Positions 1 to 64,000 of a DNA stretch of 64,000 bases are shown piece after piece. The notes under the pieces were generated by a model. That model saw only the letters and a list, made by a program, of their open reading frames with translations, did no database searches and was not told the origin of the DNA. Every line of letters starts with the position of its first letter. Position 1 is the stretch's first letter. Made by a program: the position numbers and the translations under genes. The stretch covers positions 496,001-560,000 of the forward strand of contig JBFMGG010000007.1 in the NCBI GenBank assembly GCA_040752835.1, written 5' to 3'. The DNA comes from Campylobacterota bacterium (GTDB lineage: Bacteria > Campylobacterota > Campylobacteria > Campylobacterales > Sulfurimonadaceae).

Positions 1-263
1 GTGTTTGTTGAATACGGCGGTAATCTGGACCATGGCGGACCCCTTTGAAGAAAATGTTACGTCATTATATTTCGAATCGACAGCCCGATTCATCAGTCGA
101 CTGATTATTAAATAGGCAATCCTGAGGATTCGAAACACCCTAACTTTGAATCATCCTGCATACCGCGTTCCAGGCTACGGATACGACAAAAATGTCTTCT
201 AGGAGCAAGAACACCGTTTGCAATGTCTTTTGCGATACATCGCTAAAAGCAAGGAGTAACCAC
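1..263. other. Leader region upstream of nifU; possible 3' end of an upstream gene
   Basis: No confident gene lies here. A plus-strand frame is open from base 1 to a TGA at 46-48 and another from base 2 to a TAG at 110-112, so either could be the tail of a gene starting before the window. Neither tail is recognisable. Bases 206-221 end in TTGCA, as a sigma-54 -12 element does, but the -24 position reads AG instead of GG, so a NifA-dependent promoter for nifU is only a weak possibility. AAGGAG sits just before the nifU ATG. Confidence 0.3.
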
Positions 264-1241
264 ATGGCACGCGACACACTGATCGGCGGAGCGTTATGGG
301 AAGAGTATTCATCGGAAGTGCAACGGCGGATGAACGATCCGGTCAACATGGGTGAAATCACCCAGGAAGAGGCGGACAAGGCTGGAAAACAGCTCGTCAT
401 TGCCGATTTCGGTGCGGAGAGCTGCGGCGATGCGGTCCGGCTGTATTGGATGATCGATTCTTCAAACGACGTCATCGTCAAAAGCCGCTTTAAAAGTTTC
501 GGATGCGGTACGGCTATTGCCAGTTCGGATATGATGGCGGAGCTGTGCATGGAAAAAACCGTCGACGAAGCGTTGGGCATCACGAACATCGACGTCGAAA
601 AAGCGCTCCGCGACGATCCTGACATCCCTGCGGTTCCGGGGCAGAAAATGCACTGTTCGGTGATGGCGTACGACGTGATCAAAAAAGCGGCATCGATCTA
701 CAAAGGGGTCGACATGAGCGAGTTCGAAACCGAATTCATCGTCTGCGAATGCGCCCGCGTGAGCCTCGATACCCTCAAAGAGGTCATCCGTCTCAACAAA
801 CTCGACTCGATCGAACAGATCGTCGATTATACCAAAGCCGGCGGCTTCTGCAAATCGTGCGTCAAACCCGGCGGTCACGAGAAAAAGGATCTCTACCTCG
901 TCGATCTGCTCGCCGAAGTGATGGAGGAACTCGAAAAAGAGGCGATCAGCAAAAAAATCAAGGAAGCCAAAGCGGACGGCGATTTCAACGCGATGAGCCT
1001 CGTACAAAAGATCAAAACGATCGAATCGATTCTCGAAGAGTACATCCGACCGACGCTGAAAGCCGACGGAGGCGACGTTGAGCTTGTAGACCTCAAAGAG
1101 GTCGAAAACGGCTATGAACTCTACATCAAATATAAAGGGGAATGTATCAGCTGTTCGATGAACACGACCACGACCCTGGCGGGGATCGAGGATATGCTCA
1201 AATTCAAACTCAAAGCCCAACTACGAGTTTTGGTGATCTGA
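264..1241 (+). CDS. nifU: NifU, iron-sulfur cluster scaffold for nitrogenase
   Basis: NifU assembles Fe-S clusters, with sulfur from NifS, and passes them to nitrogenase proteins in the cytoplasm. All three classic domains are visible in about 325 residues: an N-terminal IscU-type domain with the cluster-binding cysteines (SFGCGTA, then MHCSVMAYD), a central BFD-type [2Fe-2S] domain (VCECARVS, then GGFCKSCVKPGG) and a C-terminal NifU domain with GGDVELVD and the CxxC in GECISCS. The start at 264 was chosen for its AAGGAG ribosome-binding site; the frame is open further upstream to 192 without one. The stop overlaps the next ATG as TGATG, so it is the first gene of a three-gene operon. Confidence 0.95.
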   Translation: MARDTLIGGALWEEYSSEVQRRMNDPVNMGEITQEEADKAGKQLVIADFGAESCGDAVRLYWMIDSSNDVIVKSRFKSFGCGTAIASSDMMAELCMEKTVDEALGITNIDVEKALRDDPDIPAVPGQKMHCSVMAYDVIKKAASIYKGVDMSEFETEFIVCECARVSLDTLKEVIRLNKLDSIEQIVDYTKAGGFCKSCVKPGGHEKKDLYLVDLLAEVMEELEKEAISKKIKEAKADGDFNAMSLVQKIKTIESILEEYIRPTLKADGGDVELVDLKEVENGYELYIKYKGECISCSMNTTTTLAGIEDMLKFKLKAQLRVLVI

Positions 1242-2362
1242 TGAACTGCGCGACCAAAGAGGGCACTTTCCGGTATATGAAGCGTTTCGGTCAATATTCG
1301 AAAGAGTTTTACCGTTTCAACGGGGAGCTCTTTTTCCCTTCGCTGGGACTGGGAACCTTCAAACCCGAGCCGTACCGGGAGGACAATTACATCATCAATT
1401 TTGCTTCGGCGATCCAGACGGCGTTGCGCAGGGGAATCAATCTGATCGATACGGCAATCAACTACCGCTATCAGATCAGCGAACGCGAAATCGCCGAAGC
1501 GCTTCATCCCATGCTCCAAACGGGTGAGATCCGTCGCGACGAGATCATCATCGCTTCCAAAGCCGGGTTTATACCGCTCGATTTCCCGTTTCCCGACAAC
1601 CCCTACGGATGGATACAAGAAAAGATCGTCGACACGGGATTGGCCGGGCGCGACGAGATCATCATCGACCAGCACTGTATGAGCCCGGCCTACTTGCGCT
1701 GGAGCTGCGAGCAGTCTCTGAAGAATCTTGAAATCCCCACCATCGACATCTTTTATCTTCACAATCCCGAAACCCAGCTCGGATACGTCGACAAAGAGAC
1801 GTTTTACGAGCGGATCGAGGGGGCATTCAGGGAATTCGAAGCATTGCGGTCGGAGGGGAAAATCGTCGCGTACGGCGTCGCGTCGTGGAACGGCTTTTTG
1901 TACGAGGAAGAGCATACCGAATACGTGTCGCTGGGTGCCATTGTCAACATTGCCCGCCGCGTCGGCGGGGCGGAACACGGCTTTAAATACCTCCAGGCAC
2001 CTTTCAACCTCGCCAAACCCCACGCAATGGCCTACGCGAATCAGCAATGCGAAAACGGGTTCTATTATCCCCTGATGCATGCCTGCGCACACTACGGCGT
2101 CACCATGATCGCATCGTCGCCGCTGCTACAAAAAAACCTGTTCAAACGCCCTTTTGCTGCGAAAATCGGGGAACTGCTGAACACGACTCCGCTAACGGAC
2201 GTTGCCGGCGCATTGCAGTTCGCCCGCAGCGCCGGAGCGATCAGTGCGGTATTCGGCGCGGTCGATCCCGCACACGTCAGCGACAATGCGATGCTTGCAT
2301 ATCTGGGGGCCGCATCGCCCGATGCGATGCGGAGTCTGATAAAGGATTCGTATGCTCTATGA
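1241..2362 (+). CDS. Aldo/keto reductase family protein
   Basis: NAD(P)H-dependent aldo/keto reductases reduce carbonyls in the cytoplasm; the substrate here is unknown. The roughly 373-residue protein has the (beta/alpha)8 family marks and a readable catalytic tetrad: Asp and Tyr in LIDTAINYRY, Lys in IIASKAG and His in FYLHNPE. The insertion after the catalytic lysine is long, so it is not a minimal family member. The start at 1241 overlaps the nifU stop (TGATG), which implies translational coupling; the frame runs further upstream inside nifU but that part is shadow. It overlaps the flavoprotein gene by 11 bases. The link to nifU suggests a redox role in nitrogen fixation, but this is inference. 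Confidence 0.85.
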   Translation: MNCATKEGTFRYMKRFGQYSKEFYRFNGELFFPSLGLGTFKPEPYREDNYIINFASAIQTALRRGINLIDTAINYRYQISEREIAEALHPMLQTGEIRRDEIIIASKAGFIPLDFPFPDNPYGWIQEKIVDTGLAGRDEIIIDQHCMSPAYLRWSCEQSLKNLEIPTIDIFYLHNPETQLGYVDKETFYERIEGAFREFEALRSEGKIVAYGVASWNGFLYEEEHTEYVSLGAIVNIARRVGGAEHGFKYLQAPFNLAKPHAMAYANQQCENGFYYPLMHACAHYGVTMIASSPLLQKNLFKRPFAAKIGELLNTTPLTDVAGALQFARSAGAISAVFGAVDPAHVSDNAMLAYLGAASPDAMRSLIKDSYAL

Positions 2363-4004
2363 CGTCGTCGTTGTCGGAAGCGGCATTTCCGGGCTTTACG
2401 CCGCCCTTTACGCCCGACGCTCCGGACTTTCCGTAGCATTGGTCTGCAAAAGCAACCCCCTGCGCTCAAATTCGGCCGTAGCTTCCGGAGGGATCAACGC
2501 CGTTCTCCGATCGACCCGCCGCGATTCGCACCGCGAACACATCGCCGACACGCTCAGAGGGTCGGATGAACTGGGGCGGTTTTCGGTCGTCAGCTCGATG
2601 GTCCGAGGGGCGGAAGAGGTGATACGCGAACTCTCGGAGATGGGGGTGAATTTCGATCGGAACGAAGAGGGCGATATCGCGCAAAGACCGTTTGGCGGAA
2701 CCAACGCATCGCGCACCTGCTACATCGCCGATAAGACGGGTGCGGCGATCACCCAGACACTGCTCGTGCAATGCCGGAAGGAAGGAGTCAGCATATTCCC
2801 CGGGCACGTCATGCTCTCGATCGCGACGTTCAAGGAAAAACTCTCCGGCGTGATCCTCCTGCGGCGGCGCGATTCCCAGGTGATCGCATTTGCCTGCAAA
2901 TCGCTGGTACTTGCCGGCGGCGGATATGCCGGCATCTACCGAGGCCATTCGACCAATTCGCAAGAAGCGAGCGGGGACGCACTTGCCGTCGCGCTGCGGA
3001 CCAAAATGAGGCTTGCCAACATGGAATTCGTACAGTTCCATCCAACGACACTGAACGGCACGCTCATCAGCGAAGCGGCCAGAGGGGAAGGGGCGTACAT
3101 CGTCGATGAAACGGGTACACGCTTCACCGACGAACTCGCAACGCGCGACCGCCTCTCACGCGCGATTGCGGAACACCAGCGTGCCGGGCACAGCGTTTAT
3201 CTCGATTTCCGCCATCTGGGCGAAGAACTGATCGACCAAAAGCTCCCCTCCGCCCGCAAACACGCCCTCAACGGCGCGGGAATCGACATCACGACCGAAC
3301 TCCTTCCGATTACCCCCTCGGCGCACTACACGATGGGGGGAATCTGGAGCCGTGCCGATACATCGACCGATCTACCGGGGGTTTTTGCCTGTGGAGAGTG
3401 TGCTTACAACGGGGTCCACGGAGCCAACCGTCTCGGAGGGAACAGCCTGCTTGAAGCGGCCTATTTTGGAAGGGTGGCGGGGATAGAAGCGTCCAGGGCC
3501 GCCCGCAGAAACGAATTTCAGCCCATCGACTACGCACAGGTGGAGCGGGAATCGCGCTACATCGGAATGATACTCGAAGGGGAGAACCGTTTCAACATCA
3601 ATACGATGCGGCGCAATCTTGGCAACAATCTGTACGTTAATGCGGGAATATTCCGGACGCACGACTCGTTGGCCGCCGCGCTCGAATATGTTCACTACCT
3701 GATGAAAATGTCATCAGGACTGTGTTGCGTCAATAAAGAGCGATCCGACAACGTCGAACTCCTCTCGATCCTCGAATTTCGTAACTCGCTGAGCGTCGCC
3801 GAAGCGATGGTGATGGCGGCGCTGGCGCGCGAAGAGAGCAGGGGAGCCCATTACCGCAGCGATTATCCGATCCGCGACGACAAACACTACAAAGTCGATA
3901 CGATCCTGCGTCGTCTTGCGGGAACATTTCTGCGAATTACGTTCGAGGGGGCCGTATCGGCCGACTGGTGGCATCGGATACGCCGTTTTTTCCACGCACA
4001 ATAA
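2352..4004 (+). CDS. FAD-dependent succinate dehydrogenase/fumarate reductase/L-aspartate oxidase family flavoprotein
   Basis: A 550-residue flavoprotein. The N-terminal dinucleotide-binding motif VVGSGISGLYAALYA is followed by SNSAVASGGINAV and, in the substrate domain, QFHPTTL, LISEAARGEGA, HYTMGGI and GVHGANRLGGNSLLEA, all shared by fumarate reductase A, succinate dehydrogenase A and NadB. Length fits NadB, but HYTMGGI is closer to SdhA/FrdA. No iron-sulfur or membrane-anchor subunit lies next to it, so it probably works as a soluble oxidase or reductase. It overlaps the aldo/keto reductase gene by 11 bases and closes the nifU operon. An extra NadB copy is one option; the exact substrate cannot be read from sequence. 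Confidence 0.8.
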   Translation: MLYDVVVVGSGISGLYAALYARRSGLSVALVCKSNPLRSNSAVASGGINAVLRSTRRDSHREHIADTLRGSDELGRFSVVSSMVRGAEEVIRELSEMGVNFDRNEEGDIAQRPFGGTNASRTCYIADKTGAAITQTLLVQCRKEGVSIFPGHVMLSIATFKEKLSGVILLRRRDSQVIAFACKSLVLAGGGYAGIYRGHSTNSQEASGDALAVALRTKMRLANMEFVQFHPTTLNGTLISEAARGEGAYIVDETGTRFTDELATRDRLSRAIAEHQRAGHSVYLDFRHLGEELIDQKLPSARKHALNGAGIDITTELLPITPSAHYTMGGIWSRADTSTDLPGVFACGECAYNGVHGANRLGGNSLLEAAYFGRVAGIEASRAARRNEFQPIDYAQVERESRYIGMILEGENRFNINTMRRNLGNNLYVNAGIFRTHDSLAAALEYVHYLMKMSSGLCCVNKERSDNVELLSILEFRNSLSVAEAMVMAALAREESRGAHYRSDYPIRDDKHYKVDTILRRLAGTFLRITFEGAVSADWWHRIRRFFHAQ

Positions 4005-4068
4005 ATGCATTCGAACGTTCGGTTTGCGTCCGACGCAGATTGATATTATCAAATATAAAGGAGCTGAA

Positions 4069-4281
4069 ATGGCTAAGGTAATGCTGCGTTACGATTCAAC
4101 GGGGGCGATATCGTTTTACGTCGCCAAAAAAGACATGGAAGAGACGATCGTCAAATCCGAATTCGACACGCTAGAGCGCTGGGGTGGGGAAGTTAAGCTC
4201 AGTAACGGCGAAACCTGGTACATCGAGCCCTGCGCCAAAAAATTCCCCTCCGAAGTCGTTGCCAAGCGGCTCGGGGAGTGA
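4069..4281 (+). CDS. nifT: NifT/FixU family protein
   Basis: A 70-residue protein with the NifT/FixU pattern: a VMLRYDSTG opening, then FYVAKKDMEETIV, then GGEVKLSNGETWYIE. NifT is a small protein of unclear function that usually sits near nifH or nifU and is not strictly needed for nitrogenase activity in organisms tested. The start has AAAGGAG six bases upstream. It lies 64 bases downstream of the flavoprotein gene on the same strand, so may be part of the same transcript. The identification rests on motif resemblance over a short protein. Confidence 0.75.
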   Translation: MAKVMLRYDSTGAISFYVAKKDMEETIVKSEFDTLERWGGEVKLSNGETWYIEPCAKKFPSEVVAKRLGE

Positions 4282-4362
4282 TTTGGCGCTTCGGCCGACC
4301 CCGTTCTCATCCCCGCATCCGACAATTCCGACCGATTTCAACGTATGTTGCCAAATCTCTGA

Positions 4363-4368
4363 TATAAT
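4363..4368 (+). promoter_or_regulatory. Possible -10 element (TATAAT) of the CBS-GGDEF gene
   Basis: A perfect TATAAT lies about 60 bases before the ATG at 4428 in the intergenic region after nifT. No good -35 hexamer is seen 17 bases upstream, which is usual for Campylobacterota vegetative promoters. Confidence 0.35.
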
Positions 4369-4427
4369 GACAGCAATTCACCGATATTAACCTAATGTAT
4401 TACGAAAAGAGCGTCGAAAGAGATTGT

Positions 4428-5402
4428 ATGAACCCTGAATTCTCGGCCATTACCCCATCTACGCGAATCGGAGATCTTTTTGCCTCTTCGGCCGGTTGCC
4501 CGAGGTTCGAAGGGGATACGATCGTCCAGAATCTGCTGGAGTTTTTCGCCCGCCACGACGACGACGCGGTTATCGTCACCCGCCGCTCGGCCCATGTGGG
4601 GATCGTGACCCTCAGAGACATCGTCCGCGTTATACACGACAGCGACAATCTGGGGCTGCCGATCCGCGATTTCATGACCTCTCCCGTCGAAACTTTCGAT
4701 GCCGACACCCAGATATCCGATGTCATAGAAGCGATCGAAGAGCTGCCTTACGACAAAATTGTCGCGGCCAAGGGCAAAAACGTTCTGGGGATTATCGACA
4801 AACACCGACTGATGTCGCTGTGTTACCGGCAAATCACCCCTATGGTCAAACACGACTATACAATGATCCATTCGCTGATGGGGCTTGTCGGCGAGGGCGA
4901 AAAAGGGCTGCTGAAAATGGCGACGACCGATACGCTGACCGGTATCGGCAACCGGAGGCTCTTTGAAGAGGTGTTCCAATCGCACCAAAAGCATCCTCAG
5001 TCCCAGGATTATTCCCTCTATCTGCTGTTGCTCGACGTCGACAATTTCAAAAGCATCAACGACACCTTCGGACACAATGTCGGCGATTCGGTGCTTAAGC
5101 AGCTGGCCGCTTTGATCGGCTCTTCGATCCGGAAAAGCGACACGTTCGTACGATGGGGAGGGGAAGAGTTTGCCATCTTGCAGCGTTATACCGATCCGAT
5201 GGCCGTAATGAAAGTGGCCGAACAGATACGCAAAAAAATCGACGAACACAGTTTTGAGACGATCGTCCACGTGACGTGCAGTTTCGGTCTCGCATCGGTT
5301 CGCCCGCACGAAGAGCTTGAAAGCGTTTTCGAACGTGCCGATAAAGCCCTCTACCGCGCAAAATCAGACGGGAAAAACTGCGTCCGCATCGATATGGGAT
5401 AA
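4428..5402 (+). CDS. Diguanylate cyclase with paired CBS domains
   Basis: Makes cyclic di-GMP from GTP, probably in response to a nucleotide bound by the CBS pair. Residues about 10-125 form two CBS motifs (TRIGDLFAS; RDFMTSPVETFDAD ending GIIDKHR). The GGDEF domain follows at about 165-320 with an intact RWGGEEF active site and an RxxD inhibitory site five residues upstream (RKSD), so the enzyme should be active and feedback-inhibited. There are no membrane segments. The start at 4428 has AAAGAGA upstream; an in-frame ATG at 4395 has no ribosome-binding site. It converges on nifA with a 3-base gap. Confidence 0.9.
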   Translation: MNPEFSAITPSTRIGDLFASSAGCPRFEGDTIVQNLLEFFARHDDDAVIVTRRSAHVGIVTLRDIVRVIHDSDNLGLPIRDFMTSPVETFDADTQISDVIEAIEELPYDKIVAAKGKNVLGIIDKHRLMSLCYRQITPMVKHDYTMIHSLMGLVGEGEKGLLKMATTDTLTGIGNRRLFEEVFQSHQKHPQSQDYSLYLLLLDVDNFKSINDTFGHNVGDSVLKQLAALIGSSIRKSDTFVRWGGEEFAILQRYTDPMAVMKVAEQIRKKIDEHSFETIVHVTCSFGLASVRPHEELESVFERADKALYRAKSDGKNCVRIDMG

Positions 5403-5405
5403 AGC

Positions 5406-7019
5406 TTATACCTCGATTCCGTATTGCTTGATTTTATAACCGATCTGCCGGGCGGTCATCCCCAATGAACGGGCCGCTTTGGTCTGAATTCCGTGCGAAT
5501 CAATGAGGGCCTGGATGATCGATTCTTTTTCGAGTTCCTGAAGCGTCTTTTTCGTTATCGGTCCGCTGGGAAACTCTTTTGCCGGTGTCGGCGCGGCAGC
5601 AGCGGAGACCGCCGGATCGTTGTGCATGTAGAGTTTCTGATAATTGAACGGCAAAACATGGCTGAGCATTTCAGGCTGGATCTCCCCGTCCGGACAAATC
5701 AGAACGATTCTCTCCATCGTATTCTGGAGTTCGCGGATGTTTCCCGGCCAGGGATAGTCGAGCAACAGTTCCATCGCCCCTTTGCTGAAGTGCATCGTCT
5801 TGCGGTGCTCTTTCATAAATTTCTGCAGATAGTGCTCGATCAGTAGTTTGACGTCTTCGTAACGTTCCCGCAACGGGGGGAGGTTGATCGGAATGACATT
5901 CAAACGGTAAAACAGGTCTTCGCGAAATTCCCCTTTGCGTACCATCTCTTCGAGATTCCGGTTTGTCGCGGCGACGAGCCGGACGTTTGTGCGGATCGTT
6001 TTGGTGCCGCCGACCCGTTCGAACTCCTGTTCTTGCAATATACGCAGCAGTTTGACCTGGAGCGCAGGGGTAATGTCGCCGATTTCATCGAGGAACAGGG
6101 TTCCGCCGTCTGCGAGTTCGAAACGCCCCTTGCGCATCTCCCGCGCGTCGGTAAACGCCCCTTTTTCATGCCCGAAAAGCTCGCTCTCCAACAGCGTTTC
6201 GCTGATGGCGGCGCAGTTGAGCTTGATAAAGGGGCCGTTCTGGCGTCGACTGAGGTTGTGAACCGCGGTGGCGATGAGCTCTTTTCCCGTTCCCGTTTCG
6301 CCCCGGATGAGAATCGTCGCGTCGGTGGGAGCAACGGTGTTGATCATCGAAAATACCTGCTGCATCCGCGTCGAACGTCCGACAATGTTTTCGAATTTGT
6401 AATCTTTTTGCATCTCTTCTTTGTAATACGTTTTGAGTTCGCTCAGCGACTCTTTTTCTTTGGTGATGGTCTGTTGTACCTTCAGAGCACCGACAAAAAG
6501 CGACCCTACGATGGTGAGCATCCGGACGATTTCGTCGAAATTGAGGGGACTGCTTTTGCCGATGTTGGCCGAAATGACGCCGATGACCTCGTCGTCTTGC
6601 ATCAGCGGTACCGCCACGTAAGAGACCATTTGGGTCGAAATATTGCCCATTTTGTTGAGATAATTGATGTTGTTGTGGATGTTTTCGATGACGATCGGTT
6701 CACGGCTTTGGGCGGCAAGCCCAGTCGCCCCTTCGCCGAACCGGTACGTTGCCATTTTTTTCTGATACGGCTCGAGGTCGATCGAAATCAGCAGTTCAAG
6801 TTCGTCGGCATCCTCTTTTTTGCGAAACAGGGCACACCGCTCGAGATAGCCATGCTGTTTGAGCCGACGCATCGCTTTTTCGACGCTTTCATGAATATCG
6901 GTCGTACTGGTCAGCATCACCGCCACTTCGTAGAGGAGATTGATCTCTTTGTATGCGAACGTGAGCGAACAGGTGTGGCACTCTTCTCGATTCGGAATAT
7001 TGGCATCAAAAGTCATCAT
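5406..7019 (-). CDS. nifA: NifA-type sigma-54-dependent activator (GAF, AAA+, Fis HTH)
   Basis: An enhancer-binding activator of about 537 residues that opens sigma-54 promoters. An N-terminal GAF domain (about 25-185) precedes the AAA+ domain (about 215-440), with Walker A GETGTGKE, Walker B GGTLFLDEIGD and arginine-finger region FREDLFYRLNVIPI. A Fis-type HTH (QTKAARSLGMTARQIGYKIK) ends the protein. The sigma-54 contact loop reads GAFTDA instead of GAFTGA. The four-cysteine linker of oxygen-sensitive alpha-proteobacterial NifA is absent; only an N-terminal CxxC (EECHTCS) is present. The start at 7019 (MMTF) was preferred over an upstream ATG without a ribosome-binding site. The nif neighbours support NifA over other activators of this class. 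Confidence 0.85.
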   Translation of the reverse strand: MMTFDANIPNREECHTCSLTFAYKEINLLYEVAVMLTSTTDIHESVEKAMRRLKQHGYLERCALFRKKEDADELELLISIDLEPYQKKMATYRFGEGATGLAAQSREPIVIENIHNNINYLNKMGNISTQMVSYVAVPLMQDDEVIGVISANIGKSSPLNFDEIVRMLTIVGSLFVGALKVQQTITKEKESLSELKTYYKEEMQKDYKFENIVGRSTRMQQVFSMINTVAPTDATILIRGETGTGKELIATAVHNLSRRQNGPFIKLNCAAISETLLESELFGHEKGAFTDAREMRKGRFELADGGTLFLDEIGDITPALQVKLLRILQEQEFERVGGTKTIRTNVRLVAATNRNLEEMVRKGEFREDLFYRLNVIPINLPPLRERYEDVKLLIEHYLQKFMKEHRKTMHFSKGAMELLLDYPWPGNIRELQNTMERIVLICPDGEIQPEMLSHVLPFNYQKLYMHNDPAVSAAAAPTPAKEFPSGPITKKTLQELEKESIIQALIDSHGIQTKAARSLGMTARQIGYKIKQYGIEV

Positions 7020-7106
7020 GGCGCATTCTTTTTTAGGATATGGGAAATTGTAGTACAAAAAGAAGCAACGAATCATCGTTCAAATGGATAAAAAATAGGC
7101 AGTATT

Positions 7107-7122
7107 TGGAATCTCTTTTGCA
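7107..7122 (+). promoter_or_regulatory. Sigma-54 (-24/-12) promoter candidate upstream of tpx
   Basis: The sequence reads TGGAATCTCTTTTGCA, with GG and GC separated by exactly ten bases and a consensus TTGCA -12 box. It lies 30 bases before the tpx ATG, between divergent nifA and tpx. The inner part of the -24 box departs from consensus (GGAAT against GGCAC). Confidence 0.55.
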
Positions 7123-7151
7123 CTCTCTTTCCAATACGATAAGGAGTACAC

Positions 7152-7700
7152 ATGCAAATCACCGTACACGGCACCCCGACGCCGCTTGAAGGAAAAGAGA
7201 TGAGCCTATGGCGGGAGGCTCCTGCGGCACGCGTAACGCTTCTCGACGGGACACCGAACGTCATCGGGATGATCGCGCCGACGGCACAGCTGTTGATCGC
7301 GATTCCTTCGCTCAAAACCGAGGTATGTTCCCTTGGGGCAAAAACGTTTAACGCTCTGGTCCAACGGTTCGGCAAACTCAAAACCGTCATGGTCACCACC
7401 GACGATATCGATTTCGTCCGCGACTATGCCATGCGCGAGGGGATCGACCACGCAGAAATCGTGATCGACACGTCACGCGAGTTTGCGAAAAAGTACGGCA
7501 TACTGATATCGGAGGGCAAACTCAAGGATCGGCTCGCGCGGGCCGTATTCGTCATCGACCGCGAAGGGCTCATCAGCTATATCGAAATCGTTCCCGAAAT
7601 CACCGACGAAGTCGATTACGACCGCTGCATCGAAGCGGTCGAGAAAGCGGCAAACACGAAGCAAAAAGGGCATGAACACGAGAACTGGATGGGAGCCTGA
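7152..7700 (+). CDS. tpx: Thiol peroxidase (Tpx-type peroxiredoxin)
   Basis: Reduces hydrogen peroxide and organic peroxides using an active-site cysteine. The 182-residue protein carries the Tpx-type motif IPSLKTEVCSLGAKTFN, where the peroxidatic Cys follows a conserved Thr, in a thioredoxin fold. The resolving Cys found in E. coli Tpx about 35 residues later is not visible at that position, so it may be a 1-Cys or atypical form. AAGGAG precedes the ATG. With a -24/-12 type promoter upstream and nifA divergent, it may protect nitrogenase from peroxide under nitrogen-fixing conditions; that role is inference. Confidence 0.8.
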   Translation: MQITVHGTPTPLEGKEMSLWREAPAARVTLLDGTPNVIGMIAPTAQLLIAIPSLKTEVCSLGAKTFNALVQRFGKLKTVMVTTDDIDFVRDYAMREGIDHAEIVIDTSREFAKKYGILISEGKLKDRLARAVFVIDREGLISYIEIVPEITDEVDYDRCIEAVEKAANTKQKGHEHENWMGA

Positions 7701-7806
7701 TCCCCGTGGCGTTTCGCTTTTGTTCCAAATGTGGTATCATTAACCAAAGCTGATTCTTTCCGTTCGTACAAACCGCCTGCGCAACTGCGGCTAGAGGGAG
7801 AAAACG

Positions 7807-8904
7807 ATGATCATTGGGCTTCCCAAAGAGATAAAAACCGACGAATTCCGAGTTGCTCTGACCCCTTCGGGGGTGGAAGAGCTGGTCCGCAGCGGGCACA
7901 GCGTGTACGTTCAGTCCAAAGCAGGCGAGGGGAGCGGGTTCAATGACGCATCCTACGCCTCGGCGGGAGCGGTACTCCTGGACGATCCCGACCAGATATG
8001 GCGTGCCAGCGATATGATCGTCAAGGTCAAAGAACCGATCGAAGCCGAATATCCCAGGCTTCGTGAAGGGCTTATCCTCTTTACCTACCTTCACCTCGCG
8101 GCGGATCGGGTGCTGACCGAATTGCTCTGTGAGAAAAAAGTGACCGCCTACGCGTACGAGACACTTCGCAGCGGTCGGCGTCTTCCCCTCCTTGAACCGA
8201 TGAGCGAAATCGCCGGTCGTATGGCGACGCTTTTTGGCAGCGTTCACCTCGGGCGTTATTACGGAGGAAAAGGGCAGCTTGTGGGCGGAGCCGTCGGAAC
8301 AGCACCGGGGCGCGTCGTCGTATTCGGGGCGGGAGTAGCGGGCAAAGCGGCGGCCGATGCCGCTGCCGGTCTGGGCGCCGAAGTCGTGCTGTTTGACATC
8401 AATACCGAACGGCTGGCTTACCTGCGCGACGTCATGAGCCCCCGGGTGACGATGCATTATTCCTCCCACGACGCAATCACAAGCAGCATCAAAGAAGCCG
8501 ATCTGATTATCGGCACCGTGCTGATTCCCGGAGCCAAAGCCCCGAAACTGATCACGCGCGAGATGCTGGGGCTAATCCCCAGGGGCTCCGTCCTCGTGGA
8601 TGTTTCAATCGATCAGGGGGGATGTTTCGAAACCTCCCGTCCGACGACTCACTCCGATCCTACGTTTGAAGTGGAGGGGATCATCCACTACTGCGTCGCC
8701 AACATGCCGGGGATGTACCCGCATACCTCCACAAGCGCACTGACGCACGCCACGCTTCCCTACATCAAACAAATCGCCGCGACCCCGATCACCCATGTCG
8801 TCGGCAATGATGTCCTAAGCTCGGCACTCAACACTTACGACGGCTATCTGATGAACGAAGCGGTCGCACATGCCCACGGTATGAAGTACAAAGGGCACCA
8901 TTAG
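7807..8904 (+). CDS. ald: Alanine dehydrogenase
   Basis: Catalyses NAD-linked reductive amination of pyruvate to L-alanine, or the reverse. The 365-residue length and the opening MIIGLPKEIKTDEFRVALTP are typical of the family; the substrate-site segment AYETL, the Rossmann glycine motif VVFGAGVAGKAAADAAAGLGA and VSIDQGGCFETSRPTTHSDP are all present. GAGGGAGAAAACG precedes the ATG. Placed among nif-associated genes, it could assimilate the ammonium made by nitrogenase, which is an inference. Confidence 0.92.
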   Translation: MIIGLPKEIKTDEFRVALTPSGVEELVRSGHSVYVQSKAGEGSGFNDASYASAGAVLLDDPDQIWRASDMIVKVKEPIEAEYPRLREGLILFTYLHLAADRVLTELLCEKKVTAYAYETLRSGRRLPLLEPMSEIAGRMATLFGSVHLGRYYGGKGQLVGGAVGTAPGRVVVFGAGVAGKAAADAAAGLGAEVVLFDINTERLAYLRDVMSPRVTMHYSSHDAITSSIKEADLIIGTVLIPGAKAPKLITREMLGLIPRGSVLVDVSIDQGGCFETSRPTTHSDPTFEVEGIIHYCVANMPGMYPHTSTSALTHATLPYIKQIAATPITHVVGNDVLSSALNTYDGYLMNEAVAHAHGMKYKGHH

Positions 8905-8916
8905 CAGCCCCGGAGC

Positions 8917-8932
8917 GCGCACGAAAATTGCA
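8917..8932 (+). promoter_or_regulatory. Sigma-54 (-24/-12) promoter candidate upstream of the nifQ-like gene
   Basis: The sequence GCGCACGAAAATTGCA matches the sigma-54 consensus TGGCACG-N4-TTGCA at all positions except the first two. The -24 dinucleotide therefore reads CG, not GG, which could weaken it. It lies 34 bases before the ATG at 8966. Confidence 0.45.
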
Positions 8933-8965
8933 TTCCTTTCCGATATACCGATAAGGAGGGAAGCT

Positions 8966-9295
8966 ATGAACGAACACGACCTCATGCGCCGGGAGATCGA
9001 AAACCACCTGAAAAAGTACGCCGCGGACGAGGAGGCCAGATACGATATCGCGCCGCTGATTGCGGCTAAATCGCTCGAAATGAACCACCTTTACCAGGAC
9101 CTTGGCTTTAAAAACCGCATCGAGATGGGGCAGTTCATGTCACGTCATTTTCCCCGTCTGGCCGAAATGAAGCCCAAAGAAAAGCTCTGGAAAAAATTCC
9201 TCTACGACGCCATCGGCAAAGTAGCCCCCGCGTGTGCCGGATGCAATGACCGCGAGCACTGCTTCACCTGCCTGATCGCCGAAGCGAGCGCCTAA
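8966..9295 (+). CDS. Short NifQ-like protein
   Basis: NifQ helps deliver molybdenum for FeMo-cofactor and uses a C-terminal cysteine cluster. This 109-residue protein ends with KLWKKFLYDAIG followed by CAGCNDREHCFTC, which resembles the NifQ tail, a KFLY segment followed by Cx4Cx2Cx5C. Here the first cysteine is missing and an extra one follows, giving Cx2Cx5Cx2C. The protein is shorter than typical NifQ of about 170 residues or more. GGAGGG precedes the ATG. Its stop overlaps the next start as TAATG. The NifQ link fits the nif context but is not certain. Confidence 0.6.
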   Translation: MNEHDLMRREIENHLKKYAADEEARYDIAPLIAAKSLEMNHLYQDLGFKNRIEMGQFMSRHFPRLAEMKPKEKLWKKFLYDAIGKVAPACAGCNDREHCFTCLIAEASA

Positions 9296-9552
9296 TGCAC
9301 AAGATGCCGCCAAGCGAAGAGAGACTTCGCGTCATGAAATCGATTTTTTCACTGAGCGATGAAATCGAGTACAACATCTACGAAGCCGACGATATCGCCG
9401 AATATGCACGTATGGAGGCCGATACCGTACGACGGATCATACGGGAACTCTACGACGAGGGATTTTTAGGAGAGTGCATGAGCATCGGCGACGACGGATA
9501 CGAAACGTTTTACCTGAACAAAAAAGGGCGCATCTTCATCGGCATGGAATGA
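9295..9552 (+). CDS. Small winged-helix-like protein
   Basis: An 85-residue protein translationally coupled to the nifQ-like gene (TAATG). The middle reads as a helix-turn-helix with a short wing: ADDIAEYARMEADTVRRIIRELYDEGFLGE followed by two short beta-like strands (YETFYLNKKG). No cysteines suited to metal binding or signal peptide are seen. It may regulate its neighbours or bind a nif protein. I do not recognise a named family. Confidence 0.6.
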   Translation: MHKMPPSEERLRVMKSIFSLSDEIEYNIYEADDIAEYARMEADTVRRIIRELYDEGFLGECMSIGDDGYETFYLNKKGRIFIGME

Positions 9553-9569
9553 CCCTCCCTGACTGGCCG

Positions 9570-10664
9570 TTAGAGCGATGAGAGGGGAGCACGACCCGCC
9601 AGAGAGGAGGGGAGTTCCCCCAGGGCGTCGTTGACGTCGGCGGGTTGAGGGAGTATTTTATCCAGCGTGTTGACGGGATCCATCAGCATTTCCCAGTTTT
9701 TGACGACGTCATGAAAATGGACCGTGCCGGTTTTTTCGGGATCGAGCGTAAAGCGGGGGTCGTCGTAGTGCTCGAACGACGTCGTGTTCTCGATTCCCGC
9801 AGAGAACGATCCTTCCGCATCGCTAAGATCAAGGCGTACGGTAACGTTCGAAACGCGCCCCGAACGATCCAGCGCAATGTCAAAATCGGTGGCGAGGACA
9901 AATCGGTCCAACACGGCGGCAATCCGTTTCTGATCGCTTAGAATCATGTAGGCCCCGTATTCTTCTTTGGTTAAAACGCCATCTTGAAATAGGCGGGTGA
10001 TTGCGGCATCGCTGAAGCGGAGGAACCATCCGACCGATTCGTTATGGTCGAGTCGAACCCGTATATTCCCGCTTGCCGTGTCATAATACGCCAGTGACCC
10101 GTTCATCTCCCCGAACCCTTTGAGCGTCCCCTCCTTCAAAGCGCGGTTCATACTCCGAAACGCCGTAGCGTTGAATGCGTCCTCGGGAAAAAAGTTTTGC
10201 ATCAGGGTATCGTTGAGATCGAAGCGAATCAGTTTTTTCTCATCGTCGGGCCGCATCGGGAAGAGGGTATTTAGAAACGAATTGCCGATATAGAGGACGC
10301 GTTTTTCATAGTCGGCCATCAGCGGCACCCTGAGGGAGATTTCGACGTTGTTTTGCGCGTATCGAAGATCGTACAACGCTTCGGAGCGTGCCCGTTGCAT
10401 GTCTACGGAGCCCCGTGCCTGGAGGCTGATCGATCTGAGGATGCTCAGCCCTTTGTCGACGTACGCCGCCGTCTTGTCGGTTTCATCGGATTGATCGTGC
10501 GATACCGACAGTTTTGTGATTCGGGTGGAAGAGGTATAGTCGTAGCCTTGCGCGCGGAACGTTTTATCGAGAGCCGCATTAAGGGATTGATGGGGTGTGG
10601 ACGTGCTGCATCCCGTAACAAATACGATGGCGAACGCCGCAGCCAGTACGGTTGGGAAACGCAT
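9570..10664 (-). CDS. Predicted lipoprotein of unknown function
   Basis: The start at 10664 has a strong GGAGGA ribosome-binding site and gives a lipoprotein signal peptide, MRFPTVLAAAFAIVFVTGCS, with the acylated Cys at about residue 19. The remaining 345 or so residues are soluble, rich in alternating polar and hydrophobic strands (for example SGNIRVRLDHNES and RSGRVSNVTVRLDL), and have no recognised domain. It lies 53 bases downstream of the TolC-type gene on the same strand, so the two may be co-transcribed and act in the same envelope system. Confidence 0.65.
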   Translation of the reverse strand: MRFPTVLAAAFAIVFVTGCSTSTPHQSLNAALDKTFRAQGYDYTSSTRITKLSVSHDQSDETDKTAAYVDKGLSILRSISLQARGSVDMQRARSEALYDLRYAQNNVEISLRVPLMADYEKRVLYIGNSFLNTLFPMRPDDEKKLIRFDLNDTLMQNFFPEDAFNATAFRSMNRALKEGTLKGFGEMNGSLAYYDTASGNIRVRLDHNESVGWFLRFSDAAITRLFQDGVLTKEEYGAYMILSDQKRIAAVLDRFVLATDFDIALDRSGRVSNVTVRLDLSDAEGSFSAGIENTTSFEHYDDPRFTLDPEKTGTVHFHDVVKNWEMLMDPVNTLDKILPQPADVNDALGELPSSLAGRAPLSSL

Positions 10665-10717
10665 GTCGCTTCCTCCTTCAAGCAAATAGTCTATTATAGT
10701 CAAACAAAGCCGAATCC

Positions 10718-11998
10718 TCAACGAATCGCCGTTTTTTCACGGAACATTTCCAAGCCGCCCTGAAGCAGGAGCGAAACATTGAGGGTGAAGAGTTCACTCT
10801 CCAGCGTTGCGGCCGCGGCTTTAGCGGCCGCAAGATCGGCAATCGCACGGCCCAGTTCGTCCGCACTCGAAAGCTGGTTCTCGAACCGTCCCCGCGTAAG
10901 TTTTGTATACTCGGCGGCGGCTTTGATCCGCATTTGCGCGCTCAGAAGCTTGCTTCGGGTTGCTTCGATCTCCAAAGCCGTGTTTCGGATTTCGGAGACG
11001 ATACGGTTTGTATAATCTTCGATCGCGGCATATGCGGCCATTTCGGACGCTTTTGAGGCCTGAATCGCGTGATAGTCGCTCATCCCCGAAAAGAGGTTCC
11101 ACGACGCGACGATCCCTCCGTAACTTTTATCGGGGTTCGTGTATCCGTCGCCGTTCAGATCGAATGCGTCACCGTGGCGCTTGAGCGAAGCAACAAGCGC
11201 GATTTGGGGATACCAGCGGCTCCGTGCGAGCGCAATGTCGCTCCGGGCGATTCCGAGCGCTTTTGCGAGGGAGAGGAGGTCTTCGCGGTTGATCCGCGCA
11301 GCCGTTTCCACCTCCGCAGGGTCCGGCGCCCAGAGCGCCTCGGAGGGGAGCTTTGCCGTATCGACACGACCGCCTGTGAGGTAGGAAAGGGTATTGAGCA
11401 GCCGCAGCCTTGCACTTTTGCTTTCGGCGATATCCGCTTCGATTTCATACCCTTTGGCTTCGATGGCGTAGAGTTCGGCCGGCGCCAGCAGACCGTTGGC
11501 GTACATCCCCCGCGCTTTTGCGTACGAGGCATCGATGGCATTTTTAGCTTCCGCCTGTGCGGCGATTACCGCTTCATAGCCTGCCGCTGCGGCATAGAGC
11601 CGTGTCGCATCCAGGTAAAGGTTGCGCTTGAGATCGGAGGTTTCGAGCAATGCTTTTTCGTGCTGGAGTTTGGCTTTTCCGGCCGATGCGGAGAGGGCAA
11701 ATCCACTGAAAAGGGGATAAGTCAGAGAGAGTTCGCCTTCGACGTTGTTACGCGAAGCGGTCTGCATTTTCGACGATGCAAGCACCGCCGTCGGCGTTCG
11801 GTTGAGTTTGAGGGCACTGAGACGGGCGTCGAGCGAGGGAAGGTGTTTCCCTTCGGCCGCGAGATACGCTTCGTAGGCCGAGTGTTCCACCGCTCGGGCG
11901 CTTTGAACGGCATGCGAAGCGTCGATCCCGGCCAGAATTTCGGGATAGCTCTGAGCGAATACCAGTGTCGGCAAAATGAACGGCAACAAACGCTTCAT
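10718..11998 (-). CDS. TolC-family outer membrane efflux protein
   Basis: A 426-residue outer-membrane channel candidate with an N-terminal signal peptide (MKRLLPFILPTLVFAQS). Two long alpha-helical repeats rich in Ala, Glu and Lys match the TolC/OEP fold: each half has a motif of the type YPLFSGFALSASAGKAKLQ and SWNLFSGMSDYHAIQASKA. The start at 11998 has GGAGAG upstream. It is divergent from the HlyD-ABC genes across a 107-base gap, so the whole set most likely forms one tripartite exporter through both membranes. Confidence 0.88.
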   Translation of the reverse strand: MKRLLPFILPTLVFAQSYPEILAGIDASHAVQSARAVEHSAYEAYLAAEGKHLPSLDARLSALKLNRTPTAVLASSKMQTASRNNVEGELSLTYPLFSGFALSASAGKAKLQHEKALLETSDLKRNLYLDATRLYAAAAGYEAVIAAQAEAKNAIDASYAKARGMYANGLLAPAELYAIEAKGYEIEADIAESKSARLRLLNTLSYLTGGRVDTAKLPSEALWAPDPAEVETAARINREDLLSLAKALGIARSDIALARSRWYPQIALVASLKRHGDAFDLNGDGYTNPDKSYGGIVASWNLFSGMSDYHAIQASKASEMAAYAAIEDYTNRIVSEIRNTALEIEATRSKLLSAQMRIKAAAEYTKLTRGRFENQLSSADELGRAIADLAAAKAAAATLESELFTLNVSLLLQGGLEMFREKTAIR

Positions 11999-12105
11999 GC
12001 GCTCTCCTTTTCTATTTGTCAATATAGTCACGATACGATTAATTGATACTGAATTAAGCTACAACGCTATAAGATGGTCTAAATCTAGAAATAGGGCAGT
12101 CGAAT

Positions 12106-13263
12106 ATGTTTTCCACCCTGAAGAAGTACTGGTTGGGCGCTCTGATCGCGGTATTATTCGGCATAGGCGCCGTTTTGATCTATATCCGTCTCCATCCGCC
12201 CCGGTTAGCTGAAAACCTGATTCAGGGGACGGGACGGATCGATGGCGATTTGATCAATCTCAACGCGAAATACCCCGGCAGGCTCAACGGCATCGGTGTC
12301 GAAGAAGGAGAAAGGGTACGCCGTAACCAGACGATCGCTCTGATCGATAGCCAAGAGTCCCGTGCACAGCACGATCAGGCCGTAGCCAGACTCGATGCCG
12401 CACGCCGCGAATACCGCTCCCGGGAAATCGAGCTGGACATCCTGCGACGAACGCTGCCCCAGACTCTTTTGAAAGCCGACGCCAATCTGGCCCTGAGCCA
12501 GCGCTCCCGCGACGAGCTCGACCGTATGCTCAGCGCCCAGAAAAACATCGTCGCGCAAAGCGAAAAAGATTTCGAACGGATGCGCGATCTGGTGGAAAAA
12601 CGCCTTGTCGAATCACGCCAGCTCGAAACCGCCGAGCTCAAGCTGAAAACCGATCGCGAACAGCTCGGTGCGCTCATCTACAAGCGCAAACAGCTCGACG
12701 AAACGATCGCCATCGCCGAAAGTTCCCGCATCGAGGCGGTACTGGCCCAGCGGAAAATCGATGCGATGCAAGAAGCCAACAACGCGCTTGCAGCGGGGAT
12801 CAAAGCCATGGAAGCATCGCAGGCCCAAAGCCGTGCGGTCCTCAGTGAAATGGAGTTGCGTTCCCCGGTGGACGGCTTCGTTGTTGAAAGGATCGCCCAC
12901 AACGGCGAGGTGGTCGGAGCCGGTAATCCGGTCGTGACACTGATCGATCCCTCCTCGCTCTACCTGAAAATTTTCGTCGATACGCTTCAAAACGGCAAAA
13001 TCAAAATCGCAGACCGCGCCGTCATTTTCGTCGATGCGTATCCGGACCGTCCCATAGCGGCCAAAGTAGTCCGTATCGAACAAAAAGCCGAATTCACCCC
13101 CAAAGAGGTCTCCGTTGCCAGCGACAGAATTCAGCGGGTGTATGCCGTCCATCTCAAACCCCTCAAGCCCGATCCGCTTCTCAAACTCGGCCTTCCGGCG
13201 GTGGGTGTCGTGACGCTGGACGGCAAAAATCTTCCCGGCACCCTTCGGGAAGTCCCCGAATAA
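12106..13263 (+). CDS. HlyD-family membrane fusion protein
   Basis: A 385-residue periplasmic adaptor anchored by one N-terminal membrane helix (WLGALIAVLFGIGAVLIYIRL). The first lipoyl half (LINLNAKYPGRLNGIGVEEGERV) is followed by a long coiled-coil hairpin (about residues 85-240), the second lipoyl half (RSPVDGFVVERIAHNGEVV) and a beta-barrel domain. It is followed after 13 bases by the ABC ATPase, so it belongs to the same export operon, linking the permeases to the TolC-type channel encoded upstream on the other strand. Confidence 0.9.
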   Translation: MFSTLKKYWLGALIAVLFGIGAVLIYIRLHPPRLAENLIQGTGRIDGDLINLNAKYPGRLNGIGVEEGERVRRNQTIALIDSQESRAQHDQAVARLDAARREYRSREIELDILRRTLPQTLLKADANLALSQRSRDELDRMLSAQKNIVAQSEKDFERMRDLVEKRLVESRQLETAELKLKTDREQLGALIYKRKQLDETIAIAESSRIEAVLAQRKIDAMQEANNALAAGIKAMEASQAQSRAVLSEMELRSPVDGFVVERIAHNGEVVGAGNPVVTLIDPSSLYLKIFVDTLQNGKIKIADRAVIFVDAYPDRPIAAKVVRIEQKAEFTPKEVSVASDRIQRVYAVHLKPLKPDPLLKLGLPAVGVVTLDGKNLPGTLREVPE

Positions 13264-13276
13264 AGGGGTAAACCGG

Positions 13277-14881
13277 ATGCTCAGGGTCGACAACGTCACC
13301 GTCCGCTATAAACAGCACATCGGTATACGCAACGCCTCGTTCACGGCCAAAGAGGGGGAAATTATCGGCTTTATCGGGGCCGACGGGGCCGGAAAAAGTT
13401 CGCTGATGCACGCCGTTGCCGGTGTCGGGGCGTTCGAAGGGCAGATACGCTTCAAAGAGACCCTCTACCGCTCTCCCGCCGAAGCCGAACCCATCAAGGC
13501 CGATACCGCATTCATGCCGCAGGGGATCGGGCTGGTACTCTATGAAATGCTCAACGTCGGGGAACATCTCGATTTTTTTGCCGACATCCGCAATCTCTCT
13601 CTTGATGGCGACTACCTCGATTACAAACGCCGTCTGCTCCATATGGCTGGGCTGGAGCGTTTCACGGACCGGAGGGCGGGAAACCTCAGCGGCGGTATGA
13701 TGCAAAAACTCTCCCTCATCTGTACCCTGCTGCACCGCCCGAAGCTCCTGATCCTTGACGAACCGACGACGGGCGTCGACCCTCTCAGCCGGATCGAACT
13801 GTGGAATATCCTCGACCGGATACGCCGCGAAGAGGGGACCATCATCCTCGTCAGTACCGCCTACATGCAAGAAGCGGCCCGCATGGATAAAATACTGCTT
13901 TTCGACGAAGGGGAGATCATCGCGGGCGGTACGGCATCCGAACTCATCGAATCGGTACGCCCGATGACCTATGTCCCAGGCGGCGGTTCCCAAGGCTTTA
14001 CAACCATCGATGCCCTCTATTCGCTCGAACCTCTGGAACTTCCACACGCCGAGCCCACTCTCGAAGCGCTGTTTTTCGTCAACGCGCTCCGAAAAGCCCG
14101 GACGCTGCCGCCCATTACGATAACTGCGCGCCCCGAAGAATACGATCACGCGTCGACAGTCATGGAAGCCCATGCCCTGACCAAACGATTTGACGGATTT
14201 GTTGCGAACGATTCGGTGGATATTCGACTCAACCGCGGCGAGATATTGGGGCTTTTGGGAGCCAACGGCGCGGGAAAAACGACGTTTATCAAAATGCTTC
14301 TCGGGCTTTTGCCGATCGACGGTGGAAAACTCGAATTGCTGGGGCGCCCGGTCCAAAACGCATCGGATCGTCAGACCCTCAAGGCATCGATCGGCTACGT
14401 CAGTCAGCATTTCGCCCTCTATAACGACATGACGGTCCGCGAAAACCTGCTGTATTTCGCCGCCATGCGCGGTATTGCACTGTCAAAATCCCTCGAGAAA
14501 ACTTCCCTCTATGCCGAGGAACTCGGATTTAAGGAGTACCTCGACGAGATCCCCTCCAACCTTCCGCTGGGGATCAACCAGCGTTTTTCACTCGCCGCCG
14601 CCCTGTTGCACGATCCGCTGGTCCTTTTCCTGGACGAGCCGACGTCGGGGGTTGACGCGATCGCGCGTGCGCAGTTCTGGCAGCTCCTCACCGCCCTCAA
14701 ACAAAAATGGGGAATCGCGATCCTTATTACGACCCATTACATGAGCGAAGCGGAATTTTGTGATCGCATCGTCCTCTTGCGCGACGGCAAAAAGATAGCC
14801 GACAACAGTGTCGATGAACTTTATGCGCTACATCCGGGTGCGCAGAGCTTCGAAGAGATCTTTATGGAGTATTACCGATGA
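13277..14881 (+). CDS. ABC transporter ATP-binding protein with two fused nucleotide-binding domains
   Basis: A 534-residue cytoplasmic ATPase with two tandem ABC domains, as in YhiH/RbbA-type exporters. Domain 1 (about 1-220) has Walker A GADGAGKSS, signature LSGGMMQK and Walker B LLILDEPTTGVD. Domain 2 (about 295-530) has Walker A GANGAGKTT and Walker B LVLFLDEPTSGVD, but its signature reads LPLGINQR in place of LSGGQ. The two domains are joined by a linker lacking motifs. It overlaps the first permease gene by 4 bases. The substrate is unknown; drug or lipid-like compounds are common in this family. Confidence 0.92.
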   Translation: MLRVDNVTVRYKQHIGIRNASFTAKEGEIIGFIGADGAGKSSLMHAVAGVGAFEGQIRFKETLYRSPAEAEPIKADTAFMPQGIGLVLYEMLNVGEHLDFFADIRNLSLDGDYLDYKRRLLHMAGLERFTDRRAGNLSGGMMQKLSLICTLLHRPKLLILDEPTTGVDPLSRIELWNILDRIRREEGTIILVSTAYMQEAARMDKILLFDEGEIIAGGTASELIESVRPMTYVPGGGSQGFTTIDALYSLEPLELPHAEPTLEALFFVNALRKARTLPPITITARPEEYDHASTVMEAHALTKRFDGFVANDSVDIRLNRGEILGLLGANGAGKTTFIKMLLGLLPIDGGKLELLGRPVQNASDRQTLKASIGYVSQHFALYNDMTVRENLLYFAAMRGIALSKSLEKTSLYAEELGFKEYLDEIPSNLPLGINQRFSLAAALLHDPLVLFLDEPTSGVDAIARAQFWQLLTALKQKWGIAILITTHYMSEAEFCDRIVLLRDGKKIADNSVDELYALHPGAQSFEEIFMEYYR

Positions 14882-15990
14882 GACTCCGCATCATCCGGGC
14901 TTATATTTATAAAGAACTCGTCGAACTGGTCCGTTCGCGCTTTATTGTCATGGTTTTTTTGCTGCCGACGATGCTTTTGCTGCTTTTCGGTTACGGGATA
15001 CGGATGGAGGTGACCGGGGCGCGTACGCTGATTATCGACAACGACAACAGCACACTTTCCCAGCGCCTTATCGCCAAATTCGAGCACTCTCGTTATTTCC
15101 GTACACAGGTAGAGCCGATCAGCGAAGTCCAGGCGCTCGGGCGTATCAAACAGGCCAAAGCCGACGTCATCGTCGTCATCCCCGAGTCGTTTGAAAAACG
15201 GCTGCTCCACAACCAGCGTACCGCCATCGGGGTATTCGTGGACGCAGCGTTTCCGAGTCGGGGCGTCACGATCGAAACGTATGTACGCGGGGTCATCCTC
15301 GATGCCGCATCGGGTCTTGGAGCCGTTGGAAATACCACCTTGATACGTATCAATCAGCGGACCCTTTTCAACCAGGCGATGCGCGACGAAGACGCTATCG
15401 TTCCAGGGCTGATCGGCCTGGTTTTGCTCGTCTCGCCGGCCATTCTCGGAGCATTGCTGATCGTCAAGGAAAAAGAGCGGGGGACGATTTTCAACTTTTA
15501 CGCCTCCCCCCTCTCGAAATGGGAGTTTCTCACGGCCAAGCTGATCCCCGCGTTCCTGCTCCATTCGCTTAATATTTTCGTCCTTTTCCTGTGGGCGGTT
15601 TATGTTTTCGACGTTCCGTTCCGAGGGAGTTTCTGGCTCTATTGGATCGCATCGGAAGTCTATCTGCTCATCAGCATCTCGATCGGCATGCTCATCTCCG
15701 TCGTGACCCGGACCCAGATCGTCGCGGTGGTTCTCACCATCATCATCACGATCATCCCCGGATTTATGTATTCGGGGATCATCATGCCCATTTCCTCCAT
15801 GAGCGGCCCGTCGCAAATCGAGGCCCACATCTTCCCGGTCATGTACTACAACCATATTCTCTACGATGTCTTTTTGATCGGGGAGGGGATCGAATCGGAA
15901 AAAACGGTGCGCTACCTGGGGATCATGTTTTTGTATGCGCTCACCCTTCTGGGTCTGGGACGGCTGTTTCTGCGCAAGGAGCTCAGATGA
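14878..15990 (+). CDS. ABC-2 type permease (first subunit)
   Basis: A 370-residue inner-membrane protein. One N-terminal helix (FIVMVFLLPTMLLLLFGYGI) is followed by a periplasmic domain of about 150 residues and five C-terminal helices starting with VPGLIGLVLLVSPAILGALLIVKEKERGT, the usual ABC-2 layout. ATGA overlaps link it to both the ATPase and the second permease. It is expected to form a heterodimer with the next gene product. Confidence 0.9.
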   Translation: MRLRIIRAYIYKELVELVRSRFIVMVFLLPTMLLLLFGYGIRMEVTGARTLIIDNDNSTLSQRLIAKFEHSRYFRTQVEPISEVQALGRIKQAKADVIVVIPESFEKRLLHNQRTAIGVFVDAAFPSRGVTIETYVRGVILDAASGLGAVGNTTLIRINQRTLFNQAMRDEDAIVPGLIGLVLLVSPAILGALLIVKEKERGTIFNFYASPLSKWEFLTAKLIPAFLLHSLNIFVLFLWAVYVFDVPFRGSFWLYWIASEVYLLISISIGMLISVVTRTQIVAVVLTIIITIIPGFMYSGIIMPISSMSGPSQIEAHIFPVMYYNHILYDVFLIGEGIESEKTVRYLGIMFLYALTLLGLGRLFLRKELR

Positions 15991-17069
15991 ACCGGACGTT
16001 CTGGGCCATCGTGGGTAAAGAGATGCTGTCGTTCATACGCTCTTGGCAGCTTGTCCTCGTCGTTTTGTATTCGTTCACGGTCGAAGTCTACATTGCGGGA
16101 AGCGGTATCGAAATCAATCCGCGCAACGTTGCGGTCGGCTACGTCGACGACACCGGAGGGGGAATCAGCCAAAAAATCCTTGCACGGCTGCATGGTCCCG
16201 AATTCCTCCCGCCGCAGCGTTTCCGTTCCCAAGAAGAGCTTAGCCGCGCGATATTCGACAAAGAGATCATCGTGGGAATCGTCTTCGACGCCGATTTTGA
16301 AAAAAACCTCCGACGGGGCCAAAGTACGCAGCTCAACGTCCTCCTCGACGCTACGGCAGCCTCGCAGGCCTATACGACGATGGGATATTTGCAGAGTATC
16401 CTTCTTGATATTGCCGCGCCCGACATCCGGGTCGACGTCGCCAGCCACAAACTTTTCAACGAAAATGCCGACAATCACACCTTCATGGCGCTGACCGAAA
16501 TGCTTTCCATCATCACGATGCTGACCGTTATCCTCACCGCCGTAGTCTTCGTCAAAGAAAAAGAGCAGGGGACCTGGGACATCATGCTTCTCATGCCCGT
16601 CGACCCCAAGCTGATCATTCTGGCCAAATCGTTTTCCCAGGTACTGATCGTGATGGCTGGGATCGTCATATCCCTGGGATTCATCGTACTCGGTGCCTTT
16701 GCAACGCCGCTCAACGGCTCGTTTGCGGCATTTGCGCTACTGAGTTTCTTTTACGTCTGTGCCAGCGCGGGCATCGGGCTTTTCATCGCCGCGATCGCAC
16801 GCGACGTGATGCAGGTGGCACAACTCTCTATCATCGTCATGATGCCCCTCATTTTCCTCAGCGGTGCCTGGACGCCCATATACGCCATGCACCCGGTGTT
16901 GCAGGTTGTATCGCTCGCTTCCCCCCTGCGGTATTACATCGAGGGGACCGAAAGCATCTTCTACCGAGGCAGCGGATGGATCGATCTGCTTCCCTATTTC
17001 GGAGGGGTTATTGCGGTGGGAGGTATCATGTACTGGATCGGATTTCGTAAAATAGGGCGGTTGTTCTAG
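15987..17069 (+). CDS. ABC-2 type permease (second subunit)
   Basis: A 360-residue paralogue of the preceding gene, with the same plan: an N-terminal helix, a periplasmic domain and a C-terminal set of helices that begins at about SIITMLTVILTAVVFVKEKEQGTWD. The start at 15987 (MNRTFWAIVGKEM) overlaps the previous stop by 4 bases; the frame is open further upstream only as a shadow. It is the last gene of the export operon and is followed directly by a perfect inverted repeat. Confidence 0.9.
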   Translation: MNRTFWAIVGKEMLSFIRSWQLVLVVLYSFTVEVYIAGSGIEINPRNVAVGYVDDTGGGISQKILARLHGPEFLPPQRFRSQEELSRAIFDKEIIVGIVFDADFEKNLRRGQSTQLNVLLDATAASQAYTTMGYLQSILLDIAAPDIRVDVASHKLFNENADNHTFMALTEMLSIITMLTVILTAVVFVKEKEQGTWDIMLLMPVDPKLIILAKSFSQVLIVMAGIVISLGFIVLGAFATPLNGSFAAFALLSFFYVCASAGIGLFIAAIARDVMQVAQLSIIVMMPLIFLSGAWTPIYAMHPVLQVVSLASPLRYYIEGTESIFYRGSGWIDLLPYFGGVIAVGGIMYWIGFRKIGRLF

Positions 17070-17071
17070 CG

Positions 17072-17100
17072 TGTATCAGATAGATAATCTATCTGATACA
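17072..17100. repeat. Perfect 13-bp inverted repeat with 3-base spacer
   Basis: Arms TGTATCAGATAGA and TCTATCTGATACA flank TAA, two bases after the second permease stop and 11 bases before the stop of the convergent HTH gene. It could be a bidirectional terminator, though no T-run follows, or a protein-binding palindrome. Confidence 0.6.
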
Positions 17101-17110
17101 GCCACGGGAT

Positions 17111-17302
17111 TCAGGGTTTCGTATTGATTTCTCTGAGGTATTTGGCAGCAGTGGCCGTACTGATCTGCGCCTCTTCGGCGACGGAACGCACGGTCGGTTT
17201 TTTTCCGTAAAGCAGATGGATCCCGATGGCGGCCTGAATTTTTGCTTTCACCTGCTTTTCGCGGATTTTTCGGGCTTTTGCAGCCCCTTTTTCACTTCCC
17301 AT
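17111..17302 (-). CDS. Small HTH protein
   Basis: A 63-residue protein with a basic N-terminus (KGAAKARKIREKQVKAKIQ) and a C-terminal helix-turn-helix (TVRSVAEEAQISTATAAKYLREI). The start at 17302 has AAGGAG upstream; the open frame extends 25 codons further but without a ribosome-binding site. It may be a transcription regulator of the export operon or of the Rrf2 gene next to it. No named family recognised. Confidence 0.6.
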   Translation of the reverse strand: MGSEKGAAKARKIREKQVKAKIQAAIGIHLLYGKKPTVRSVAEEAQISTATAAKYLREINTKP

Positions 17303-17380
17303 ACATCTCCTTTTGACGGCGCAATTATAGCGCTTCCGTACCCGATTTCGAGAGGGATGATGCTGAGGAAGCGTCAAACG

Positions 17381-17800
17381 CTAGATTCGCGTATGAACGT
17401 TCCCGCTCAGCGAGGCGAGGGTGGTCGAGCGGATCATCGTGTCGATCATCGCATTTGGCGCCGTCCACTGATCGTGAAGTGCGCACGGATTGGCAGCGTC
17501 GCACGAGTCGAAACCGAGGATACAGCGCGAAGATTCCGACGTTTCGCCGATCGCTCCCAGAATGTCGTAGAGTCGAATCTCTTCACCGCTTTTTGCCAGA
17601 CTCAATCCTCCATCCCTGCCGCGAGCGGCATACACTAATCCCTTTTTGACCAGCCGGGTCATGAGCCGGGTGAGGTACTTGTAGGGGAGACCAAGCTCGC
17701 GGTGCAAGACGCTGACCGGCTGCAAAGCCCCATCATGACGATGCAGATAGATCAAAACCCGGATCGCGTATTCGGCGGTTTTGGAAAAATGCATACTCAT
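17381..17800 (-). CDS. Rrf2-family regulator with a three-cysteine Fe-S motif
   Basis: A 139-residue cytoplasmic regulator. The winged helix is at residues 1-75 (FSKTAEYAIRVLIYL; GLPYKYLTRLMTRLVKKGLV; GRDGGLSLAK). Three cysteines in RCILGFDSCDAANPCALH (Cx6Cx5C) match the [Fe-S] ligand region of IscR and NsrR. It is divergent from the HPP gene with a 155-base shared region that contains a palindrome. NsrR-like sensing of nitric oxide or nitrite stress is the likeliest role from context, but IscR-type or redox sensing cannot be excluded. Confidence 0.8.
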   Translation of the reverse strand: MSMHFSKTAEYAIRVLIYLHRHDGALQPVSVLHRELGLPYKYLTRLMTRLVKKGLVYAARGRDGGLSLAKSGEEIRLYDILGAIGETSESSRCILGFDSCDAANPCALHDQWTAPNAMIDTMIRSTTLASLSGNVHTRI

Positions 17801-17901
17801 GGTTTATCCTTCTTAATGCGTTCAACCGATTCTAATCCAAGTTTGCTTCTTATTCGCATAACATACTCTTTAAATACATGAAACTAAATCGGCAGCTAAA
17901 T

Positions 17902-17917
17902 ACTATTCGAAGATAGT
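17902..17917. promoter_or_regulatory. Possible operator palindrome between the Rrf2 and HPP genes
   Basis: ACTATTCGAAGATAGT has matched ends (ACTAT and ATAGT) around TCGA, in the divergent intergenic region about 39 bases before the HPP ATG. Its position would suit binding by the Rrf2 regulator. Confidence 0.35.
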
Positions 17918-17955
17918 AATAATACAATACTGCCATATTTATCCAGGAGTCCAAC

Positions 17956-18405
17956 ATGACGGCCCATCGCCTTGAAAGCTTCATAGCGGGCCTCGGGGCC
18001 TTTTTGGGCCTCTCCCTGATCGGCATCATCGCCCAAAAAGCGGGAACCATGATGGTTATCGCTCCGTTTGGGGCAACGGCGGTACTGCTTTTCAGCGCCC
18101 CTAACAGCCCTTTTTCCAGACCGTTAAACATCTTCGGCGGCTATTTCATCTCTACACTGCTGGGAATCGCGGTACTACACTACACATCGGGCGACTGGCT
18201 CAGTATCGGCGTCGGTCTGGGGGCAACCATCGCGCTGATGCATTTTTTCAGGGTGATTCATCCCCCCGCAGGTGCCAATTTCCTGATCGTTACACAGGGG
18301 CATCTCTCTTTTTTCCTGATCTGGCCTTTGTTCGCCGGGCTGATATTATTGATGGTGGTCGGACTGGGATTACAGCGGATTATGCGGAAAATACGGGTTC
18401 AATAA
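17956..18405 (+). CDS. HPP-family membrane protein
   Basis: A 149-residue inner-membrane protein with four predicted membrane helices and the family signature FFRVIHPPAGANFL between helices three and four. HPP proteins of cyanobacteria and chloroplasts have been linked to nitrite transport. GGAGTCC precedes the ATG. Divergent from a Cys-containing Rrf2 regulator, which fits a nitrite or nitrosative-stress unit. Confidence 0.85.
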   Translation: MTAHRLESFIAGLGAFLGLSLIGIIAQKAGTMMVIAPFGATAVLLFSAPNSPFSRPLNIFGGYFISTLLGIAVLHYTSGDWLSIGVGLGATIALMHFFRVIHPPAGANFLIVTQGHLSFFLIWPLFAGLILLMVVGLGLQRIMRKIRVQ

Positions 18406-18426
18406 GAAGGGGCCGACCGCGAAGGG

Positions 18427-19533
18427 TCAGCTGAGGCGATCCATCGTAGCGAGGAGTTCTTCCATTTTGTTGTCGACGTTTCCGACGTATTTGGTCAGAT
18501 CCATCATTTCGTCCATGTTCTGGTTAAGCGATTCGCTGTTATCGTTGATGGCCTGAATCAGAATATTGATCGTTGCCGCCGTTTCGGCAAGGCTTTTTTG
18601 CGTTCGTTCGGCCAGTTTGCGCACTTCGTCGGCGACGACGGCGAATCCGCGTCCGTGTTCCCCGGCACGTGCCGCTTCGATCGCCGCATTGAGAGCGAGC
18701 AAGTTGGTCTGGTCGGCGATGTCGCCGATCGTGATGAGGATCTGCTTGGTCTCCTGGGCATTGCCGGCCAGCGACTGCAGGTTGATCGAGAGTTCATGCT
18801 CTTTGTTGGCGACGGTATGGATCCGTTCGACGGTCGTATTAATCATCCCGTTGAGCTCGACGAACTGGTTCGAGCGGAGGCTTTCGATCGTGTCGCGCAG
18901 CTGCTGGGTATTGCTGTGCAGTACATCTTTGGCTTCGTTGTTCTGCTGTTCCATTGACTGCAGTGCCACCGCGAGCTCGTTGATTTTTTCGAGCATCTGC
19001 GCCATTTTTCCTTCGACCTGCACGTTGGCCCGCGTGGCGAAATGTCCCTCGCTCAACGCCTGCAAAACCCGAATCGCCTGATCGAGGTTGTTTTCGGTCG
19101 CATCGAGCATCGCGTTCATCGTTTTACGCAGGAGATGGACGTGCGGCGTTTTGCTGTCGCTGGCGACACGACAGGCGAAATGGCCGCGGCGCACTTTATC
19201 CGCCAACAGTACCATTTCACCCGCCACTTTGGTATCCTGCTCGAGGATACCTTCGTGGGTTTTGGCGATGTGGTTCAGTTTGTCTTCGAGGCTACCGGGG
19301 GCGGCTTCGACCGATTCGAGCTGATTGCGTTTGAACTGCAACAGCTCCTCGAAATCGCCCAGATGCCGTGCCAAAAGAGCATTCCCCTCCGATGATGAAA
19401 GCGCCCACATCGCGGTCAGCGCCAGCAGGGCGATCGCGGCGGCGCCGGCCCATGCCGAACCGACGGCAAAGACGATAATCAGGCCCAGCAGGGCGACAGC
19501 GGCAATTACAATGTTTTTTGTCGTTTTATTCAT
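18427..19533 (-). CDS. Methyl-accepting chemotaxis signalling protein without a large sensor domain
   Basis: A 368-residue protein. Two N-terminal membrane helices ([22 protein letters not shown] and [15 protein letters not shown]) are close together, leaving no periplasmic domain. A long coiled coil leads into the MCP signalling tip, with the diagnostic [35 protein letters not shown]. The middle (about 110-200) resembles a HAMP-like segment. A PAS protein lies 15 bases upstream on the same strand, and the pair resembles a split Aer aerotaxis receptor. It should signal to CheA/CheW. Confidence 0.9.
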
Positions 19534-19548
19534 AACTCTATGGGCCCT

Positions 19549-19929
19549 TTAGCGCATTGTTTTGTACAGTTCTTCTGCCGCTTTGATCTCGGCGGGGGAG
19601 GCTTTCCGGCGGCACGACATATAGCCGTGATCGCTTTCGCCGCAGGCGATGTTGGGATAAACGGTCGCGAAGACCCAGTAATACCCCCCGTTTTTGGTCG
19701 CGTTTTTGACGTATCCTTTCCAGACTCTGCCGCTTTTGACAGTCTCCCACAAATCCTTGAACGCGGCTTTGGGCATATCGGGATGTCGAACGATATTGTG
19801 CGGCTTCCCGATCAGCTCTTCGAGCTTGTAACCCGCGATTTTGCAGAAATCTTCATTCGCAAAAAGGATAATCCCTTTCGAATCGGTCTGAGACACCAGA
19901 AAATCGGTGTCGGCAAGCGTGTATTCCAT
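19549..19929 (-). CDS. PAS-domain protein, Aer-type sensor
   Basis: About 126 residues, almost all one PAS domain. The motifs NEDFCKIAGYKLEELIGKPHNIVRHPDMP and DLWETVKSGRVWKGYVKNATKNGGYYWV match the FAD-binding PAS of Aer aerotaxis receptors. There is no membrane segment or kinase domain. The start at 19929 has GGAAAGAG upstream and is preferred to the ATG at 19950. Directly upstream of a chemoreceptor that lacks a sensor, it probably supplies the redox or oxygen input. Confidence 0.82.
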   Translation of the reverse strand: MEYTLADTDFLVSQTDSKGIILFANEDFCKIAGYKLEELIGKPHNIVRHPDMPKAAFKDLWETVKSGRVWKGYVKNATKNGGYYWVFATVYPNIACGESDHGYMSCRRKASPAEIKAAEELYKTMR

Positions 19930-20163
19930 TTTTACTCTTTCCCGTTGCATATTTAATGTATATAGTTTAGTTGATTCCGCGGTCGATTCGTACCCGTTTT
20001 TTGTCCGTTCGTTTACAATCGATGCATTTTCGGTTCGTGCGTAAGCGCCATTTCAGTGCAGGGAAGGGCGGCATCGCTGCCGCGACGTACGCACGTCCCT
20101 TTTAAACATGCTACACTTATGCCTCGCACTCTTCAGACGTCAACACGGTTAAAAGGGGAAAAC

Positions 20164-20376
20164 ATGCGCAACAATCTGTCCGAATATTTTGACGAGGTGA
20201 TCGAAGCGATCGTCGAACTGGGCCAATACACCGAAGAGATCGCCCGCACCATGGCAACCGAAAAACGTGAGGATGTGGAATACGGATGCAGGTACCGGAT
20301 CAACCCCTCACTCGTCGCGGGATCGATCCTGGGCATCAACGATTGCTGCATAACCCGCGATTCCGGTGACAAATGA
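20164..20376 (+). CDS. Small protein of unknown function
   Basis: A 70-residue protein starting at ATG 20164, preceded by AGGGGAAAAC; the open frame runs upstream to 20056 without a ribosome-binding site. The N-terminal half is acidic and helical (LSEYFDEVIEAIVELGQYTEEIART). The C-terminal half has three cysteines, of which CC is paired near the end. It lies just outside the prophage left end. I do not recognise it. Confidence 0.5.
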   Translation: MRNNLSEYFDEVIEAIVELGQYTEEIARTMATEKREDVEYGCRYRINPSLVAGSILGINDCCITRDSGDK

Positions 20377-20431
20377 AAATATTGAAAGAAGTTGTTACCC
20401 GGGCATATACGGCTTTTCGTACAAATCATAT

Positions 20432-20459
20432 TTTCAATATAATATATATTAAATTAAGG
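20432..20459 (+). other. attL: dif-like site at the left prophage end
   Basis: The arms read TTTCAATATAA, centre TATATA, then TTAAATTAAGG. The left arm and centre match attR almost exactly; the right arm departs from the XerD-arm consensus and probably comes from the phage. The shared core with attR is bases 20434-20451. Confidence 0.75.
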
Positions 20460-20527
20460 GGAATATAAGTTAATGAGGCTTAAGATTTAGGCTGCAAAAG
20501 TTCGAACATTACGCAAAGAATTTGAAA

Positions 20528-20556
20528 GTTAATAGGGAGTTCCAGCTCCCTATAAC
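20528..20556. repeat. Stem-loop in the phage intergenic region next to attL
   Basis: ATAGGGAG (20532-20539) pairs with CTCCCTAT (20546-20553) across a 6-base loop, and flanking GTTA and AAC nearly extend the stem. It lies between attL and the divergent cargo gene. It may be a replication origin or packaging hairpin. Confidence 0.55.
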
Positions 20557-20624
20557 TTGGATTATTGTACCCCCTAAATACTTAAAAAATCCCTTAAAGA
20601 ACACAAAAAAATAAAATAAAAACG

Positions 20625-21230
20625 ATGAGAACAAAAAATTTATTTTTAAGCATCATAACCGTGTTCGCAACAGTGTTTATATACCGCAATTACATATCAG
20701 ATGAAGAATATACTGTACCAAAACATATAAGCGTAGGAAAAGGTTTTGCGACAAATTTTATTAACGTAAGTGATGCTGTAAAAGAAAAAACCAATTCAAT
20801 TACTATGCAATGCGAAAAAAATGACTGTAAAGCAAAAGCAATACACGACTACGTTAAAAAAATAAATTACACTTATCAAAATGAAATCAATAAAAGACCG
20901 ACCGAAGTAATAAAATACGGCGGGGACTGCGATGAAAAAAGCCAGTTAATGGCGTCAATGTTAAAAGCAATAAATGTGAAAAGCGTATTGATATATACAA
21001 ACGATCACGCGTTTATAGCGGTCGAAATGGAAAATGAAAAAAACCTAATGAAACCATACGCGAAATTAGAAATAGAAGGAAAGAATTATTATTATGCAGA
21101 AACAACCGATAAGAACGCTTATATAGGAGCATTCAATAATATCGATCCAAAAGATTTTATAGCAATCTATGACGTAGAAAACGAATACAAAATAAAAATC
21201 GAAAAAGCAAAATTTAGATTAATCAGCTAA
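20625..21230 (+). CDS. Transglutaminase-like cysteine protein, probable phage cargo
   Basis: A 201-residue protein with an N-terminal membrane or signal segment (NLFLSIITVFATVFIY). The middle matches a transglutaminase/cysteine-protease core: Cys in GGDCDEKSQLMASML, His in NDHAFIAVEM and an Asp in AETTDKNAY. That places catalytic residues outside the cytoplasm, so it could modify the envelope or another secreted protein. It is the only phage gene on the plus strand, has very AT-rich codon usage and overlaps the replication gene end by 8 bases. No clear Shine-Dalgarno is seen before the ATG. Function is unknown. Confidence 0.65.
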   Translation: MRTKNLFLSIITVFATVFIYRNYISDEEYTVPKHISVGKGFATNFINVSDAVKEKTNSITMQCEKNDCKAKAIHDYVKKINYTYQNEINKRPTEVIKYGGDCDEKSQLMASMLKAINVKSVLIYTNDHAFIAVEMENEKNLMKPYAKLEIEGKNYYYAETTDKNAYIGAFNNIDPKDFIAIYDVENEYKIKIEKAKFRLIS

Positions 21231-22437
21231 ATGAACAAAGATTTTTATAATCATCAAATCCAAAGAGCTGCTGAGTTAAAAGCGGATCAGAATCAATAAG
21301 ACCACGAGAAACACAAAGGTTACGAACATTTATAAAATGATTGAAATCACATAAATCAGGATCAAGAGAACGATAATATTCTAATAAATTCCAATCTGAA
21401 TAATCATAAATCGCCGTTACTGGTTCATAAATACGTTTATGCTGAAAAACATAAGACGATTTTTTACCATCGATAAAAATAGGAACCCTGGTATCCTCGC
21501 GATGTTTAACAATACGATCAGGTACCCAGGTTTTCGATTTTTTAAATAAATCATCGATCATCGGATTTTTTGCATAAATTGCCTGATCCGCTTCATTAGG
21601 ATCATCAATAAAAAGAACAAATTTTTTATTGAAAGCAGAATAGAGCACACCCGAATGATAGTAATCGGTGCACGTCAAAAAATCCCGAAAACGCGGATCA
21701 TGTTTTATCTTTCGATGAATATACAATGGAACCAGCACACGAGAGCATGTAAAGCGTATTATTCGGTGACGGGCAAAATAATAAGCCTCCATAGTCATTT
21801 TATCTTCAAGAGCGTTTTTAAACGTCTTATTGATGTATTTAAGCAGATAAGCAACAGCACCGCCCGAAGTATTAGACCATGTATATTTAAAGTCCTGAGC
21901 ATACTTAGAAGCACCGTCACGCGAAAAATGGCGTTTAAAGATTTGTTTCATTGAAAGAATAAAGTTTTTAGGAAGAAAAAGCATTACATGGACATGAGGA
22001 ACACCCGACTTGTGAGGCTCAATTACTTTGAGATAAATAGGATTATGGCCAGTCTTTTTCTTTATCTGAGAAAATACCTTCAAGTTACGAAAAGAACGCC
22101 AAGAATCAGACAAATGACGAACGCCATCACGAACAGATAAAGAAGAATCGTAATTTTTAGATGAAGGATGAAACCGATCAGGCAAAGTGATCGTAAGAAA
22201 AACGGGATATAAACCCAACTGTTTAGAATATTCAAAAAGAGAATTGACGCGATTATTAACCTCGGCAAAATACTTTTTAGGGTTGATATTGGCCGACATA
22301 GAAGAATCTAAAAGAGAAATAGGCGCACCGTCACCGAAGTCTAAAATAAATTCCTTCAAAAAATTAATTTGTTTGGATATTTTTTTATCGACTATTTCTA
22401 TATCATGCAACGTAAGCCCGTATTTAAAATGTTCCAT
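21223..22437 (-). CDS. Phage rolling-circle replication initiator (HUH endonuclease)
   Basis: A 404-residue protein that should nick the double-stranded phage origin to start rolling-circle replication. The metal-binding HUH motif is seen as PHVHVMLFLP at about residue 150, and the catalytic tyrosine region as AYLLKYINKTFKN, YxxxK type, about 60 residues later. This is the layout of gpII/CRI-type inovirus initiators. The start at 22437 (MEHFKYG) has GGGG upstream; the open frame extends to 22512 through a hairpin and is not chosen. It is the last gene of the minus-strand phage set. Confidence 0.85.
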   Translation of the reverse strand: MEHFKYGLTLHDIEIVDKKISKQINFLKEFILDFGDGAPISLLDSSMSANINPKKYFAEVNNRVNSLFEYSKQLGLYPVFLTITLPDRFHPSSKNYDSSLSVRDGVRHLSDSWRSFRNLKVFSQIKKKTGHNPIYLKVIEPHKSGVPHVHVMLFLPKNFILSMKQIFKRHFSRDGASKYAQDFKYTWSNTSGGAVAYLLKYINKTFKNALEDKMTMEAYYFARHRIIRFTCSRVLVPLYIHRKIKHDPRFRDFLTCTDYYHSGVLYSAFNKKFVLFIDDPNEADQAIYAKNPMIDDLFKKSKTWVPDRIVKHREDTRVPIFIDGKKSSYVFQHKRIYEPVTAIYDYSDWNLLEYYRSLDPDLCDFNHFINVRNLCVSRGLIDSDPLLTQQLFGFDDYKNLCSFS

Positions 22438-22465
22438 AATAACCCCGCGTACAACTTTTAATAAT

Positions 22466-22517
22466 GAATCAAGAGCGCGGGAGCCCGCAAAGCGGGCACC
22501 CACCCGCGCCATGATTC
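22466..22517. repeat. Three-tier GC-rich hairpin between the Cys-repeat and replication genes
   Basis: Nested arms pair in order: GAATCA with TGATTC, GCGCGGG with CCCGCGC, and GCCCGC with GCGGGC around AAA. It covers the end of the Cys-repeat gene and its stop codon. A related GC-rich element is found at 27292-27338. It stands out from the AT-rich phage DNA and may be a packaging signal, transcription terminator or minus-strand origin. Confidence 0.7.
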
Positions 22518-22894
22518 AAAGAAGTTAAAAGAAGATGAAACATAAAGAGAATATGAGCAGGAATAGCACGGGGGTGAGAAACCCATGTCTTTAAAGTACT
22601 ATCAGGCAAATGAACGATAACAGCAAGATCATCGATAGAAAGACCGAGAAGATCACAAACATAATTAACTGGATTATCAACATGAAGAAAAAAAAATAAA
22701 TCATATGCCGGCGTGTCACATTTTGGACTCGAGGCACCATAGAAAAAGCGTCCTGGCGCGTCACACTTTTCGACGATCGAGGAATCACAAAAAATTCGTC
22801 CAGGGAAGTCACATTTTTCGGTAGACATCGCGTCACAATTTTTCAACCTGGCCGAATCACGATTAAATATTTTAAAAAACTTCGATAGAAACAT
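22469..22894 (-). CDS. Cys-repeat HTH protein of the prophage, unknown function
   Basis: A 141-residue protein with AAGGAG before the ATG at 22894. Residues 20-60 hold cysteines at 20, 28, 36, 44 and 59, mostly eight apart, in two 16-residue repeats (EKCDFPGRIFCDSSIV and EKCDAPGRFFYGASSP) plus a third partial copy. The C-terminal half contains a likely helix-turn-helix (LSIDDLAVIVHLPDSTLKTWVSH). It overlaps the secretin end by 23 bases. A repressor or copy-control role is possible, as phages of this type carry such a gene, but nothing in the sequence proves it. Confidence 0.55.
   Translation of the reverse strand: MFLSKFFKIFNRDSARLKNCDAMSTEKCDFPGRIFCDSSIVEKCDAPGRFFYGASSPKCDTPAYDLFFFLHVDNPVNYVCDLLGLSIDDLAVIVHLPDSTLKTWVSHPRAIPAHILFMFHLLLTSLNHGAGGCPLCGLPRS
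22724..22819 (-). repeat. Two tandem 48-bp degenerate repeats inside the Cys-repeat gene
   Basis: The repeat units at 22772-22819 and 22724-22771 each encode a 16-residue block opening with EKCD and containing PGR plus an aromatic. A partial third copy (KCDTP) follows. The DNA repeats share the run of TGTGAC followed by a CCnGGACG segment. Confidence 0.6.
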
Positions 22895-24071
22895 TGAAAA
22901 ACTCCTTCTTATCCGTTTTTGACTTTTGAGTAAAAATATCACCGATCAGGGGTATGTCTTCGAGGAAAGGAATAGACTGGGTATCGTTCAAAAGGGAATC
23001 TTTCGAAATACCAGCGAGCAAAACAATATCCCCCTTTTTGACGCTGAATTTGTTTGAAATAGTATTTTCGGAAGTTGTCGGAAGATCACCCGAGGAAAGA
23101 ACACCGCCGACGGATAAAGTAAAGTCCAAATAAACAATATCGCCGACAATAGTAGGGACGGCAACGACCTTAAAGCCTATATCGCGATATTTGAATTTTC
23201 GGCTTTGATTCGTTCCATTGTCAGTAGTGAGCGCGAAATCCTCATCAAGAAAAGGAAGCGAAACAACCTTTTTAAAATCGAGCTTTTCCGAATCGCTGAT
23301 AATGTAGCTGGATGATTGATTAATATTCGTTGCGCCAGTAGAGGAAAGCAGTTTTAAAGACGATTTGAAAGAAGCAACAGCATCACCCGTTAATAATGCG
23401 CCATCTTGACCAAAAAGCGAGAAATCGAAGGAGACGGAAGGAGTAAATCCAACGTCGCGAATTTTCTCGTTATTCGTATCGAAAATAGTGATTTTCAGAG
23501 TAACCTGATCTTTTTTAATATCAATCTCTTTTAACTGATCGATGATCTTGGGAATAACTTTTTTGGTCTGATCGGTAACTTTGAAAATAATGGTTTTTGA
23601 AACGGAAGAATACGAATAAGGAACCCCCGAAAATTCAAGGAGCGGACGGACGTTTTCAACCTGCAAAAATTTCAATTTGTAAGACTCAAAAGAGAATTTG
23701 TAATCCGTGATGTTACGATCCAATGAAGTCGAAGCCGAAGCGACTGGAACAAGAGCGGGAGGAGGGGATAAAGTTGAAACCGATGAAGATGATGAAGAAG
23801 AATTATCAGAATTCAAAGGACGAACATAATAAACGCCTTCACTTTGGGTGATCGTCAAATTATTCGCAGTAAGAACAGATTTGAAAAGCGGTAAATAGGT
23901 CGATTGACGATACACCGAGGGAAAATCAACTTTAAGAGCCTTCGGAACGTCAGAAGCAAGAACAATAGATATTTTGTCGTGCTTTTGAACGATAAAAGCG
24001 AGATCGGCAAGCGTGATAGACTGAGCGTAAAGAGAAACACTAATCAGAATCGGAAACAGAAAGCGAAACAT
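22872..24071 (-). CDS. Phage secretin (pIV-like) outer membrane channel
   Basis: A 399-residue protein with a signal peptide (MFRFLFPILISVSLYAQS). An N-terminal N0/N1-like domain precedes a Ser-rich linker and a C-terminal secretin domain, whose end carries VLLAGISKDS and IPFLEDIPLIGDIFTQKS, motifs of the secretin family. It should form the outer-membrane pore through which the filament leaves. The start at 24071 is preferred because it makes a proper signal peptide; it lies inside the zot 3' end. Carrying its own secretin, the phage does not depend on a host type II system. Confidence 0.88.
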   Translation of the reverse strand: MFRFLFPILISVSLYAQSITLADLAFIVQKHDKISIVLASDVPKALKVDFPSVYRQSTYLPLFKSVLTANNLTITQSEGVYYVRPLNSDNSSSSSSSVSTLSPPPALVPVASASTSLDRNITDYKFSFESYKLKFLQVENVRPLLEFSGVPYSYSSVSKTIIFKVTDQTKKVIPKIIDQLKEIDIKKDQVTLKITIFDTNNEKIRDVGFTPSVSFDFSLFGQDGALLTGDAVASFKSSLKLLSSTGATNINQSSSYIISDSEKLDFKKVVSLPFLDEDFALTTDNGTNQSRKFKYRDIGFKVVAVPTIVGDIVYLDFTLSVGGVLSSGDLPTTSENTISNKFSVKKGDIVLLAGISKDSLLNDTQSIPFLEDIPLIGDIFTQKSKTDKKEFFNVSIEVF

Positions 24072-25014
24072 TGAAAACCCCTTTAATGAAATCAACGTGA
24101 TTAGGATATTCGCGAAGGAAAACACCCTCGGAAATTTGTGAAGTAGTGAGCGGATAAACGCCAAACTCTTTTTGCTTTACGTTCAGATCAGCCAATGAAA
24201 CAGATTGACCGAGATAAGAACAATCAAAACCCACACAAGCGACCGTAACCGTCCCTAAAGTAGGATCAACAACAGAACGAACAGAAGATGAAGAATCGGA
24301 CGAAGTAGAGTTAGAATCGGAACCCATAGACGAGGTGACATAAGCAAAAATAGAAAAAACAACAAAAGCAAAAAAGAGAGCCAAAAAAACGAATTTGTAA
24401 ATTACCTTTTTCGGTTTTTCATTTGCACCCGACTTGTAAAGAGCGAAAATATTAGGATCAGGTTTTAGCGAAATGGTATCGATTACCTCTCCCTTATACA
24501 TGTTGAATGTACCATATCGCTTGTATTTTAAAGAATTTGTAGTGCGAAGGGACGGGGGAACCGCTTTAAAGAAAAGATCACCGTTTTCCTTATACTCGGA
24601 AAGAATACGGCGAGGAACCTGAGCGATCAGAATAATATCATGGTGTAAATGGCGATGAAACTCCACCCACCACAAAAGAACGTCGTTTTTTTTACTAAAA
24701 AAGGTTTGTGACTCGTCCCAAACAATCAGACAGTTAAAAAGATTCATCGAACGCGCCAGTTCGATAATTTCGTCCTTCGACTTACCCTGAATATCCAACA
24801 AACGAAGCTGGGAAAGCTGAGAAATCAAAGTATTAGGAACAAAAGGAAAGCCCTTGTTCGGGAAACGATCAAATTTAAACTCATGTATGTTCGTATAAAA
24901 GAGATCCTTTTTACCGTATCGATCCGATTTATCATTCAAAAAGGTTTCATAGATCGTATATACAGCCTTGTAAGACTTACCCGATCCGGGGACACCGAAA
25001 TCACATTCAAGCAT
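24040..25014 (-). CDS. Zot-family phage assembly ATPase (pI-like)
   Basis: A 324-residue inner-membrane protein needed to assemble and extrude the filament. The N-terminal ATPase domain has Walker A GVPGSGKS at residues 7-14 and a Walker B-like LIVWDESQTF. One membrane helix (FVFLALFFAFVVFSIFAYV) separates it from a Ser-rich linker and a short periplasmic domain. It follows the pVI-like gene by one base and overlaps the secretin start. The Zot name comes from CTXphi; toxin action should not be assumed. Confidence 0.93.
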   Translation of the reverse strand: MLECDFGVPGSGKSYKAVYTIYETFLNDKSDRYGKKDLFYTNIHEFKFDRFPNKGFPFVPNTLISQLSQLRLLDIQGKSKDEIIELARSMNLFNCLIVWDESQTFFSKKNDVLLWWVEFHRHLHHDIILIAQVPRRILSEYKENGDLFFKAVPPSLRTTNSLKYKRYGTFNMYKGEVIDTISLKPDPNIFALYKSGANEKPKKVIYKFVFLALFFAFVVFSIFAYVTSSMGSDSNSTSSDSSSSVRSVVDPTLGTVTVACVGFDCSYLGQSVSLADLNVKQKEFGVYPLTTSQISEGVFLREYPNHVDFIKGVFNVSLSVSDSD

Positions 25015-25015
25015 A

Positions 25016-25486
25016 TCAAGCCGCCGTTATACCGTCGATGGTGACACGGTAAAAATTAAGCAGTTTCCAATGCACGTTAAGAATAACATTGTAAAGAATC
25101 TTTAAAAGCCGAAACGTGAGAGCCGAAGCGATGAAAGGAAAAGCGGCATTAAATCCCTGAACAAAACCCGTAGAATTCAAAAGAAGATACAAAGGCTGTA
25201 AAATGGGCGAAGCCGAAGCAGAGGTTTGCATATTTTGCATCTTTTCCAAAAACGCAGAAATGAGGTTATAGGCGGATACGATGGAATCGATCATAAAGTA
25301 AAAAAAGGCGATCAGGATCACAATGTAGGCAATGATAGCAACGATCAAACCGACATAAAGAACTTTACGCGACGCAAGGCGAATATTCGAGAGCATAGAC
25401 GCCGAATTAGAAAAAGTAGTGAACTTCGAGAACCACAGAAGAAAAGAAGTAATACCGTTAAGAACTAAAGTAAAAAACTGAACCAT
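25016..25486 (-). CDS. pVI-like phage membrane protein
   Basis: A 156-residue, very hydrophobic protein with a long helix at 45-70 (KVLYVGLIVAIIAYIVILIAFFYFMI) and another hydrophobic stretch at about 115-140. Size, position between the adsorption protein and Zot, and composition match the pVI or DUF2523 proteins of inoviruses, which cap one end of the filament. GGAGG lies before the ATG, which follows the adsorption-gene stop directly. Confidence 0.75.
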   Translation of the reverse strand: MVQFFTLVLNGITSFLLWFSKFTTFSNSASMLSNIRLASRKVLYVGLIVAIIAYIVILIAFFYFMIDSIVSAYNLISAFLEKMQNMQTSASASPILQPLYLLLNSTGFVQGFNAAFPFIASALTFRLLKILYNVILNVHWKLLNFYRVTIDGITAA

Positions 25487-27361
25487 TTAGAAACCTCCTA
25501 TAAAAATCGCAATCGCGAAAGCCATGCCGCCAAGAGTCAAGACGGAAGAAACGATAGGACTGAACTGCTGGGTAGAATTAACAAGCGGAGGGCAAAGATC
25601 GACATGTTTTCCATGAAAATCAAAAGCCAAAGAATCACCACATGAACCAGGAGGAATAGGGGGAGGATTCCAACCGCCCTGAATCATAGAAAGAGTATTA
25701 TCGAAAACCGTTTTTGTACTGGTAATCTGATCGTTAATATTTTGAAAAAGCTCCGCAGATTCATCGGCCAGCTCGGTAATAGGATTAGAGTCAAACGGGA
25801 TAAAATCGGGAGTAGAAGGCAACGAATACGAAGGCATGACAGCATTAATAATCGTCGATGGGTCTTGCGCCGAAATCAAATCGGGACTGGACGAAGAAAT
25901 AGGATAAGGCGACGGATCAGACGCGGAAGTAGAAACGGGAGGCGTAGAGGGGGAAACCTCCAAAGTTCCGCTTACTTTCGTAGGCGTAACAACGAGATCT
26001 GGAACGGAAAACTTGGTCGTAACCGTAGTCGTTTCACCCGTAGGAGCCAAAGAAGTCGAAGAAAGCGTACCAACACGGGTAGCTGTATTGATTCTGTACT
26101 GATCCGTAACCTGAGAACCATCGGGATAAGTACGAGCAGTATTATAGACAACGACGGGATCAGCACCATCATAAGTAGTCGTTTTTGTAGTAGTTTGCGG
26201 AACATGAGCGATGACAGACGGGGAAGGGGAATCAGGCATAAACTGCGAAAGATCGAAAGTCTGTTTAACGGGTTTCGTAGTGGTGCCGACTTCGGGTAAA
26301 AGGGATTCGAGTTTGGTAGCGCTAGCGGCAGCGTTAATATTATTGTAACGATCAATAATCGAGTAATCGATTACGGGATCGCCCGTCGTTTTGGTAGGAA
26401 TAAACGCAGGATCAATTTTCGTATATGCAGGATCAGCCGTAATCTCAGGAGCACGGGACGGACCCGTACCCGATGAATTTGTAATTTCGGGAACGGGTTT
26501 GGGAGTAATAGGAACCGTAGGAGCCGAATTACCAGCCGCAATCTGTTCAGGAGATGGCAATTTGGGAAGCCCGACGTGATAATCGGGCATATTATTTGAA
26601 CCGCCGAAATAGGGGAGTTTTTGGAGCTGGGCGATCATAGCCATATTCGCCATTTTTTTAAGTGCTGGAGCCTTAAAAAAGATCGAAGCCAAAGGAATAA
26701 AATTTAGAGCAGTCGAAATAATTTCACCCGTAACATCAGCAGGGGTTCCGCACTTTGTAATCGCCGTTACTTCACCGCCTAAGACGATACCCGATCCACC
26801 AAAAAAAGACGCACCATAGCTAGTACCACCTACCTGCTGAGTCCCAATACTCATAAAAGTCCCACCAGCTTTAGAACAGCCTACGGGATCATTATCAAAT
26901 GAAGATAGACCAAAATGAGGTAAACCGCAAATATTTAAATTATTAGCCGAAGTGCCAACAGGACAAGAAGAAACAACCTTTAGAGAGTATTTATCACCGT
27001 ACTGATTACAATAAGACGAATTCGTAGGACTAACAGCCCAGTATTTACCATTCCAAAAAGTTTGTTTAGAGTTAAGAGTTGTAAAACAAGTAGACCAAGT
27101 ATCGGTAGGAGCTTGTTCAGTACAATCAGGATTCTGATTCTGAGCGAAATGAACGTTTAAAGCGGGATTCGGAGTTACCGACGTATCCAAAGCGTACAAA
27201 ACACCGCACGGATTATCCCCAGCATAAAGCAAAGAGGACACAAACAAAGAAGAAAACAAAAATATTTTACGCTTCGCGATACCGCGCAGATGGAGCGCGG
27301 GACGATTTTGTTTAATCCCGCTAAAGCGGACAAAATCGTTTTTATTAACAAACAGTTCCAT
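25487..27361 (-). CDS. Phage adsorption/minor coat protein (pIII-like)
   Basis: A 624-residue protein. A late signal peptide (KIFLFSSLFVSSLLYAG) is followed by a Cys-rich N-terminal domain (about 55-200), a long Ser/Thr/Pro-rich stalk, then a Cys pair and a C-terminal membrane helix (LTLGGMAFAIAIFIGGF). That plan fits receptor-binding adsorption proteins. The listed ATG lies about 40 residues before the signal helix and the gap is encoded by a hairpin region, so the real start could be a GTG or TTG nearer the signal. I cannot decide this from sequence. Confidence 0.78.
   Translation of the reverse strand: MELFVNKNDFVRFSGIKQNRPALHLRGIAKRKIFLFSSLFVSSLLYAGDNPCGVLYALDTSVTPNPALNVHFAQNQNPDCTEQAPTDTWSTCFTTLNSKQTFWNGKYWAVSPTNSSYCNQYGDKYSLKVVSSCPVGTSANNLNICGLPHFGLSSFDNDPVGCSKAGGTFMSIGTQQVGGTSYGASFFGGSGIVLGGEVTAITKCGTPADVTGEIISTALNFIPLASIFFKAPALKKMANMAMIAQLQKLPYFGGSNNMPDYHVGLPKLPSPEQIAAGNSAPTVPITPKPVPEITNSSGTGPSRAPEITADPAYTKIDPAFIPTKTTGDPVIDYSIIDRYNNINAAASATKLESLLPEVGTTTKPVKQTFDLSQFMPDSPSPSVIAHVPQTTTKTTTYDGADPVVVYNTARTYPDGSQVTDQYRINTATRVGTLSSTSLAPTGETTTVTTKFSVPDLVVTPTKVSGTLEVSPSTPPVSTSASDPSPYPISSSSPDLISAQDPSTIINAVMPSYSLPSTPDFIPFDSNPITELADESAELFQNINDQITSTKTVFDNTLSMIQGGWNPPPIPPGSCGDSLAFDFHGKHVDLCPPLVNSTQQFSPIVSSVLTLGGMAFAIAIFIGGF
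27292..27338. repeat. GC-rich nested hairpin at the 5' end of the adsorption gene
   Basis: CGATTTTGT (27303-27311) pairs with ACAAAATCG (27330-27338) and an inner CCGC/GCGG stem-loop sits between. The neighbouring GGAGCGCGGGA at 27292-27302 also occurs, with one change, at 22472-22482 within the compound hairpin downstream. Possible packaging signal or control element for translation of the adsorption gene. Confidence 0.55.
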
Positions 27362-27363
27362 GA

Positions 27364-27480
27364 TTACACCCTGAAAAGACTTAATACGGCAAAATAGCCC
27401 GAAAGAAGAAAGCCCCAATAAACACCAAACGAAAAGAAATAGTTAAAGACTGGATCAGAGGACACGACAAAAACTTCCAT
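27364..27480 (-). CDS. 38-residue phage membrane protein
   Basis: Too short for usual gene calls. It opens MEVFVVSSDPVFNYFF, then has a hydrophobic helix with GVYWGFLLSGYFAVLSLF and ends FRV before TAA. It sits between two phage structural genes and shares the SFGVYWG pattern with the 36-residue protein at 27913-28023 (SFAVYWG). A pVII/pIX-type minor coat role is plausible. Confidence 0.55.
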   Translation of the reverse strand: MEVFVVSSDPVFNYFFSFGVYWGFLLSGYFAVLSLFRV

Positions 27481-27482
27481 AA

Positions 27483-27902
27483 TCAACCCCTATGACGTGA
27501 AATATTTAAAACCGCGTAGATCAAACCGAAAGCGAAAAGAAAACCCACCAATACGCCGAAAAGAGCCATTAAAGAGTTATAGTCACGCTGATTAATGCCA
27601 AGAGAGTTCGTAACAACAGACCAATCTATAAGATACGATTGATCCCGCAAGCGGAGAAGATCGGAAACCGTTAAACCGCTGTTCGAAACACATTCGAGGG
27701 TAGGAGTTCCAAGATCACGACAATTAAAGACTATCGACGAGCTCAGAGATGAAAAGCCAAGATCGTTAAAGGTTTGCAGAGGATAGCGATGAAGCAAAAA
27801 GTTAGAGGCGTTTTGTTCATAGTCGTTAAAGGTGATACCCTGAACAGTAACAGAGCCGTGCAGAAAGGCGCAAAGGGAAAGAAACAAAAGAATTTTTTTC
27901 AC
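27483..27902 (-). CDS. Phage membrane or minor coat protein with signal peptide
   Basis: A 139-residue protein starting at GTG 27902, chosen because AGGAGG lies six bases before it. A signal peptide (KILLFLSLCAFLHGSV) is followed by a soluble part with two cysteines and a C-terminal membrane helix (LMALFGVLVGFLFAFGLIYAVL). It lies in the coat-protein block, so it is probably a virion or assembly protein. Confidence 0.65.
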   Translation of the reverse strand: MKKILLFLSLCAFLHGSVTVQGITFNDYEQNASNFLLHRYPLQTFNDLGFSSLSSSIVFNCRDLGTPTLECVSNSGLTVSDLLRLRDQSYLIDWSVVTNSLGINQRDYNSLMALFGVLVGFLFAFGLIYAVLNISRHRG

Positions 27903-27912
27903 TTTAAACCTC

Positions 27913-28023
27913 CTAGCGAATCAGGGAAATGGCTTTAAAAATGCCCCAGTAAACGGCAAAGGAAACAAGAGCAGAGCCGAAAAGTAATCCAACATCGTCA
28001 GCGTAGATAACGGGAAGAAGCAT
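27913..28023 (-). CDS. 36-residue phage coat-like membrane protein
   Basis: Begins MLLPVIYADDVGLLFGSA and ends VYWGIFKAISLIR, with AAAGGA before the ATG. It is essentially one membrane helix with a basic end. The C-terminal KAISLIR matches KAIGLIR in the major coat protein just upstream, which suggests common ancestry or the same packing site in the virion. The upstream open frame runs through a hairpin and is not used. Confidence 0.65.
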   Translation of the reverse strand: MLLPVIYADDVGLLFGSALVSFAVYWGIFKAISLIR

Positions 28024-28039
28024 TAAAATCCTTTTTGTG

Positions 28040-28072
28040 CTTAGGTAGGGATATTCGGGATCACTACCTAAG
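28040..28072 (-). terminator. Stem-loop after the major coat gene
   Basis: CTTAGGTAG and CTACCTAAG form a perfect 9-bp stem with a 15-base loop, 12 bases after the coat-gene stop. In Ff phages a terminator after gene VIII sets coat output; this element is in the same place, although no T-run follows. Confidence 0.5.
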
Positions 28073-28084
28073 CCGCGAAGCGTG

Positions 28085-28264
28085 TTAAACGCGGATGAGT
28101 CCGATGGCTTTTTTGATAGCCCACATAATGGAATGAGCGACGATAACCGCACCCGCAACAGTTTCGAAATCAGTCGTAGAAAGAGTAGGAGCCGTCAGCG
28201 CAGCCGAAGCCTGAGTACCCAAAAATGCAAGACCGAGAGAAAGGAAAGAAAGAACCTTTTTCAT
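28085..28264 (-). CDS. Major coat protein (pVIII-like)
   Basis: A 59-residue precursor: signal peptide MKKVLSFLSLGLAFLGTQASA with an AxA cleavage site, then a mature protein of about 38 residues with an acidic start (STTDFETVAG), a membrane helix and a basic end (IKKAIGLIRV). This is exactly the layout of inovirus major coat proteins. The start MKK at 28264 has GGGGG upstream. Confidence 0.88.
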   Translation of the reverse strand: MKKVLSFLSLGLAFLGTQASAALTAPTLSTTDFETVAGAVIVAHSIMWAIKKAIGLIRV

Positions 28265-28271
28265 AGGAACC

Positions 28272-28289
28272 CCCAAAATTTATTTTGGG
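28272..28289 (-). repeat. Short hairpin just upstream of the coat gene
   Basis: CCCAAAA and TTTTGGG pair around a 4-base loop and abut the coat-gene ribosome-binding site. It could end transcription from the ssDNA-binding gene or limit coat translation. Confidence 0.4.
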
Positions 28290-28337
28290 ACTTACACGGC
28301 GGTGACCTTAAAGGGATCGGTGCCGATGCCCAAAGAC

Positions 28338-28670
28338 CTACGCCAGTTTAAAAGTAGCTCCCTGATCGGGAACGAGCGAAAGCGTAACGTGCTGATTGAT
28401 TAGTGCGTTATATTTTGAAACTTCGATGGGGAGAAGATCATCCGAAGTTGCGATTTGAATGAGCTGGGAACGCTTTGCGTGTGAAACAATTTCAACACCG
28501 TTAATCGTTTGCTTGTTCAGATACGGAACTGTAAAGTTCAGGATAACGCGGGCAGGGTAGGGATTACCGTTAAAGACACCCCCCTTTTTGAAATCGACAC
28601 CCTCGAGAGTACCGATCATATACAGACCGTGAAAATCACGGATATTCTCTTTTTTGACTTCCTGAGACAT
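28338..28670 (-). CDS. Phage ssDNA-binding protein candidate (pV-like)
   Basis: A 110-residue soluble protein with beta-rich segments (HGLYMIGTLEGVDFKKG; ARVILNFTVPYL; HVTLSLVPDQGATFKLA) consistent with an OB fold, directly upstream of the major coat gene as in filamentous phages. It should coat the single-stranded genome before virion assembly. The role rests on position, size and fold impression, not on a signature motif. Confidence 0.65.
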   Translation of the reverse strand: MSQEVKKENIRDFHGLYMIGTLEGVDFKKGGVFNGNPYPARVILNFTVPYLNKQTINGVEIVSHAKRSQLIQIATSDDLLPIEVSKYNALINQHVTLSLVPDQGATFKLA

Positions 28671-28785
28671 ATTGACCCCTTTAAATTTTGAATTTCAGGG
28701 GGCAGTTTAAAGAAAAGAAATTAGACGAAAATATATAACAGACATTCACACAAAACGACGCAATATAAAAGACGAAAAAAGACTT

Positions 28786-29046
28786 TTACGACGTTTCGCA
28801 ACCGCTGTTTTGATCCAAATTAAAAGCACGATCCAAAAAATCTATATCATCGATGAAATTCATACAAGAACGTAAAAAATCGGAGCGATTGTAAGAAATG
28901 CCCCGATCAGTACAAAACTGTTTAACAAAATCTTCACGGCGTAGAAAATCAGAATATTCGAGATCGGAAAGCCGAAAACGAATATAGTTTGAACGGGGAG
29001 AATCGGCCGTCAAAGGACGACCGAGATTAGGCTGAGTCACGTTCAT
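28786..29046 (-). CDS. Small phage protein of unknown function
   Basis: An 86-residue protein that overlaps the preceding gene by ATGA. It is charged, with RFRLSDLEYSDFLRREDFVKQF and an acidic run (FIDDIDFLDRAF). The part YNRSDFLRSCMNF could be a ribbon-helix-helix-like second helix. No named family recognised. Confidence 0.55.
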   Translation of the reverse strand: MNVTQPNLGRPLTADSPRSNYIRFRLSDLEYSDFLRREDFVKQFCTDRGISYNRSDFLRSCMNFIDDIDFLDRAFNLDQNSGCETS

Positions 29047-29318
29047 TTAATCCTCCTTCTTTTTATACGACGATTCATAGAACGAAAAATAGAAGGTTCG
29101 CCTAATACATAAAAAAAATGTTTAATAATTTCCATACCAAGAGAATATGCAGCAACACGTCTTAAATTTTGTTCTTTGTCAATATAACTTTCAGAAAGCA
29201 ACTTAGAAACATGAACATGACGAAAAAATAAACTGTCAAATTCCTCCTGGGCAATACTTTTAAAAAGTAAATACCTTTTATGATTACGATATATTTCAAA
29301 AGGATTTAAAAAAAACAT
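29043..29318 (-). CDS. Small basic phage protein of unknown function
   Basis: A 91-residue protein with a very basic C-terminus (RSMNRRIKRRRIK) and aromatic helical segments (RNHKRYLLFKSIAQEEFDSLFF). It overlaps the next gene by 4 bases. Nucleic-acid binding would fit its charge, but I do not recognise a family. Confidence 0.55.
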   Translation of the reverse strand: MFFLNPFEIYRNHKRYLLFKSIAQEEFDSLFFRHVHVSKLLSESYIDKEQNLRRVAAYSLGMEIIKHFFYVLGEPSIFRSMNRRIKRRRIK

Positions 29319-29327
29319 TTTAACCCC

Positions 29328-29632
29328 CTAATAATCATTATGTAAACGACAATTAGGATTAAATTCACCGTCGTCACCATTATAAGTAGCACCACGGGAA
29401 CCATCATAACTATAAAAACTAATAGTGTAACGACTAAAATAATGCGGATCATCGATTGAATCAATTAATACGCCAAAATTTATAAGCTCATCAAAAGAAA
29501 TCAAATAGATGCGACGATTAAATTTTTTGAACTTTTGATTTTAATAAGTGAGGCACGAACAGAAGAATTACGACCAGCACCAAGAGCAGAACGAAGAAAC
29601 GAATCAGTTTCAGGAAAAAGGAATTTACTCAT
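29328..29632 (-). pseudogene. Phage gene split by a frameshift at a poly-A tract
   Basis: From ATG 29632 the frame gives 43 residues (MSKFLFPETDSFLRSALGAG onward) and stops at 29501. The -1 frame continues from the same place as KKFNRRIYLISFDELINFGV to a TAG at 29328, ending CRLHNDY. A single extra A in the coding-strand A6 run (29523-29528) restores one protein of about 100 residues. It may be a mutation, a read error, or -1 slippage on A AAA AAT. The product is not recognised. Confidence 0.6.
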
Positions 29633-29633
29633 T

Positions 29634-29846
29634 TTAAGCCTTTAATTTTTTATGATCTTCGATAGCAACGGACATTAAAGCAACTAATAGAGAAGCGAAA
29701 GAAACATTGTTTTCTTTCGCAACTGAAGAAAAATCATTTTTTAAATCGATAGGACAACGAAACGTAAGCTGTATTTTTTCAGATTTCTTACGACAACGCA
29801 AAAGAGCATTAGATAGATCAGACATGTGAAACTCCTTTTTAGACAT
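29634..29846 (-). CDS. Ribbon-helix-helix-like phage protein
   Basis: About 70 residues from MSKKEFH, or 63 from an in-frame ATG at 29825 that has the better AAGGAG ribosome-binding site. The pattern KIQLTFRCPIDLKNDFSSVAKENNVSFASLLVALMSVAIEDH is a beta-strand followed by two helices, as in RHH regulators. The 29846 start overlaps the stop of the upstream split gene, which would couple them. A regulator of phage genes is likely. Confidence 0.6.
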   Translation of the reverse strand: MSKKEFHMSDLSNALLRCRKKSEKIQLTFRCPIDLKNDFSSVAKENNVSFASLLVALMSVAIEDHKKLKA

Positions 29847-30070
29847 GATGAATCCCCTCAAACGATTTGTTGAAAATCAAAGTATCAAGCGCCGAACGAA
29901 TGAGAGCTGAAACGGATACCTTTTGATATTCAGCAACTTTTACAAGGTAATCATGTTGCTTTTTTTGAAAGCTGAAACGTACAAATAAGCTTTTTATCGA
30001 TAACGATTGACTGCTCAGGATGATCTGAAACATCATCGAAAAGAGACGGTGTATAAGAAAACTTAGACAT
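29839..30070 (-). pseudogene. Frameshifted ribbon-helix-helix gene of the prophage
   Basis: ATG 30070 with a good AAGGAG gives 39 residues, ending at TGA 29951 just after an A7 run (29960-29966). If that run is one base shorter, the protein continues as TFQLSKKQHDYLVKVAEYQKV through SALIRSALDTLIF to 29839, a clean RHH fold of about 76 residues. It is thus broken by one inserted A, or made by slippage. The other frame alone starts with an implausible N-terminus. Confidence 0.65.
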
Positions 30071-30080
30071 ATAAAACTCC

Positions 30081-30764
30081 TTAAAAGCCTAATGACTCAT
30101 AAACCCCAAAGACGTCAAATCCAGCAGGGAAATTATTGACCGCAGAGCGGCGAGCAAATGTTTCGTAAGCGTAAAGCGTTTTTTTATGACGCTTGTTTTT
30201 TTCGTCCAACAAGGAAGCACGAATCTGAGCACGATAGGCGAAGGGGTTTTTGACACGAGAAGATTTACATACGAAATCTAGAAAATTCTCAATGTGAGGA
30301 AAACGATGATCCGAAAAATCATCGACAATCTCAACATAAGATACATTCTCTCTCTCAGTATTATTTTTTACTTCTCTCTTTTTTATTAAATCAGGGGATT
30401 TTCCGCTGACGGTTTTTCCGCTGGCGGTTTTTCCCCTAACGGTATCCGTCGGGGGATTTTCCCCTAACGGTAAAGGAACGTCAGAAATGGTGTAAATCAT
30501 AGAGCCGAAATTACCTTTTTTATTATTCTGCCTACGATCAAGATAACCATGTTTTTCGAGTTCTTTAAGCGCAGATTTAACGCTATCTTCACCGTCTTTA
30601 GACTCTTTGGCAATACGATCAGCAGAAAAAGCCCAGTTGTCAGGTTTGGAAATCAAATAGAGATACAAACCTTTAGCCTTGAGACTTATTTTCTCATCGT
30701 TGATAATATGATTCGGGGTTATGGTAAAATTGTTACTGTAAGATTTACGCAGTTGTGCAGACAT
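30081..30764 (-). CDS. Phage helix-turn-helix replication or regulatory protein
   Basis: A 227-residue protein from ATG 30764, which has AGGAG seven bases upstream. The N-terminal winged helix (LYLYLISKPDNWAFSADRIAKESKDGEDSV then LEKHGYLDRR) matches the HTH found at the start of many plasmid and phage replication proteins. A linker with short repeats (TVRGKTASGKTVSGKSP) leads to a helical C-terminus. It could be an accessory replication protein or repressor. Confidence 0.7.
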   Translation of the reverse strand: MSAQLRKSYSNNFTITPNHIINDEKISLKAKGLYLYLISKPDNWAFSADRIAKESKDGEDSVKSALKELEKHGYLDRRQNNKKGNFGSMIYTISDVPLPLGENPPTDTVRGKTASGKTVSGKSPDLIKKREVKNNTERENVSYVEIVDDFSDHRFPHIENFLDFVCKSSRVKNPFAYRAQIRASLLDEKNKRHKKTLYAYETFARRSAVNNFPAGFDVFGVYESLGF

Positions 30765-30975
30765 CGTCGAACTCCTGTAATAAATCTTTAGCACGTTTAA
30801 CTACCAGCGCCGTTTTGTATCGAGCACGAGACGATGGTAATTGATTTACGATTAGTTCAAGATCGGATCGAGAAAGAAAGAAACGATCCTGAACGCCTAT
30901 TGCTTTAAACCGACGAACGAAATGCTTAACATCTACGTTTAAGCCAGAAAAGAAAAAATCCACCGATACACTCAT
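30745..30975 (-). CDS. First small gene of the phage minus-strand block, unknown function
   Basis: A 76-residue protein overlapping the next gene by 20 bases. Segments FVRRFKAIGVQDRFFLSRSDLELIVNQLP and ARYKTALVVKRAKDLLQEF look helical. It begins about 62 bases from attR, so any phage promoter for the block lies between them. No family recognised. Confidence 0.5.
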   Translation of the reverse strand: MSVSVDFFFSGLNVDVKHFVRRFKAIGVQDRFFLSRSDLELIVNQLPSSRARYKTALVVKRAKDLLQEFDDVCTTA

Positions 30976-31036
30976 GAATAACCTTTAAAGCGTAAGGCGT
31001 AAACTAGCGCATATACGGGAATCCGTAGCCCCTTCC

Positions 31037-31064
31037 TCTCAATATAATATATATTATGTTAACC
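31037..31064 (+). other. attR: dif site, probable chromosome dimer-resolution site
   Basis: The arms read TCTCAATATAA, centre TATATA, then TTATGTTAACC. The last arm matches the XerD arm of E. coli dif (TTATGTTAAAT) in nine of eleven positions, and the left arm ends ATAA as in XerC arms. The core 31039-31056 equals 20434-20451 at attL. This implies Xer-mediated integration and a location near the replication terminus. Confidence 0.75.
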
Positions 31065-31157
31065 ATTAAAAATTCTCTCTTGCGTTTCCGCTATATCGAT
31101 TAAGTTAACCTGTGCAATGATACGCCACTTTAACGCATGTGTACGCCGAGGAAATAG

Positions 31158-32210
31158 ATGAGGCCAGCCGGACCGAAGACTTTGTTCGTCATTGTGATCG
31201 CCCTGCTCGCCGGTGTGATGTTTATCGTAACGGCTCCGAACGAGCGACCCGGGCTCACGGCGGCTCCGTCCGTTTCCGGCGACACGGGATCGTCCGCCTT
31301 TGATCACAACCGTTCCAACCATTTGGTGTATCTGGTTTCCGATACCCGGATTCCGTACTGGAGAATCATGGCGCGCGGTATTGAAAACGCGGCCGAGGGC
31401 TACGGTTACGCCCTGAGCGTCTACGATGCCCGAAACGACCCCAAAAAAGAGCTTGAGTTCACCGCCCGCGCGATTCGGGAAAAAGCGACCGGGATTGTCG
31501 TCTCCCCTACTACCTCCTCGGCCTGTACCACGATTCTCAAGCTGGCCGAAAAAGCGGGGATACCCGTCGTGATCGCCGATATCGGTACGGACGGCGGGCA
31601 ATACGTCTCCTACATCGCTTCGGACAACAAAACGGGTGCCTACCGCATCGGACAGGTTTTAACCCGTGCCCTCAAAGCATCAGGACGGCAAGGCGGACGT
31701 GTCGGAATTATCGCCATACCCCAAAAAAGGCTAAACGGTCAGGCACGCACGGCCGGATTCATGCAGGCTCTTGAAGAAGCGGGATACAAAGGTGCGGGGA
31801 TCAAACAGCAATCGACCTTTTCGTATCAGGAGACCTACGATTACACGCAAGAGCTGATTGCCCGAACGCCCGATCTTCGTGCCGTCTGGCTGCAAGGTTC
31901 GGACCGCTACCGCGGTGCGCTCGACGCGATCGCCGATGCCGGAAAGAAAAACGAAATCCTCCTCGTGACGTTTGACGCCGAACCCGAATTTCTGCGGTTG
32001 ATACCTGAAGGGGTCCTGTTAGGATCGGCGATGCAGCAGCCCTATCTGATGGGGCGGGAAGCCGTCGCGACGCTGGACCGGCATTTGCGGGGTTATCCGG
32101 TCGAAAAAAATCGCCTCCTCCCCGTTTTGGCCGTATCGGCCGACAACATCGCCCAAGAGCTCCCGACCATCCGTCGTAACGTCCTGGGAATCGAAGGAGA
32201 ATCCGAATGA
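31158..32210 (+). CDS. Periplasmic sugar-type binding protein, signal input for the next gene
   Basis: A 350-residue protein with an N-terminal membrane anchor or signal (TLFVIVIALLAGVMFIVTA) and the fold of LacI/ribose-binding type periplasmic proteins: LVYLVSDTRIPYWRIMARGIE, ATGIVVSPTTSS, GIPVVIADIGTDGG, SYIASDNKTGAYRIGQVL and VWLQGSDRYRGALDAIADAG. No ABC permease or ATPase is next to it. It overlaps a membrane GGDEF-EAL gene by 4 bases, so it more likely senses a ligand for c-di-GMP control than imports one. GAGGAAA precedes the ATG. Confidence 0.85.
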   Translation: MRPAGPKTLFVIVIALLAGVMFIVTAPNERPGLTAAPSVSGDTGSSAFDHNRSNHLVYLVSDTRIPYWRIMARGIENAAEGYGYALSVYDARNDPKKELEFTARAIREKATGIVVSPTTSSACTTILKLAEKAGIPVVIADIGTDGGQYVSYIASDNKTGAYRIGQVLTRALKASGRQGGRVGIIAIPQKRLNGQARTAGFMQALEEAGYKGAGIKQQSTFSYQETYDYTQELIARTPDLRAVWLQGSDRYRGALDAIADAGKKNEILLVTFDAEPEFLRLIPEGVLLGSAMQQPYLMGREAVATLDRHLRGYPVEKNRLLPVLAVSADNIAQELPTIRRNVLGIEGESE

Positions 32211-34255
32211 ACCGGCTGAAACTCCATTTTTCCCGTTATTCGTTCTACGTGATTTTGGGCGTTATCATCGTCTCCACCGTCGTCACCGTGATGTCGGTCC
32301 ACGCAGCCTACAGTTACCGAACCATCAAAAACGGCAAAATCGCCGACATGCAGGAAAATTCGCGCCTCACCGTCGCCGCGCTGCACAAAAACGTCGCCGG
32401 GATGATGGCCGCTTACGCCGTCAACGACTACGAAACGCTGCTTCGGAACGAAATGGACCGCCGTGACAACTACGCGGTGATCGTCGAAGACTACAATATG
32501 GGAAAAATCCTCGGAAAGGAGAGTTATCGGACGGGCCAGATCCGCGACAACGCATGGAATGCGATCGATTTCGATCCCGACAATCCCGAACACCTCAAAG
32601 CCCTATCCGATGCCTATTCCTCGGAAAGCCACGATGTCCTGACCCCGCAGGGCAAAAAAATCGGGACCATCACCGTCTATCTCTCCGACCGTACACTTAA
32701 CGAAGCATTCCGCCGGCTCATCGTCGATACACTCATCAATACCCTCGTCATTTCGGTTTTTTTGATCGTCCTGCTGTTTATTACGATCCGCCTTTTCGTT
32801 CTTAAACCCCTTTCAGACATCATCTCAACGATCGATGAGGGGAACGCACAGGGTATCCCGCTCAAACCCGTCCCCGGAGAAGGATCCCGTGAAATTTTCG
32901 CCCTCGCGGACAAAATGAACCGGATGATCGATACCATCAAAAATTCCCAAAAGGCGCTGCAGCATCAGGCAACCCACGATACCCTCACGGGACTTGCCAA
33001 CCGCACCCTGTTCGACGACCGTCTCGAACAGGGGATACTCAAGGCCAAACGCAACCATACACGGCTCGCCCTGCTCTTCATTGACCTGGACCATTTCAAA
33101 GAGATCAACGACTCGATGGGGCACAAGGTCGGGGACAAAGCGCTCAAAATCGTCACCCGCAGGCTTGAAAAAACAATCCGCGAAGAAGACACCCTGGCAC
33201 GGCTGGGGGGAGACGAATTCACCGTCATTCTCGAAGGGATACACGAACCCCAGGACGCGTCGCTGCTGGCCGAAAAAATTCTAAAAGCCCTCTCCGAGCC
33301 GATGACGATCGAGAACCGTGTTTTCTACAGCGGCTGCAGCATCGGCATCAGCCTCTATCCCGACAACGGCGATTTGCCCGACGACCTGCTCAAATACGCC
33401 GATGCGGCGATGTACAACGCCAAAAATGAAGGGCGCAATACGTTCCAGTACTACAGCACCGAAATGACCGAACGTGCGCTTGAGCGCGTCGTGATGGAGA
33501 CCAACCTCCGCGAAGGGCTTAAAAAGGGGGAATTCGTCGTCCACTACCAGCCTCAGGTTGACGGCCGCAACGGCACGGTCATCGGCATGGAGGCGCTGGT
33601 ACGGTGGCAAAGCCCCGAATACGGGCTCGTATCTCCGGCCAAATTCATCCCCATCGCCGAATCGAGCGGCCTGATCGTCGAGCTGGACCGTCACGTGATG
33701 AAAACGGCGATGATTCAGATAGAAAGCTGGTATTCGGCAGGCTTCAATCCGGGTGTCATGGCGATGAACCTGGCGGCCAAACAGCTCCAGCAAAAGGACT
33801 TTTTCGATTATCTCGAAAACCTGATTGCCGAAACGGGGTGCAGACCCGAATGGATCGAGCTCGAAGTGACCGAAAGCCAGATTATGATCCATCCCGAAGA
33901 AGCGATCCGGATCCTCTCCCGACTCAGCGACATCGGGGTGCAACTGGCGGTAGACGATTTCGGAACGGGGTATTCGTCCCTCTCCTATCTCAAAAAATTT
34001 CCGATCAACAAACTCAAAATCGACCGTACCTTTGTTCAGGACCTGCCGCACGACGAAGAAGATGCCGCGATCACCAAAGCGATCGTCGCCCTTGCGCGCA
34101 ACCTGAACCTTTCGGTCCTTGCCGAAGGGGTTGAAACCGTCGAGCAGCAGGCATTCTTGATCGAAAACGGATGCGACCGTATCCAGGGATACCTCTATTC
34201 CAAACCGCTCCCTGCCAAGGAGATCGAAGCGCTTCTTTCAAAGACGTTAGGGTAA
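32207..34255 (+). CDS. Membrane GGDEF-EAL protein, dual-function c-di-GMP enzyme
   Basis: A 682-residue inner-membrane protein. Helices at about 10-35 and 175-205 enclose a periplasmic sensor domain, followed by a HAMP-like linker, a GGDEF domain with intact RLGGDEF and an RxxD inhibitory site (REED), and an EAL domain with intact MEALVRW, LEVTESQ and VDDFGTGYSSLSYL. Both synthesis and breakdown of c-di-GMP look possible. The overlap with the binding-protein gene suggests that protein docks on its periplasmic domain. Confidence 0.92.
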   Translation: MNRLKLHFSRYSFYVILGVIIVSTVVTVMSVHAAYSYRTIKNGKIADMQENSRLTVAALHKNVAGMMAAYAVNDYETLLRNEMDRRDNYAVIVEDYNMGKILGKESYRTGQIRDNAWNAIDFDPDNPEHLKALSDAYSSESHDVLTPQGKKIGTITVYLSDRTLNEAFRRLIVDTLINTLVISVFLIVLLFITIRLFVLKPLSDIISTIDEGNAQGIPLKPVPGEGSREIFALADKMNRMIDTIKNSQKALQHQATHDTLTGLANRTLFDDRLEQGILKAKRNHTRLALLFIDLDHFKEINDSMGHKVGDKALKIVTRRLEKTIREEDTLARLGGDEFTVILEGIHEPQDASLLAEKILKALSEPMTIENRVFYSGCSIGISLYPDNGDLPDDLLKYADAAMYNAKNEGRNTFQYYSTEMTERALERVVMETNLREGLKKGEFVVHYQPQVDGRNGTVIGMEALVRWQSPEYGLVSPAKFIPIAESSGLIVELDRHVMKTAMIQIESWYSAGFNPGVMAMNLAAKQLQQKDFFDYLENLIAETGCRPEWIELEVTESQIMIHPEEAIRILSRLSDIGVQLAVDDFGTGYSSLSYLKKFPINKLKIDRTFVQDLPHDEEDAAITKAIVALARNLNLSVLAEGVETVEQQAFLIENGCDRIQGYLYSKPLPAKEIEALLSKTLG

Positions 34256-34265
34256 ACTTGCGCTT

Positions 34266-34472
34266 ATGGATACACGTAAAGAACAGCTCATTACCGACAT
34301 TGAAAACCTTCTCAACCGCTACGAGGGGATAAAACCCACCCACATCGACCCGAAACTGCTTCGTTTCATGGACGAAACCACCCTCCTTCACATCATCGAC
34401 TCCCTGTTGCGACAGCAGGAAAAAACCAACGAAACGAATATCGAATGGCTGGAACAATTTAAAAAATATTAA
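34266..34472 (+). CDS. Small helical protein of unknown function
   Basis: A 68-residue acidic protein, ten bases after the GGDEF-EAL stop. It is predicted helical throughout (LITDIENLLNRYEGIKPTHIDP; LLHIIDSLLRQQEKTNETNIEWLEQF). It could be a small partner of the signalling genes around it. No named family recognised. Confidence 0.6.
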   Translation: MDTRKEQLITDIENLLNRYEGIKPTHIDPKLLRFMDETTLLHIIDSLLRQQEKTNETNIEWLEQFKKY

Positions 34473-34567
34473 AAGTTTTTTTAAGGCAATGCTAAAAAAT
34501 ATTACCTATAATACCAACAATAAAACACAATGATATTTTTTAACATATCATAATCCAAGGAGATTTC

Positions 34568-35119
34568 ATGTCCTCTAACGTCGATTTGATCCAACTGACC
34601 GAACAAACCAAAAAGCTGACCGCACTCGTCGTCGAAGACGAAGTTGTCGCCAACGATCTGCTGAGTTCGACTTTCAAAAACTTTTTCGGCGAAGTGACTT
34701 CGGCCTATAATGGCGTAGAAGCGCTTCGTATGTACGAAAAAGTGAATCCAGACATCGTTTTCGTCGACATCATCATGCCCGAGATCGACGGTATCGAGCT
34801 GGCACGCCGCATCCGTGCGATCAACCCCAACCAGATCATCATCGTCATTTCGGCTAGCAACGACATCCAGAAAATCTCCGAGTCGATCGAGGTAGGCGTC
34901 AACAGCTTTATCCAAAAACCGATCGACACCAAAAAAATCCTCGAAATGCTTCAGAACATCGCGTCGCTAGTTTCCAAACGGAAAAAAATCGAGACCAAAA
35001 CCTTCTCGATCTCTCTGCCGCTTGACATCTACGAGCTGGTTGACGAAAACGCGAAAGCCGAAAGCATTTCCAAAAACGCCGTCATCATCCGCGCCCTTCG
35101 CTCTTTCTACAACAACTGA
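34568..35119 (+). CDS. Response regulator with a C-terminal ribbon-helix-helix domain
   Basis: A 183-residue protein. The receiver domain (about 15-130) has the phosphoacceptor region DIVFVDIIMPEIDG, acidic pair VVEDE, switch Ser in IVISASND and Lys in FIQKPID, all intact. After a short linker (KKIETKTFSISLPLDIYELVDENAKAESISK) comes an Arc-type ribbon-helix-helix (about 145-183). That DNA-binding output is unusual for receivers. AAGGAG precedes the ATG. No histidine kinase is next to it. Confidence 0.85.
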   Translation: MSSNVDLIQLTEQTKKLTALVVEDEVVANDLLSSTFKNFFGEVTSAYNGVEALRMYEKVNPDIVFVDIIMPEIDGIELARRIRAINPNQIIIVISASNDIQKISESIEVGVNSFIQKPIDTKKILEMLQNIASLVSKRKKIETKTFSISLPLDIYELVDENAKAESISKNAVIIRALRSFYNN

Positions 35120-35181
35120 TTGCCTCTCCCCTCTTCCGGGGAAAAACCGATTGATTTAGCTTTTTTTCAGAATTAAAAAAC

Positions 35182-35187
35182 TATAAT
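35182..35187 (+). promoter_or_regulatory. Possible -10 element of the tRNA-Glu gene
   Basis: TATAAT lies 38 bases before the first tRNA base, in an AT-rich stretch with a T-run upstream and no clear -35 box. Confidence 0.4.
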
Positions 35188-35224
35188 TTCGGCTCAGGTT
35201 CATCCTGCTTCTTCTTTTTAAAGT

Positions 35225-35299
35225 GGCCCCATCATCTAATGGTTAGGATTCCAGATTTTCATTCTGGCCATAGGGGTTCGAATCCCCTTGGGGTCACCA
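35225..35299 (+). tRNA. tRNA-Glu (anticodon TTC)
   Basis: The 75-base sequence folds into a full cloverleaf: acceptor GGCCCCA pairs with TGGGGTC (one G-U), anticodon stem CCAGA/TCTGG encloses the loop TTTTCAT with anticodon TTC, and the T-arm is GGGG/CCCC around TTCGAAT. The 3' CCA is encoded. Confidence 0.97.
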
Positions 35300-35409
35300 C
35301 TTTAAACTCCCTAATTTACATACTTTCAAGATACTTTTAGATTTAACGGACGACCATTGCGGTAATTACTCTCATTTGATCGATATTATTGAAGTCGTAA
35401 AGCAGAGCC

Positions 35410-35434
35410 GGTCCTGTCTATGCAAGACAGGACC
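35410..35434. terminator. Stem-loop between the tRNA and the corC-like gene
   Basis: GGTCCTGTCT and AGACAGGACC form a perfect 10-bp stem around ATGCA, 18 bases beyond the stop of the convergent CorC-type gene. It may terminate that gene; there is no T-run. Confidence 0.55.
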
Positions 35435-35452
35435 GCAAGCATTGAAGAGATT

Positions 35453-36760
35453 CTAAGCGATTTTTTTGCAAAGAAGTTTTTTGATCCGTTTATTGTTGAT
35501 CTCCAAAATTTCATAGGAGTACATGCCGTCCTCCACAAAATCGCCGACTTCGGGCAGGCGTCCGATCAGATTGAAAACCCGTCCTCCGATGGTGACGGAG
35601 TGTTCCGCTTCATCAAAATCGATCCCCAAAATCTCTTCGACCTTTTCGAGATTGACCATGCCGTCAAACTCGAAGGTATGCTCATCGATCTGGCGGATCA
35701 TTTCGTTTTTCGAATCATGTTCGTCGCTCGTATCGCCGACGATCTCTTCGAGAATATCTTCCATCGTCAACAATCCCGACGTTCCGCCGTACTCGTCGAC
35801 GACCAGTGCGATATGGATCCGTTCTTTGTTCATTTTGCTGAGGATGTCGGCGACCGAAGCGTTTTCGGGGACCATGATAATGGGCCGGACAAACTGCGAC
35901 ATATCGACGATCTGCTGTTTCAGGGCGTTGTTGAGCAAATCGCGTGTGTGGATCATGCCGCTGATATTGTCCTTGCCGCCGTGACAGTACGGATAGCGGG
36001 TATAGCGTGTCGTCGTGATAAGGGCTACGTTCTCCTCGAATGACTTTTCGGAATTGATGCACACCATATCTTTTCGGGGGGTCATGATCTCTTTGGCGAC
36101 GGTTTCGGAAAAGTCGACCGCGTTTTTGATGATTTCGCTCTCTACCGAATCGATATACCCCCCTTTGAAACTCTCATTGACGATGATGCGGATTTCTTCT
36201 TCGGAATGTGCCATTTCATGTTCGGATGAAGGGGCGATGCCGATTCTTTTCAGAAAAAAAGCGGCGACGATATCGAAAAAGCGGATCAACGGATAAAACA
36301 GTATCCAGAAAAGATACAGCGGTCTGGCGATAATCAGCGCCATTGTTTCGGCTTTGGCGATCGCGACCGATTTCGGGACCAGTTCTCCGAATACGACGTG
36401 TAAAAAGGTAATGACGGTAAACGCGATTGCGAAACTGACGGTATGCAACAAAACCGGGTTGTCACCGAAAAAGTGATTGAACGTCGGCTCTATCAGCCTT
36501 GCCAATGCCGGCTCCCCGATCCACCCCAATGCGAGCGACGAAAGGGTGATTCCCAGTTGGGTAGCGCTCAGGTAGGTGTCGAGCGAATTGGACATTTTAA
36601 GCGCGAGCGAAGCGTTTGGTTTTCCGTGTTTGGCCATCTCTTCAAGTTTACTTCGTCTTACTTTGACAATGGCAAACTCGGAGAGGACAAAAAAACCGTT
36701 AAGTAGAACTAAAAACAGTGCTGCAACAAGCATTGCAGCGGATTGTAAATCCGATTCCAA
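35453..36760 (-). CDS. CorC/HlyC-type membrane protein with DUF21 and CBS domains
   Basis: A 435-residue inner-membrane protein. The DUF21/CNNM domain (about 1-190) has four membrane helices, beginning LVAALFLVLLNGFFVLSEFAIVKVRRSKLEEMA. A pair of CBS motifs (about 210-330; IMTPRKDMV, LVVDEYGGTSGLLTMEDILEEIVG) and a C-terminal CorC_HlyC domain follow. Such proteins are linked to magnesium or other divalent-cation efflux. Named 'haemolysin' only by history. Confidence 0.9.
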   Translation of the reverse strand: MESDLQSAAMLVAALFLVLLNGFFVLSEFAIVKVRRSKLEEMAKHGKPNASLALKMSNSLDTYLSATQLGITLSSLALGWIGEPALARLIEPTFNHFFGDNPVLLHTVSFAIAFTVITFLHVVFGELVPKSVAIAKAETMALIIARPLYLFWILFYPLIRFFDIVAAFFLKRIGIAPSSEHEMAHSEEEIRIIVNESFKGGYIDSVESEIIKNAVDFSETVAKEIMTPRKDMVCINSEKSFEENVALITTTRYTRYPYCHGGKDNISGMIHTRDLLNNALKQQIVDMSQFVRPIIMVPENASVADILSKMNKERIHIALVVDEYGGTSGLLTMEDILEEIVGDTSDEHDSKNEMIRQIDEHTFEFDGMVNLEKVEEILGIDFDEAEHSVTIGGRVFNLIGRLPEVGDFVEDGMYSYEILEINNKRIKKLLCKKIA

Positions 36761-36977
36761 GAAACCTCTTTGTGTAAATTACAGATTTTGCATCGTCCCA
36801 ATGCAAAATTCATTCTGAGTATTATAGTAGAAGAGAGTTAATAATGCCTGTATCGAACCGTTTTAAGCTATCTTGCATTAAACTTGCAACATTGCATTAT
36901 GGATCCAACATACTACTTTGCCCAAAGGTCTGATGCGTGAGCCTGAACAATAAGATTTTGTTGCTGATCGTATCGCA

Positions 36978-39434
36978 TTGTCGCTTTTTATCCTCTCGTT
37001 TCTCTATTTCTGGAAATACAGCGCCCAAAAAATCGACGAACTTCAAACTATCCGCGTACAGGAATTCCAGGCAACCTTCGGCGAACTGCTCGACCTTCGC
37101 GGGGATAAGTTGCAAACCATGAATTACGACTACTCCTATTGGGACGAGCTGGTTTCGTTCGTGGAGAGCAAAAACCACCGCTGGGCCGAGGTCAACCTCA
37201 AAGAGCCGATGCAGGTCAATCACATCGACTACTGCATCGTTTACGACACCCGTGGTCAGGCCGTCCATTACAACCAGTCCTCGACAGTCCTCCCCGACCT
37301 GAGAAACAAGCTTCCTCTTGAGACTATAACCGCTGCCCTGCCACTGTTTTCGTACTATTTCATTGTTGAAAAAGGCCATCTGATCCAGGTCTTCTCGTCC
37401 CCCATCCAGCCCTCTTCGGATTTTATGCGCCAGTCGCCTCCGAAAGGGTATTTCGTCATTGCCAAAGTCTGGACCCCGCACTACATCGCCGATCTGGCCA
37501 AAATAACCAGGCAAAACGTCGAGCTGGCCAAAACGGGCGAAACCTACGACTTCCTTTATCCGCTGGCCTCGCATGATGGAAAGGCGGTTGCCCACCTGGG
37601 CGTGAAACTCAACAGCGCGACGGGTGAAATCGTCGATTCGATTTTTAAAACGCAGCTTGTCTTTATCCTTGGAACCGGAATCGTTTTCGTCGTACTCCTG
37701 TCACTTTTCCTGGTCCACTTCGTCACAAGACCGCTGCGTCAGGTAACCGAATCGATCCGTACCAAAGACCCGCGTATGCTCGGCCATCTCCCCTCACAGC
37801 AAGACGAGCTGGGCAATATTGGGCGGGCGGTGAACGATTATTTTACGAATACGGCGGTGCTCGAAAACTACAAAACGGTCATCGACCTGGGGTACATCGT
37901 CTCGAAAACCAACCATGAAGGCTACATTACCTATACCAACAAAGCCTTTGAAACCGTCAGCGGCTTCTCGGCCGCCGAACTGATCGGAAACAAGCACAGC
38001 ATTACGAAACACCCCGATTTGCCGCGTGAATTTTACACCCGGATGTGGTCGACACTCTTAAACGGCGACGTGTACATCGGCATCATCAAAAACAGGGCCA
38101 AAGACGGCAGTACCTATTACCTGCGCTCGGTCATCGCTCCCATCTACTCCCCGGCCCGCGAATCGGTGGAATACATCTCGATCGCCATCGACGTCACCGA
38201 GCTGTTTATCCGGATGGAACAGATCGCCCGCCAGACGACCGATTCCCTTACGGGGCTTCCGAACCGCCAGCAACTCACCGAAGACCTCGCCTGCGAAGGG
38301 ATACAGTCTCTTGCGTTGTTGAACATCAAACGTTTCCGCGCGATCAACGAATCCTACGGTTATGAGACGGGAGATATGCTACTGCGCCAGTTTGCCCATA
38401 AGCTCAGCACGCTGGTCTCCGCCGCGAAAATCTACCGGGTGTCGGGAGACGAATTCGCCCTTTTGTTTGATGAGGGTTCTGAAAATGACGTCCGTTCGGA
38501 ACTGGGACGCATCATCAACCACCTCGAAAGCGAACCGTTCGAGCTCGCCGGCACCAGCCTGAACGTCGACCTGCTCGTCGCCTATGCCCGCAGCGAAAGC
38601 AACCTGCGGATGAAATGCGATATGGCGTTGCATTACGCCAAAGTCAACCATCTCTCTTTTATCGACTTCAACCGCAACGTCGAGATTGAAAACGAACTCA
38701 AACAGGCCAAAGAGACGACCGCCTTGATACAGCACGCGATCAAGCATCAACGGATCATCGCTTTCGGACAGAAAATTTTCAATACCCGCGACAACAGTTT
38801 CAAAATTGAAACGCTCATGCGCCTCGTCACCCCGTCGGGCGAAATTTTAAGCCCCTACCGGTTTCTCGAGCAATCCAAAATTGCCGGACTGTACGAAAAA
38901 ATGACGCTGCAGATGCTCGCGTGCGTCTTCGACTATTTCAAAGACAATCGGGCCGTTTTTTCGGTGAATCTCACGTTTGAGGATATCGTCAACAACGACG
39001 TTACCGCGTTTTTTTTCAACTCGATCGAAAAATACGCGCTGCAGGGAAGAATCATCATCGAGCTGGTGGAAACCGAACAAATCGACGCGGCGCACAGTGA
39101 AACCGGCCGTTTCATCGAACGGGCCAAAGAGTCGGGATGCCGTATCTCGATCGACGATTTCGGAAGCGGCTATTCGAATTTCAATTATCTCGTCAGCATC
39201 GGGGTCGATTATTTGAAAATCGACGGAAGCCTGATCAGAAACATCGATACCGATCCCAATGCCTTCATCACGGTCAAGGCGATCGTGTCGCTGGCTCAGG
39301 CGATGGGGATCGAAATCGTGGCCGAATTCGTCCACTCGCAAAGCGTTATGGAAAAGGTCGTATCGCTTGGAATCGAGTTTATGCAGGGGTACCATCTCCA
39401 CGAACCCGAGCCGCTAGAGACCCTGATCCTCTAA
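36978..39434 (+). CDS. CHASE4-HAMP-PAS-GGDEF-EAL protein with degenerate active sites
   Basis: An 818-residue sensor from the TTG at 36978, though the true start is doubtful. The periplasmic part looks like CHASE4 (MNYDYSYWDELVSFV; CIVYDTRGQAVHYN), followed by a membrane helix (LVFILGTGIVFVVLLSLFLVHFV), HAMP, PAS (TYTNKAFETVSGFSAAELIG), GGDEF with SGDEF in place of GGDEF, and EAL where the first motif reads ETLMRL. The EAL residues VELVETEQ and IDDFGSGYSNFNYL remain. Another frame from GTG 36937 supplies NKILLLIVS, half of a membrane helix, so a frameshift near 36970 may have split the N-terminus. Confidence 0.82.
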   Translation: MSLFILSFLYFWKYSAQKIDELQTIRVQEFQATFGELLDLRGDKLQTMNYDYSYWDELVSFVESKNHRWAEVNLKEPMQVNHIDYCIVYDTRGQAVHYNQSSTVLPDLRNKLPLETITAALPLFSYYFIVEKGHLIQVFSSPIQPSSDFMRQSPPKGYFVIAKVWTPHYIADLAKITRQNVELAKTGETYDFLYPLASHDGKAVAHLGVKLNSATGEIVDSIFKTQLVFILGTGIVFVVLLSLFLVHFVTRPLRQVTESIRTKDPRMLGHLPSQQDELGNIGRAVNDYFTNTAVLENYKTVIDLGYIVSKTNHEGYITYTNKAFETVSGFSAAELIGNKHSITKHPDLPREFYTRMWSTLLNGDVYIGIIKNRAKDGSTYYLRSVIAPIYSPARESVEYISIAIDVTELFIRMEQIARQTTDSLTGLPNRQQLTEDLACEGIQSLALLNIKRFRAINESYGYETGDMLLRQFAHKLSTLVSAAKIYRVSGDEFALLFDEGSENDVRSELGRIINHLESEPFELAGTSLNVDLLVAYARSESNLRMKCDMALHYAKVNHLSFIDFNRNVEIENELKQAKETTALIQHAIKHQRIIAFGQKIFNTRDNSFKIETLMRLVTPSGEILSPYRFLEQSKIAGLYEKMTLQMLACVFDYFKDNRAVFSVNLTFEDIVNNDVTAFFFNSIEKYALQGRIIIELVETEQIDAAHSETGRFIERAKESGCRISIDDFGSGYSNFNYLVSIGVDYLKIDGSLIRNIDTDPNAFITVKAIVSLAQAMGIEIVAEFVHSQSVMEKVVSLGIEFMQGYHLHEPEPLETLIL

Positions 39435-39438
39435 AGGG

Positions 39439-41322
39439 CTAGAGCCTGTTGACGATGGTTTTAATTTCGTTGACCAGTGCCTGCTGACGGTTGTAGATGT
39501 ACTCGATAAGATAGCTCTCGTACGGCTCTTCGAGATCGAGGATGACAACGAGCTTTGTAAAGTCGTCCTCTTTTTGGAGATATTGTATTTTCCCCGAAAC
39601 GGCCATCGGAACCATCCCCCCCTCAAACCGTGCGATCGGAAGGTTGAACTGCAACATGACCGACGTCCCGACTTCCGGCGGGGTTTTGCCGCTTCCGATC
39701 CGGCAGGCGATCGATTTGATCGAAATATCGAGGATCGTACCCGCACTCACGTTTTTGGGCGAAGTGAGCGTTACGTGCATGCGGTGGTCGCTCTGGATAC
39801 GGATATACTGCCGGTTGTTCGCCGAGGCTTCCAACGGCTGGAATTGCGAAAGGACGGCGATTTTTTTGCCGACATCCACGATCTTGATTTCGGATTGAAT
39901 GTCAAAGGGAAAACCCGGGGACTGGATGACGGTATGTCCTTCGAGCTTCATCGCATAGCCTTGTATCTTTTCGATAGCGAGGTACGCCAGCCCCTCGGAG
40001 AGTTTAACCAGCCGTGCCGGGGTACTGATCCGGATCCCTTTGTAAAAATTCAGAAGTTTGATGGGGGTTTTGTTCAGCATCAGCTTTTCGAGATAGTAGA
40101 GCGCCTCTTCGGTATCGTCCAGAACCCCTTCTCCCACGCTGATCTCGTGGTGAACGAGGTTTGCGATGTCGGCAGAGAGGAGATTCTTCTGGTGGATATT
40201 ATCGATGATGCGGATCGCTTTATCGAGTTCCGAACCTTTCATATCGATGACGAACGAATTGAGCACCGGAACGTTGCCCTCGACGCTTACGTGGGCGCTG
40301 ACGTCGTGATGGAACCGCTCCAGCGTCTCTTTGAGTTCATCGAGCCCGGCGCGCTCGTGCATTACCGTAAAGACATTTTTGTGCCACTGGGCGATCTGGG
40401 CATCGCGGCCGAAATAACTTTTCGCGCGAACTAGGATCTCTTTGTAAAGTTCATGGTAAAGATGCTCGCCGTTGAGCGCGATGATTTTATCGCTGTTTTC
40501 GACGTGGACCATGATGACCGGAATCGATTCGTTCTCTTTTTTGTGGACGACAAACGCGTCTTTGAGCCGTTCAATGAACTCCATCCGGTTGTGTATCCGC
40601 TGTTCGCAGCTTTGCAGGGGAGCCTTGAGGGGGATCATCGCGATAAGCGTCTCGTTTCCTTTGAGCGGATGGGTATTGGCAAAATACGATTTCTCCCCTT
40701 CCAGGACGCTCTCGATTTCCACTACTTTTTGGCTTGACCCCGGCTGGCCCATCATTTTGGCCAGATCGCTCTCCGCGATGAAACGGTCGAATTCATCCAT
40801 CCTGCTGATGCCAAAATGGTGTTTCAAAAGGTCGTTCGCGTACACGCTTTTGCCGTTTTTGCAGATACAGAACAGCACATTGGAATGCTCGGCGATATGG
40901 CGCTGGAACCCGTGGACCACCGCATCGTTATAGGCACGGACCAGAACGGGGAAAATGCCCGACAGGGCGTTATGGAATTCATCGGTATCCGAGGGGAATG
41001 GGACGACACCCCACGCCCGCAGTTTCATCGCGCCCCTCAAAACGTCGGGATCGTTGCAATCGGGTGCCATCACGAGGGTTTCAAGACGATGAATCGAGGA
41101 GAGAAGGCTCCCCAAAGAAGAGGAGATCAAACGCGGCGTGGGCAGGCACACGATCATCAGATGGTAGTCGCCGTGGGCTTTCGACGCCTGGGACGGGGTG
41201 ATAAACGTAACGTTGCGGAACAGACCCGAAGCCGCCTGGGCAAAAGGGATCTCGCTCCCCTCTTCCTGTATCACGGCCAGATCAAAATGTCTTGCGTATT
41301 TTGCGATTTTTTCGTTGGACAC
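39439..41322 (-). CDS. Large PilZ-domain signalling protein
   Basis: About 627 residues from a GTG at 41322; the frame continues upstream into gltX but no good start is seen there. The N-terminal 130 residues look like a receiver fold without the acceptor Asp. A PAS-like part (about 155-210) and a degenerate GGDEF-like domain (about 260-390) follow. The C-terminal PilZ domain has RQYIRIQSD, the RxxxR c-di-GMP ligand, and DISIKS, a variant of the usual DxSxxG. It probably reads c-di-GMP. It is convergent with the CHASE4 gene by a 4-base gap. Confidence 0.78.
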   Translation of the reverse strand: MSNEKIAKYARHFDLAVIQEEGSEIPFAQAASGLFRNVTFITPSQASKAHGDYHLMIVCLPTPRLISSSLGSLLSSIHRLETLVMAPDCNDPDVLRGAMKLRAWGVVPFPSDTDEFHNALSGIFPVLVRAYNDAVVHGFQRHIAEHSNVLFCICKNGKSVYANDLLKHHFGISRMDEFDRFIAESDLAKMMGQPGSSQKVVEIESVLEGEKSYFANTHPLKGNETLIAMIPLKAPLQSCEQRIHNRMEFIERLKDAFVVHKKENESIPVIMVHVENSDKIIALNGEHLYHELYKEILVRAKSYFGRDAQIAQWHKNVFTVMHERAGLDELKETLERFHHDVSAHVSVEGNVPVLNSFVIDMKGSELDKAIRIIDNIHQKNLLSADIANLVHHEISVGEGVLDDTEEALYYLEKLMLNKTPIKLLNFYKGIRISTPARLVKLSEGLAYLAIEKIQGYAMKLEGHTVIQSPGFPFDIQSEIKIVDVGKKIAVLSQFQPLEASANNRQYIRIQSDHRMHVTLTSPKNVSAGTILDISIKSIACRIGSGKTPPEVGTSVMLQFNLPIARFEGGMVPMAVSGKIQYLQKEDDFTKLVVILDLEEPYESYLIEYIYNRQQALVNEIKTIVNRL

Positions 41323-41461
41323 TCGTTCACCCGGCGATAGATAGATTATTTGCTGTAACGATTGTATCGAATCGTGCGGATGAGTCCGCTTAAAAGTGCT
41401 CAAAGCTCCGTTAAACCGAGTTTCTGATAGAATGTAAAGAAAAAAATTCAGGAAAATATTT

Positions 41462-42760
41462 ATGCTTCGTTTTGCTCCGAGCGCTACCGGCGATATGCAC
41501 ATCGGCAATCTCCGCGTAGCTCTCTTCAACTATATTTGCGCGGTACAGCGGGATGAACCGCTCCTGATCCGTATCGAAGAGACCGACAAAGAACACGATA
41601 TTCCCGGAAAAGAAAAAGAGATTTTCGACATCCTCGCCCTCTTTGGGATCGAGTACCAAGAGCAGCAGCTCCAGAGCAACAATCTGCGCTTCCACCGCGC
41701 CATGGCGCTACAGCTTCTCCAGGACAAAAAAGCGTTTAACTGCTTTTGTCCCCCCGAAACGCTTGAGGCCAAACGCGAAGCGGCAAAAGCGGCCCGCACC
41801 GCCTACCGTTACGACGGCGAGTGTGAGAACCTCCCCGCAGAAGCCGTCATCGATAACGAAAACCCCTTTACCATCCGCCTGAAAAAACCTTCCGAGCCGA
41901 TCACCGTCAAAGACATCATCAAGGGGGAGTCCACATTCGAACCCGATGAAATCGACAGTTTCATCCTGATGCGCGCCGACAAGTATCCGACGTACAACTT
42001 CGCGTGTGCGGTCGACGATATGCTCGCCGACATCTCCCTCATCATCCGCGGCGAAGACCATCTCTCCGATACCCCCAAACAAATCGCCATCCACCGCGCC
42101 CTGGGGTATACCAAAACGATCGAATACGCCCATCTGCCCGTCATCCTCAACGACGAAGGGAAGGAAACGTCCGGGCATGACGAGGCTTCGAGCGTCAAAT
42201 GGCTGCTGGAGGAAGGATACCTCCCCGAAGCGATCAGCAACTACCTGATCTTGATGGGGAACAAAACGCCGACGGAAATTTTCACCCTCAAAGAGGCGAT
42301 CAAATGGTTCGACCTGCGCACCCTCTCCAAAGCGCCCGTCCGGTTCGACATGGACAAGCTCAAATTCATCAACCGCGAACACCTCAAAGGGCTTGACCCC
42401 AAAGAGCTTTCGCGTTACGTCGGCTTTGCCGACGAAGAGATCGGCAACCTCGCCAAAGTGTTCCTCGATGAAGCCGTAACCCTCAAAGAACTGCGGGAAA
42501 AAATCGGCGCGGTGTTCGCTCCGAAAATCGTCCCCGACGAATACAAAGAGGGGTTTGACGTGTTGCGGGACCTGACGCTCAAGGCGCCCCATTTCGATGA
42601 TTTCGAAGCGTACAGTAACTATCTTGCCGAACACAGCGGGCTCCAGGGGGAAAACTTTTTCAAACCGCTGCGCATTCTCATCAGCGGTTCCGAAAACGGC
42701 CCCGAACTCGCCGATCTGTATCGGTATCTTAAAAACTACATCAAAGAGGTGGCCAAATGA
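41462..42760 (+). CDS. gltX: Glutamyl-tRNA synthetase (GluRS), atypical KMSKS region
   Basis: A 432-residue class I tRNA synthetase. The HIGH-type motif is GDMHIGNLRVALFNY, and the catalytic fold continues with LIRIEETDKEH and LIIRGEDHLSDTPKQ. In place of KLSKR the loop reads GKETSGHDEASSVKWL, so the KMSKS lysine is not recognisable. Campylobacterota usually carry two GluRS, one of which charges tRNA-Gln for later amidation; this could be either. It overlaps yggT by 4 bases. Confidence 0.88.
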   Translation: MLRFAPSATGDMHIGNLRVALFNYICAVQRDEPLLIRIEETDKEHDIPGKEKEIFDILALFGIEYQEQQLQSNNLRFHRAMALQLLQDKKAFNCFCPPETLEAKREAAKAARTAYRYDGECENLPAEAVIDNENPFTIRLKKPSEPITVKDIIKGESTFEPDEIDSFILMRADKYPTYNFACAVDDMLADISLIIRGEDHLSDTPKQIAIHRALGYTKTIEYAHLPVILNDEGKETSGHDEASSVKWLLEEGYLPEAISNYLILMGNKTPTEIFTLKEAIKWFDLRTLSKAPVRFDMDKLKFINREHLKGLDPKELSRYVGFADEEIGNLAKVFLDEAVTLKELREKIGAVFAPKIVPDEYKEGFDVLRDLTLKAPHFDDFEAYSNYLAEHSGLQGENFFKPLRILISGSENGPELADLYRYLKNYIKEVAK

Positions 42761-43044
42761 TGAGCGGCATTATCGCGGGACTGGGCGGCATCGTCCATTC
42801 CCTTCTCACCGTCTATATCTGGGTCGTCATCATCGGCGCCCTGCTCAGCTGGGTCCGTCCCGACCCCTACAACCCTATCGTGCAGATCATTTACCGATTG
42901 ACCGAGCCGGCATACCGCGCTATCCGACGCATGATGCCGACCGTTTTCAACGGCATCGACCTTGCACCGATCATTTTGATCGTTCTGCTGAACGTGGCCG
43001 ATGTGATATTGATTAATATCATAAACGGAATGGTGGTCGGATGA
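42757..43044 (+). CDS. YggT-family membrane protein
   Basis: A 95-residue inner-membrane protein with two helices (IVHSLLTVYIWVVIIGALLSWV and LAPIILIVLLNVADVILINII) and the YggT pattern RPDPYNPIVQIIYRLTEPAYRAIRRMMP. It overlaps both neighbours by 4 bases (gltX and slt). The family is linked to cell division or membrane protein placement in other bacteria; its job here is not clear. Confidence 0.88.
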   Translation: MMSGIIAGLGGIVHSLLTVYIWVVIIGALLSWVRPDPYNPIVQIIYRLTEPAYRAIRRMMPTVFNGIDLAPIILIVLLNVADVILINIINGMVVG

Positions 43045-44678
43045 TCGGCCGTTCACTGTTTCTGGGGGCGTTGCTGGTTTGTTCGGCATCCGCCGTCACC
43101 CTCGATGAGATCGCTTCCAAACCCCCTTCCCGGGAAAAGAACTTCCTCATCTGGCAATTTCTGAAACAAGACATCAACGCCTCCGCGGCAAGCGAAGCGT
43201 TTTACCAGATCGATACGGTCAACCCGCGTTTCTTGTTTGACTATGCTGCCAAAACCGACGAGAGCGAAATCCGCTACACCGCCGATTGCATGCAGAAAGT
43301 CTCCACCCAGCTCATGGCGATCGAGCAGGACGACTGCCTCTACCTCGCCCTCACCCCTCAAAAAGCGCAGATGCTCGAAAGCTACGAGCGTGAGCTGATC
43401 GCGACACGCCTGGGGGACCGTTTCGGCGACGTTCAATGGCTGCGTACGATGAACCATAACAATCACTTCGCCCCCTACAGCGACCTCGAAGCGTCGCTGA
43501 AGCTCTTCAACCTTTCCTCTCCTCAATACCGGCATGAGCATTTCAACCACCCCATCGATCTCGAAAGCCTTGCTTCCCTGACGTCGATGAACGGTTTTGC
43601 CCAGCTGGTGTACTGGAGCGTCACCGACCCGAAACTGGGCGAACTGCACGCTTCGCTGGCCAACGTCAGCGGCGGCTCTTACGGATTCCAGACCCATTTT
43701 TATCTCGGGATCAACGCCCTTCGCTACGGGCGCGCCGACAATGCCCATTTCCACCTGCTCGAAGCCAAGCGCAAAGCCCCTTCCCCGATGGAACGGGACA
43801 AATGCACCTTCTGGCTCTACCGTGTCACGTCGGATGACGCGATGCTTCGTGAGCTCTCCGAGAGCCTAGACATCAATATGTACGTCCTGTGGGCCAGGGA
43901 ACGTCTGGGCGTCGAAACCGAAAACTATTTCACGACCCTTCCGACCAGCGGCCCCGGAGGATTCAAAGGGGACGATCCGTTCGAATGGAACCGTCTTCAC
44001 CGCGAAATGGTCGCCACGCCGCCCGAAGAACTCTACCGCCTCGTCGAACGCTACGAAGGAGACGATTCGCTCGCCGTGCAGGCGTACATGATTGAACGGG
44101 TTTACCAGCCCTACGTTCATAATTTCACCATGCCCTACGAGCGCTATCTGCAAGGGATCGACAACGACCAAAAAGCGTTTCTCTATGCGCTCATGCGCCA
44201 GGAGACCCGGCTGATTCCGGGGTTGATCTCGCGTTCCTTCGCACTGGGCCTGATGCAGATCATGCCGTTCAATGTCGATTCGATCTCCAAAATCCACCCC
44301 CTCAAAGTCTCTTCGTATCAGGATATGTTCAACCCCCAGTTCAACATTCCCTATGCGATCGAGCATCTCAAACACATCGACAACACCCTTTACAATCCCG
44401 TGTTTAAAGCCTACGCCTACAACGGCGGCATCGGCTTTACGAAACGGCTGATTACGGCGGAGGGGGTTTTTCTAAACGGGGTGCACGAGCCGTTTATGAG
44501 TATGGAACTCGTCTGGAATGCGGAAAGCAGGGAATACGGCAAGAAAGTTCTTGCCAATTACGTGATCTACAAGAAGATCCTGGGGGAGAGCGTTTCGATC
44601 ACTCGGATTTTTGATAATTTAACACAGCCGACCCTGTCTGATTGTTTTCGAGCCGCAGCGCAAGCCCCGGCCCGGTGA
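43041..44678 (+). CDS. Soluble lytic transglycosylase (Slt-like)
   Basis: A 545-residue periplasmic murein hydrolase that cuts glycan strands to anhydro-muropeptides. It has a signal peptide (RSLFLGALLVCSASAVT), a large superhelical domain, and a C-terminal lysozyme-like domain with catalytic Glu in ALMRQETRLIPG and the following FALGLMQIMPFNVDS and AYAYNGGIGF motifs. The 3' end overlaps the convergent lipoprotein gene by about 80 bases. Confidence 0.9.
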   Translation: MIGRSLFLGALLVCSASAVTLDEIASKPPSREKNFLIWQFLKQDINASAASEAFYQIDTVNPRFLFDYAAKTDESEIRYTADCMQKVSTQLMAIEQDDCLYLALTPQKAQMLESYERELIATRLGDRFGDVQWLRTMNHNNHFAPYSDLEASLKLFNLSSPQYRHEHFNHPIDLESLASLTSMNGFAQLVYWSVTDPKLGELHASLANVSGGSYGFQTHFYLGINALRYGRADNAHFHLLEAKRKAPSPMERDKCTFWLYRVTSDDAMLRELSESLDINMYVLWARERLGVETENYFTTLPTSGPGGFKGDDPFEWNRLHREMVATPPEELYRLVERYEGDDSLAVQAYMIERVYQPYVHNFTMPYERYLQGIDNDQKAFLYALMRQETRLIPGLISRSFALGLMQIMPFNVDSISKIHPLKVSSYQDMFNPQFNIPYAIEHLKHIDNTLYNPVFKAYAYNGGIGFTKRLITAEGVFLNGVHEPFMSMELVWNAESREYGKKVLANYVIYKKILGESVSITRIFDNLTQPTLSDCFRAAAQAPAR

Positions 44679-45132
44679 CCGGTTCGAAACGGATCAGGAA
44701 ATAGCGGTTCCAGTTGTTCTGGATCGGAATAAGCGAACGGCGGGGATCGTTCTCCTTGATCTCTTCCATCGAAGCGGGTGCGATCGCCCGCGTAATGGGC
44801 TTTTTCGTTTTGGAATCGACGTCCGCGACGTTGAGCGTCAGTGTGTAACCGTGGTCTTCCAACGTCCATTTTTTAACGTCCTGGTTGCGCTTTTCAAAAT
44901 AAAAAGCGGCCATGAAATACTCGCCGTCACGGTATTGTCCCGGATAGACGGGGTTGAGATACACGGCAGAGACAATCGCTTTGGTCTCCATCGATTTGAC
45001 GATACTGGCGGTACGGAGCTGCTCGACCGAGCGCTCGTGGGCCTCGTCCATCGTGAACAGATCGAACGCCCCTTTCTGGGAACATCCGCCGAGTGCCAAA
45101 ACGGCCGCCAGCGCTACAAGTGAAAATCGCAT
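44599..45132 (-). CDS. Predicted lipoprotein of unknown function
   Basis: A 177-residue protein with a lipobox in LAAVLALGGCSQK. The rest is soluble and beta-rich (ETKAIVSAVYLNPVYPGQYRDGEYFMAAFYFEKRNQ; YTLTLNVADV). The 3' end overlaps slt on the opposite strand. It is divergent from mobB. No named family recognised. Confidence 0.7.
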   Translation of the reverse strand: MRFSLVALAAVLALGGCSQKGAFDLFTMDEAHERSVEQLRTASIVKSMETKAIVSAVYLNPVYPGQYRDGEYFMAAFYFEKRNQDVKKWTLEDHGYTLTLNVADVDSKTKKPITRAIAPASMEEIKENDPRRSLIPIQNNWNRYFLIRFEPVTGPGLALRLENNQTGSAVLNYQKSE

Positions 45133-45189
45133 AATCGTCCTTAAAAGTGGTTCAGATACACTATCTTAACAAAATTTCAATGATAGTTG

Positions 45190-45195
45190 ACTATA
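45190..45195 (+). promoter_or_regulatory. Possible -10 element of the mobB-fbp operon
   Basis: TATAAT occurs about 32 bases before the mobB TTG start in a short AT-rich intergenic region. TTGAC directly precedes it, too close to serve as a normal -35 box. Confidence 0.35.
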
Positions 45196-45226
45196 ATATC
45201 CCCTATTTTTACTCGAGGTACGATTT

Positions 45227-45733
45227 TTGAAAAAACGACTAGCGGTTGCGTTTACCGGCCCCTCCAACAGCGGCAAAACGACCCTTATTCTCAAAGTGGC
45301 CCGAAAACTGATCCACGAGCACGGTCTGCAGGTCGCCATCGTCAAAAACGACCCCAAAGACAAGGCCCAGTTCGACGTTCCCGGAAAAGACAGCTACAAG
45401 TTCAGCGATACGGGGGCCGAAGTGATCGTCACTTCCCCGACGCGCACCACCTATTTTTCCAAACGGCACAAAGAACTCGACGAGCTGATCGCCCTGTTCG
45501 GCGAGTTCGACGTGCTGCTGGTCGAGGGGCTCAAAAACCTCCCCCTCCCGCGCATCAGCATTTTCCGGGGATCGATCGATACCGACTATTTTCCCTACAT
45601 GAACGCCCTGGCGGTCGACGACACGATCGACACCGCCCGCTATACGGTCCCCGCGGGGATCGATCTGCTCGATCTCAACAACCCCGATCAGGTGATCGGA
45701 TGGATTTTAGACAACGCAAAGGTACTTGAATGA
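45227..45733 (+). CDS. mobB: Molybdopterin-guanine dinucleotide biosynthesis protein MobB
   Basis: A 168-residue GTP-binding protein that assists MobA in making the MGD form of molybdenum cofactor. The P-loop reads [16 protein letters not shown], followed by [28 protein letters not shown] and [15 protein letters not shown], all typical. The start is TTG with GAGGT upstream. The stop overlaps fbp by 4 bases. Confidence 0.88.
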
Positions 45734-46575
45734 ACACGATTTTAGAAGCGATCCAGAAAAGCGCAATCCGCATCAAACACGCCATCGATGTCAAAGACAT
45801 CGGTTATTCGCAAGAACAGAACAGCTCCGGGGAAACGCAGCTTCAGCTCGACATCCAAAGCGACCTCATTATCGAAGAGGAACTGAGCAAAATCGCATCG
45901 GTCCACACCATCGCCAGCGAAGAAAAAGAACATCCCATGACGCTCAATGAAGAGGGGCGCTATTTCATCGCGTTCGATCCGCTCGACGGTTCATCGCTCG
46001 TCGACGTCAATCTCAGCGTCGGATCGATTTTCGGCATTTACGACGGCGGGTTTTCGGGGAAACGGATGGTTGCCGCCTGCTACGTCGTTTACGGTCCGCG
46101 CGTCGAGCTCGTATTTGCCCAGGACGGCAAAGCCTCTCTTTATCTGCTCCAAAACGGCGAATTCGAGTACGTCAAGGAGATCCGCTTGAACGCTAAGGGA
46201 AAAATCATGGCCCCCGGCGGTACGCAGCAACACTGGGCCCCCTACCACAAAGCGATGATCGATTCGTTCTTCGCGCGCGGCTATCGCCTGCGCTATTCGG
46301 GCGGTATGGTTCCCGATCTGCACCAGATTCTCCTCAAAGGCGGCGGTCTGTTCAGCTACCCCGGCGCAGCCGACAAACCGGAGGGGAAACTGCGGATGCT
46401 GTTCGAGGTTTTTCCTTTCGCCTTCGTCTTCGAAACGGCCGGCGGAAAAGCGGTCGACGGCAAAGGGCGGGTGCTGGAGAAAATCCACGCGCACGTCCAC
46501 GACACGAGTCCGTGTTTCTTCGGCTCGTCCGAGGAAGTCGACGAGGTTATAAGTGTCTATGCACGGGAACAGTGA
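45730..46575 (+). CDS. fbp: Fructose-1,6-bisphosphatase class I
   Basis: Hydrolyses fructose-1,6-bisphosphate in gluconeogenesis. The 281-residue protein has the metal-binding motif [23 protein letters not shown], with a glutamate pair in IASEEKEH, and the sugar-binding region [23 protein letters not shown]. It is somewhat shorter than E. coli Fbp. It overlaps mobB by 4 bases and the small cysteine protein by 23. Confidence 0.92.
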
Positions 46576-46753
46576 CGTTTTCGAGCAGCGGCTCGAAGAG
46601 GCAACCCGCACCCTTCGGGCGTGCCAGGAGGAGAAAAAACTTGAAAGCTGCTACGACTGCCCCGAGTGCATCGGGTGCGAAACACGGGGAAAATACGTCC
46701 GGAGCGTGTACGAAAGCATGTCCAAGGGCGAAACCGGCGGATTTGATTTTTAG
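46553..46753 (+). CDS. Small cysteine-rich protein
   Basis: A 66-residue protein starting at GTG 46553 (GAGG upstream), or ATG 46559. It has a helical N-terminus ([24 protein letters not shown]) and a tight cysteine cluster, [18 protein letters not shown], with spacing x2, x2, x2 that could bind a metal or iron-sulfur cluster. It lies between fbp and metG, likely in the same transcript. Function is unknown. Confidence 0.65.
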
Positions 46754-46765
46754 GAAGGAAATTTT

Positions 46766-48715
46766 ATGAGCAAAAACTATATTACCACCCCCATCTACTA
46801 TGTCAACGGCGAAGCCCACATCGGTCATGCCTACACCACGTTCATCGCCGATGCCCTCGCCCGCCACTCGCGCCTCGTCGGCAACGAAACCTATTTTCTC
46901 ACCGGTACCGACGAACACGGCCAGAAAATCGAGGAATCGGCGAAAAAACAGAACAAGCCGACACAGCAGTTTGCCGACGAGATCAGCGCCACCTTCCGCA
47001 ACCTCTGGGACGAGTTCGGCATCAGCTACGACCAGTTCATCCGGACCACCGATGCCGCGCACAAAAAAGGGGTCCAGGCCGCATTCGCGAAAATGGTCGA
47101 AAACGGCGACGTTTACAAAGACTTTTACGAGGGGAACTACTGCGTCAGCTGCGAAACGTTTTTCCCCGAGTCGCAGCTCATGGACGGCGGATGCTGCCCC
47201 GACTGCGGACGTCCTACCACCATCGTCAAGGAAGAGAGTTATTTCTTCCGTCTCAGCAAGTACGAAAAGCCGTTGCTCGACTATTACGAAGCACACCCCG
47301 AATTCATCCTTCCCAAATCGCGCCGTAACGAGGTAATGAGCTTCGTCAAAAGCGGTCTCAACGACCTCTCCGTCACCCGGACGAGCTTTAGCTGGGGGGT
47401 TCCGCTCCCCGAATCCCTCAACGAACCAAAACACGTCATGTACGTCTGGCTCGACGCCCTCATGAACTATGTAACGGCGCTGGGATACGGCACCGACGAA
47501 GCCAAAATGTCGTTCTGGCCCGCCAACGTTCAGCTCGTCGGCAAAGACATCCTCCGATTCCACGCGATCTATTGGCCGGCGTTTTTGATGAGTCTCGGGT
47601 TGCCGCTTCCCAAACACATCGGAGCGCACGGGTGGTGGACCCGCGACGGCGAAAAAATGTCCAAATCCAAAGGGAACGTCGTCGATCCGCGCGAAGTTTC
47701 CAAGCACTACGGCGCCGAAAATTTCCGCTATTTCATGATGCGCGAAGTGCCGTTCGGACAGGATGGGGACTTTTCGCAGCGTGCCCTCATCGACCGCCTC
47801 AACTCCGATCTCTCCAACGATCTTGGGAACCTGCTCAACCGCATCATCGGAATGAGTGAAAAATATTCCGACTTCCGCATCGACAGTGTTGACGTCGAAA
47901 AATACCACGCACGCGAACTGGGCGATGCGCACGCGCTCCTCGACGCGCTCCCTCCTTATCTTGAGGAGCTGCAGATTCACCGTTACCTCGAAGAACTCTG
48001 GAAAGTCTTCACGATCGGGAACAAGGCCATCGAAGAGCATGCGCCCTGGAGCAAAATCAAAGAGGGACGAACGGACGAAGCCCTCGCCACCGTCGCCCTC
48101 GTCGCCAATCTACTCGCCAAAGCCTCGGTCATGCTGCACGGCATCATGCCCAATACCACGGCCACCATCGCCGATGCGCTGGGATTCGCGATCAATACCC
48201 AAAGTTACAACGACCTGATCGTCAACAAAAAGCTTTTGGCCCCGTTCACGATCAAAAAAATCCCTCCCCTTTTCCCGCGCGTCGAAGAGCCTCTGATGAG
48301 CGAAGCCCCCAAAGCGATGATCGAGGAAGCCCCCAAAGCGGCCGAGCCGAAAAAAGAGGAGAAAAAAGAGAGTACGGTCCCCAGTGAAGGTCTTATCACG
48401 ATCGATCAGTTTTTCCAGACCTCGCTTAAAGTCGGAACCGTCCTCGAAGCCGAGGAAGTGCCCAAAAGTTCGAAACTCCTGAAGCTTCAGGTCGATCTGG
48501 GCGAAGAGACGCCCCGCCAGATCATCGCGGGGATCCGCGAATACTACTCCGCCGAATCGCTGGTGGGAACACAGGTGTGCGTCGTTGCCAACCTCAAACC
48601 CGCGAAGCTTATGGGAATGCTCTCGGAGGGGATGATCCTCGCGGCCAAAGACACTGAGGGACTCTGCCTCGTACGTCCCGAAAAACCACGCACGAGCGGA
48701 AGTTCGATTGGATGA
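46766..48715 (+). CDS. metG: Methionyl-tRNA synthetase
   Basis: A 649-residue class I synthetase charging tRNA-Met. HIGH reads GEAHIGHAYT, KMSKS reads GEKMSKSKGN, and a zinc-binding knuckle is present (CVSCETFFPESQLM then CCPDCG). After the anticodon domain an Ala/Glu/Lys-rich linker joins a C-terminal Trbp111-like tRNA-binding domain (DQFFQTSLKVGTVLEAEEVP; KLQVDLGEE). AGGAAG precedes the ATG. The stop overlaps the next gene by 4 bases. Confidence 0.97.
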   Translation: MSKNYITTPIYYVNGEAHIGHAYTTFIADALARHSRLVGNETYFLTGTDEHGQKIEESAKKQNKPTQQFADEISATFRNLWDEFGISYDQFIRTTDAAHKKGVQAAFAKMVENGDVYKDFYEGNYCVSCETFFPESQLMDGGCCPDCGRPTTIVKEESYFFRLSKYEKPLLDYYEAHPEFILPKSRRNEVMSFVKSGLNDLSVTRTSFSWGVPLPESLNEPKHVMYVWLDALMNYVTALGYGTDEAKMSFWPANVQLVGKDILRFHAIYWPAFLMSLGLPLPKHIGAHGWWTRDGEKMSKSKGNVVDPREVSKHYGAENFRYFMMREVPFGQDGDFSQRALIDRLNSDLSNDLGNLLNRIIGMSEKYSDFRIDSVDVEKYHARELGDAHALLDALPPYLEELQIHRYLEELWKVFTIGNKAIEEHAPWSKIKEGRTDEALATVALVANLLAKASVMLHGIMPNTTATIADALGFAINTQSYNDLIVNKKLLAPFTIKKIPPLFPRVEEPLMSEAPKAMIEEAPKAAEPKKEEKKESTVPSEGLITIDQFFQTSLKVGTVLEAEEVPKSSKLLKLQVDLGEETPRQIIAGIREYYSAESLVGTQVCVVANLKPAKLMGMLSEGMILAAKDTEGLCLVRPEKPRTSGSSIG

Positions 48716-49719
48716 GGCTTGAAAATATCCTCGCACTGACGCAGGGAAACCTCCTGGGGGCACCGACCGTCAGCATCTTTGAGAATGTCGTCTTCGACCC
48801 TTCCAAAGTGAAGCGGGGATCATTGTTCGTCGCCTATGCGGCCGACGAAATTCCGGAAGCGCTCCTGCACGGCGCTTACGGCGTCCTGTTCGACCGCCCG
48901 ACCCAGATCGCCGACAGTGAAGTTGCGTGGATCAAAGTCGAAAACATCGATGCGGCACTCAAAAAGCTGCTCCGTTTCTATCTGCTCGAAAAAGAGCTGC
49001 AAGTTTATGCCTGCGATCCCATTACACTGCACCTCTCCACGATGATCACTACCCCGCCCTCCTTTTGCAATGTGGAGGGGAGCATGCGCGAAGTGTGGGA
49101 AAAACTGTGGCCTCTGGAAAAAAAAGCGATCGTGCTATTCTCTCCGACGCTGACCGATCCCGATATCTTCATCGAGCATTCCCAGCTGATACGGGCGCAG
49201 GAAAATACGATCACCATCATCGAGCAGACCCTTTTCGAAACCTCTTTCATCCACAACGACACGTTTTACGAGCGACAGATGCTCTCGCCGTTTTTCATCC
49301 CCTATCTTGAGCACCTGCTGTTTTTTTACACGTTTCTGCGGATCCCGTTTCAGATTCGGGGGTTCAGCAAGATGGGCCACTTTATCCCCGTTTTTACCAA
49401 CGCGCGGATGGAGATCAAAGAATTCGGAACGAGCGAGCGGGTCGTCATTTTCGAACCGTTACTCGAACTGATCGACGAACAGATCGATTTTCTCGACGCG
49501 CAGGCTTCCTGGGCAAAAATCATCTGTCTTCTTCCCGAAACGATGCGCTCGGCGCTCACCATCGGCGTCGACAACATCCTCTTTTACCGCTACCCCGAAG
49601 AGATCATTGCCCTCCTTCAAAGCAGGGATTTTCATTTTGCCCTGGTCGCCGGAGTGGACAAAAGTGTTCTTCGTCCGTCGCGCTCGTCGATGAAGCAGCT
49701 CGAACTCGACTTTTTTTAA
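48712..49719 (+). CDS. MurF-like protein lacking the ATP-binding domain
   Basis: A 335-residue protein. The N-terminal 100 residues resemble the MurE/MurF substrate domain (VVFDPSKVKRGSLFVAYAAD; GAYGVLFDRPTQIADSE). The Walker A loop and ligase motifs expected next are absent; instead the middle includes EHLLFFYTFLRIPFQIRGFSKMGHFIPVF, and the end is KQLELDFF. It may be a degenerate ligase or a Campylobacterota protein with a different job in the envelope. It overlaps metG by 4 bases. Confidence 0.6.
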   Translation: MRLENILALTQGNLLGAPTVSIFENVVFDPSKVKRGSLFVAYAADEIPEALLHGAYGVLFDRPTQIADSEVAWIKVENIDAALKKLLRFYLLEKELQVYACDPITLHLSTMITTPPSFCNVEGSMREVWEKLWPLEKKAIVLFSPTLTDPDIFIEHSQLIRAQENTITIIEQTLFETSFIHNDTFYERQMLSPFFIPYLEHLLFFYTFLRIPFQIRGFSKMGHFIPVFTNARMEIKEFGTSERVVIFEPLLELIDEQIDFLDAQASWAKIICLLPETMRSALTIGVDNILFYRYPEEIIALLQSRDFHFALVAGVDKSVLRPSRSSMKQLELDFF

Positions 49720-49727
49720 GACCGGTT

Positions 49728-50369
49728 TTAATGCGGCGAAATCCCTCTGAGTTCGCGTCGGAGCCGTTTTTCCTCGGGGAGATAGCGCCGGACCAGTTCG
49801 TGGAAAAAACGGGAATGGTTCATGTGCTCCAGGTGTGCCAGTTCGTGGACGATGATGTAATCGATGTGCTCGTAGGAGAGCTGCATCATCATCGTATTGA
49901 ACGTCACGACCCCTTTCGAATCGCAGCTGCCCCACCGTCTGCGCATTTTTTTGAAACGGATTTCGCGGGGTTTCAGCCCCGTTTTGCGTACGTAATGTTC
50001 GATCCGCGAAGGTAAGGTCAAAAGAGCTTCATCACGGTAAAAACGGTGGTAATATTTTTCAATATCAATCAAGCTTCGGCATTTTTCGAGCTTTTTTTCC
50101 AATGCCGGGAAATGCCCAAGCGGCACGTTTTCTCCCCGGAAACGGATCGTCTCGCCCGGACGGTGAACGTCACGGGTCCGCTCATGTATGCGCGCAAGGT
50201 GTTCTCGTATCCACTCTTCTTTTCGGCACAACAGCTCACGGATCCGTTGCTCGTCGCGTATCGGAGAGCGGACGCACACTTCCCCCTCTTTCGTTACCGT
50301 GATGTACGTATTGCGGTTACGGGGACGGTACTCGTAGAGGATTGCGGAGGTGCGGGCGCAAAAGGTCAT
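49728..50369 (-). CDS. YgjP/DUF45-type zinc metalloprotease
   Basis: A 213-residue protein with the metallopeptidase motif [16 protein letters not shown] (HExxH pattern HELAH with a later His) and the family's preceding [19 protein letters not shown]. YgjP-like proteins are M48-related and of uncertain substrate. The start at 50369 overlaps queC by 4 bases; the open frame upstream lies inside queC. Confidence 0.85.
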
Positions 50370-51034
50370 TGGCAATATGGAATCGGGTCTCTCATGCCGG
50401 CCGCCTCGAATCCGCGCAACCGCAAACGGCAGCTGTCGCAGACACCGCATGCCGCGTCTTCGTCCTTGTAACAGCTCCACGTCAGATGCAGCGGAACGTT
50501 GAGGGCCGCCGCTTCGACGACGATTTGCGATTTTTTCAGGCGTACAAGCGGCATTTTGATGGAAATTCGGGTCGATTCTTTTGTTCCCAGGTTGGCCGCT
50601 TTTTCAAACGCGTCGATAAAATTGCCGGTACAGTCGGGATAGCCGCTGCTGTCCTCTTCGACAACGCCGATGGCGATCGCTTCGCACCCCTCTTTTTCGG
50701 CAATTGCCGTAGCAATCGAGAGGAAAATCCCGTTCCGAAACGGTACGTAGGTCACCGGAACTCCCGCTTCAAGCCCCCCGGTAGGGACCTCTATGGTGTG
50801 ATCCGTCAGTGCCGAAGCCCCGATTGCGGTAAAAAAATCGAGATCGATTTCGTACGTGTGTTCGACGCCCAGATCGGCGCAGATGGAACGAAACGCTTCA
50901 AGTTCCTTACGGACGGTACGCTGCCCGTAGTTGAAATGCAGCGCCACGATTCCGTATCCCTCATCTCTCATCATATACGCCGCGAGGGTTGAATCCATGC
51001 CCCCGCTCATAATGCACAACGCTTTTTTTCTCAT
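50366..51034 (-). CDS. queC: 7-cyano-7-deazaguanine synthase QueC
   Basis: Converts 7-carboxy-7-deazaguanine to preQ0 in queuosine biosynthesis. The 222-residue protein has the ATP-pyrophosphatase P-loop [11 protein letters not shown] and the zinc site near the C-terminus: [20 protein letters not shown]. It overlaps the YgjP-like gene by 4 bases. The catalytic glycine-rich loop has Met in SGGMDS, within normal family variation. Confidence 0.94.
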
Positions 51035-51128
51035 AAGAAGATTGTAGCAGGGGTATCCTTAGGGAGCAATGCAAAGGGGAAAAAGGAGGAAAAGCGGAGG
51101 CAGGCGACGGGGCCCGCCAAAGCAGGAA

Positions 51129-52481
<1,353 letters not shown>

Positions 52482-52611
52482 TTAGACTCACTTTCTTACA
52501 AAATTGTAAGGATTATAACATACAGTGCAAGTTTTATTCTAGATATTCCAACCAATTTTTTCGGTTTTTTTTCAAAGCCGGAGTACGGGAGGCTTATGCT
52601 ACAATCCATCT

Positions 52612-53034
52612 ATGATAGAACTCGACAACCGAACCGACAAACACTACGATTTCAGCCGATTGGAAACGATCGCCGCGAGTCTGGGCGACCGTGAAATCGA
52701 ACTGATCCTGACCGACAATGATGAGATTGCGCAGATCAACCGCGCTTTTCGCGGCATCGACAAAGCGACCGACGTGCTGAGCTTTCCGAGCGATCCGTTT
52801 CCCGGCGCGCCGCTGGGCAGTATCGTCATCAGCGTCGACAAAGTCGCTTCGGTGGCTTCGGAACTTGGACATGGCGAAGAAGAAGAGCTCTCGCTGCTGT
52901 TTATCCACGGAGTGTTGCACCTGATGGGATACGATCACGAAATCGATAACGGCGAGATGCGGGCCAAAGAAGAAGAGCTGATCGAACGGTTCGCCCTGCC
53001 CAAAAGCCTGATCGTCCGGACGCTCGAAGAATAG
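52612..53034 (+). CDS. ybeY: Endoribonuclease YbeY
   Basis: A 140-residue zinc-dependent RNase for 16S rRNA 3'-end maturation and ribosome quality control. The metal-binding motif is HGVLHLMGYDHE (H-x3-H-x5-H), and FRGIDKATDVLSFPSDP precedes it. The start was taken at ATG 52612. It converges on mrdA with an 8-base gap. Confidence 0.95.
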   Translation: MIELDNRTDKHYDFSRLETIAASLGDREIELILTDNDEIAQINRAFRGIDKATDVLSFPSDPFPGAPLGSIVISVDKVASVASELGHGEEEELSLLFIHGVLHLMGYDHEIDNGEMRAKEEELIERFALPKSLIVRTLEE

Positions 53035-53042
53035 GCCCCTCT

Positions 53043-54845
53043 TTAGGGAAGCGCGGGCTGCTTTTTGATATACCCCAGCTCATCGAGCTTGTTGTAGATC
53101 GCCGAGACGATTCCGCCGGTCGCTTCGCCCCCGTGTCCTCCGTGTTCGACCATAACCGTCACGATGAATTGCGGGCTGTCGGCCGGGCCGTAGGTCGTAA
53201 ACCATGCATGCGAACGTCTGAAATACTCCATCGAATGTTCGCTCTCGCGCTGTTTGACCCCCTGAGCGATCCCCGTCGTCTGGGCCGTCCCCGTTTTTCC
53301 CGCGATCGGGAAACGCGTATAGACGTAAGCTTTGGCGGTTCCGCCCGGATCGTTACATACCCCCCTCATCGCGCTTTGGACGATCGGTAGAATCTTTTTC
53401 TCCGCAGGCGTGAGGACATCGATCGGCTTGGGGGTGTAGGGGTTGTCCGAAATGGTTTTGGCAATATGGGGTATCGGCAGCTTCCCGGTCGCCATCAAAG
53501 CGGTGAACTGGGCGATCTGCATCGGGGTCACAAGAAAATCCCCCTGCCCAATCGACGTGTTGAGCGTCTCCCCCTGATACCACGGTTTGTTGAATTTTTT
53601 CCGTTTCCACTCGCGGCTGGGAACGGTTCCGATGAATTCGTTCGGCAAATCGATCCCCGTTTTCTTGCCCAGCCCCATCCGGATCAGCCCTTTGCTCATC
53701 CGCTCGATTCCGACTTGCAGACTCCCCTTGTAGAAGTAGTCGTCGCAGCTTTGGGTGATCGCTTTGGCCATGTCGGTACTGCCGTGTCCGCTGTGTTTCC
53801 AGCATCGAAACGCTCGGTTCCCCAGCTTCATGGACCCCGTACAGTAAACCTCGTCATGCTCGTTGAGAAGTCCGGAAGTGGCGTAAAGCATCCCCATCCC
53901 CGTTTTGATCGTCGATCCGGGGGGATAGAGTCCGTTGATCATTTTGTTGGTGAACGGCGCATCGACGCTCGTCATCAGGGCGTTCCACTCCGCCGAGCTG
54001 ATCCCCGAGACAAATGCGTTCAGGTCGTATTCGGGATAGCTTCCCGCCGCATAGACCGCCCCATAAACGTCCATGACGATAATGGAACCCACTTTTCCGG
54101 CGAAGAGTTCGCCGATGTAGTTTTGAAGCCGCATATCGATGTTGAGGACAAGGTTGCGATTTTCTTTCGTCGCGGTCCGACCCAGCTCCTCGATTTCGAT
54201 GTTCTGGGCGTTGACCTTGATACGGCGTTCCCCCGCGACCCCCTGAAGGTAATCGTTGTAGTATTTTTCGATCCCGTTTTTCCCGACGTGCCCGATCAGT
54301 TTGAGGGCGGGGTTGGAATCAATCTCTTTTTGGTTGGCCTTGGCGACGTAACCGATCAGATGGGCACCGACCGAACCGTAGGGATAAAGGCGTTTGGGGG
54401 ACGGCGAAATTTTGATCGTCTCGCGCAGGTTCATCAGCGCGTAAACGGGGATGATTTTTTCGTGCGGGATGAAATCGACGACGTCGATGAACGAGTGGTT
54501 GTAATACGAGTCCTGCTGTTTGTAGGTTTTGGCGATTTTTTTCGTATCCAGCCCCGGAATCATCGCATTGAGATAGGCGATTTCGCGTTCCAGCGCTGTC
54601 GCATCTTTTCCTTTGGTCAGGTGGGGGGCAAGGGCGATTTTGAACCCCAGTTCGTTGATGGCGATCGGTTCGTTGTTGCGGTCGAGAATCTCACCGCGCA
54701 CGGGAGCGGTCAATTCGCTTTTGATACTGTTGCGTTCGGAGAGGGTTTCGTAATACTCGTTCGACTGGATGGAGAGGTGAAACACCCGCACCAATAATCC
54801 CAGCCAGACGATCGCGAAAATGGCGAACAAAATCTTGATTTTCAT
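53043..54845 (-). CDS. mrdA: Penicillin-binding protein 2 (MrdA)
   Basis: A 600-residue class B PBP that crosslinks peptidoglycan during cell elongation. One N-terminal membrane helix (KILFAIFAIVWLGLLVRVFHL) is followed by the dimerisation domain and a transpeptidase domain with SxxK in YPPGSTIKTG, a second motif SCD, and KTGT in IAGKTGTAQT. It overlaps the small membrane gene upstream by 4 bases, as in mreD-mrdA arrangements. Confidence 0.95.
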   Translation of the reverse strand: MKIKILFAIFAIVWLGLLVRVFHLSIQSNEYYETLSERNSIKSELTAPVRGEILDRNNEPIAINELGFKIALAPHLTKGKDATALEREIAYLNAMIPGLDTKKIAKTYKQQDSYYNHSFIDVVDFIPHEKIIPVYALMNLRETIKISPSPKRLYPYGSVGAHLIGYVAKANQKEIDSNPALKLIGHVGKNGIEKYYNDYLQGVAGERRIKVNAQNIEIEELGRTATKENRNLVLNIDMRLQNYIGELFAGKVGSIIVMDVYGAVYAAGSYPEYDLNAFVSGISSAEWNALMTSVDAPFTNKMINGLYPPGSTIKTGMGMLYATSGLLNEHDEVYCTGSMKLGNRAFRCWKHSGHGSTDMAKAITQSCDDYFYKGSLQVGIERMSKGLIRMGLGKKTGIDLPNEFIGTVPSREWKRKKFNKPWYQGETLNTSIGQGDFLVTPMQIAQFTALMATGKLPIPHIAKTISDNPYTPKPIDVLTPAEKKILPIVQSAMRGVCNDPGGTAKAYVYTRFPIAGKTGTAQTTGIAQGVKQRESEHSMEYFRRSHAWFTTYGPADSPQFIVTVMVEHGGHGGEATGGIVSAIYNKLDELGYIKKQPALP

Positions 54846-55297
54846 ATCATCGCCGCCAGAATCAGAAATTCGATCACCATGTACAGCCCCATGTGCCAGT
54901 CCGCAGCGGGAACGTTGATCAGCAACACGCTATCGGCGATCCAGACGAAGAGCCAGTATCCCGGATACGCCAGCGCCACGAAAATCGCCGCGCGGCACAA
55001 CCGGCACTGGACCACCTGCTCGATTTTCGGAATCAGATAGCGGATCAGGAGCGCGAAAAAAAGCAGCGTGCTTCCGAACCAAAACCCTTTTTCGGCTTCG
55101 AAAATCAGCAACATCGCCGCCGCAGAAATCAATGCGAGCAGATCGTGGCGGTTCAGTGCCTGGTAATAGGCGAAAAACAAAATCGCCAGCATCGGCGGCA
55201 AAAACAGGTACATGCTGCTGAGACTGATGTAGACCAAAAACGCCGCCACCGCCAAAAAGCGGTTTACAATGTCTTGATAAGGGAAACTTCGTTGCAT
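54842..55297 (-). CDS. Small polytopic membrane protein in the MreD position
   Basis: About 151 residues with four to five membrane helices (YLFLPPMLAILFFAYYQAL; LLALISAAAMLLIFE; LLFFALLIRYLI; YMVIEFLILAAMI). MreD-like proteins have this size and sit just before mrdA, to which this gene is joined by a 4-base overlap. The start at 55297 is within the 3' end of the acetyltransferase gene; an alternative ATG at 55315 is equally possible. MreD identity is inference. Confidence 0.65.
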   Translation of the reverse strand: MQRSFPYQDIVNRFLAVAAFLVYISLSSMYLFLPPMLAILFFAYYQALNRHDLLALISAAAMLLIFEAEKGFWFGSTLLFFALLIRYLIPKIEQVVQCRLCRAAIFVALAYPGYWLFVWIADSVLLINVPAADWHMGLYMVIEFLILAAMI

Positions 55298-55728
55298 ACC
55301 GGAAAATGTTTGCATTTGATGCAGTCGGCCCAGATTTTGTGTTCGGGGATCGACTCTTTGGGGATTTCGACAAATCCCAGACGTTCGAAAAAGCGCTGCT
55401 GGTAAGTCAACGCCAAAACTTCTTTAAGGCCGAGTTTGCGCCCCTCTTCGCACGCCTTTTCGACCAGTTCACTGCCGATGCTACGTCCGCGATAATCGGG
55501 ATTGATGATCATCGAACGCAATTCGGCGAGGTTCGGAGAGTGGATGTGCAGCGCGCAAAAGCCGACGATCTTCTCCCCGTCCATCGCCAGCCAGTACGAA
55601 CGGATGTTCGTTGCGATTTCATCGTTGCTGCGGGGAAGGATCACCCCCGATTCGATTTCGGGCGCGACCAGGGCCTGCATCGCGGGAATATCGCGCAGAG
55701 TCGGTTTTTGATAGACGATCGTATTCAT
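55264..55728 (-). CDS. GNAT-type amino-acid N-acetyltransferase
   Basis: A 154-residue acetyltransferase. The acetyl-CoA loop reads RSMIINPDYRGRSIGSELVEKA, preceded by LAELRS. It resembles the short, C-terminal-domain-only N-acetylglutamate synthase (ArgA type) used for arginine biosynthesis in bacteria lacking the full enzyme. The C-terminus carries three cysteines in DCIKCKHFPVCNE. It overlaps engB by 4 bases and the membrane gene by about 30. Confidence 0.72.
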   Translation of the reverse strand: MNTIVYQKPTLRDIPAMQALVAPEIESGVILPRSNDEIATNIRSYWLAMDGEKIVGFCALHIHSPNLAELRSMIINPDYRGRSIGSELVEKACEEGRKLGLKEVLALTYQQRFFERLGFVEIPKESIPEHKIWADCIKCKHFPVCNEVSLIKTL

Positions 55729-56336
55729 GCGGGCTCTTGTTTGAGAAGGCCGTAGAGGGTTTCAACCACCGTTTCGACCCCGCGCCGCTTGGAATTGGAG
55801 ACCATCAACGCTCCGGGAAACCGTTTTTTGAGTTCGGAAAGCTCTTTTTGGTTCAATTTGTCGATTTTGGTAAAAACCCGAAGAATCGTCTGCTCCGGTG
55901 CGCAGATCTGTTCGAGGTATTCGCTGACCGAAGCATCGATCTCGAGATCGGGATGGCGGCTGTCGATGAGGTGGACGAAGACCTTGATCTGTTCTCTCTG
56001 CGAAATATAGGCGGTGAGGTTGCTTTCCCAGTCGCTTTTGAGACTTTTGGCCACCTTGGCGTATCCGAATCCGGGGAGATCGACGAATTTGGCGTGGAGC
56101 CGTTCTTGGGTGTCTCGGTCGATGAATACGACGTCGAAATAGTTGATCAGGCGCGTTTTGCCGGGTGTGGCCGATACCTTTGCCAGCGATTTACGGTTGG
56201 TCAGAGTATTCAGGAGGGAACTTTTCCCGGTATTTGAACGCGCCATAAAGGCGACTTCGTTTTGCTCGTCGTTTGAAGGGGCCAGCTTGATACTGGGGGC
56301 CGACGTCAGGAACGAAGCGTCTATGATTTCGATCAT
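55725..56336 (-). CDS. engB: Ribosome-assembly GTPase EngB/YsxC
   Basis: A 203-residue GTPase needed for 50S ribosome assembly. G1 reads ARSNTGKSSLLN, G3 is VDLPGFGYAKV and G4 is FTKIDKLN. The start overlaps lptA by 4 bases. Confidence 0.95.
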   Translation of the reverse strand: MIEIIDASFLTSAPSIKLAPSNDEQNEVAFMARSNTGKSSLLNTLTNRKSLAKVSATPGKTRLINYFDVVFIDRDTQERLHAKFVDLPGFGYAKVAKSLKSDWESNLTAYISQREQIKVFVHLIDSRHPDLEIDASVSEYLEQICAPEQTILRVFTKIDKLNQKELSELKKRFPGALMVSNSKRRGVETVVETLYGLLKQEPA

Positions 56337-56824
56337 TTCGCCTTCGCCTTCGGTTTTTTCTCTTTCTCCTCGAGAGTGAACACCATGATCACCGGCTCGC
56401 CTTTGGTGCTTTCGGCGACCGCTTCCCCTTTGATCGTGTTGACGACGACTTTATCTCCCTGAACGCGACGGAAATCATCGATACGGATGAGATCGACCTT
56501 CTTGTAGAAATGGTATTCGCTTTCGTTCGGATAATAGACCGCCGTCTGCGATTTTCCTTTGTAGATCTCTTTGAGCTCGGTCACGATGTAAAACGATACG
56601 TCCCCTTCGGCGACGTATTTGACCGGTTTGCGCTGTGCGTCGGTGTAGATGGTCACTTTCGACGCGTTAAGATCGTCCAGCCCTTTAGTCACTTTCACGT
56701 TCCCCGTAAAAACAGAAATCCCCTTTTGCTGGTCTCCTTTGAAGTTTTCCGAAACGACTTTGAGTTCCTCGGCACAAAGTGCGAGCAGTGAGAGAGGAAG
56801 CAAAAAAGAAAAAAGTTTGATCAT
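56333..56824 (-). CDS. lptA: LptA-like periplasmic LPS-transport protein
   Basis: A 163-residue protein with a signal peptide (MIKLFSFLLPLSLLALCAEE). The OstA fold is seen as repeats of short strands: GISVFTGNVKVTKGLDDLNASKVTIYTD and QGDKVVVNTIKGEAVAEST. It bridges LPS from the inner to the outer membrane. It lies next to an LptC-like gene. The end is Lys-rich. Confidence 0.85.
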   Translation of the reverse strand: MIKLFSFLLPLSLLALCAEELKVVSENFKGDQQKGISVFTGNVKVTKGLDDLNASKVTIYTDAQRKPVKYVAEGDVSFYIVTELKEIYKGKSQTAVYYPNESEYHFYKKVDLIRIDDFRRVQGDKVVVNTIKGEAVAESTKGEPVIMVFTLEEKEKKPKAKAK

Positions 56825-56834
56825 CGATAAATTC

Positions 56835-57344
56835 CTAGTCTAATTGGTAAATTCCCTGTACCGCATTGGCGGATACGGTTTTTTGCTCGGTATCGTAGTT
56901 GAGCCGCCGCCCGTCGACGCGGTTGGCGTTTTGGGTGATGACGAAAGGGCCTTCCGTACTGATCCGCGATTGTTTCGCGTCGTACTTACCCTCCTGCGAG
57001 CGGAACTCCAGCCCGTCGGCACGCCGATAGCGGACGTTTCCCTCCACTACGAGAACGTCGTCACGGTAAAGTGCGGTGTCCGAACGGATCGTCTGGAACT
57101 GCGTTTTCGTATTATCGCTAAAATTTGCTTGCGTTATCTCATAACGGTCGTCGAATTTTTTCCCTTCTTTCCCCTCGAGGATATGATCGACCCCGCGATG
57201 GGAAATCTCGTAAAGCGAAAACGAAAAAAGGTGTATTTTGGGGACTTCGGCCCGGTTTTTCTCTCCCTGCGCAGCAGGGGAAAAATAGCCGTACATCCCC
57301 ATCAGCAGCCCCAGAACCAACACAAAAAAAAGATTGATCGACAT
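56835..57344 (-). CDS. lptC: LptC-like LPS-export protein
   Basis: A 169-residue protein with one N-terminal membrane helix (LFFVLVLGLLMGMYGYF) and a periplasmic beta domain of the OstA/LptC type (LVVEGNVRYRRADGLEFRSQEGKYDAKQSRISTEG). The start ATG at 57344 overlaps the kdsC stop (TAATG). Gene order kdsC-lptC-lptA is the usual LPS-transport cluster. Confidence 0.85.
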   Translation of the reverse strand: MSINLFFVLVLGLLMGMYGYFSPAAQGEKNRAEVPKIHLFSFSLYEISHRGVDHILEGKEGKKFDDRYEITQANFSDNTKTQFQTIRSDTALYRDDVLVVEGNVRYRRADGLEFRSQEGKYDAKQSRISTEGPFVITQNANRVDGRRLNYDTEQKTVSANAVQGIYQLD

Positions 57345-57835
57345 TACAGCCACGGCTCCAGGAATTTTTCCTCTTCGCCGTTAAAACGGATCGTCTTTTC
57401 GATCATTTCGCGTACACACGCATCCCCGCCACGCCGATCAAGGACGTTGGCGAACGAACGGATGTATTCCGACCCGTCGCTGGGGGTATAAGGCTGGGCC
57501 ACCCAGCGCAGCAGCCGGTAATCGTTCAGATCGTCGCCGATCGCGGCGACCTCGTCGGACGTAATCCCGAGTTTGTCGCATAATTCACGGGCAACCGCAA
57601 GTTTGTCCTTGACCCCCTGGTAAAAATGCTCGATCCCAAGCTCTTTCGCACGGTGGGCGACGATCGTCGAATCGCGTCCGGTGATGATGGCGGCATGGTG
57701 GCCGAGTTTCTGCCATCCTTTGATCGCGAACCCGTCTTTGACATTGAAATTTTTCAGTTCGACACCCTCGGAGGTGTAGATGATCTTCCCCTCCGTCAGA
57801 CAACCGTCGACGTCGAGAATCAGCAGCCGGATCAC
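57344..57835 (-). CDS. kdsC: KdsC-type 3-deoxy-D-manno-octulosonate-8-phosphate phosphatase
   Basis: A 163-residue HAD-family phosphatase that releases Kdo for LPS core. The nucleophile motif is LDVDGCLTEG, followed by IITGRDS and AAIGDDLNDYRLLRW. It overlaps hisB by 4 bases and lptC by one. Confidence 0.93.
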   Translation of the reverse strand: MIRLLILDVDGCLTEGKIIYTSEGVELKNFNVKDGFAIKGWQKLGHHAAIITGRDSTIVAHRAKELGIEHFYQGVKDKLAVARELCDKLGITSDEVAAIGDDLNDYRLLRWVAQPYTPSDGSEYIRSFANVLDRRGGDACVREMIEKTIRFNGEEEKFLEPWL

Positions 57836-58404
57836 AGCACCCCTTTGGTGCTGGGTATACCGGCGCGCTCGTTGACCGCAAGCGCACGGCGCAGGGCTAC
57901 CGCCAGCGATTTAAACGCCGCTTCGACGATGTGGTGCCGGTTTTTCCCCCGCTGCATCACGATGTGTGCCGTAATCCCCGCGTTGAACACGACGGCGCGA
58001 AAAAACTCTTCGGCCAGTTCGGCGTCGAACTCGCCGATTTTCCCGCTGACGTCCACTTCGTAAACGAGATAGGGACGGTTGCTCAGATCGATGTCGCAGC
58101 TCACGGCCGCCTCGTCCATGACGATGACGGCACTCCCAAACCGTTCCACTTTTTCAATCGGATAGATCGCTTCGCGCAGAGCCTGCCCCAGAACGATTCC
58201 GATGTCCTCGACGCTGTGGTGATCGTCGATATGGACGTCGCCGACACACGTCACGTTCAGGTCAAACTGCGCGTGTTTGGCAAAACTCTCGAGCATGTGA
58301 TCCAAAAAACCGACTTTGGTCGATACGGTGCTTTTGCCTTCCCCGCGAATCGCGAGTGAAAGGGTAATGTCGGTCTCTTTGGTGGTACGCTTTTTTTGGA
58401 TCAT
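57832..58404 (-). CDS. hisB: Imidazoleglycerol-phosphate dehydratase
   Basis: A 190-residue monofunctional HisB for histidine synthesis. Metal-binding motifs are GFLDHMLESFAKHAQF and DDHHSVEDIGIVLGQAL, with HHIVEAAFKSLAVALRRA near the end. It is co-transcribed with kdsC by a 4-base overlap. Confidence 0.96.
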   Translation of the reverse strand: MIQKKRTTKETDITLSLAIRGEGKSTVSTKVGFLDHMLESFAKHAQFDLNVTCVGDVHIDDHHSVEDIGIVLGQALREAIYPIEKVERFGSAVIVMDEAAVSCDIDLSNRPYLVYEVDVSGKIGEFDAELAEEFFRAVVFNAGITAHIVMQRGKNRHHIVEAAFKSLAVALRRALAVNERAGIPSTKGVL

Positions 58405-58405
58405 C

Positions 58406-59209
58406 CTATTCCCTTATGATAAACGCGCCTTCAAAGTAGCCGCGTGATATGAAATCGCGTGCTTCGGCCTCACTTTTGAACCCGCCGAGCCAAACGCGAA
58501 ATAGTCGTTTGTTATTATACTCTGTATCTTTGATAATTGCGCTGTAGCCGTTATAACTCGCGTATTTCTGCTTGGTCGCCGTCGCCCCTTCAAACCGCTC
58601 GAACGATCCGATCTGGACGAAAAAGGAGGTCAGCACCGATTCGCGAGGTCCTTTGGCTACGCGCGCCATGTCGATGGTTCGCATCCCTGAGGGTTCGAAA
58701 CCGAGGACTTCGAGGGTGACGGGAGCCGTGCCCGTTTTATCGACGCCGATCTGCTGGGCGGCGGCAAACGAGAGGTCGATGATCCGCGTTTCCACAAACG
58801 GGCCGCGGTCGTTGATCCGGACGACCGTCTGCGCGTCGGTACGGGTGTTCGTTACCCGTACGACGGTATTCATCGGCAGGGTTTTATGGGCGGCGGTCAT
58901 GGCGTACATATCGTACGCTTCGCCGTTGGAGGTCGATTTGCCGTGGAAGTCGGGCCCGTACCAGCTCGCAACGCCGCTGAAAGTATCCCCTACCCGCACG
59001 ACGGTGGGATAATACTCTTTTCCCATCACCGTGTAGGGACGCATCGTCGCATGCAACTCGCCGTTTTTCTTGTAAATATTCGACGAGCTCATCGCGAGCT
59101 TTTCGGAAGGGTATTTCTGCGAGGGTCTGGGCTGATAACTGTAAGAGCCCGTATGGGTTGTACAACCGCCGATCAGCAGCGCCAATCCGAACAGCAAAAC
59201 TTTAATCAT
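58406..59209 (-). CDS. rlpA: RlpA-like septal ring lytic transglycosylase lipoprotein
   Basis: A 267-residue lipoprotein (lipobox in LALLIGGCTTHT). The double-psi beta-barrel domain has SGVASWYGPDFHGKSTSNGEAYDMY and VVRINDRGPFVETRIIDLS. A C-terminal SPOR domain (FFVQIGSFERFEGATATKQK) targets denuded peptidoglycan. The start ATG at 59209 overlaps mltD by 8 bases. Confidence 0.9.
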   Translation of the reverse strand: MIKVLLFGLALLIGGCTTHTGSYSYQPRPSQKYPSEKLAMSSSNIYKKNGELHATMRPYTVMGKEYYPTVVRVGDTFSGVASWYGPDFHGKSTSNGEAYDMYAMTAAHKTLPMNTVVRVTNTRTDAQTVVRINDRGPFVETRIIDLSFAAAQQIGVDKTGTAPVTLEVLGFEPSGMRTIDMARVAKGPRESVLTSFFVQIGSFERFEGATATKQKYASYNGYSAIIKDTEYNNKRLFRVWLGGFKSEAEARDFISRGYFEGAFIIRE

Positions 59210-60422
59210 CAACCTTTATCTCCTCACCCTCTTTGAGCACGTTCGACACAAACGGATTTTTCGCTTTGATCTGATCTATCGTCATATTATACAGTTCGGC
59301 GACTGAATCGACGGTTTCGCCGAGTTTGGCTTTGTGAAATTTCGTATTTTTGAGGTAGGGTTTATTGATCGGTATCCGGACGTTGCGGTTTTTGCCGATA
59401 TCGGCATCCGTACCGATCATGTTCTCGCGCATGATTGCCCCGGAGGGGACGTTGTAACGCTTGGAAAGCTGGGCCACCGTTTCCCCCGATTTGACCCGGT
59501 GCATCACAAAATAGCCTTTGAGTTCACGGGTGCGGAACCGCTCGCGGAATACCGGAAGTTTCTCTTTGGGAATGTAGATGGGATAGGCCTGCTGATCGGG
59601 CGGTGTCACCCCTTTCTTGAGATGGGTATTGAGACGGACGAGATTTTTTTTGGGCATTTCGAGGACCGCCGCGATCCGGTCTATCTCTTCCCCCTCGGGC
59701 AGATACACCGTGGCGATGGGATTGTCGTGTTCTTTTCCGAGCAGGGTATCGTACTGGATTTCGGATAAAAACACCTCGTCGGTCGCCAGCAATGCAAGGG
59801 CGAGAACTTTGCGGAGGTAGCGGCGGCTTTCGGGCGGGATGTAGGCACGCTTGGGATCGGCCAGTACATGTACGTCCGATGTGCCGGCCTGACGTATCGC
59901 CTTGTACAGTTTTCCTTCCCCGCAATTGTAGGCGATCAGGGCAAGATACCATTTTCCGAACATTTTTTTCAGTGCACTGAGATAGGCGATCGCCGCGCGG
60001 GTCGATTTGACGTGGTCGCGCCGCTCGTCGACGAACTGGTTGACCGCCAATCCGTGCAGTTTCCCGGTCCCTTCCATGAACTGCCACAATCCCGCCGCTC
60101 CGCGCGTCGACGAAGTGCTCACTTCCAGCCGCGATTCGGCCAGTGCGATAAAGAGGAATTCCTTGGGAAGGTCCGATTGCGCGATCAGCGAAGTGAGCAT
60201 CGGGATAAAGGTCCCCGCGTTTTCGCTCGAATCGGCGAAGCCGTTCATCCTGCACTCACGGCGTTTTTGGTCGTAGATGTCGTGCAGGTAGGGATCGCGC
60301 AGAAAGGAAGCTGGAAGGTCGAAGCGTTTGAGGACTTCGATTTTCTCACGGTCGGCAGGATCAAAACCGACCCCGAAAAGCCAGAGGGGAACGAACAGCG
60401 CCATCACCAGGATTTTCGTCAT
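59202..60422 (-). CDS. mltD: MltD-like lytic transglycosylase with LysM domains
   Basis: A 406-residue murein hydrolase with a signal peptide (ILVMALFVPLWLFGVG). The catalytic domain has Glu in ALAESRLEVSTSSTRGAAGLWQFM and later LIAYNCGEGKLYKAI. Two LysM motifs follow near the C-terminus (VKSGETVAQLSKRYNV and AKLGETVDSVAELYNM). The start at 60422 has a GAGGAGGGG site. It belongs to the run of envelope genes. Confidence 0.9.
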   Translation of the reverse strand: MTKILVMALFVPLWLFGVGFDPADREKIEVLKRFDLPASFLRDPYLHDIYDQKRRECRMNGFADSSENAGTFIPMLTSLIAQSDLPKEFLFIALAESRLEVSTSSTRGAAGLWQFMEGTGKLHGLAVNQFVDERRDHVKSTRAAIAYLSALKKMFGKWYLALIAYNCGEGKLYKAIRQAGTSDVHVLADPKRAYIPPESRRYLRKVLALALLATDEVFLSEIQYDTLLGKEHDNPIATVYLPEGEEIDRIAAVLEMPKKNLVRLNTHLKKGVTPPDQQAYPIYIPKEKLPVFRERFRTRELKGYFVMHRVKSGETVAQLSKRYNVPSGAIMRENMIGTDADIGKNRNVRIPINKPYLKNTKFHKAKLGETVDSVAELYNMTIDQIKAKNPFVSNVLKEGEEIKVDD

Positions 60423-60439
60423 ACGTCCCCTCCTCATCG

Positions 60440-61216
60440 CTACAACGTCCGGAACAGGAGTTTCGCGTTGGCGGTGGTCAGTGCCTCGATCTCGCCGGGC
60501 GGCATCCCCAGAAGTTCGGCCATCTTGTCGGCTACGTATCGGGTGTACGCGCTCTCGTTGCGCGTTCCCCGGTGTGGATGGGGGGTCAGGTAGGGGCCGT
60601 CCGTTTCGATCAGCAGCTTGTCACGCGGAATTTTCGGCAGAACCTGGATCAGTTTTTTGGCGTTTTGAAACGTCACCACACCGCCGATCCCGAAATAAAA
60701 CCCCTCCTTCGAGAGGCTAAGGAGCTCTTCGTCGGCGTTGTAGCAGTGCAAAACGCCTCCAACTTCCCTGGCATTCTCTTCTTGCAGAACCATTTTCGCG
60801 TCATGACTGGCATCCCGGATATGGACAATGAGCGGTTTCCCGACTTTTCTGGCGAAACGGATCTGTTCGCGGAATACGTGCGCCTGACGCTCTTTCTCGG
60901 AGCGTTTTTCCTCGTCTGAGCCTTCCAGCCGGAAATAATCGAGTCCGCATTCGCCCACGGCGACGCATTTGGGATGTGCCGCATAACGATCGAAATCGAC
61001 CGTTTCGAACGTTTCCATATCGTAGGGGTGAACCCCTACGGCGAAATAAACGTCATCGTGCGCTTCGGCGAGTTCGACCGCCCGATCGAGCGTCGAGGGG
61101 TGGGCTCCGGGTATGATAAACGCTTCGACCCCCGCGTCACGGGCGCGTGCGATCATGGCGTCAAAATCGTCGCGGTAACGTTCGTCGTCGAGGTGGATGT
61201 GGGTATCGATGATCAT
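60440..61216 (-). CDS. tatD: TatD-family metal-dependent hydrolase
   Basis: A 258-residue deoxyribonuclease-like hydrolase. The metal ligands are in IDTHIHLDDERY, AVGVHPYDME, VGECGLDYFRLEGSDEE, IVHIRDASH and LIETDGPYLTPHPHRGTRNE. It overlaps recN by 4 bases. Confidence 0.94.
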   Translation of the reverse strand: MIIDTHIHLDDERYRDDFDAMIARARDAGVEAFIIPGAHPSTLDRAVELAEAHDDVYFAVGVHPYDMETFETVDFDRYAAHPKCVAVGECGLDYFRLEGSDEEKRSEKERQAHVFREQIRFARKVGKPLIVHIRDASHDAKMVLQEENAREVGGVLHCYNADEELLSLSKEGFYFGIGGVVTFQNAKKLIQVLPKIPRDKLLIETDGPYLTPHPHRGTRNESAYTRYVADKMAELLGMPPGEIEALTTANAKLLFRTL

Positions 61217-62754
61217 GCATTCCCCTGCGATCGTTCAAAAAGTTCTCGGGCAAAACGGGTCGCTTCTTCGCTGATCCCCTCGCCGCTGATGATCCGGGCG
61301 ATCTCCTCGATCCGCTCGGCGGCCGAAAGCTCCCGCACCCGGCTCTCGCCGTCTTTGTAGACCAGGAAATGCTGTTCTCCCATCGAGGTGAGCTGCGGCT
61401 GATGCGAAATGACGAAAATCTGGTATTTTTTCGAGAGATGGCGCAGTACTTTCGCGACGCTCATCGACTCTTCGCCGCTGAGGTTGGCGTCGATTTCATC
61501 GAGCATCAGCACGCCCCCTTTTTCCTGCATCGTTTCAACCCCAAGGGCCAGCAGCGCAAGGCGCAGGCGGTTGAATTCGCCCGAACTGAGCTTGTCGAGT
61601 TTTGTCCCCGAAAGCCCAAGCAGAGCTTTATCGGTACCCAGCGGATGGGGTTCGGACGGTTCGAGTTCCAACGTCGCTTCGCGCAGGTAGAGCATCGCAA
61701 GATAACCGTTGAGGCTTTCGCGCATGGCCGGAAGCGCGTCATGTCTGGCTTTTGAAAGCAATTCCGCGGTTGCGGCCATTTGCGCCTTCAGGGCCGAAAC
61801 GGCGCGAACCAGCTCTTCTTTGGAATGTTCGATCGTCTCGTACGATTCGAGTTCGCGTGCCTTTTGATCGCGGTATGCGAGCGCTTCTTCGACGCTGCCG
61901 TAGCGGCGTTTGAGTTCGCTGATCTGTTCGATCCGGTCAAGCACCTGCTCGACGTCGACCTCTTCGAGCTCGACCATCCTCTCCATCGACGTTTCGAAAA
62001 CATGGCGCAGTTCGTTCATCGCGTCGTCGAAAAACGCGCTGTCGGTTTCCAGCAGTGAGAGTGCGGCGCCGACATGCCCCTCGTGGCCGAAAATCGCTTC
62101 GGCCTGCGAAATCGCTTTTTCGATCTTCTCTTTTTTCGAGAGTTGTTTTTTGATCAGAGAGAGTTCCTCGTCTTCGCCGATACGCGGCGCAATCGCATCG
62201 ATTTTGGAAATCTCGTAGGCAGCGAACTCTTTAAGTTCCGAGAGCCGTTTTTCCTGATCTTCGATCGTCCGAAGTTCCTCGGAAAGTTTTTTGTGCTCGG
62301 CATACCGGGCCGCGTAGGTTTCAACGCGTTCACGGTGCGAAGGATCGTTCGAGAAGATACGCTCGTCGATCCGGCGCAATAGCGCGTAAGGCTCGAAATC
62401 GCTGTAATCTTTGAGGCTCAGATGACGCAGATAGCCCCCGCTGATGGTTTCCATCGACGAACGCGACGTGCTTTGGGAGTTGATGAAATAGCGGGTTTTC
62501 TCTTTTTTCACCTGGCGGAATACGTTGGAAGATTCGTTGGCGATTCCGTATTCCTCTTCGGCGATCTGCCAGCATACGCTCGATTCGCAAATCTGGGCAT
62601 CGACGTTGTCCAGTCCGACCGACGAGAGGATGGAGCGCATCAGGATCGATTTACCGCTTCCGCTGGGGCCGGTAAACACGACAAGCCCAGGATGAAACTC
62701 CATCTCAACCTCTTTAAACGTCAGAAATTCCTTTAAATAAAACCTTTCGATCAT
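61213..62754 (-). CDS. recN: DNA repair ATPase RecN
   Basis: A 513-residue SMC-like ATPase for double-strand break repair. The P-loop is FTGPSGSGKSILMR, followed by a long coiled coil, a signature LSSGEFNRLRLALLAL and Walker B GGVLMLDEIDANLSGEE. It is shorter than E. coli RecN because the coil is reduced. It overlaps tatD by 4 bases and lies 7 bases after nadK. Confidence 0.93.
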   Translation of the reverse strand: MIERFYLKEFLTFKEVEMEFHPGLVVFTGPSGSGKSILMRSILSSVGLDNVDAQICESSVCWQIAEEEYGIANESSNVFRQVKKEKTRYFINSQSTSRSSMETISGGYLRHLSLKDYSDFEPYALLRRIDERIFSNDPSHRERVETYAARYAEHKKLSEELRTIEDQEKRLSELKEFAAYEISKIDAIAPRIGEDEELSLIKKQLSKKEKIEKAISQAEAIFGHEGHVGAALSLLETDSAFFDDAMNELRHVFETSMERMVELEEVDVEQVLDRIEQISELKRRYGSVEEALAYRDQKARELESYETIEHSKEELVRAVSALKAQMAATAELLSKARHDALPAMRESLNGYLAMLYLREATLELEPSEPHPLGTDKALLGLSGTKLDKLSSGEFNRLRLALLALGVETMQEKGGVLMLDEIDANLSGEESMSVAKVLRHLSKKYQIFVISHQPQLTSMGEQHFLVYKDGESRVRELSAAERIEEIARIISGEGISEEATRFARELFERSQGNA

Positions 62755-62761
62755 CTTCGGA

Positions 62762-63616
62762 TCATTCTCCCCAACCCAGTTTCTCTTTGAGAACTTCGAA
62801 ATAATTGAACTCTTTACGGTGGATCAGATGGGCGCCCGAACCGGCCAGCTTGATGTTGACCGTATCGTGTTCGGTGATCTCGATCATGTCCTGCCCGTCG
62901 ATAATCACCAGCGCGCTCGCGTCGGGCGTTTTCATCTCGATTTCGAAATGTCCCGGCAATATCACCGGACGCTGCGTCAGCGAATGGGGACAGATGGGAG
63001 TGAGGGCGAATACCTGCGTGAGAGGGAAAAGAACCGGTCCGCCCGCGGAGAGGTTGTACGCGGTCGATCCGGTAGGCGTCGATACAACCACCCCGTCACC
63101 GTAATAGGTGTTGAAGCTTCTGCCGTCGACATAGGTCTCAAGCCGGATCATCTTCGAAATCGAGGGGCGGGTGAGGACGATGTCGTTGAACGCTACGACG
63201 TGGGTATCGCCGTTACGTCCGGTAACGGTCGCCTGCAGCATCGCCCTCTCGTCGATCCGGAACTCCCCTTTGAGCATCTGATCGACAAAGGATTCGAGTT
63301 CGGCCATATCAAGATCGGCCAAGAATCCGAGCTTGCCCGCGTGGATCCCCAGAACGGGAAGCTGGAACCGGTATGAACGGCGTACCGCAGAGATGAGGGT
63401 GCCGTCTCCGCCGATCGTCACGAGGAAATCGGCTTTCTTGCACATGAGGTCGAAAGGCTGCCCCAAAACCCCGATCATCCCGCCGCTGACGTGATCGACG
63501 ATCACTTCGATGCCGCGAGACTCGAATATCCGTTTCGCCTCGTAAAAAATCTCACGAAGCTCCGGCGTCGAGGGGCGTAAAAGGACACCGACGCTTTTAA
63601 TATTAGTTAATTTCAA
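62762..63616 (-). CDS. nadK: NAD kinase
   Basis: A 284-residue enzyme phosphorylating NAD to NADP. The signature VTIGGDGTLISAVR and the motif STPTGSTAYNLSAGGPVLFP are present. It heads the long minus-strand run of core genes in this window. Confidence 0.96.
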   Translation of the reverse strand: MKLTNIKSVGVLLRPSTPELREIFYEAKRIFESRGIEVIVDHVSGGMIGVLGQPFDLMCKKADFLVTIGGDGTLISAVRRSYRFQLPVLGIHAGKLGFLADLDMAELESFVDQMLKGEFRIDERAMLQATVTGRNGDTHVVAFNDIVLTRPSISKMIRLETYVDGRSFNTYYGDGVVVSTPTGSTAYNLSAGGPVLFPLTQVFALTPICPHSLTQRPVILPGHFEIEMKTPDASALVIIDGQDMIEITEHDTVNIKLAGSGAHLIHRKEFNYFEVLKEKLGWGE

Positions 63617-63800
63617 TGTTAGCTGCCGTCTTTTTTTGCTTCTATTATAGCCAACTTCGTTAACAGGTCAAAAATCCGGGGGCGATTTGCCATTTTTCCT
63701 CCTGAATCGGTGCTTGTTGTAAGATTTGCATGATACTTGCCACACTATCGTGGAATAATGCTGCCCAGCGAAGCGATGCGCACACAAGGAGACAAGGGAA
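63617..63800. other. Intergenic region between divergent nadK and the response regulator
   Basis: A 184-base region with promoters expected for both genes. No hairpin or gene is visible; an AAGGGAA ribosome-binding site lies just before the regulator ATG at 63801. Confidence 0.5.
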
Positions 63801-64000
63801 ATGAAAATTTTACTGCTCGAAGACGATCCGCTGATGGGAAAACTCGTCGTCGAATTTTTTGCCGAAAAAGGGGACGAGGTCGAACACTGCCTGAGCGGAA
63901 AAGCGGCTTTGGCGGCAATCGGAAACACCCGGTACGATATCTATCTCCTCGATGTCAACGTCCCCGATTTCAACGGGTTCGCCTGCCTCGAAGCGATCCG
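63801..64000 (+). CDS. Response regulator, N-terminal part (cut by the window end)
   Basis: The first 66 residues form a receiver domain: acidic residues in LLLEDDPLMG and phosphoacceptor Asp in IYLLDVNVPDFNG. The output domain lies beyond the window, so the class of regulator cannot be stated. Confidence 0.88.
   Translation, partial: MKILLLEDDPLMGKLVVEFFAEKGDEVEHCLSGKAALAAIGNTRYDIYLLDVNVPDFNGFACLEAI

Follow-up and report, generated by a model that had tools for sequence, protein, structure and literature searches.

A conserved response regulator of the Campylobacterota with a predicted ribbon-helix-helix output domain

Results

The regulator gene and its neighbours

The window, the whole stretch of 64,000 nucleotides that was analysed, carries a gene for a response regulator (REC-RHH) in which a receiver is followed by a predicted ribbon-helix-helix (RHH) domain. 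The regulator and the small gene beside it have the following features.

34266–34472, forward strand: small gene (68 amino acids) directly upstream of the regulator; a conserved neighbour, falling in one cluster at 68 of 82 loci
34568–35119, forward strand: REC-RHH response regulator gene, ATG at 34568 to TGA ending at 35119 (stop included), 183 amino acids
34625–34951, forward strand: receiver domain, residues 20–128 (Pfam Response_reg, E 2e-25; AlphaFold2 receiver fold)
34766–34768, forward strand: codon of D67, the predicted phospho-acceptor (Asp in 92 of 93 distinct orthologues, Glu in one)
35003–35110, forward strand: RHH domain, residues 146–181 (Pfam RHH_1; AlphaFold2 helices at 152–165 and 169–182)

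The neighbours at this locus are the small gene, genes for a GGDEF-EAL protein, a periplasmic-binding protein and a CNNM/CBS/CorC protein, and a tRNA-Glu gene; an Rfam scan over 33900–35600 returned nothing besides the tRNA. The small gene was rejected as an obligate partner of the regulator: members of its family turn up in 154 of the 397 phylum genomes, the RHH profile described below matches 52 of these 397, and three f4 genomes (G039, G058 and G191) carry the small gene elsewhere. The 68-residue protein has scattered, weak Pfam matches and belongs to no Pfam family, and a Foldseek search with its model (pLDDT 75) returned nothing at E ≤ 0.001. A link to the GGDEF-EAL and periplasmic-binding genes farther upstream was likewise discarded: they are not conserved context, since the window copies (gene positions -2 and -3) are without counterparts among the 82 loci; other GGDEF-EAL genes recur near the regulator (cluster 20, 6 loci). 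In the window itself the periplasmic-binding gene is followed directly by the GGDEF-EAL gene (31158–34255), and the two may form a ligand-sensing c-di-GMP pair. At 28338–30794, small minus-strand genes without Pfam matches lie beside an HTH_36 protein, and are perhaps part of an integrated mobile element.

Domain make-up and predicted fold

In a Pfam search with the full protein, the RHH_1 (copG family) match scores 21.2 bits, barely above the curated cut-off of 20.5, and the C-terminal 58 residues by themselves score 23.7 bits. When 49 orthologues were scanned individually, Response_reg was found in all 49 and RHH_1 in 46 (E ≤ 0.05), these 46 not being independent tests because they are mutually related. 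Against NCBIfam, the whole protein gave receiver matches below their own cut-offs, among the best 25 of 103 matches, and the tail gave two weak matches, to BrnA antitoxin (E 0.028) and YlcI/YnfO (E 0.033). Searched by sequence against solved structures, the tail alone had no match at E ≤ 10, and the top two matches of a 17-row tail profile, which are not significant, were to AvtR (E 0.49) and EndoAI (E 0.82), both of which we take to be RHH proteins. The linker preceding the RHH is basic. In the receiver, the pocket comprises the acidic pair E23 and D24, the phospho-acceptor D67, S95 at the Ser/Thr position and the Lys K117.

An AlphaFold2 model of the single full-length chain, built from a 49-row alignment, has a mean pLDDT of 85.3 and a pTM of 0.67, with pLDDT below 50 at residues 1–4 and 140–143. 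It places the receiver elements in the correct order, followed by a long final helix (121–139), and against solved receivers the best VIA row gave Z 19.7 with an rmsd of 1.7 over 135 aligned residues. The tail is modelled as an extended segment at 144–151 (block 141–150, pLDDT 61) and the two helices listed above (block pLDDT 92, 92 and 87). The RHH strand is absent from this monomer model, where the segment is merely extended; an RHH sheet is built from two chains. The Foldseek matches listed for the full model are receiver proteins, and RHH proteins are not among the matches listed by Foldseek or VIA because receivers occupied those rows. Structure prediction, proposed in the preliminary description as a check on the tail, is compatible with an RHH in that the modelled C-terminus consists of an extended segment and two helices. 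The preliminary description had also called the output domain Arc-type. Its RHH nature stands, on the RHH_1 match and the compatible model, whereas the Arc-type label does not, as CopG-type RHH_1 fits better. Together, the domain matches and the model confirm the predicted make-up of the open reading frame 34568–35119, a receiver joined to a CopG-type RHH.

Conservation and spread

Within the genus of the window, an orthologue is found in 30 of 37 genomes, its own included (E ≤ 1.2e-79), and these proteins are 88–100% identical to the window protein with one exception, in genome G003, at 74%. A profile of the RHH alone has matches in 52 of 397 phylum genomes. Most lie in the window's own family, f1 (44 of 51 genomes, one match being a 21-residue fragment at a contig edge), which from the named records is probably the Sulfuricurvum/Sulfurimonas family. 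Outside f1 there are four matches in family f4 and one strong match in f6, and a further three are weak (E about 5e-4; frames of 78, 114 and 147 residues). The gene is single-copy in the genomes searched with this profile. Among the best 80 of 178 confirmed relatives, the labels include Sulfuricurvum, Sulfurimonas, Sulfurimonadaceae, Helicobacteraceae, Campylobacterales, Arcobacter and plain bacterium. A cultured relative, Sulfurimonas indica NW8N (locus L092), also carries an orthologue. No copy of the gene was detected in G029, a complete genome, or in G352, G067 and G309; these last three retain the small upstream gene. A tblastn search with the RHH tail against plasmids and phages gave no match at E ≤ 0.1.

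Residue conservation was assessed in a set of 93 distinct orthologues, to which the f6 protein does not belong. All 93 retain both domains, so the search for REC-RHH fusions in related genomes that had been suggested for this locus was answered positively, and on sequence grounds a chance fusion is ruled out, since both halves are conserved. E23, S95 and K117 are invariant (93/93), and D24 and D67 are each present in 92 of 93; the earlier claim of an intact receiver is thereby borne out, all five pocket residues being present in the window protein and in 92 of the 93 orthologues. The RHH is the better conserved half, with a mean column entropy of 0.31 bit against 0.60 bit for the receiver, and both the predicted ribbon ETKTFSI and the motif ISKNA are invariant in 93/93. 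In the f6 protein (56% identity), the pocket and ISKNA are kept, as judged by eye, and the ETKTFSI strand is altered. For eight pairs with the window gene, dN was 0.007–0.265 across both halves, and dS was near-saturated, at 0.9 or more or beyond computing.

In the orthologue of G003 (locus L030, 1492–2040), which lies in a different gene neighbourhood, the RHH is intact and the receiver degenerate, with D24S and D67E. Since D24 and D67 are lost there while the RHH is kept, phosphorylation may be dispensable in this copy. Asp-to-Glu replacement at a phospho-acceptor can mimic phosphorylation.

DNA upstream of the regulator

Three features lie between the small gene and the regulator.

34507–34512, forward strand: TATAAT, likely -10 element, conserved upstream in orthologues
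34530–34551, no strand assigned: inverted repeat, ATGATAT-N8-ATATCAT, downstream of the -10 element and ahead of the ribosome-binding site
34541–34545, forward strand: TAACA (TGTTA on the opposite strand), candidate binding half-site inside the inverted repeat

TATAAT occurs in 88 of 102 orthologous upstream regions, compared with about 36 in shuffles; a consensus promoter scan listed no forward-strand promoter at 34507–34512. TGTTA or its complement TAACA is present in 93 of the same 102 regions (about 54 in shuffles), with 182 copies of TGTTA in total where dinucleotide shuffles give 74 (sd 8); because the regions are related, this excess is less significant than the shuffles imply, a limitation that also applies to the control set. 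In this control set, low-GC regions upstream of other genes at the same loci, TGTTA is found in 78 of 185 regions and the excess is slight (107 copies versus 86, sd 8, in shuffles). Counted by group over a slightly wider stretch, it is present in 32/32 Sulfuricurvum-type and 4/4 f4 regions, and in 20/23 and 38/43 regions of two further groups; no site was counted in this stretch upstream of the G003 copy. The sites vary in spacing and orientation. These TGTTA-rich upstream regions suggest that the regulator may act on its own gene.

The inverted repeat at 34530–34551 could be an operator or an mRNA hairpin. A palindromic operator was set aside as a general feature, since only some Sulfuricurvum-type loci keep the repeat. 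Repeats with arms of 6 bp or more are seen upstream of 23 of 32 Sulfuricurvum-type genes, but they also precede 23 of the 70 remaining genes, and several of these repeats are unrelated AT-rich ones. The sequence has no exact copy elsewhere in the genome; inexact sites occur at 13 further places, giving 28 strand rows versus 8 for a reversed control pattern, and this genome probe found no regulon. In one Sulfuricurvum subgroup (L018–L021), a different perfect inverted repeat with arms of 9–13 bp, TGTTATATA...TATATAACA, spans the -10 region.

The upstream DNA bears on what the tail does. RHH folds are dimerisation modules too, and the tail of this protein could in principle merely dimerise or bind a protein partner, in which case the regulator would be no transcription factor. 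We consider this improbable given the invariant predicted ribbon, the basic linker and the enrichment of one short motif in the regulator's own promoter.

A histidine kinase beside the regulator in some relatives

No kinase adjoins the window gene, the nearest HATPase_c match being about 31 kb away in a genome with 34 HATPase_c and 51 Response_reg matches (one of the latter below cut-off). At 12 of 82 clustered loci, the downstream gene is convergent with the regulator and encodes a histidine kinase with a PAS sensor, an HQWRQPLN box and a HATPase_c domain, its Pfam HisKA match being below cut-off; among these 12 the copies at L066 (contig edge), L068 and L073 (both incomplete) are short. A kinase profile run over 61 family genomes gave ten matches above 600 bits, each covering at least 457 of 478 positions and one with an internal stop. 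In G000, a genome of the window's lineage, the best matches to a neighbour kinase comprise the catalytic core only, at 38–41%.

Adjacency was then scored as a tblastn match to either of two kinase queries (E ≤ 1e-20) lying tail-to-tail within 300 bp of the regulator, a test that detects kinases resembling those two queries. By this measure the kinase adjoins 4/4 f4 genes and 16 distinct f1 genes, all outside the Sulfuricurvum type. Where at least 900 bp of downstream sequence was available, 14 of 62 f1 genes outside the Sulfuricurvum type have it and 48 of 62 have none. No such kinase was detected beside any of 29 Sulfuricurvum-type genes (at least 87% identity), the window's included, or beside the single f6 gene. 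Record labels do not separate these groups, as the kinase loci include both 'Sulfurimonas sp. MAG313' (L079) and 'Sulfuricurvum sp. PC08-66' (L084).

The sensors of the adjoining kinases differ. In the two f4 genomes read whole, FIST_N exceeds its cut-off in the kinase and FIST_C falls short of its own; one f4 FIST kinase lies at L032 (3303–5351). The f1 kinases bear PAS domains, with an N-terminal MKQ stretch that resembles the f4 kinases. FIST-domain NosP proteins figure in papers on nitric-oxide sensing. At L031 (1067–5196), two FIST-domain histidine kinases stand in tandem beside the REC-RHH gene. L076 retains a kinase remnant match of 80 residues only, and L127 has a 267-residue kinase without a recognised sensor domain.

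One explanation of this arrangement is that the kinase is a chance neighbour kept by descent, with another target, and that no kinase was ever dedicated to the regulator. Kinases of this kind have many paralogues, with matches at E ≤ 1e-60 in 60 of 61 family genomes, and most f1 loci are without one. The identical tail-to-tail order in two families, beside regulators about 60% identical and with sensors as different as FIST and PAS, argues against mere chance, and we would give this explanation long odds. We favour an ancestral two-component pair of regulator and kinase, in which the sensor was probably replaced and the kinase probably lost from many loci, those of the window's lineage among them, where the receiver stayed intact; the direction of change is our inference. 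A description of the protein as an orphan regulator without any kinase was dropped, as it is true of the window's locus only and a kinase adjoins the gene in relatives.

Discussion

Most known DNA-binding response regulators have winged-helix or HTH outputs. Our literature search, which covered few subscription papers, found no response regulator with an RHH output, including among the regulators of these genera; domain databases may list Response_reg/RHH architectures. What is new in the genomes compared here is the histidine kinase lying tail-to-tail with the REC-RHH gene in f4 and part of f1.

Like the OmpR/PhoB, NarL/FixJ and NtrC types, the window regulator has an N-terminal receiver with a conserved pocket and a C-terminal predicted DNA-binding domain, as well as, in some relatives, a putative histidine kinase partner. 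It differs from them in that the output is a 38-residue RHH and the kinase gene is convergent with the REC-RHH gene rather than in the same operon. With CopG-type RHH regulators and antitoxins (EndoAI; NikR, AmrZ) it has the RHH_1 match in common, and with EndoAI also an IsLP strand end and two helices, in an alignment that is not significant; these proteins, unlike the window regulator, are without a receiver. PMC9696931 describes NikR of Helicobacter as an RHH protein that regulates and that senses nickel via its own domain. A Lokiarchaeum RHH-HisKA-REC architecture (PMC5847659) also combines an RHH and a receiver in one chain, although that protein is a hybrid kinase and carries its RHH at the opposite end from that of the window regulator.

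We propose, with a probability of about 0.55, that the protein is a DNA-binding regulator, activator or repressor, in which a kinase of the adjacent type phosphorylates D67, the RHH tails pair, and TGTTA sites, the regulator's own promoter included, are bound. In this mechanism the RHH would take the place of a winged helix or HTH. The neighbouring histidine kinase would phosphorylate D67, which would alter receiver pairing, and receiver pairing would in turn unite or orient two RHH tails. RHH proteins across the superfamily bind DNA as dimers, so receiver pairing could bring the tails together in this way. The paired tails would then bind short TGTTA-containing sites, among them those in the promoter of the regulator gene. 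In the window's lineage, where no kinase is adjacent, another kinase or a small phosphodonor would act on the receiver, as the intact pocket there suggests. Several observations weigh against the proposal: the many genes without such a kinase beside them, the window's included; the G003 copy, with its altered pocket and no TGTTA site counted upstream; the variable spacing and orientation of the TGTTA sites; the narrow margin of the RHH_1 match; and the altered strand of the f6 protein. Phosphorylation control, as claimed in the preliminary description, is supported indirectly by the intact pocket and by the histidine kinase adjoining the gene in some relatives, and it is from these that we infer the control itself.

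A different mode of action may apply in the window's lineage, where the receiver could serve only to dimerise while DNA binding by the RHH is constitutive; activity would then track the amount of protein or a partner. This would fit the 0/29 Sulfuricurvum-type genes with an adjoining kinase, as well as the G003 copy, with D24S and D67E beside an intact RHH. Atypical regulators of that sort are known in the same phylum: titles in the reference list of PMC9696931 report HP1021 and HP1043 of Helicobacter/Campylobacter as phosphorylation-independent. These atypical orphans also belong to the Campylobacterota, and the window's lineage is likewise without an adjacent kinase, but the window regulator differs from them in its intact pocket and its output fold. 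Retention of the five pocket residues in 92 of 93 orthologues, kinase-less ones included, would be unexpected if phosphorylation were irrelevant, and we therefore regard independence from phosphorylation as unlikely, if less so than the two alternatives weighed above.

Returning to phosphorylation control, a fuller account can be offered only tentatively, and we hold it at slightly less than even odds. It describes a conserved regulator family, nearly core in the Sulfuricurvum/Sulfurimonas family, that would descend from a pair with a FIST- or PAS-sensor kinase and act by phosphorylation-controlled, dimeric RHH binding at TGTTA, its own promoter included; in the window's lineage the kinase would have gone from the locus and another kinase would be in control.

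The fusion of a receiver to an RHH would offer a simple route from phosphorylation to DNA binding, because of the dimeric way in which RHH proteins bind DNA. The family that may use this route is conserved among a group of bacteria known to oxidise sulfur.
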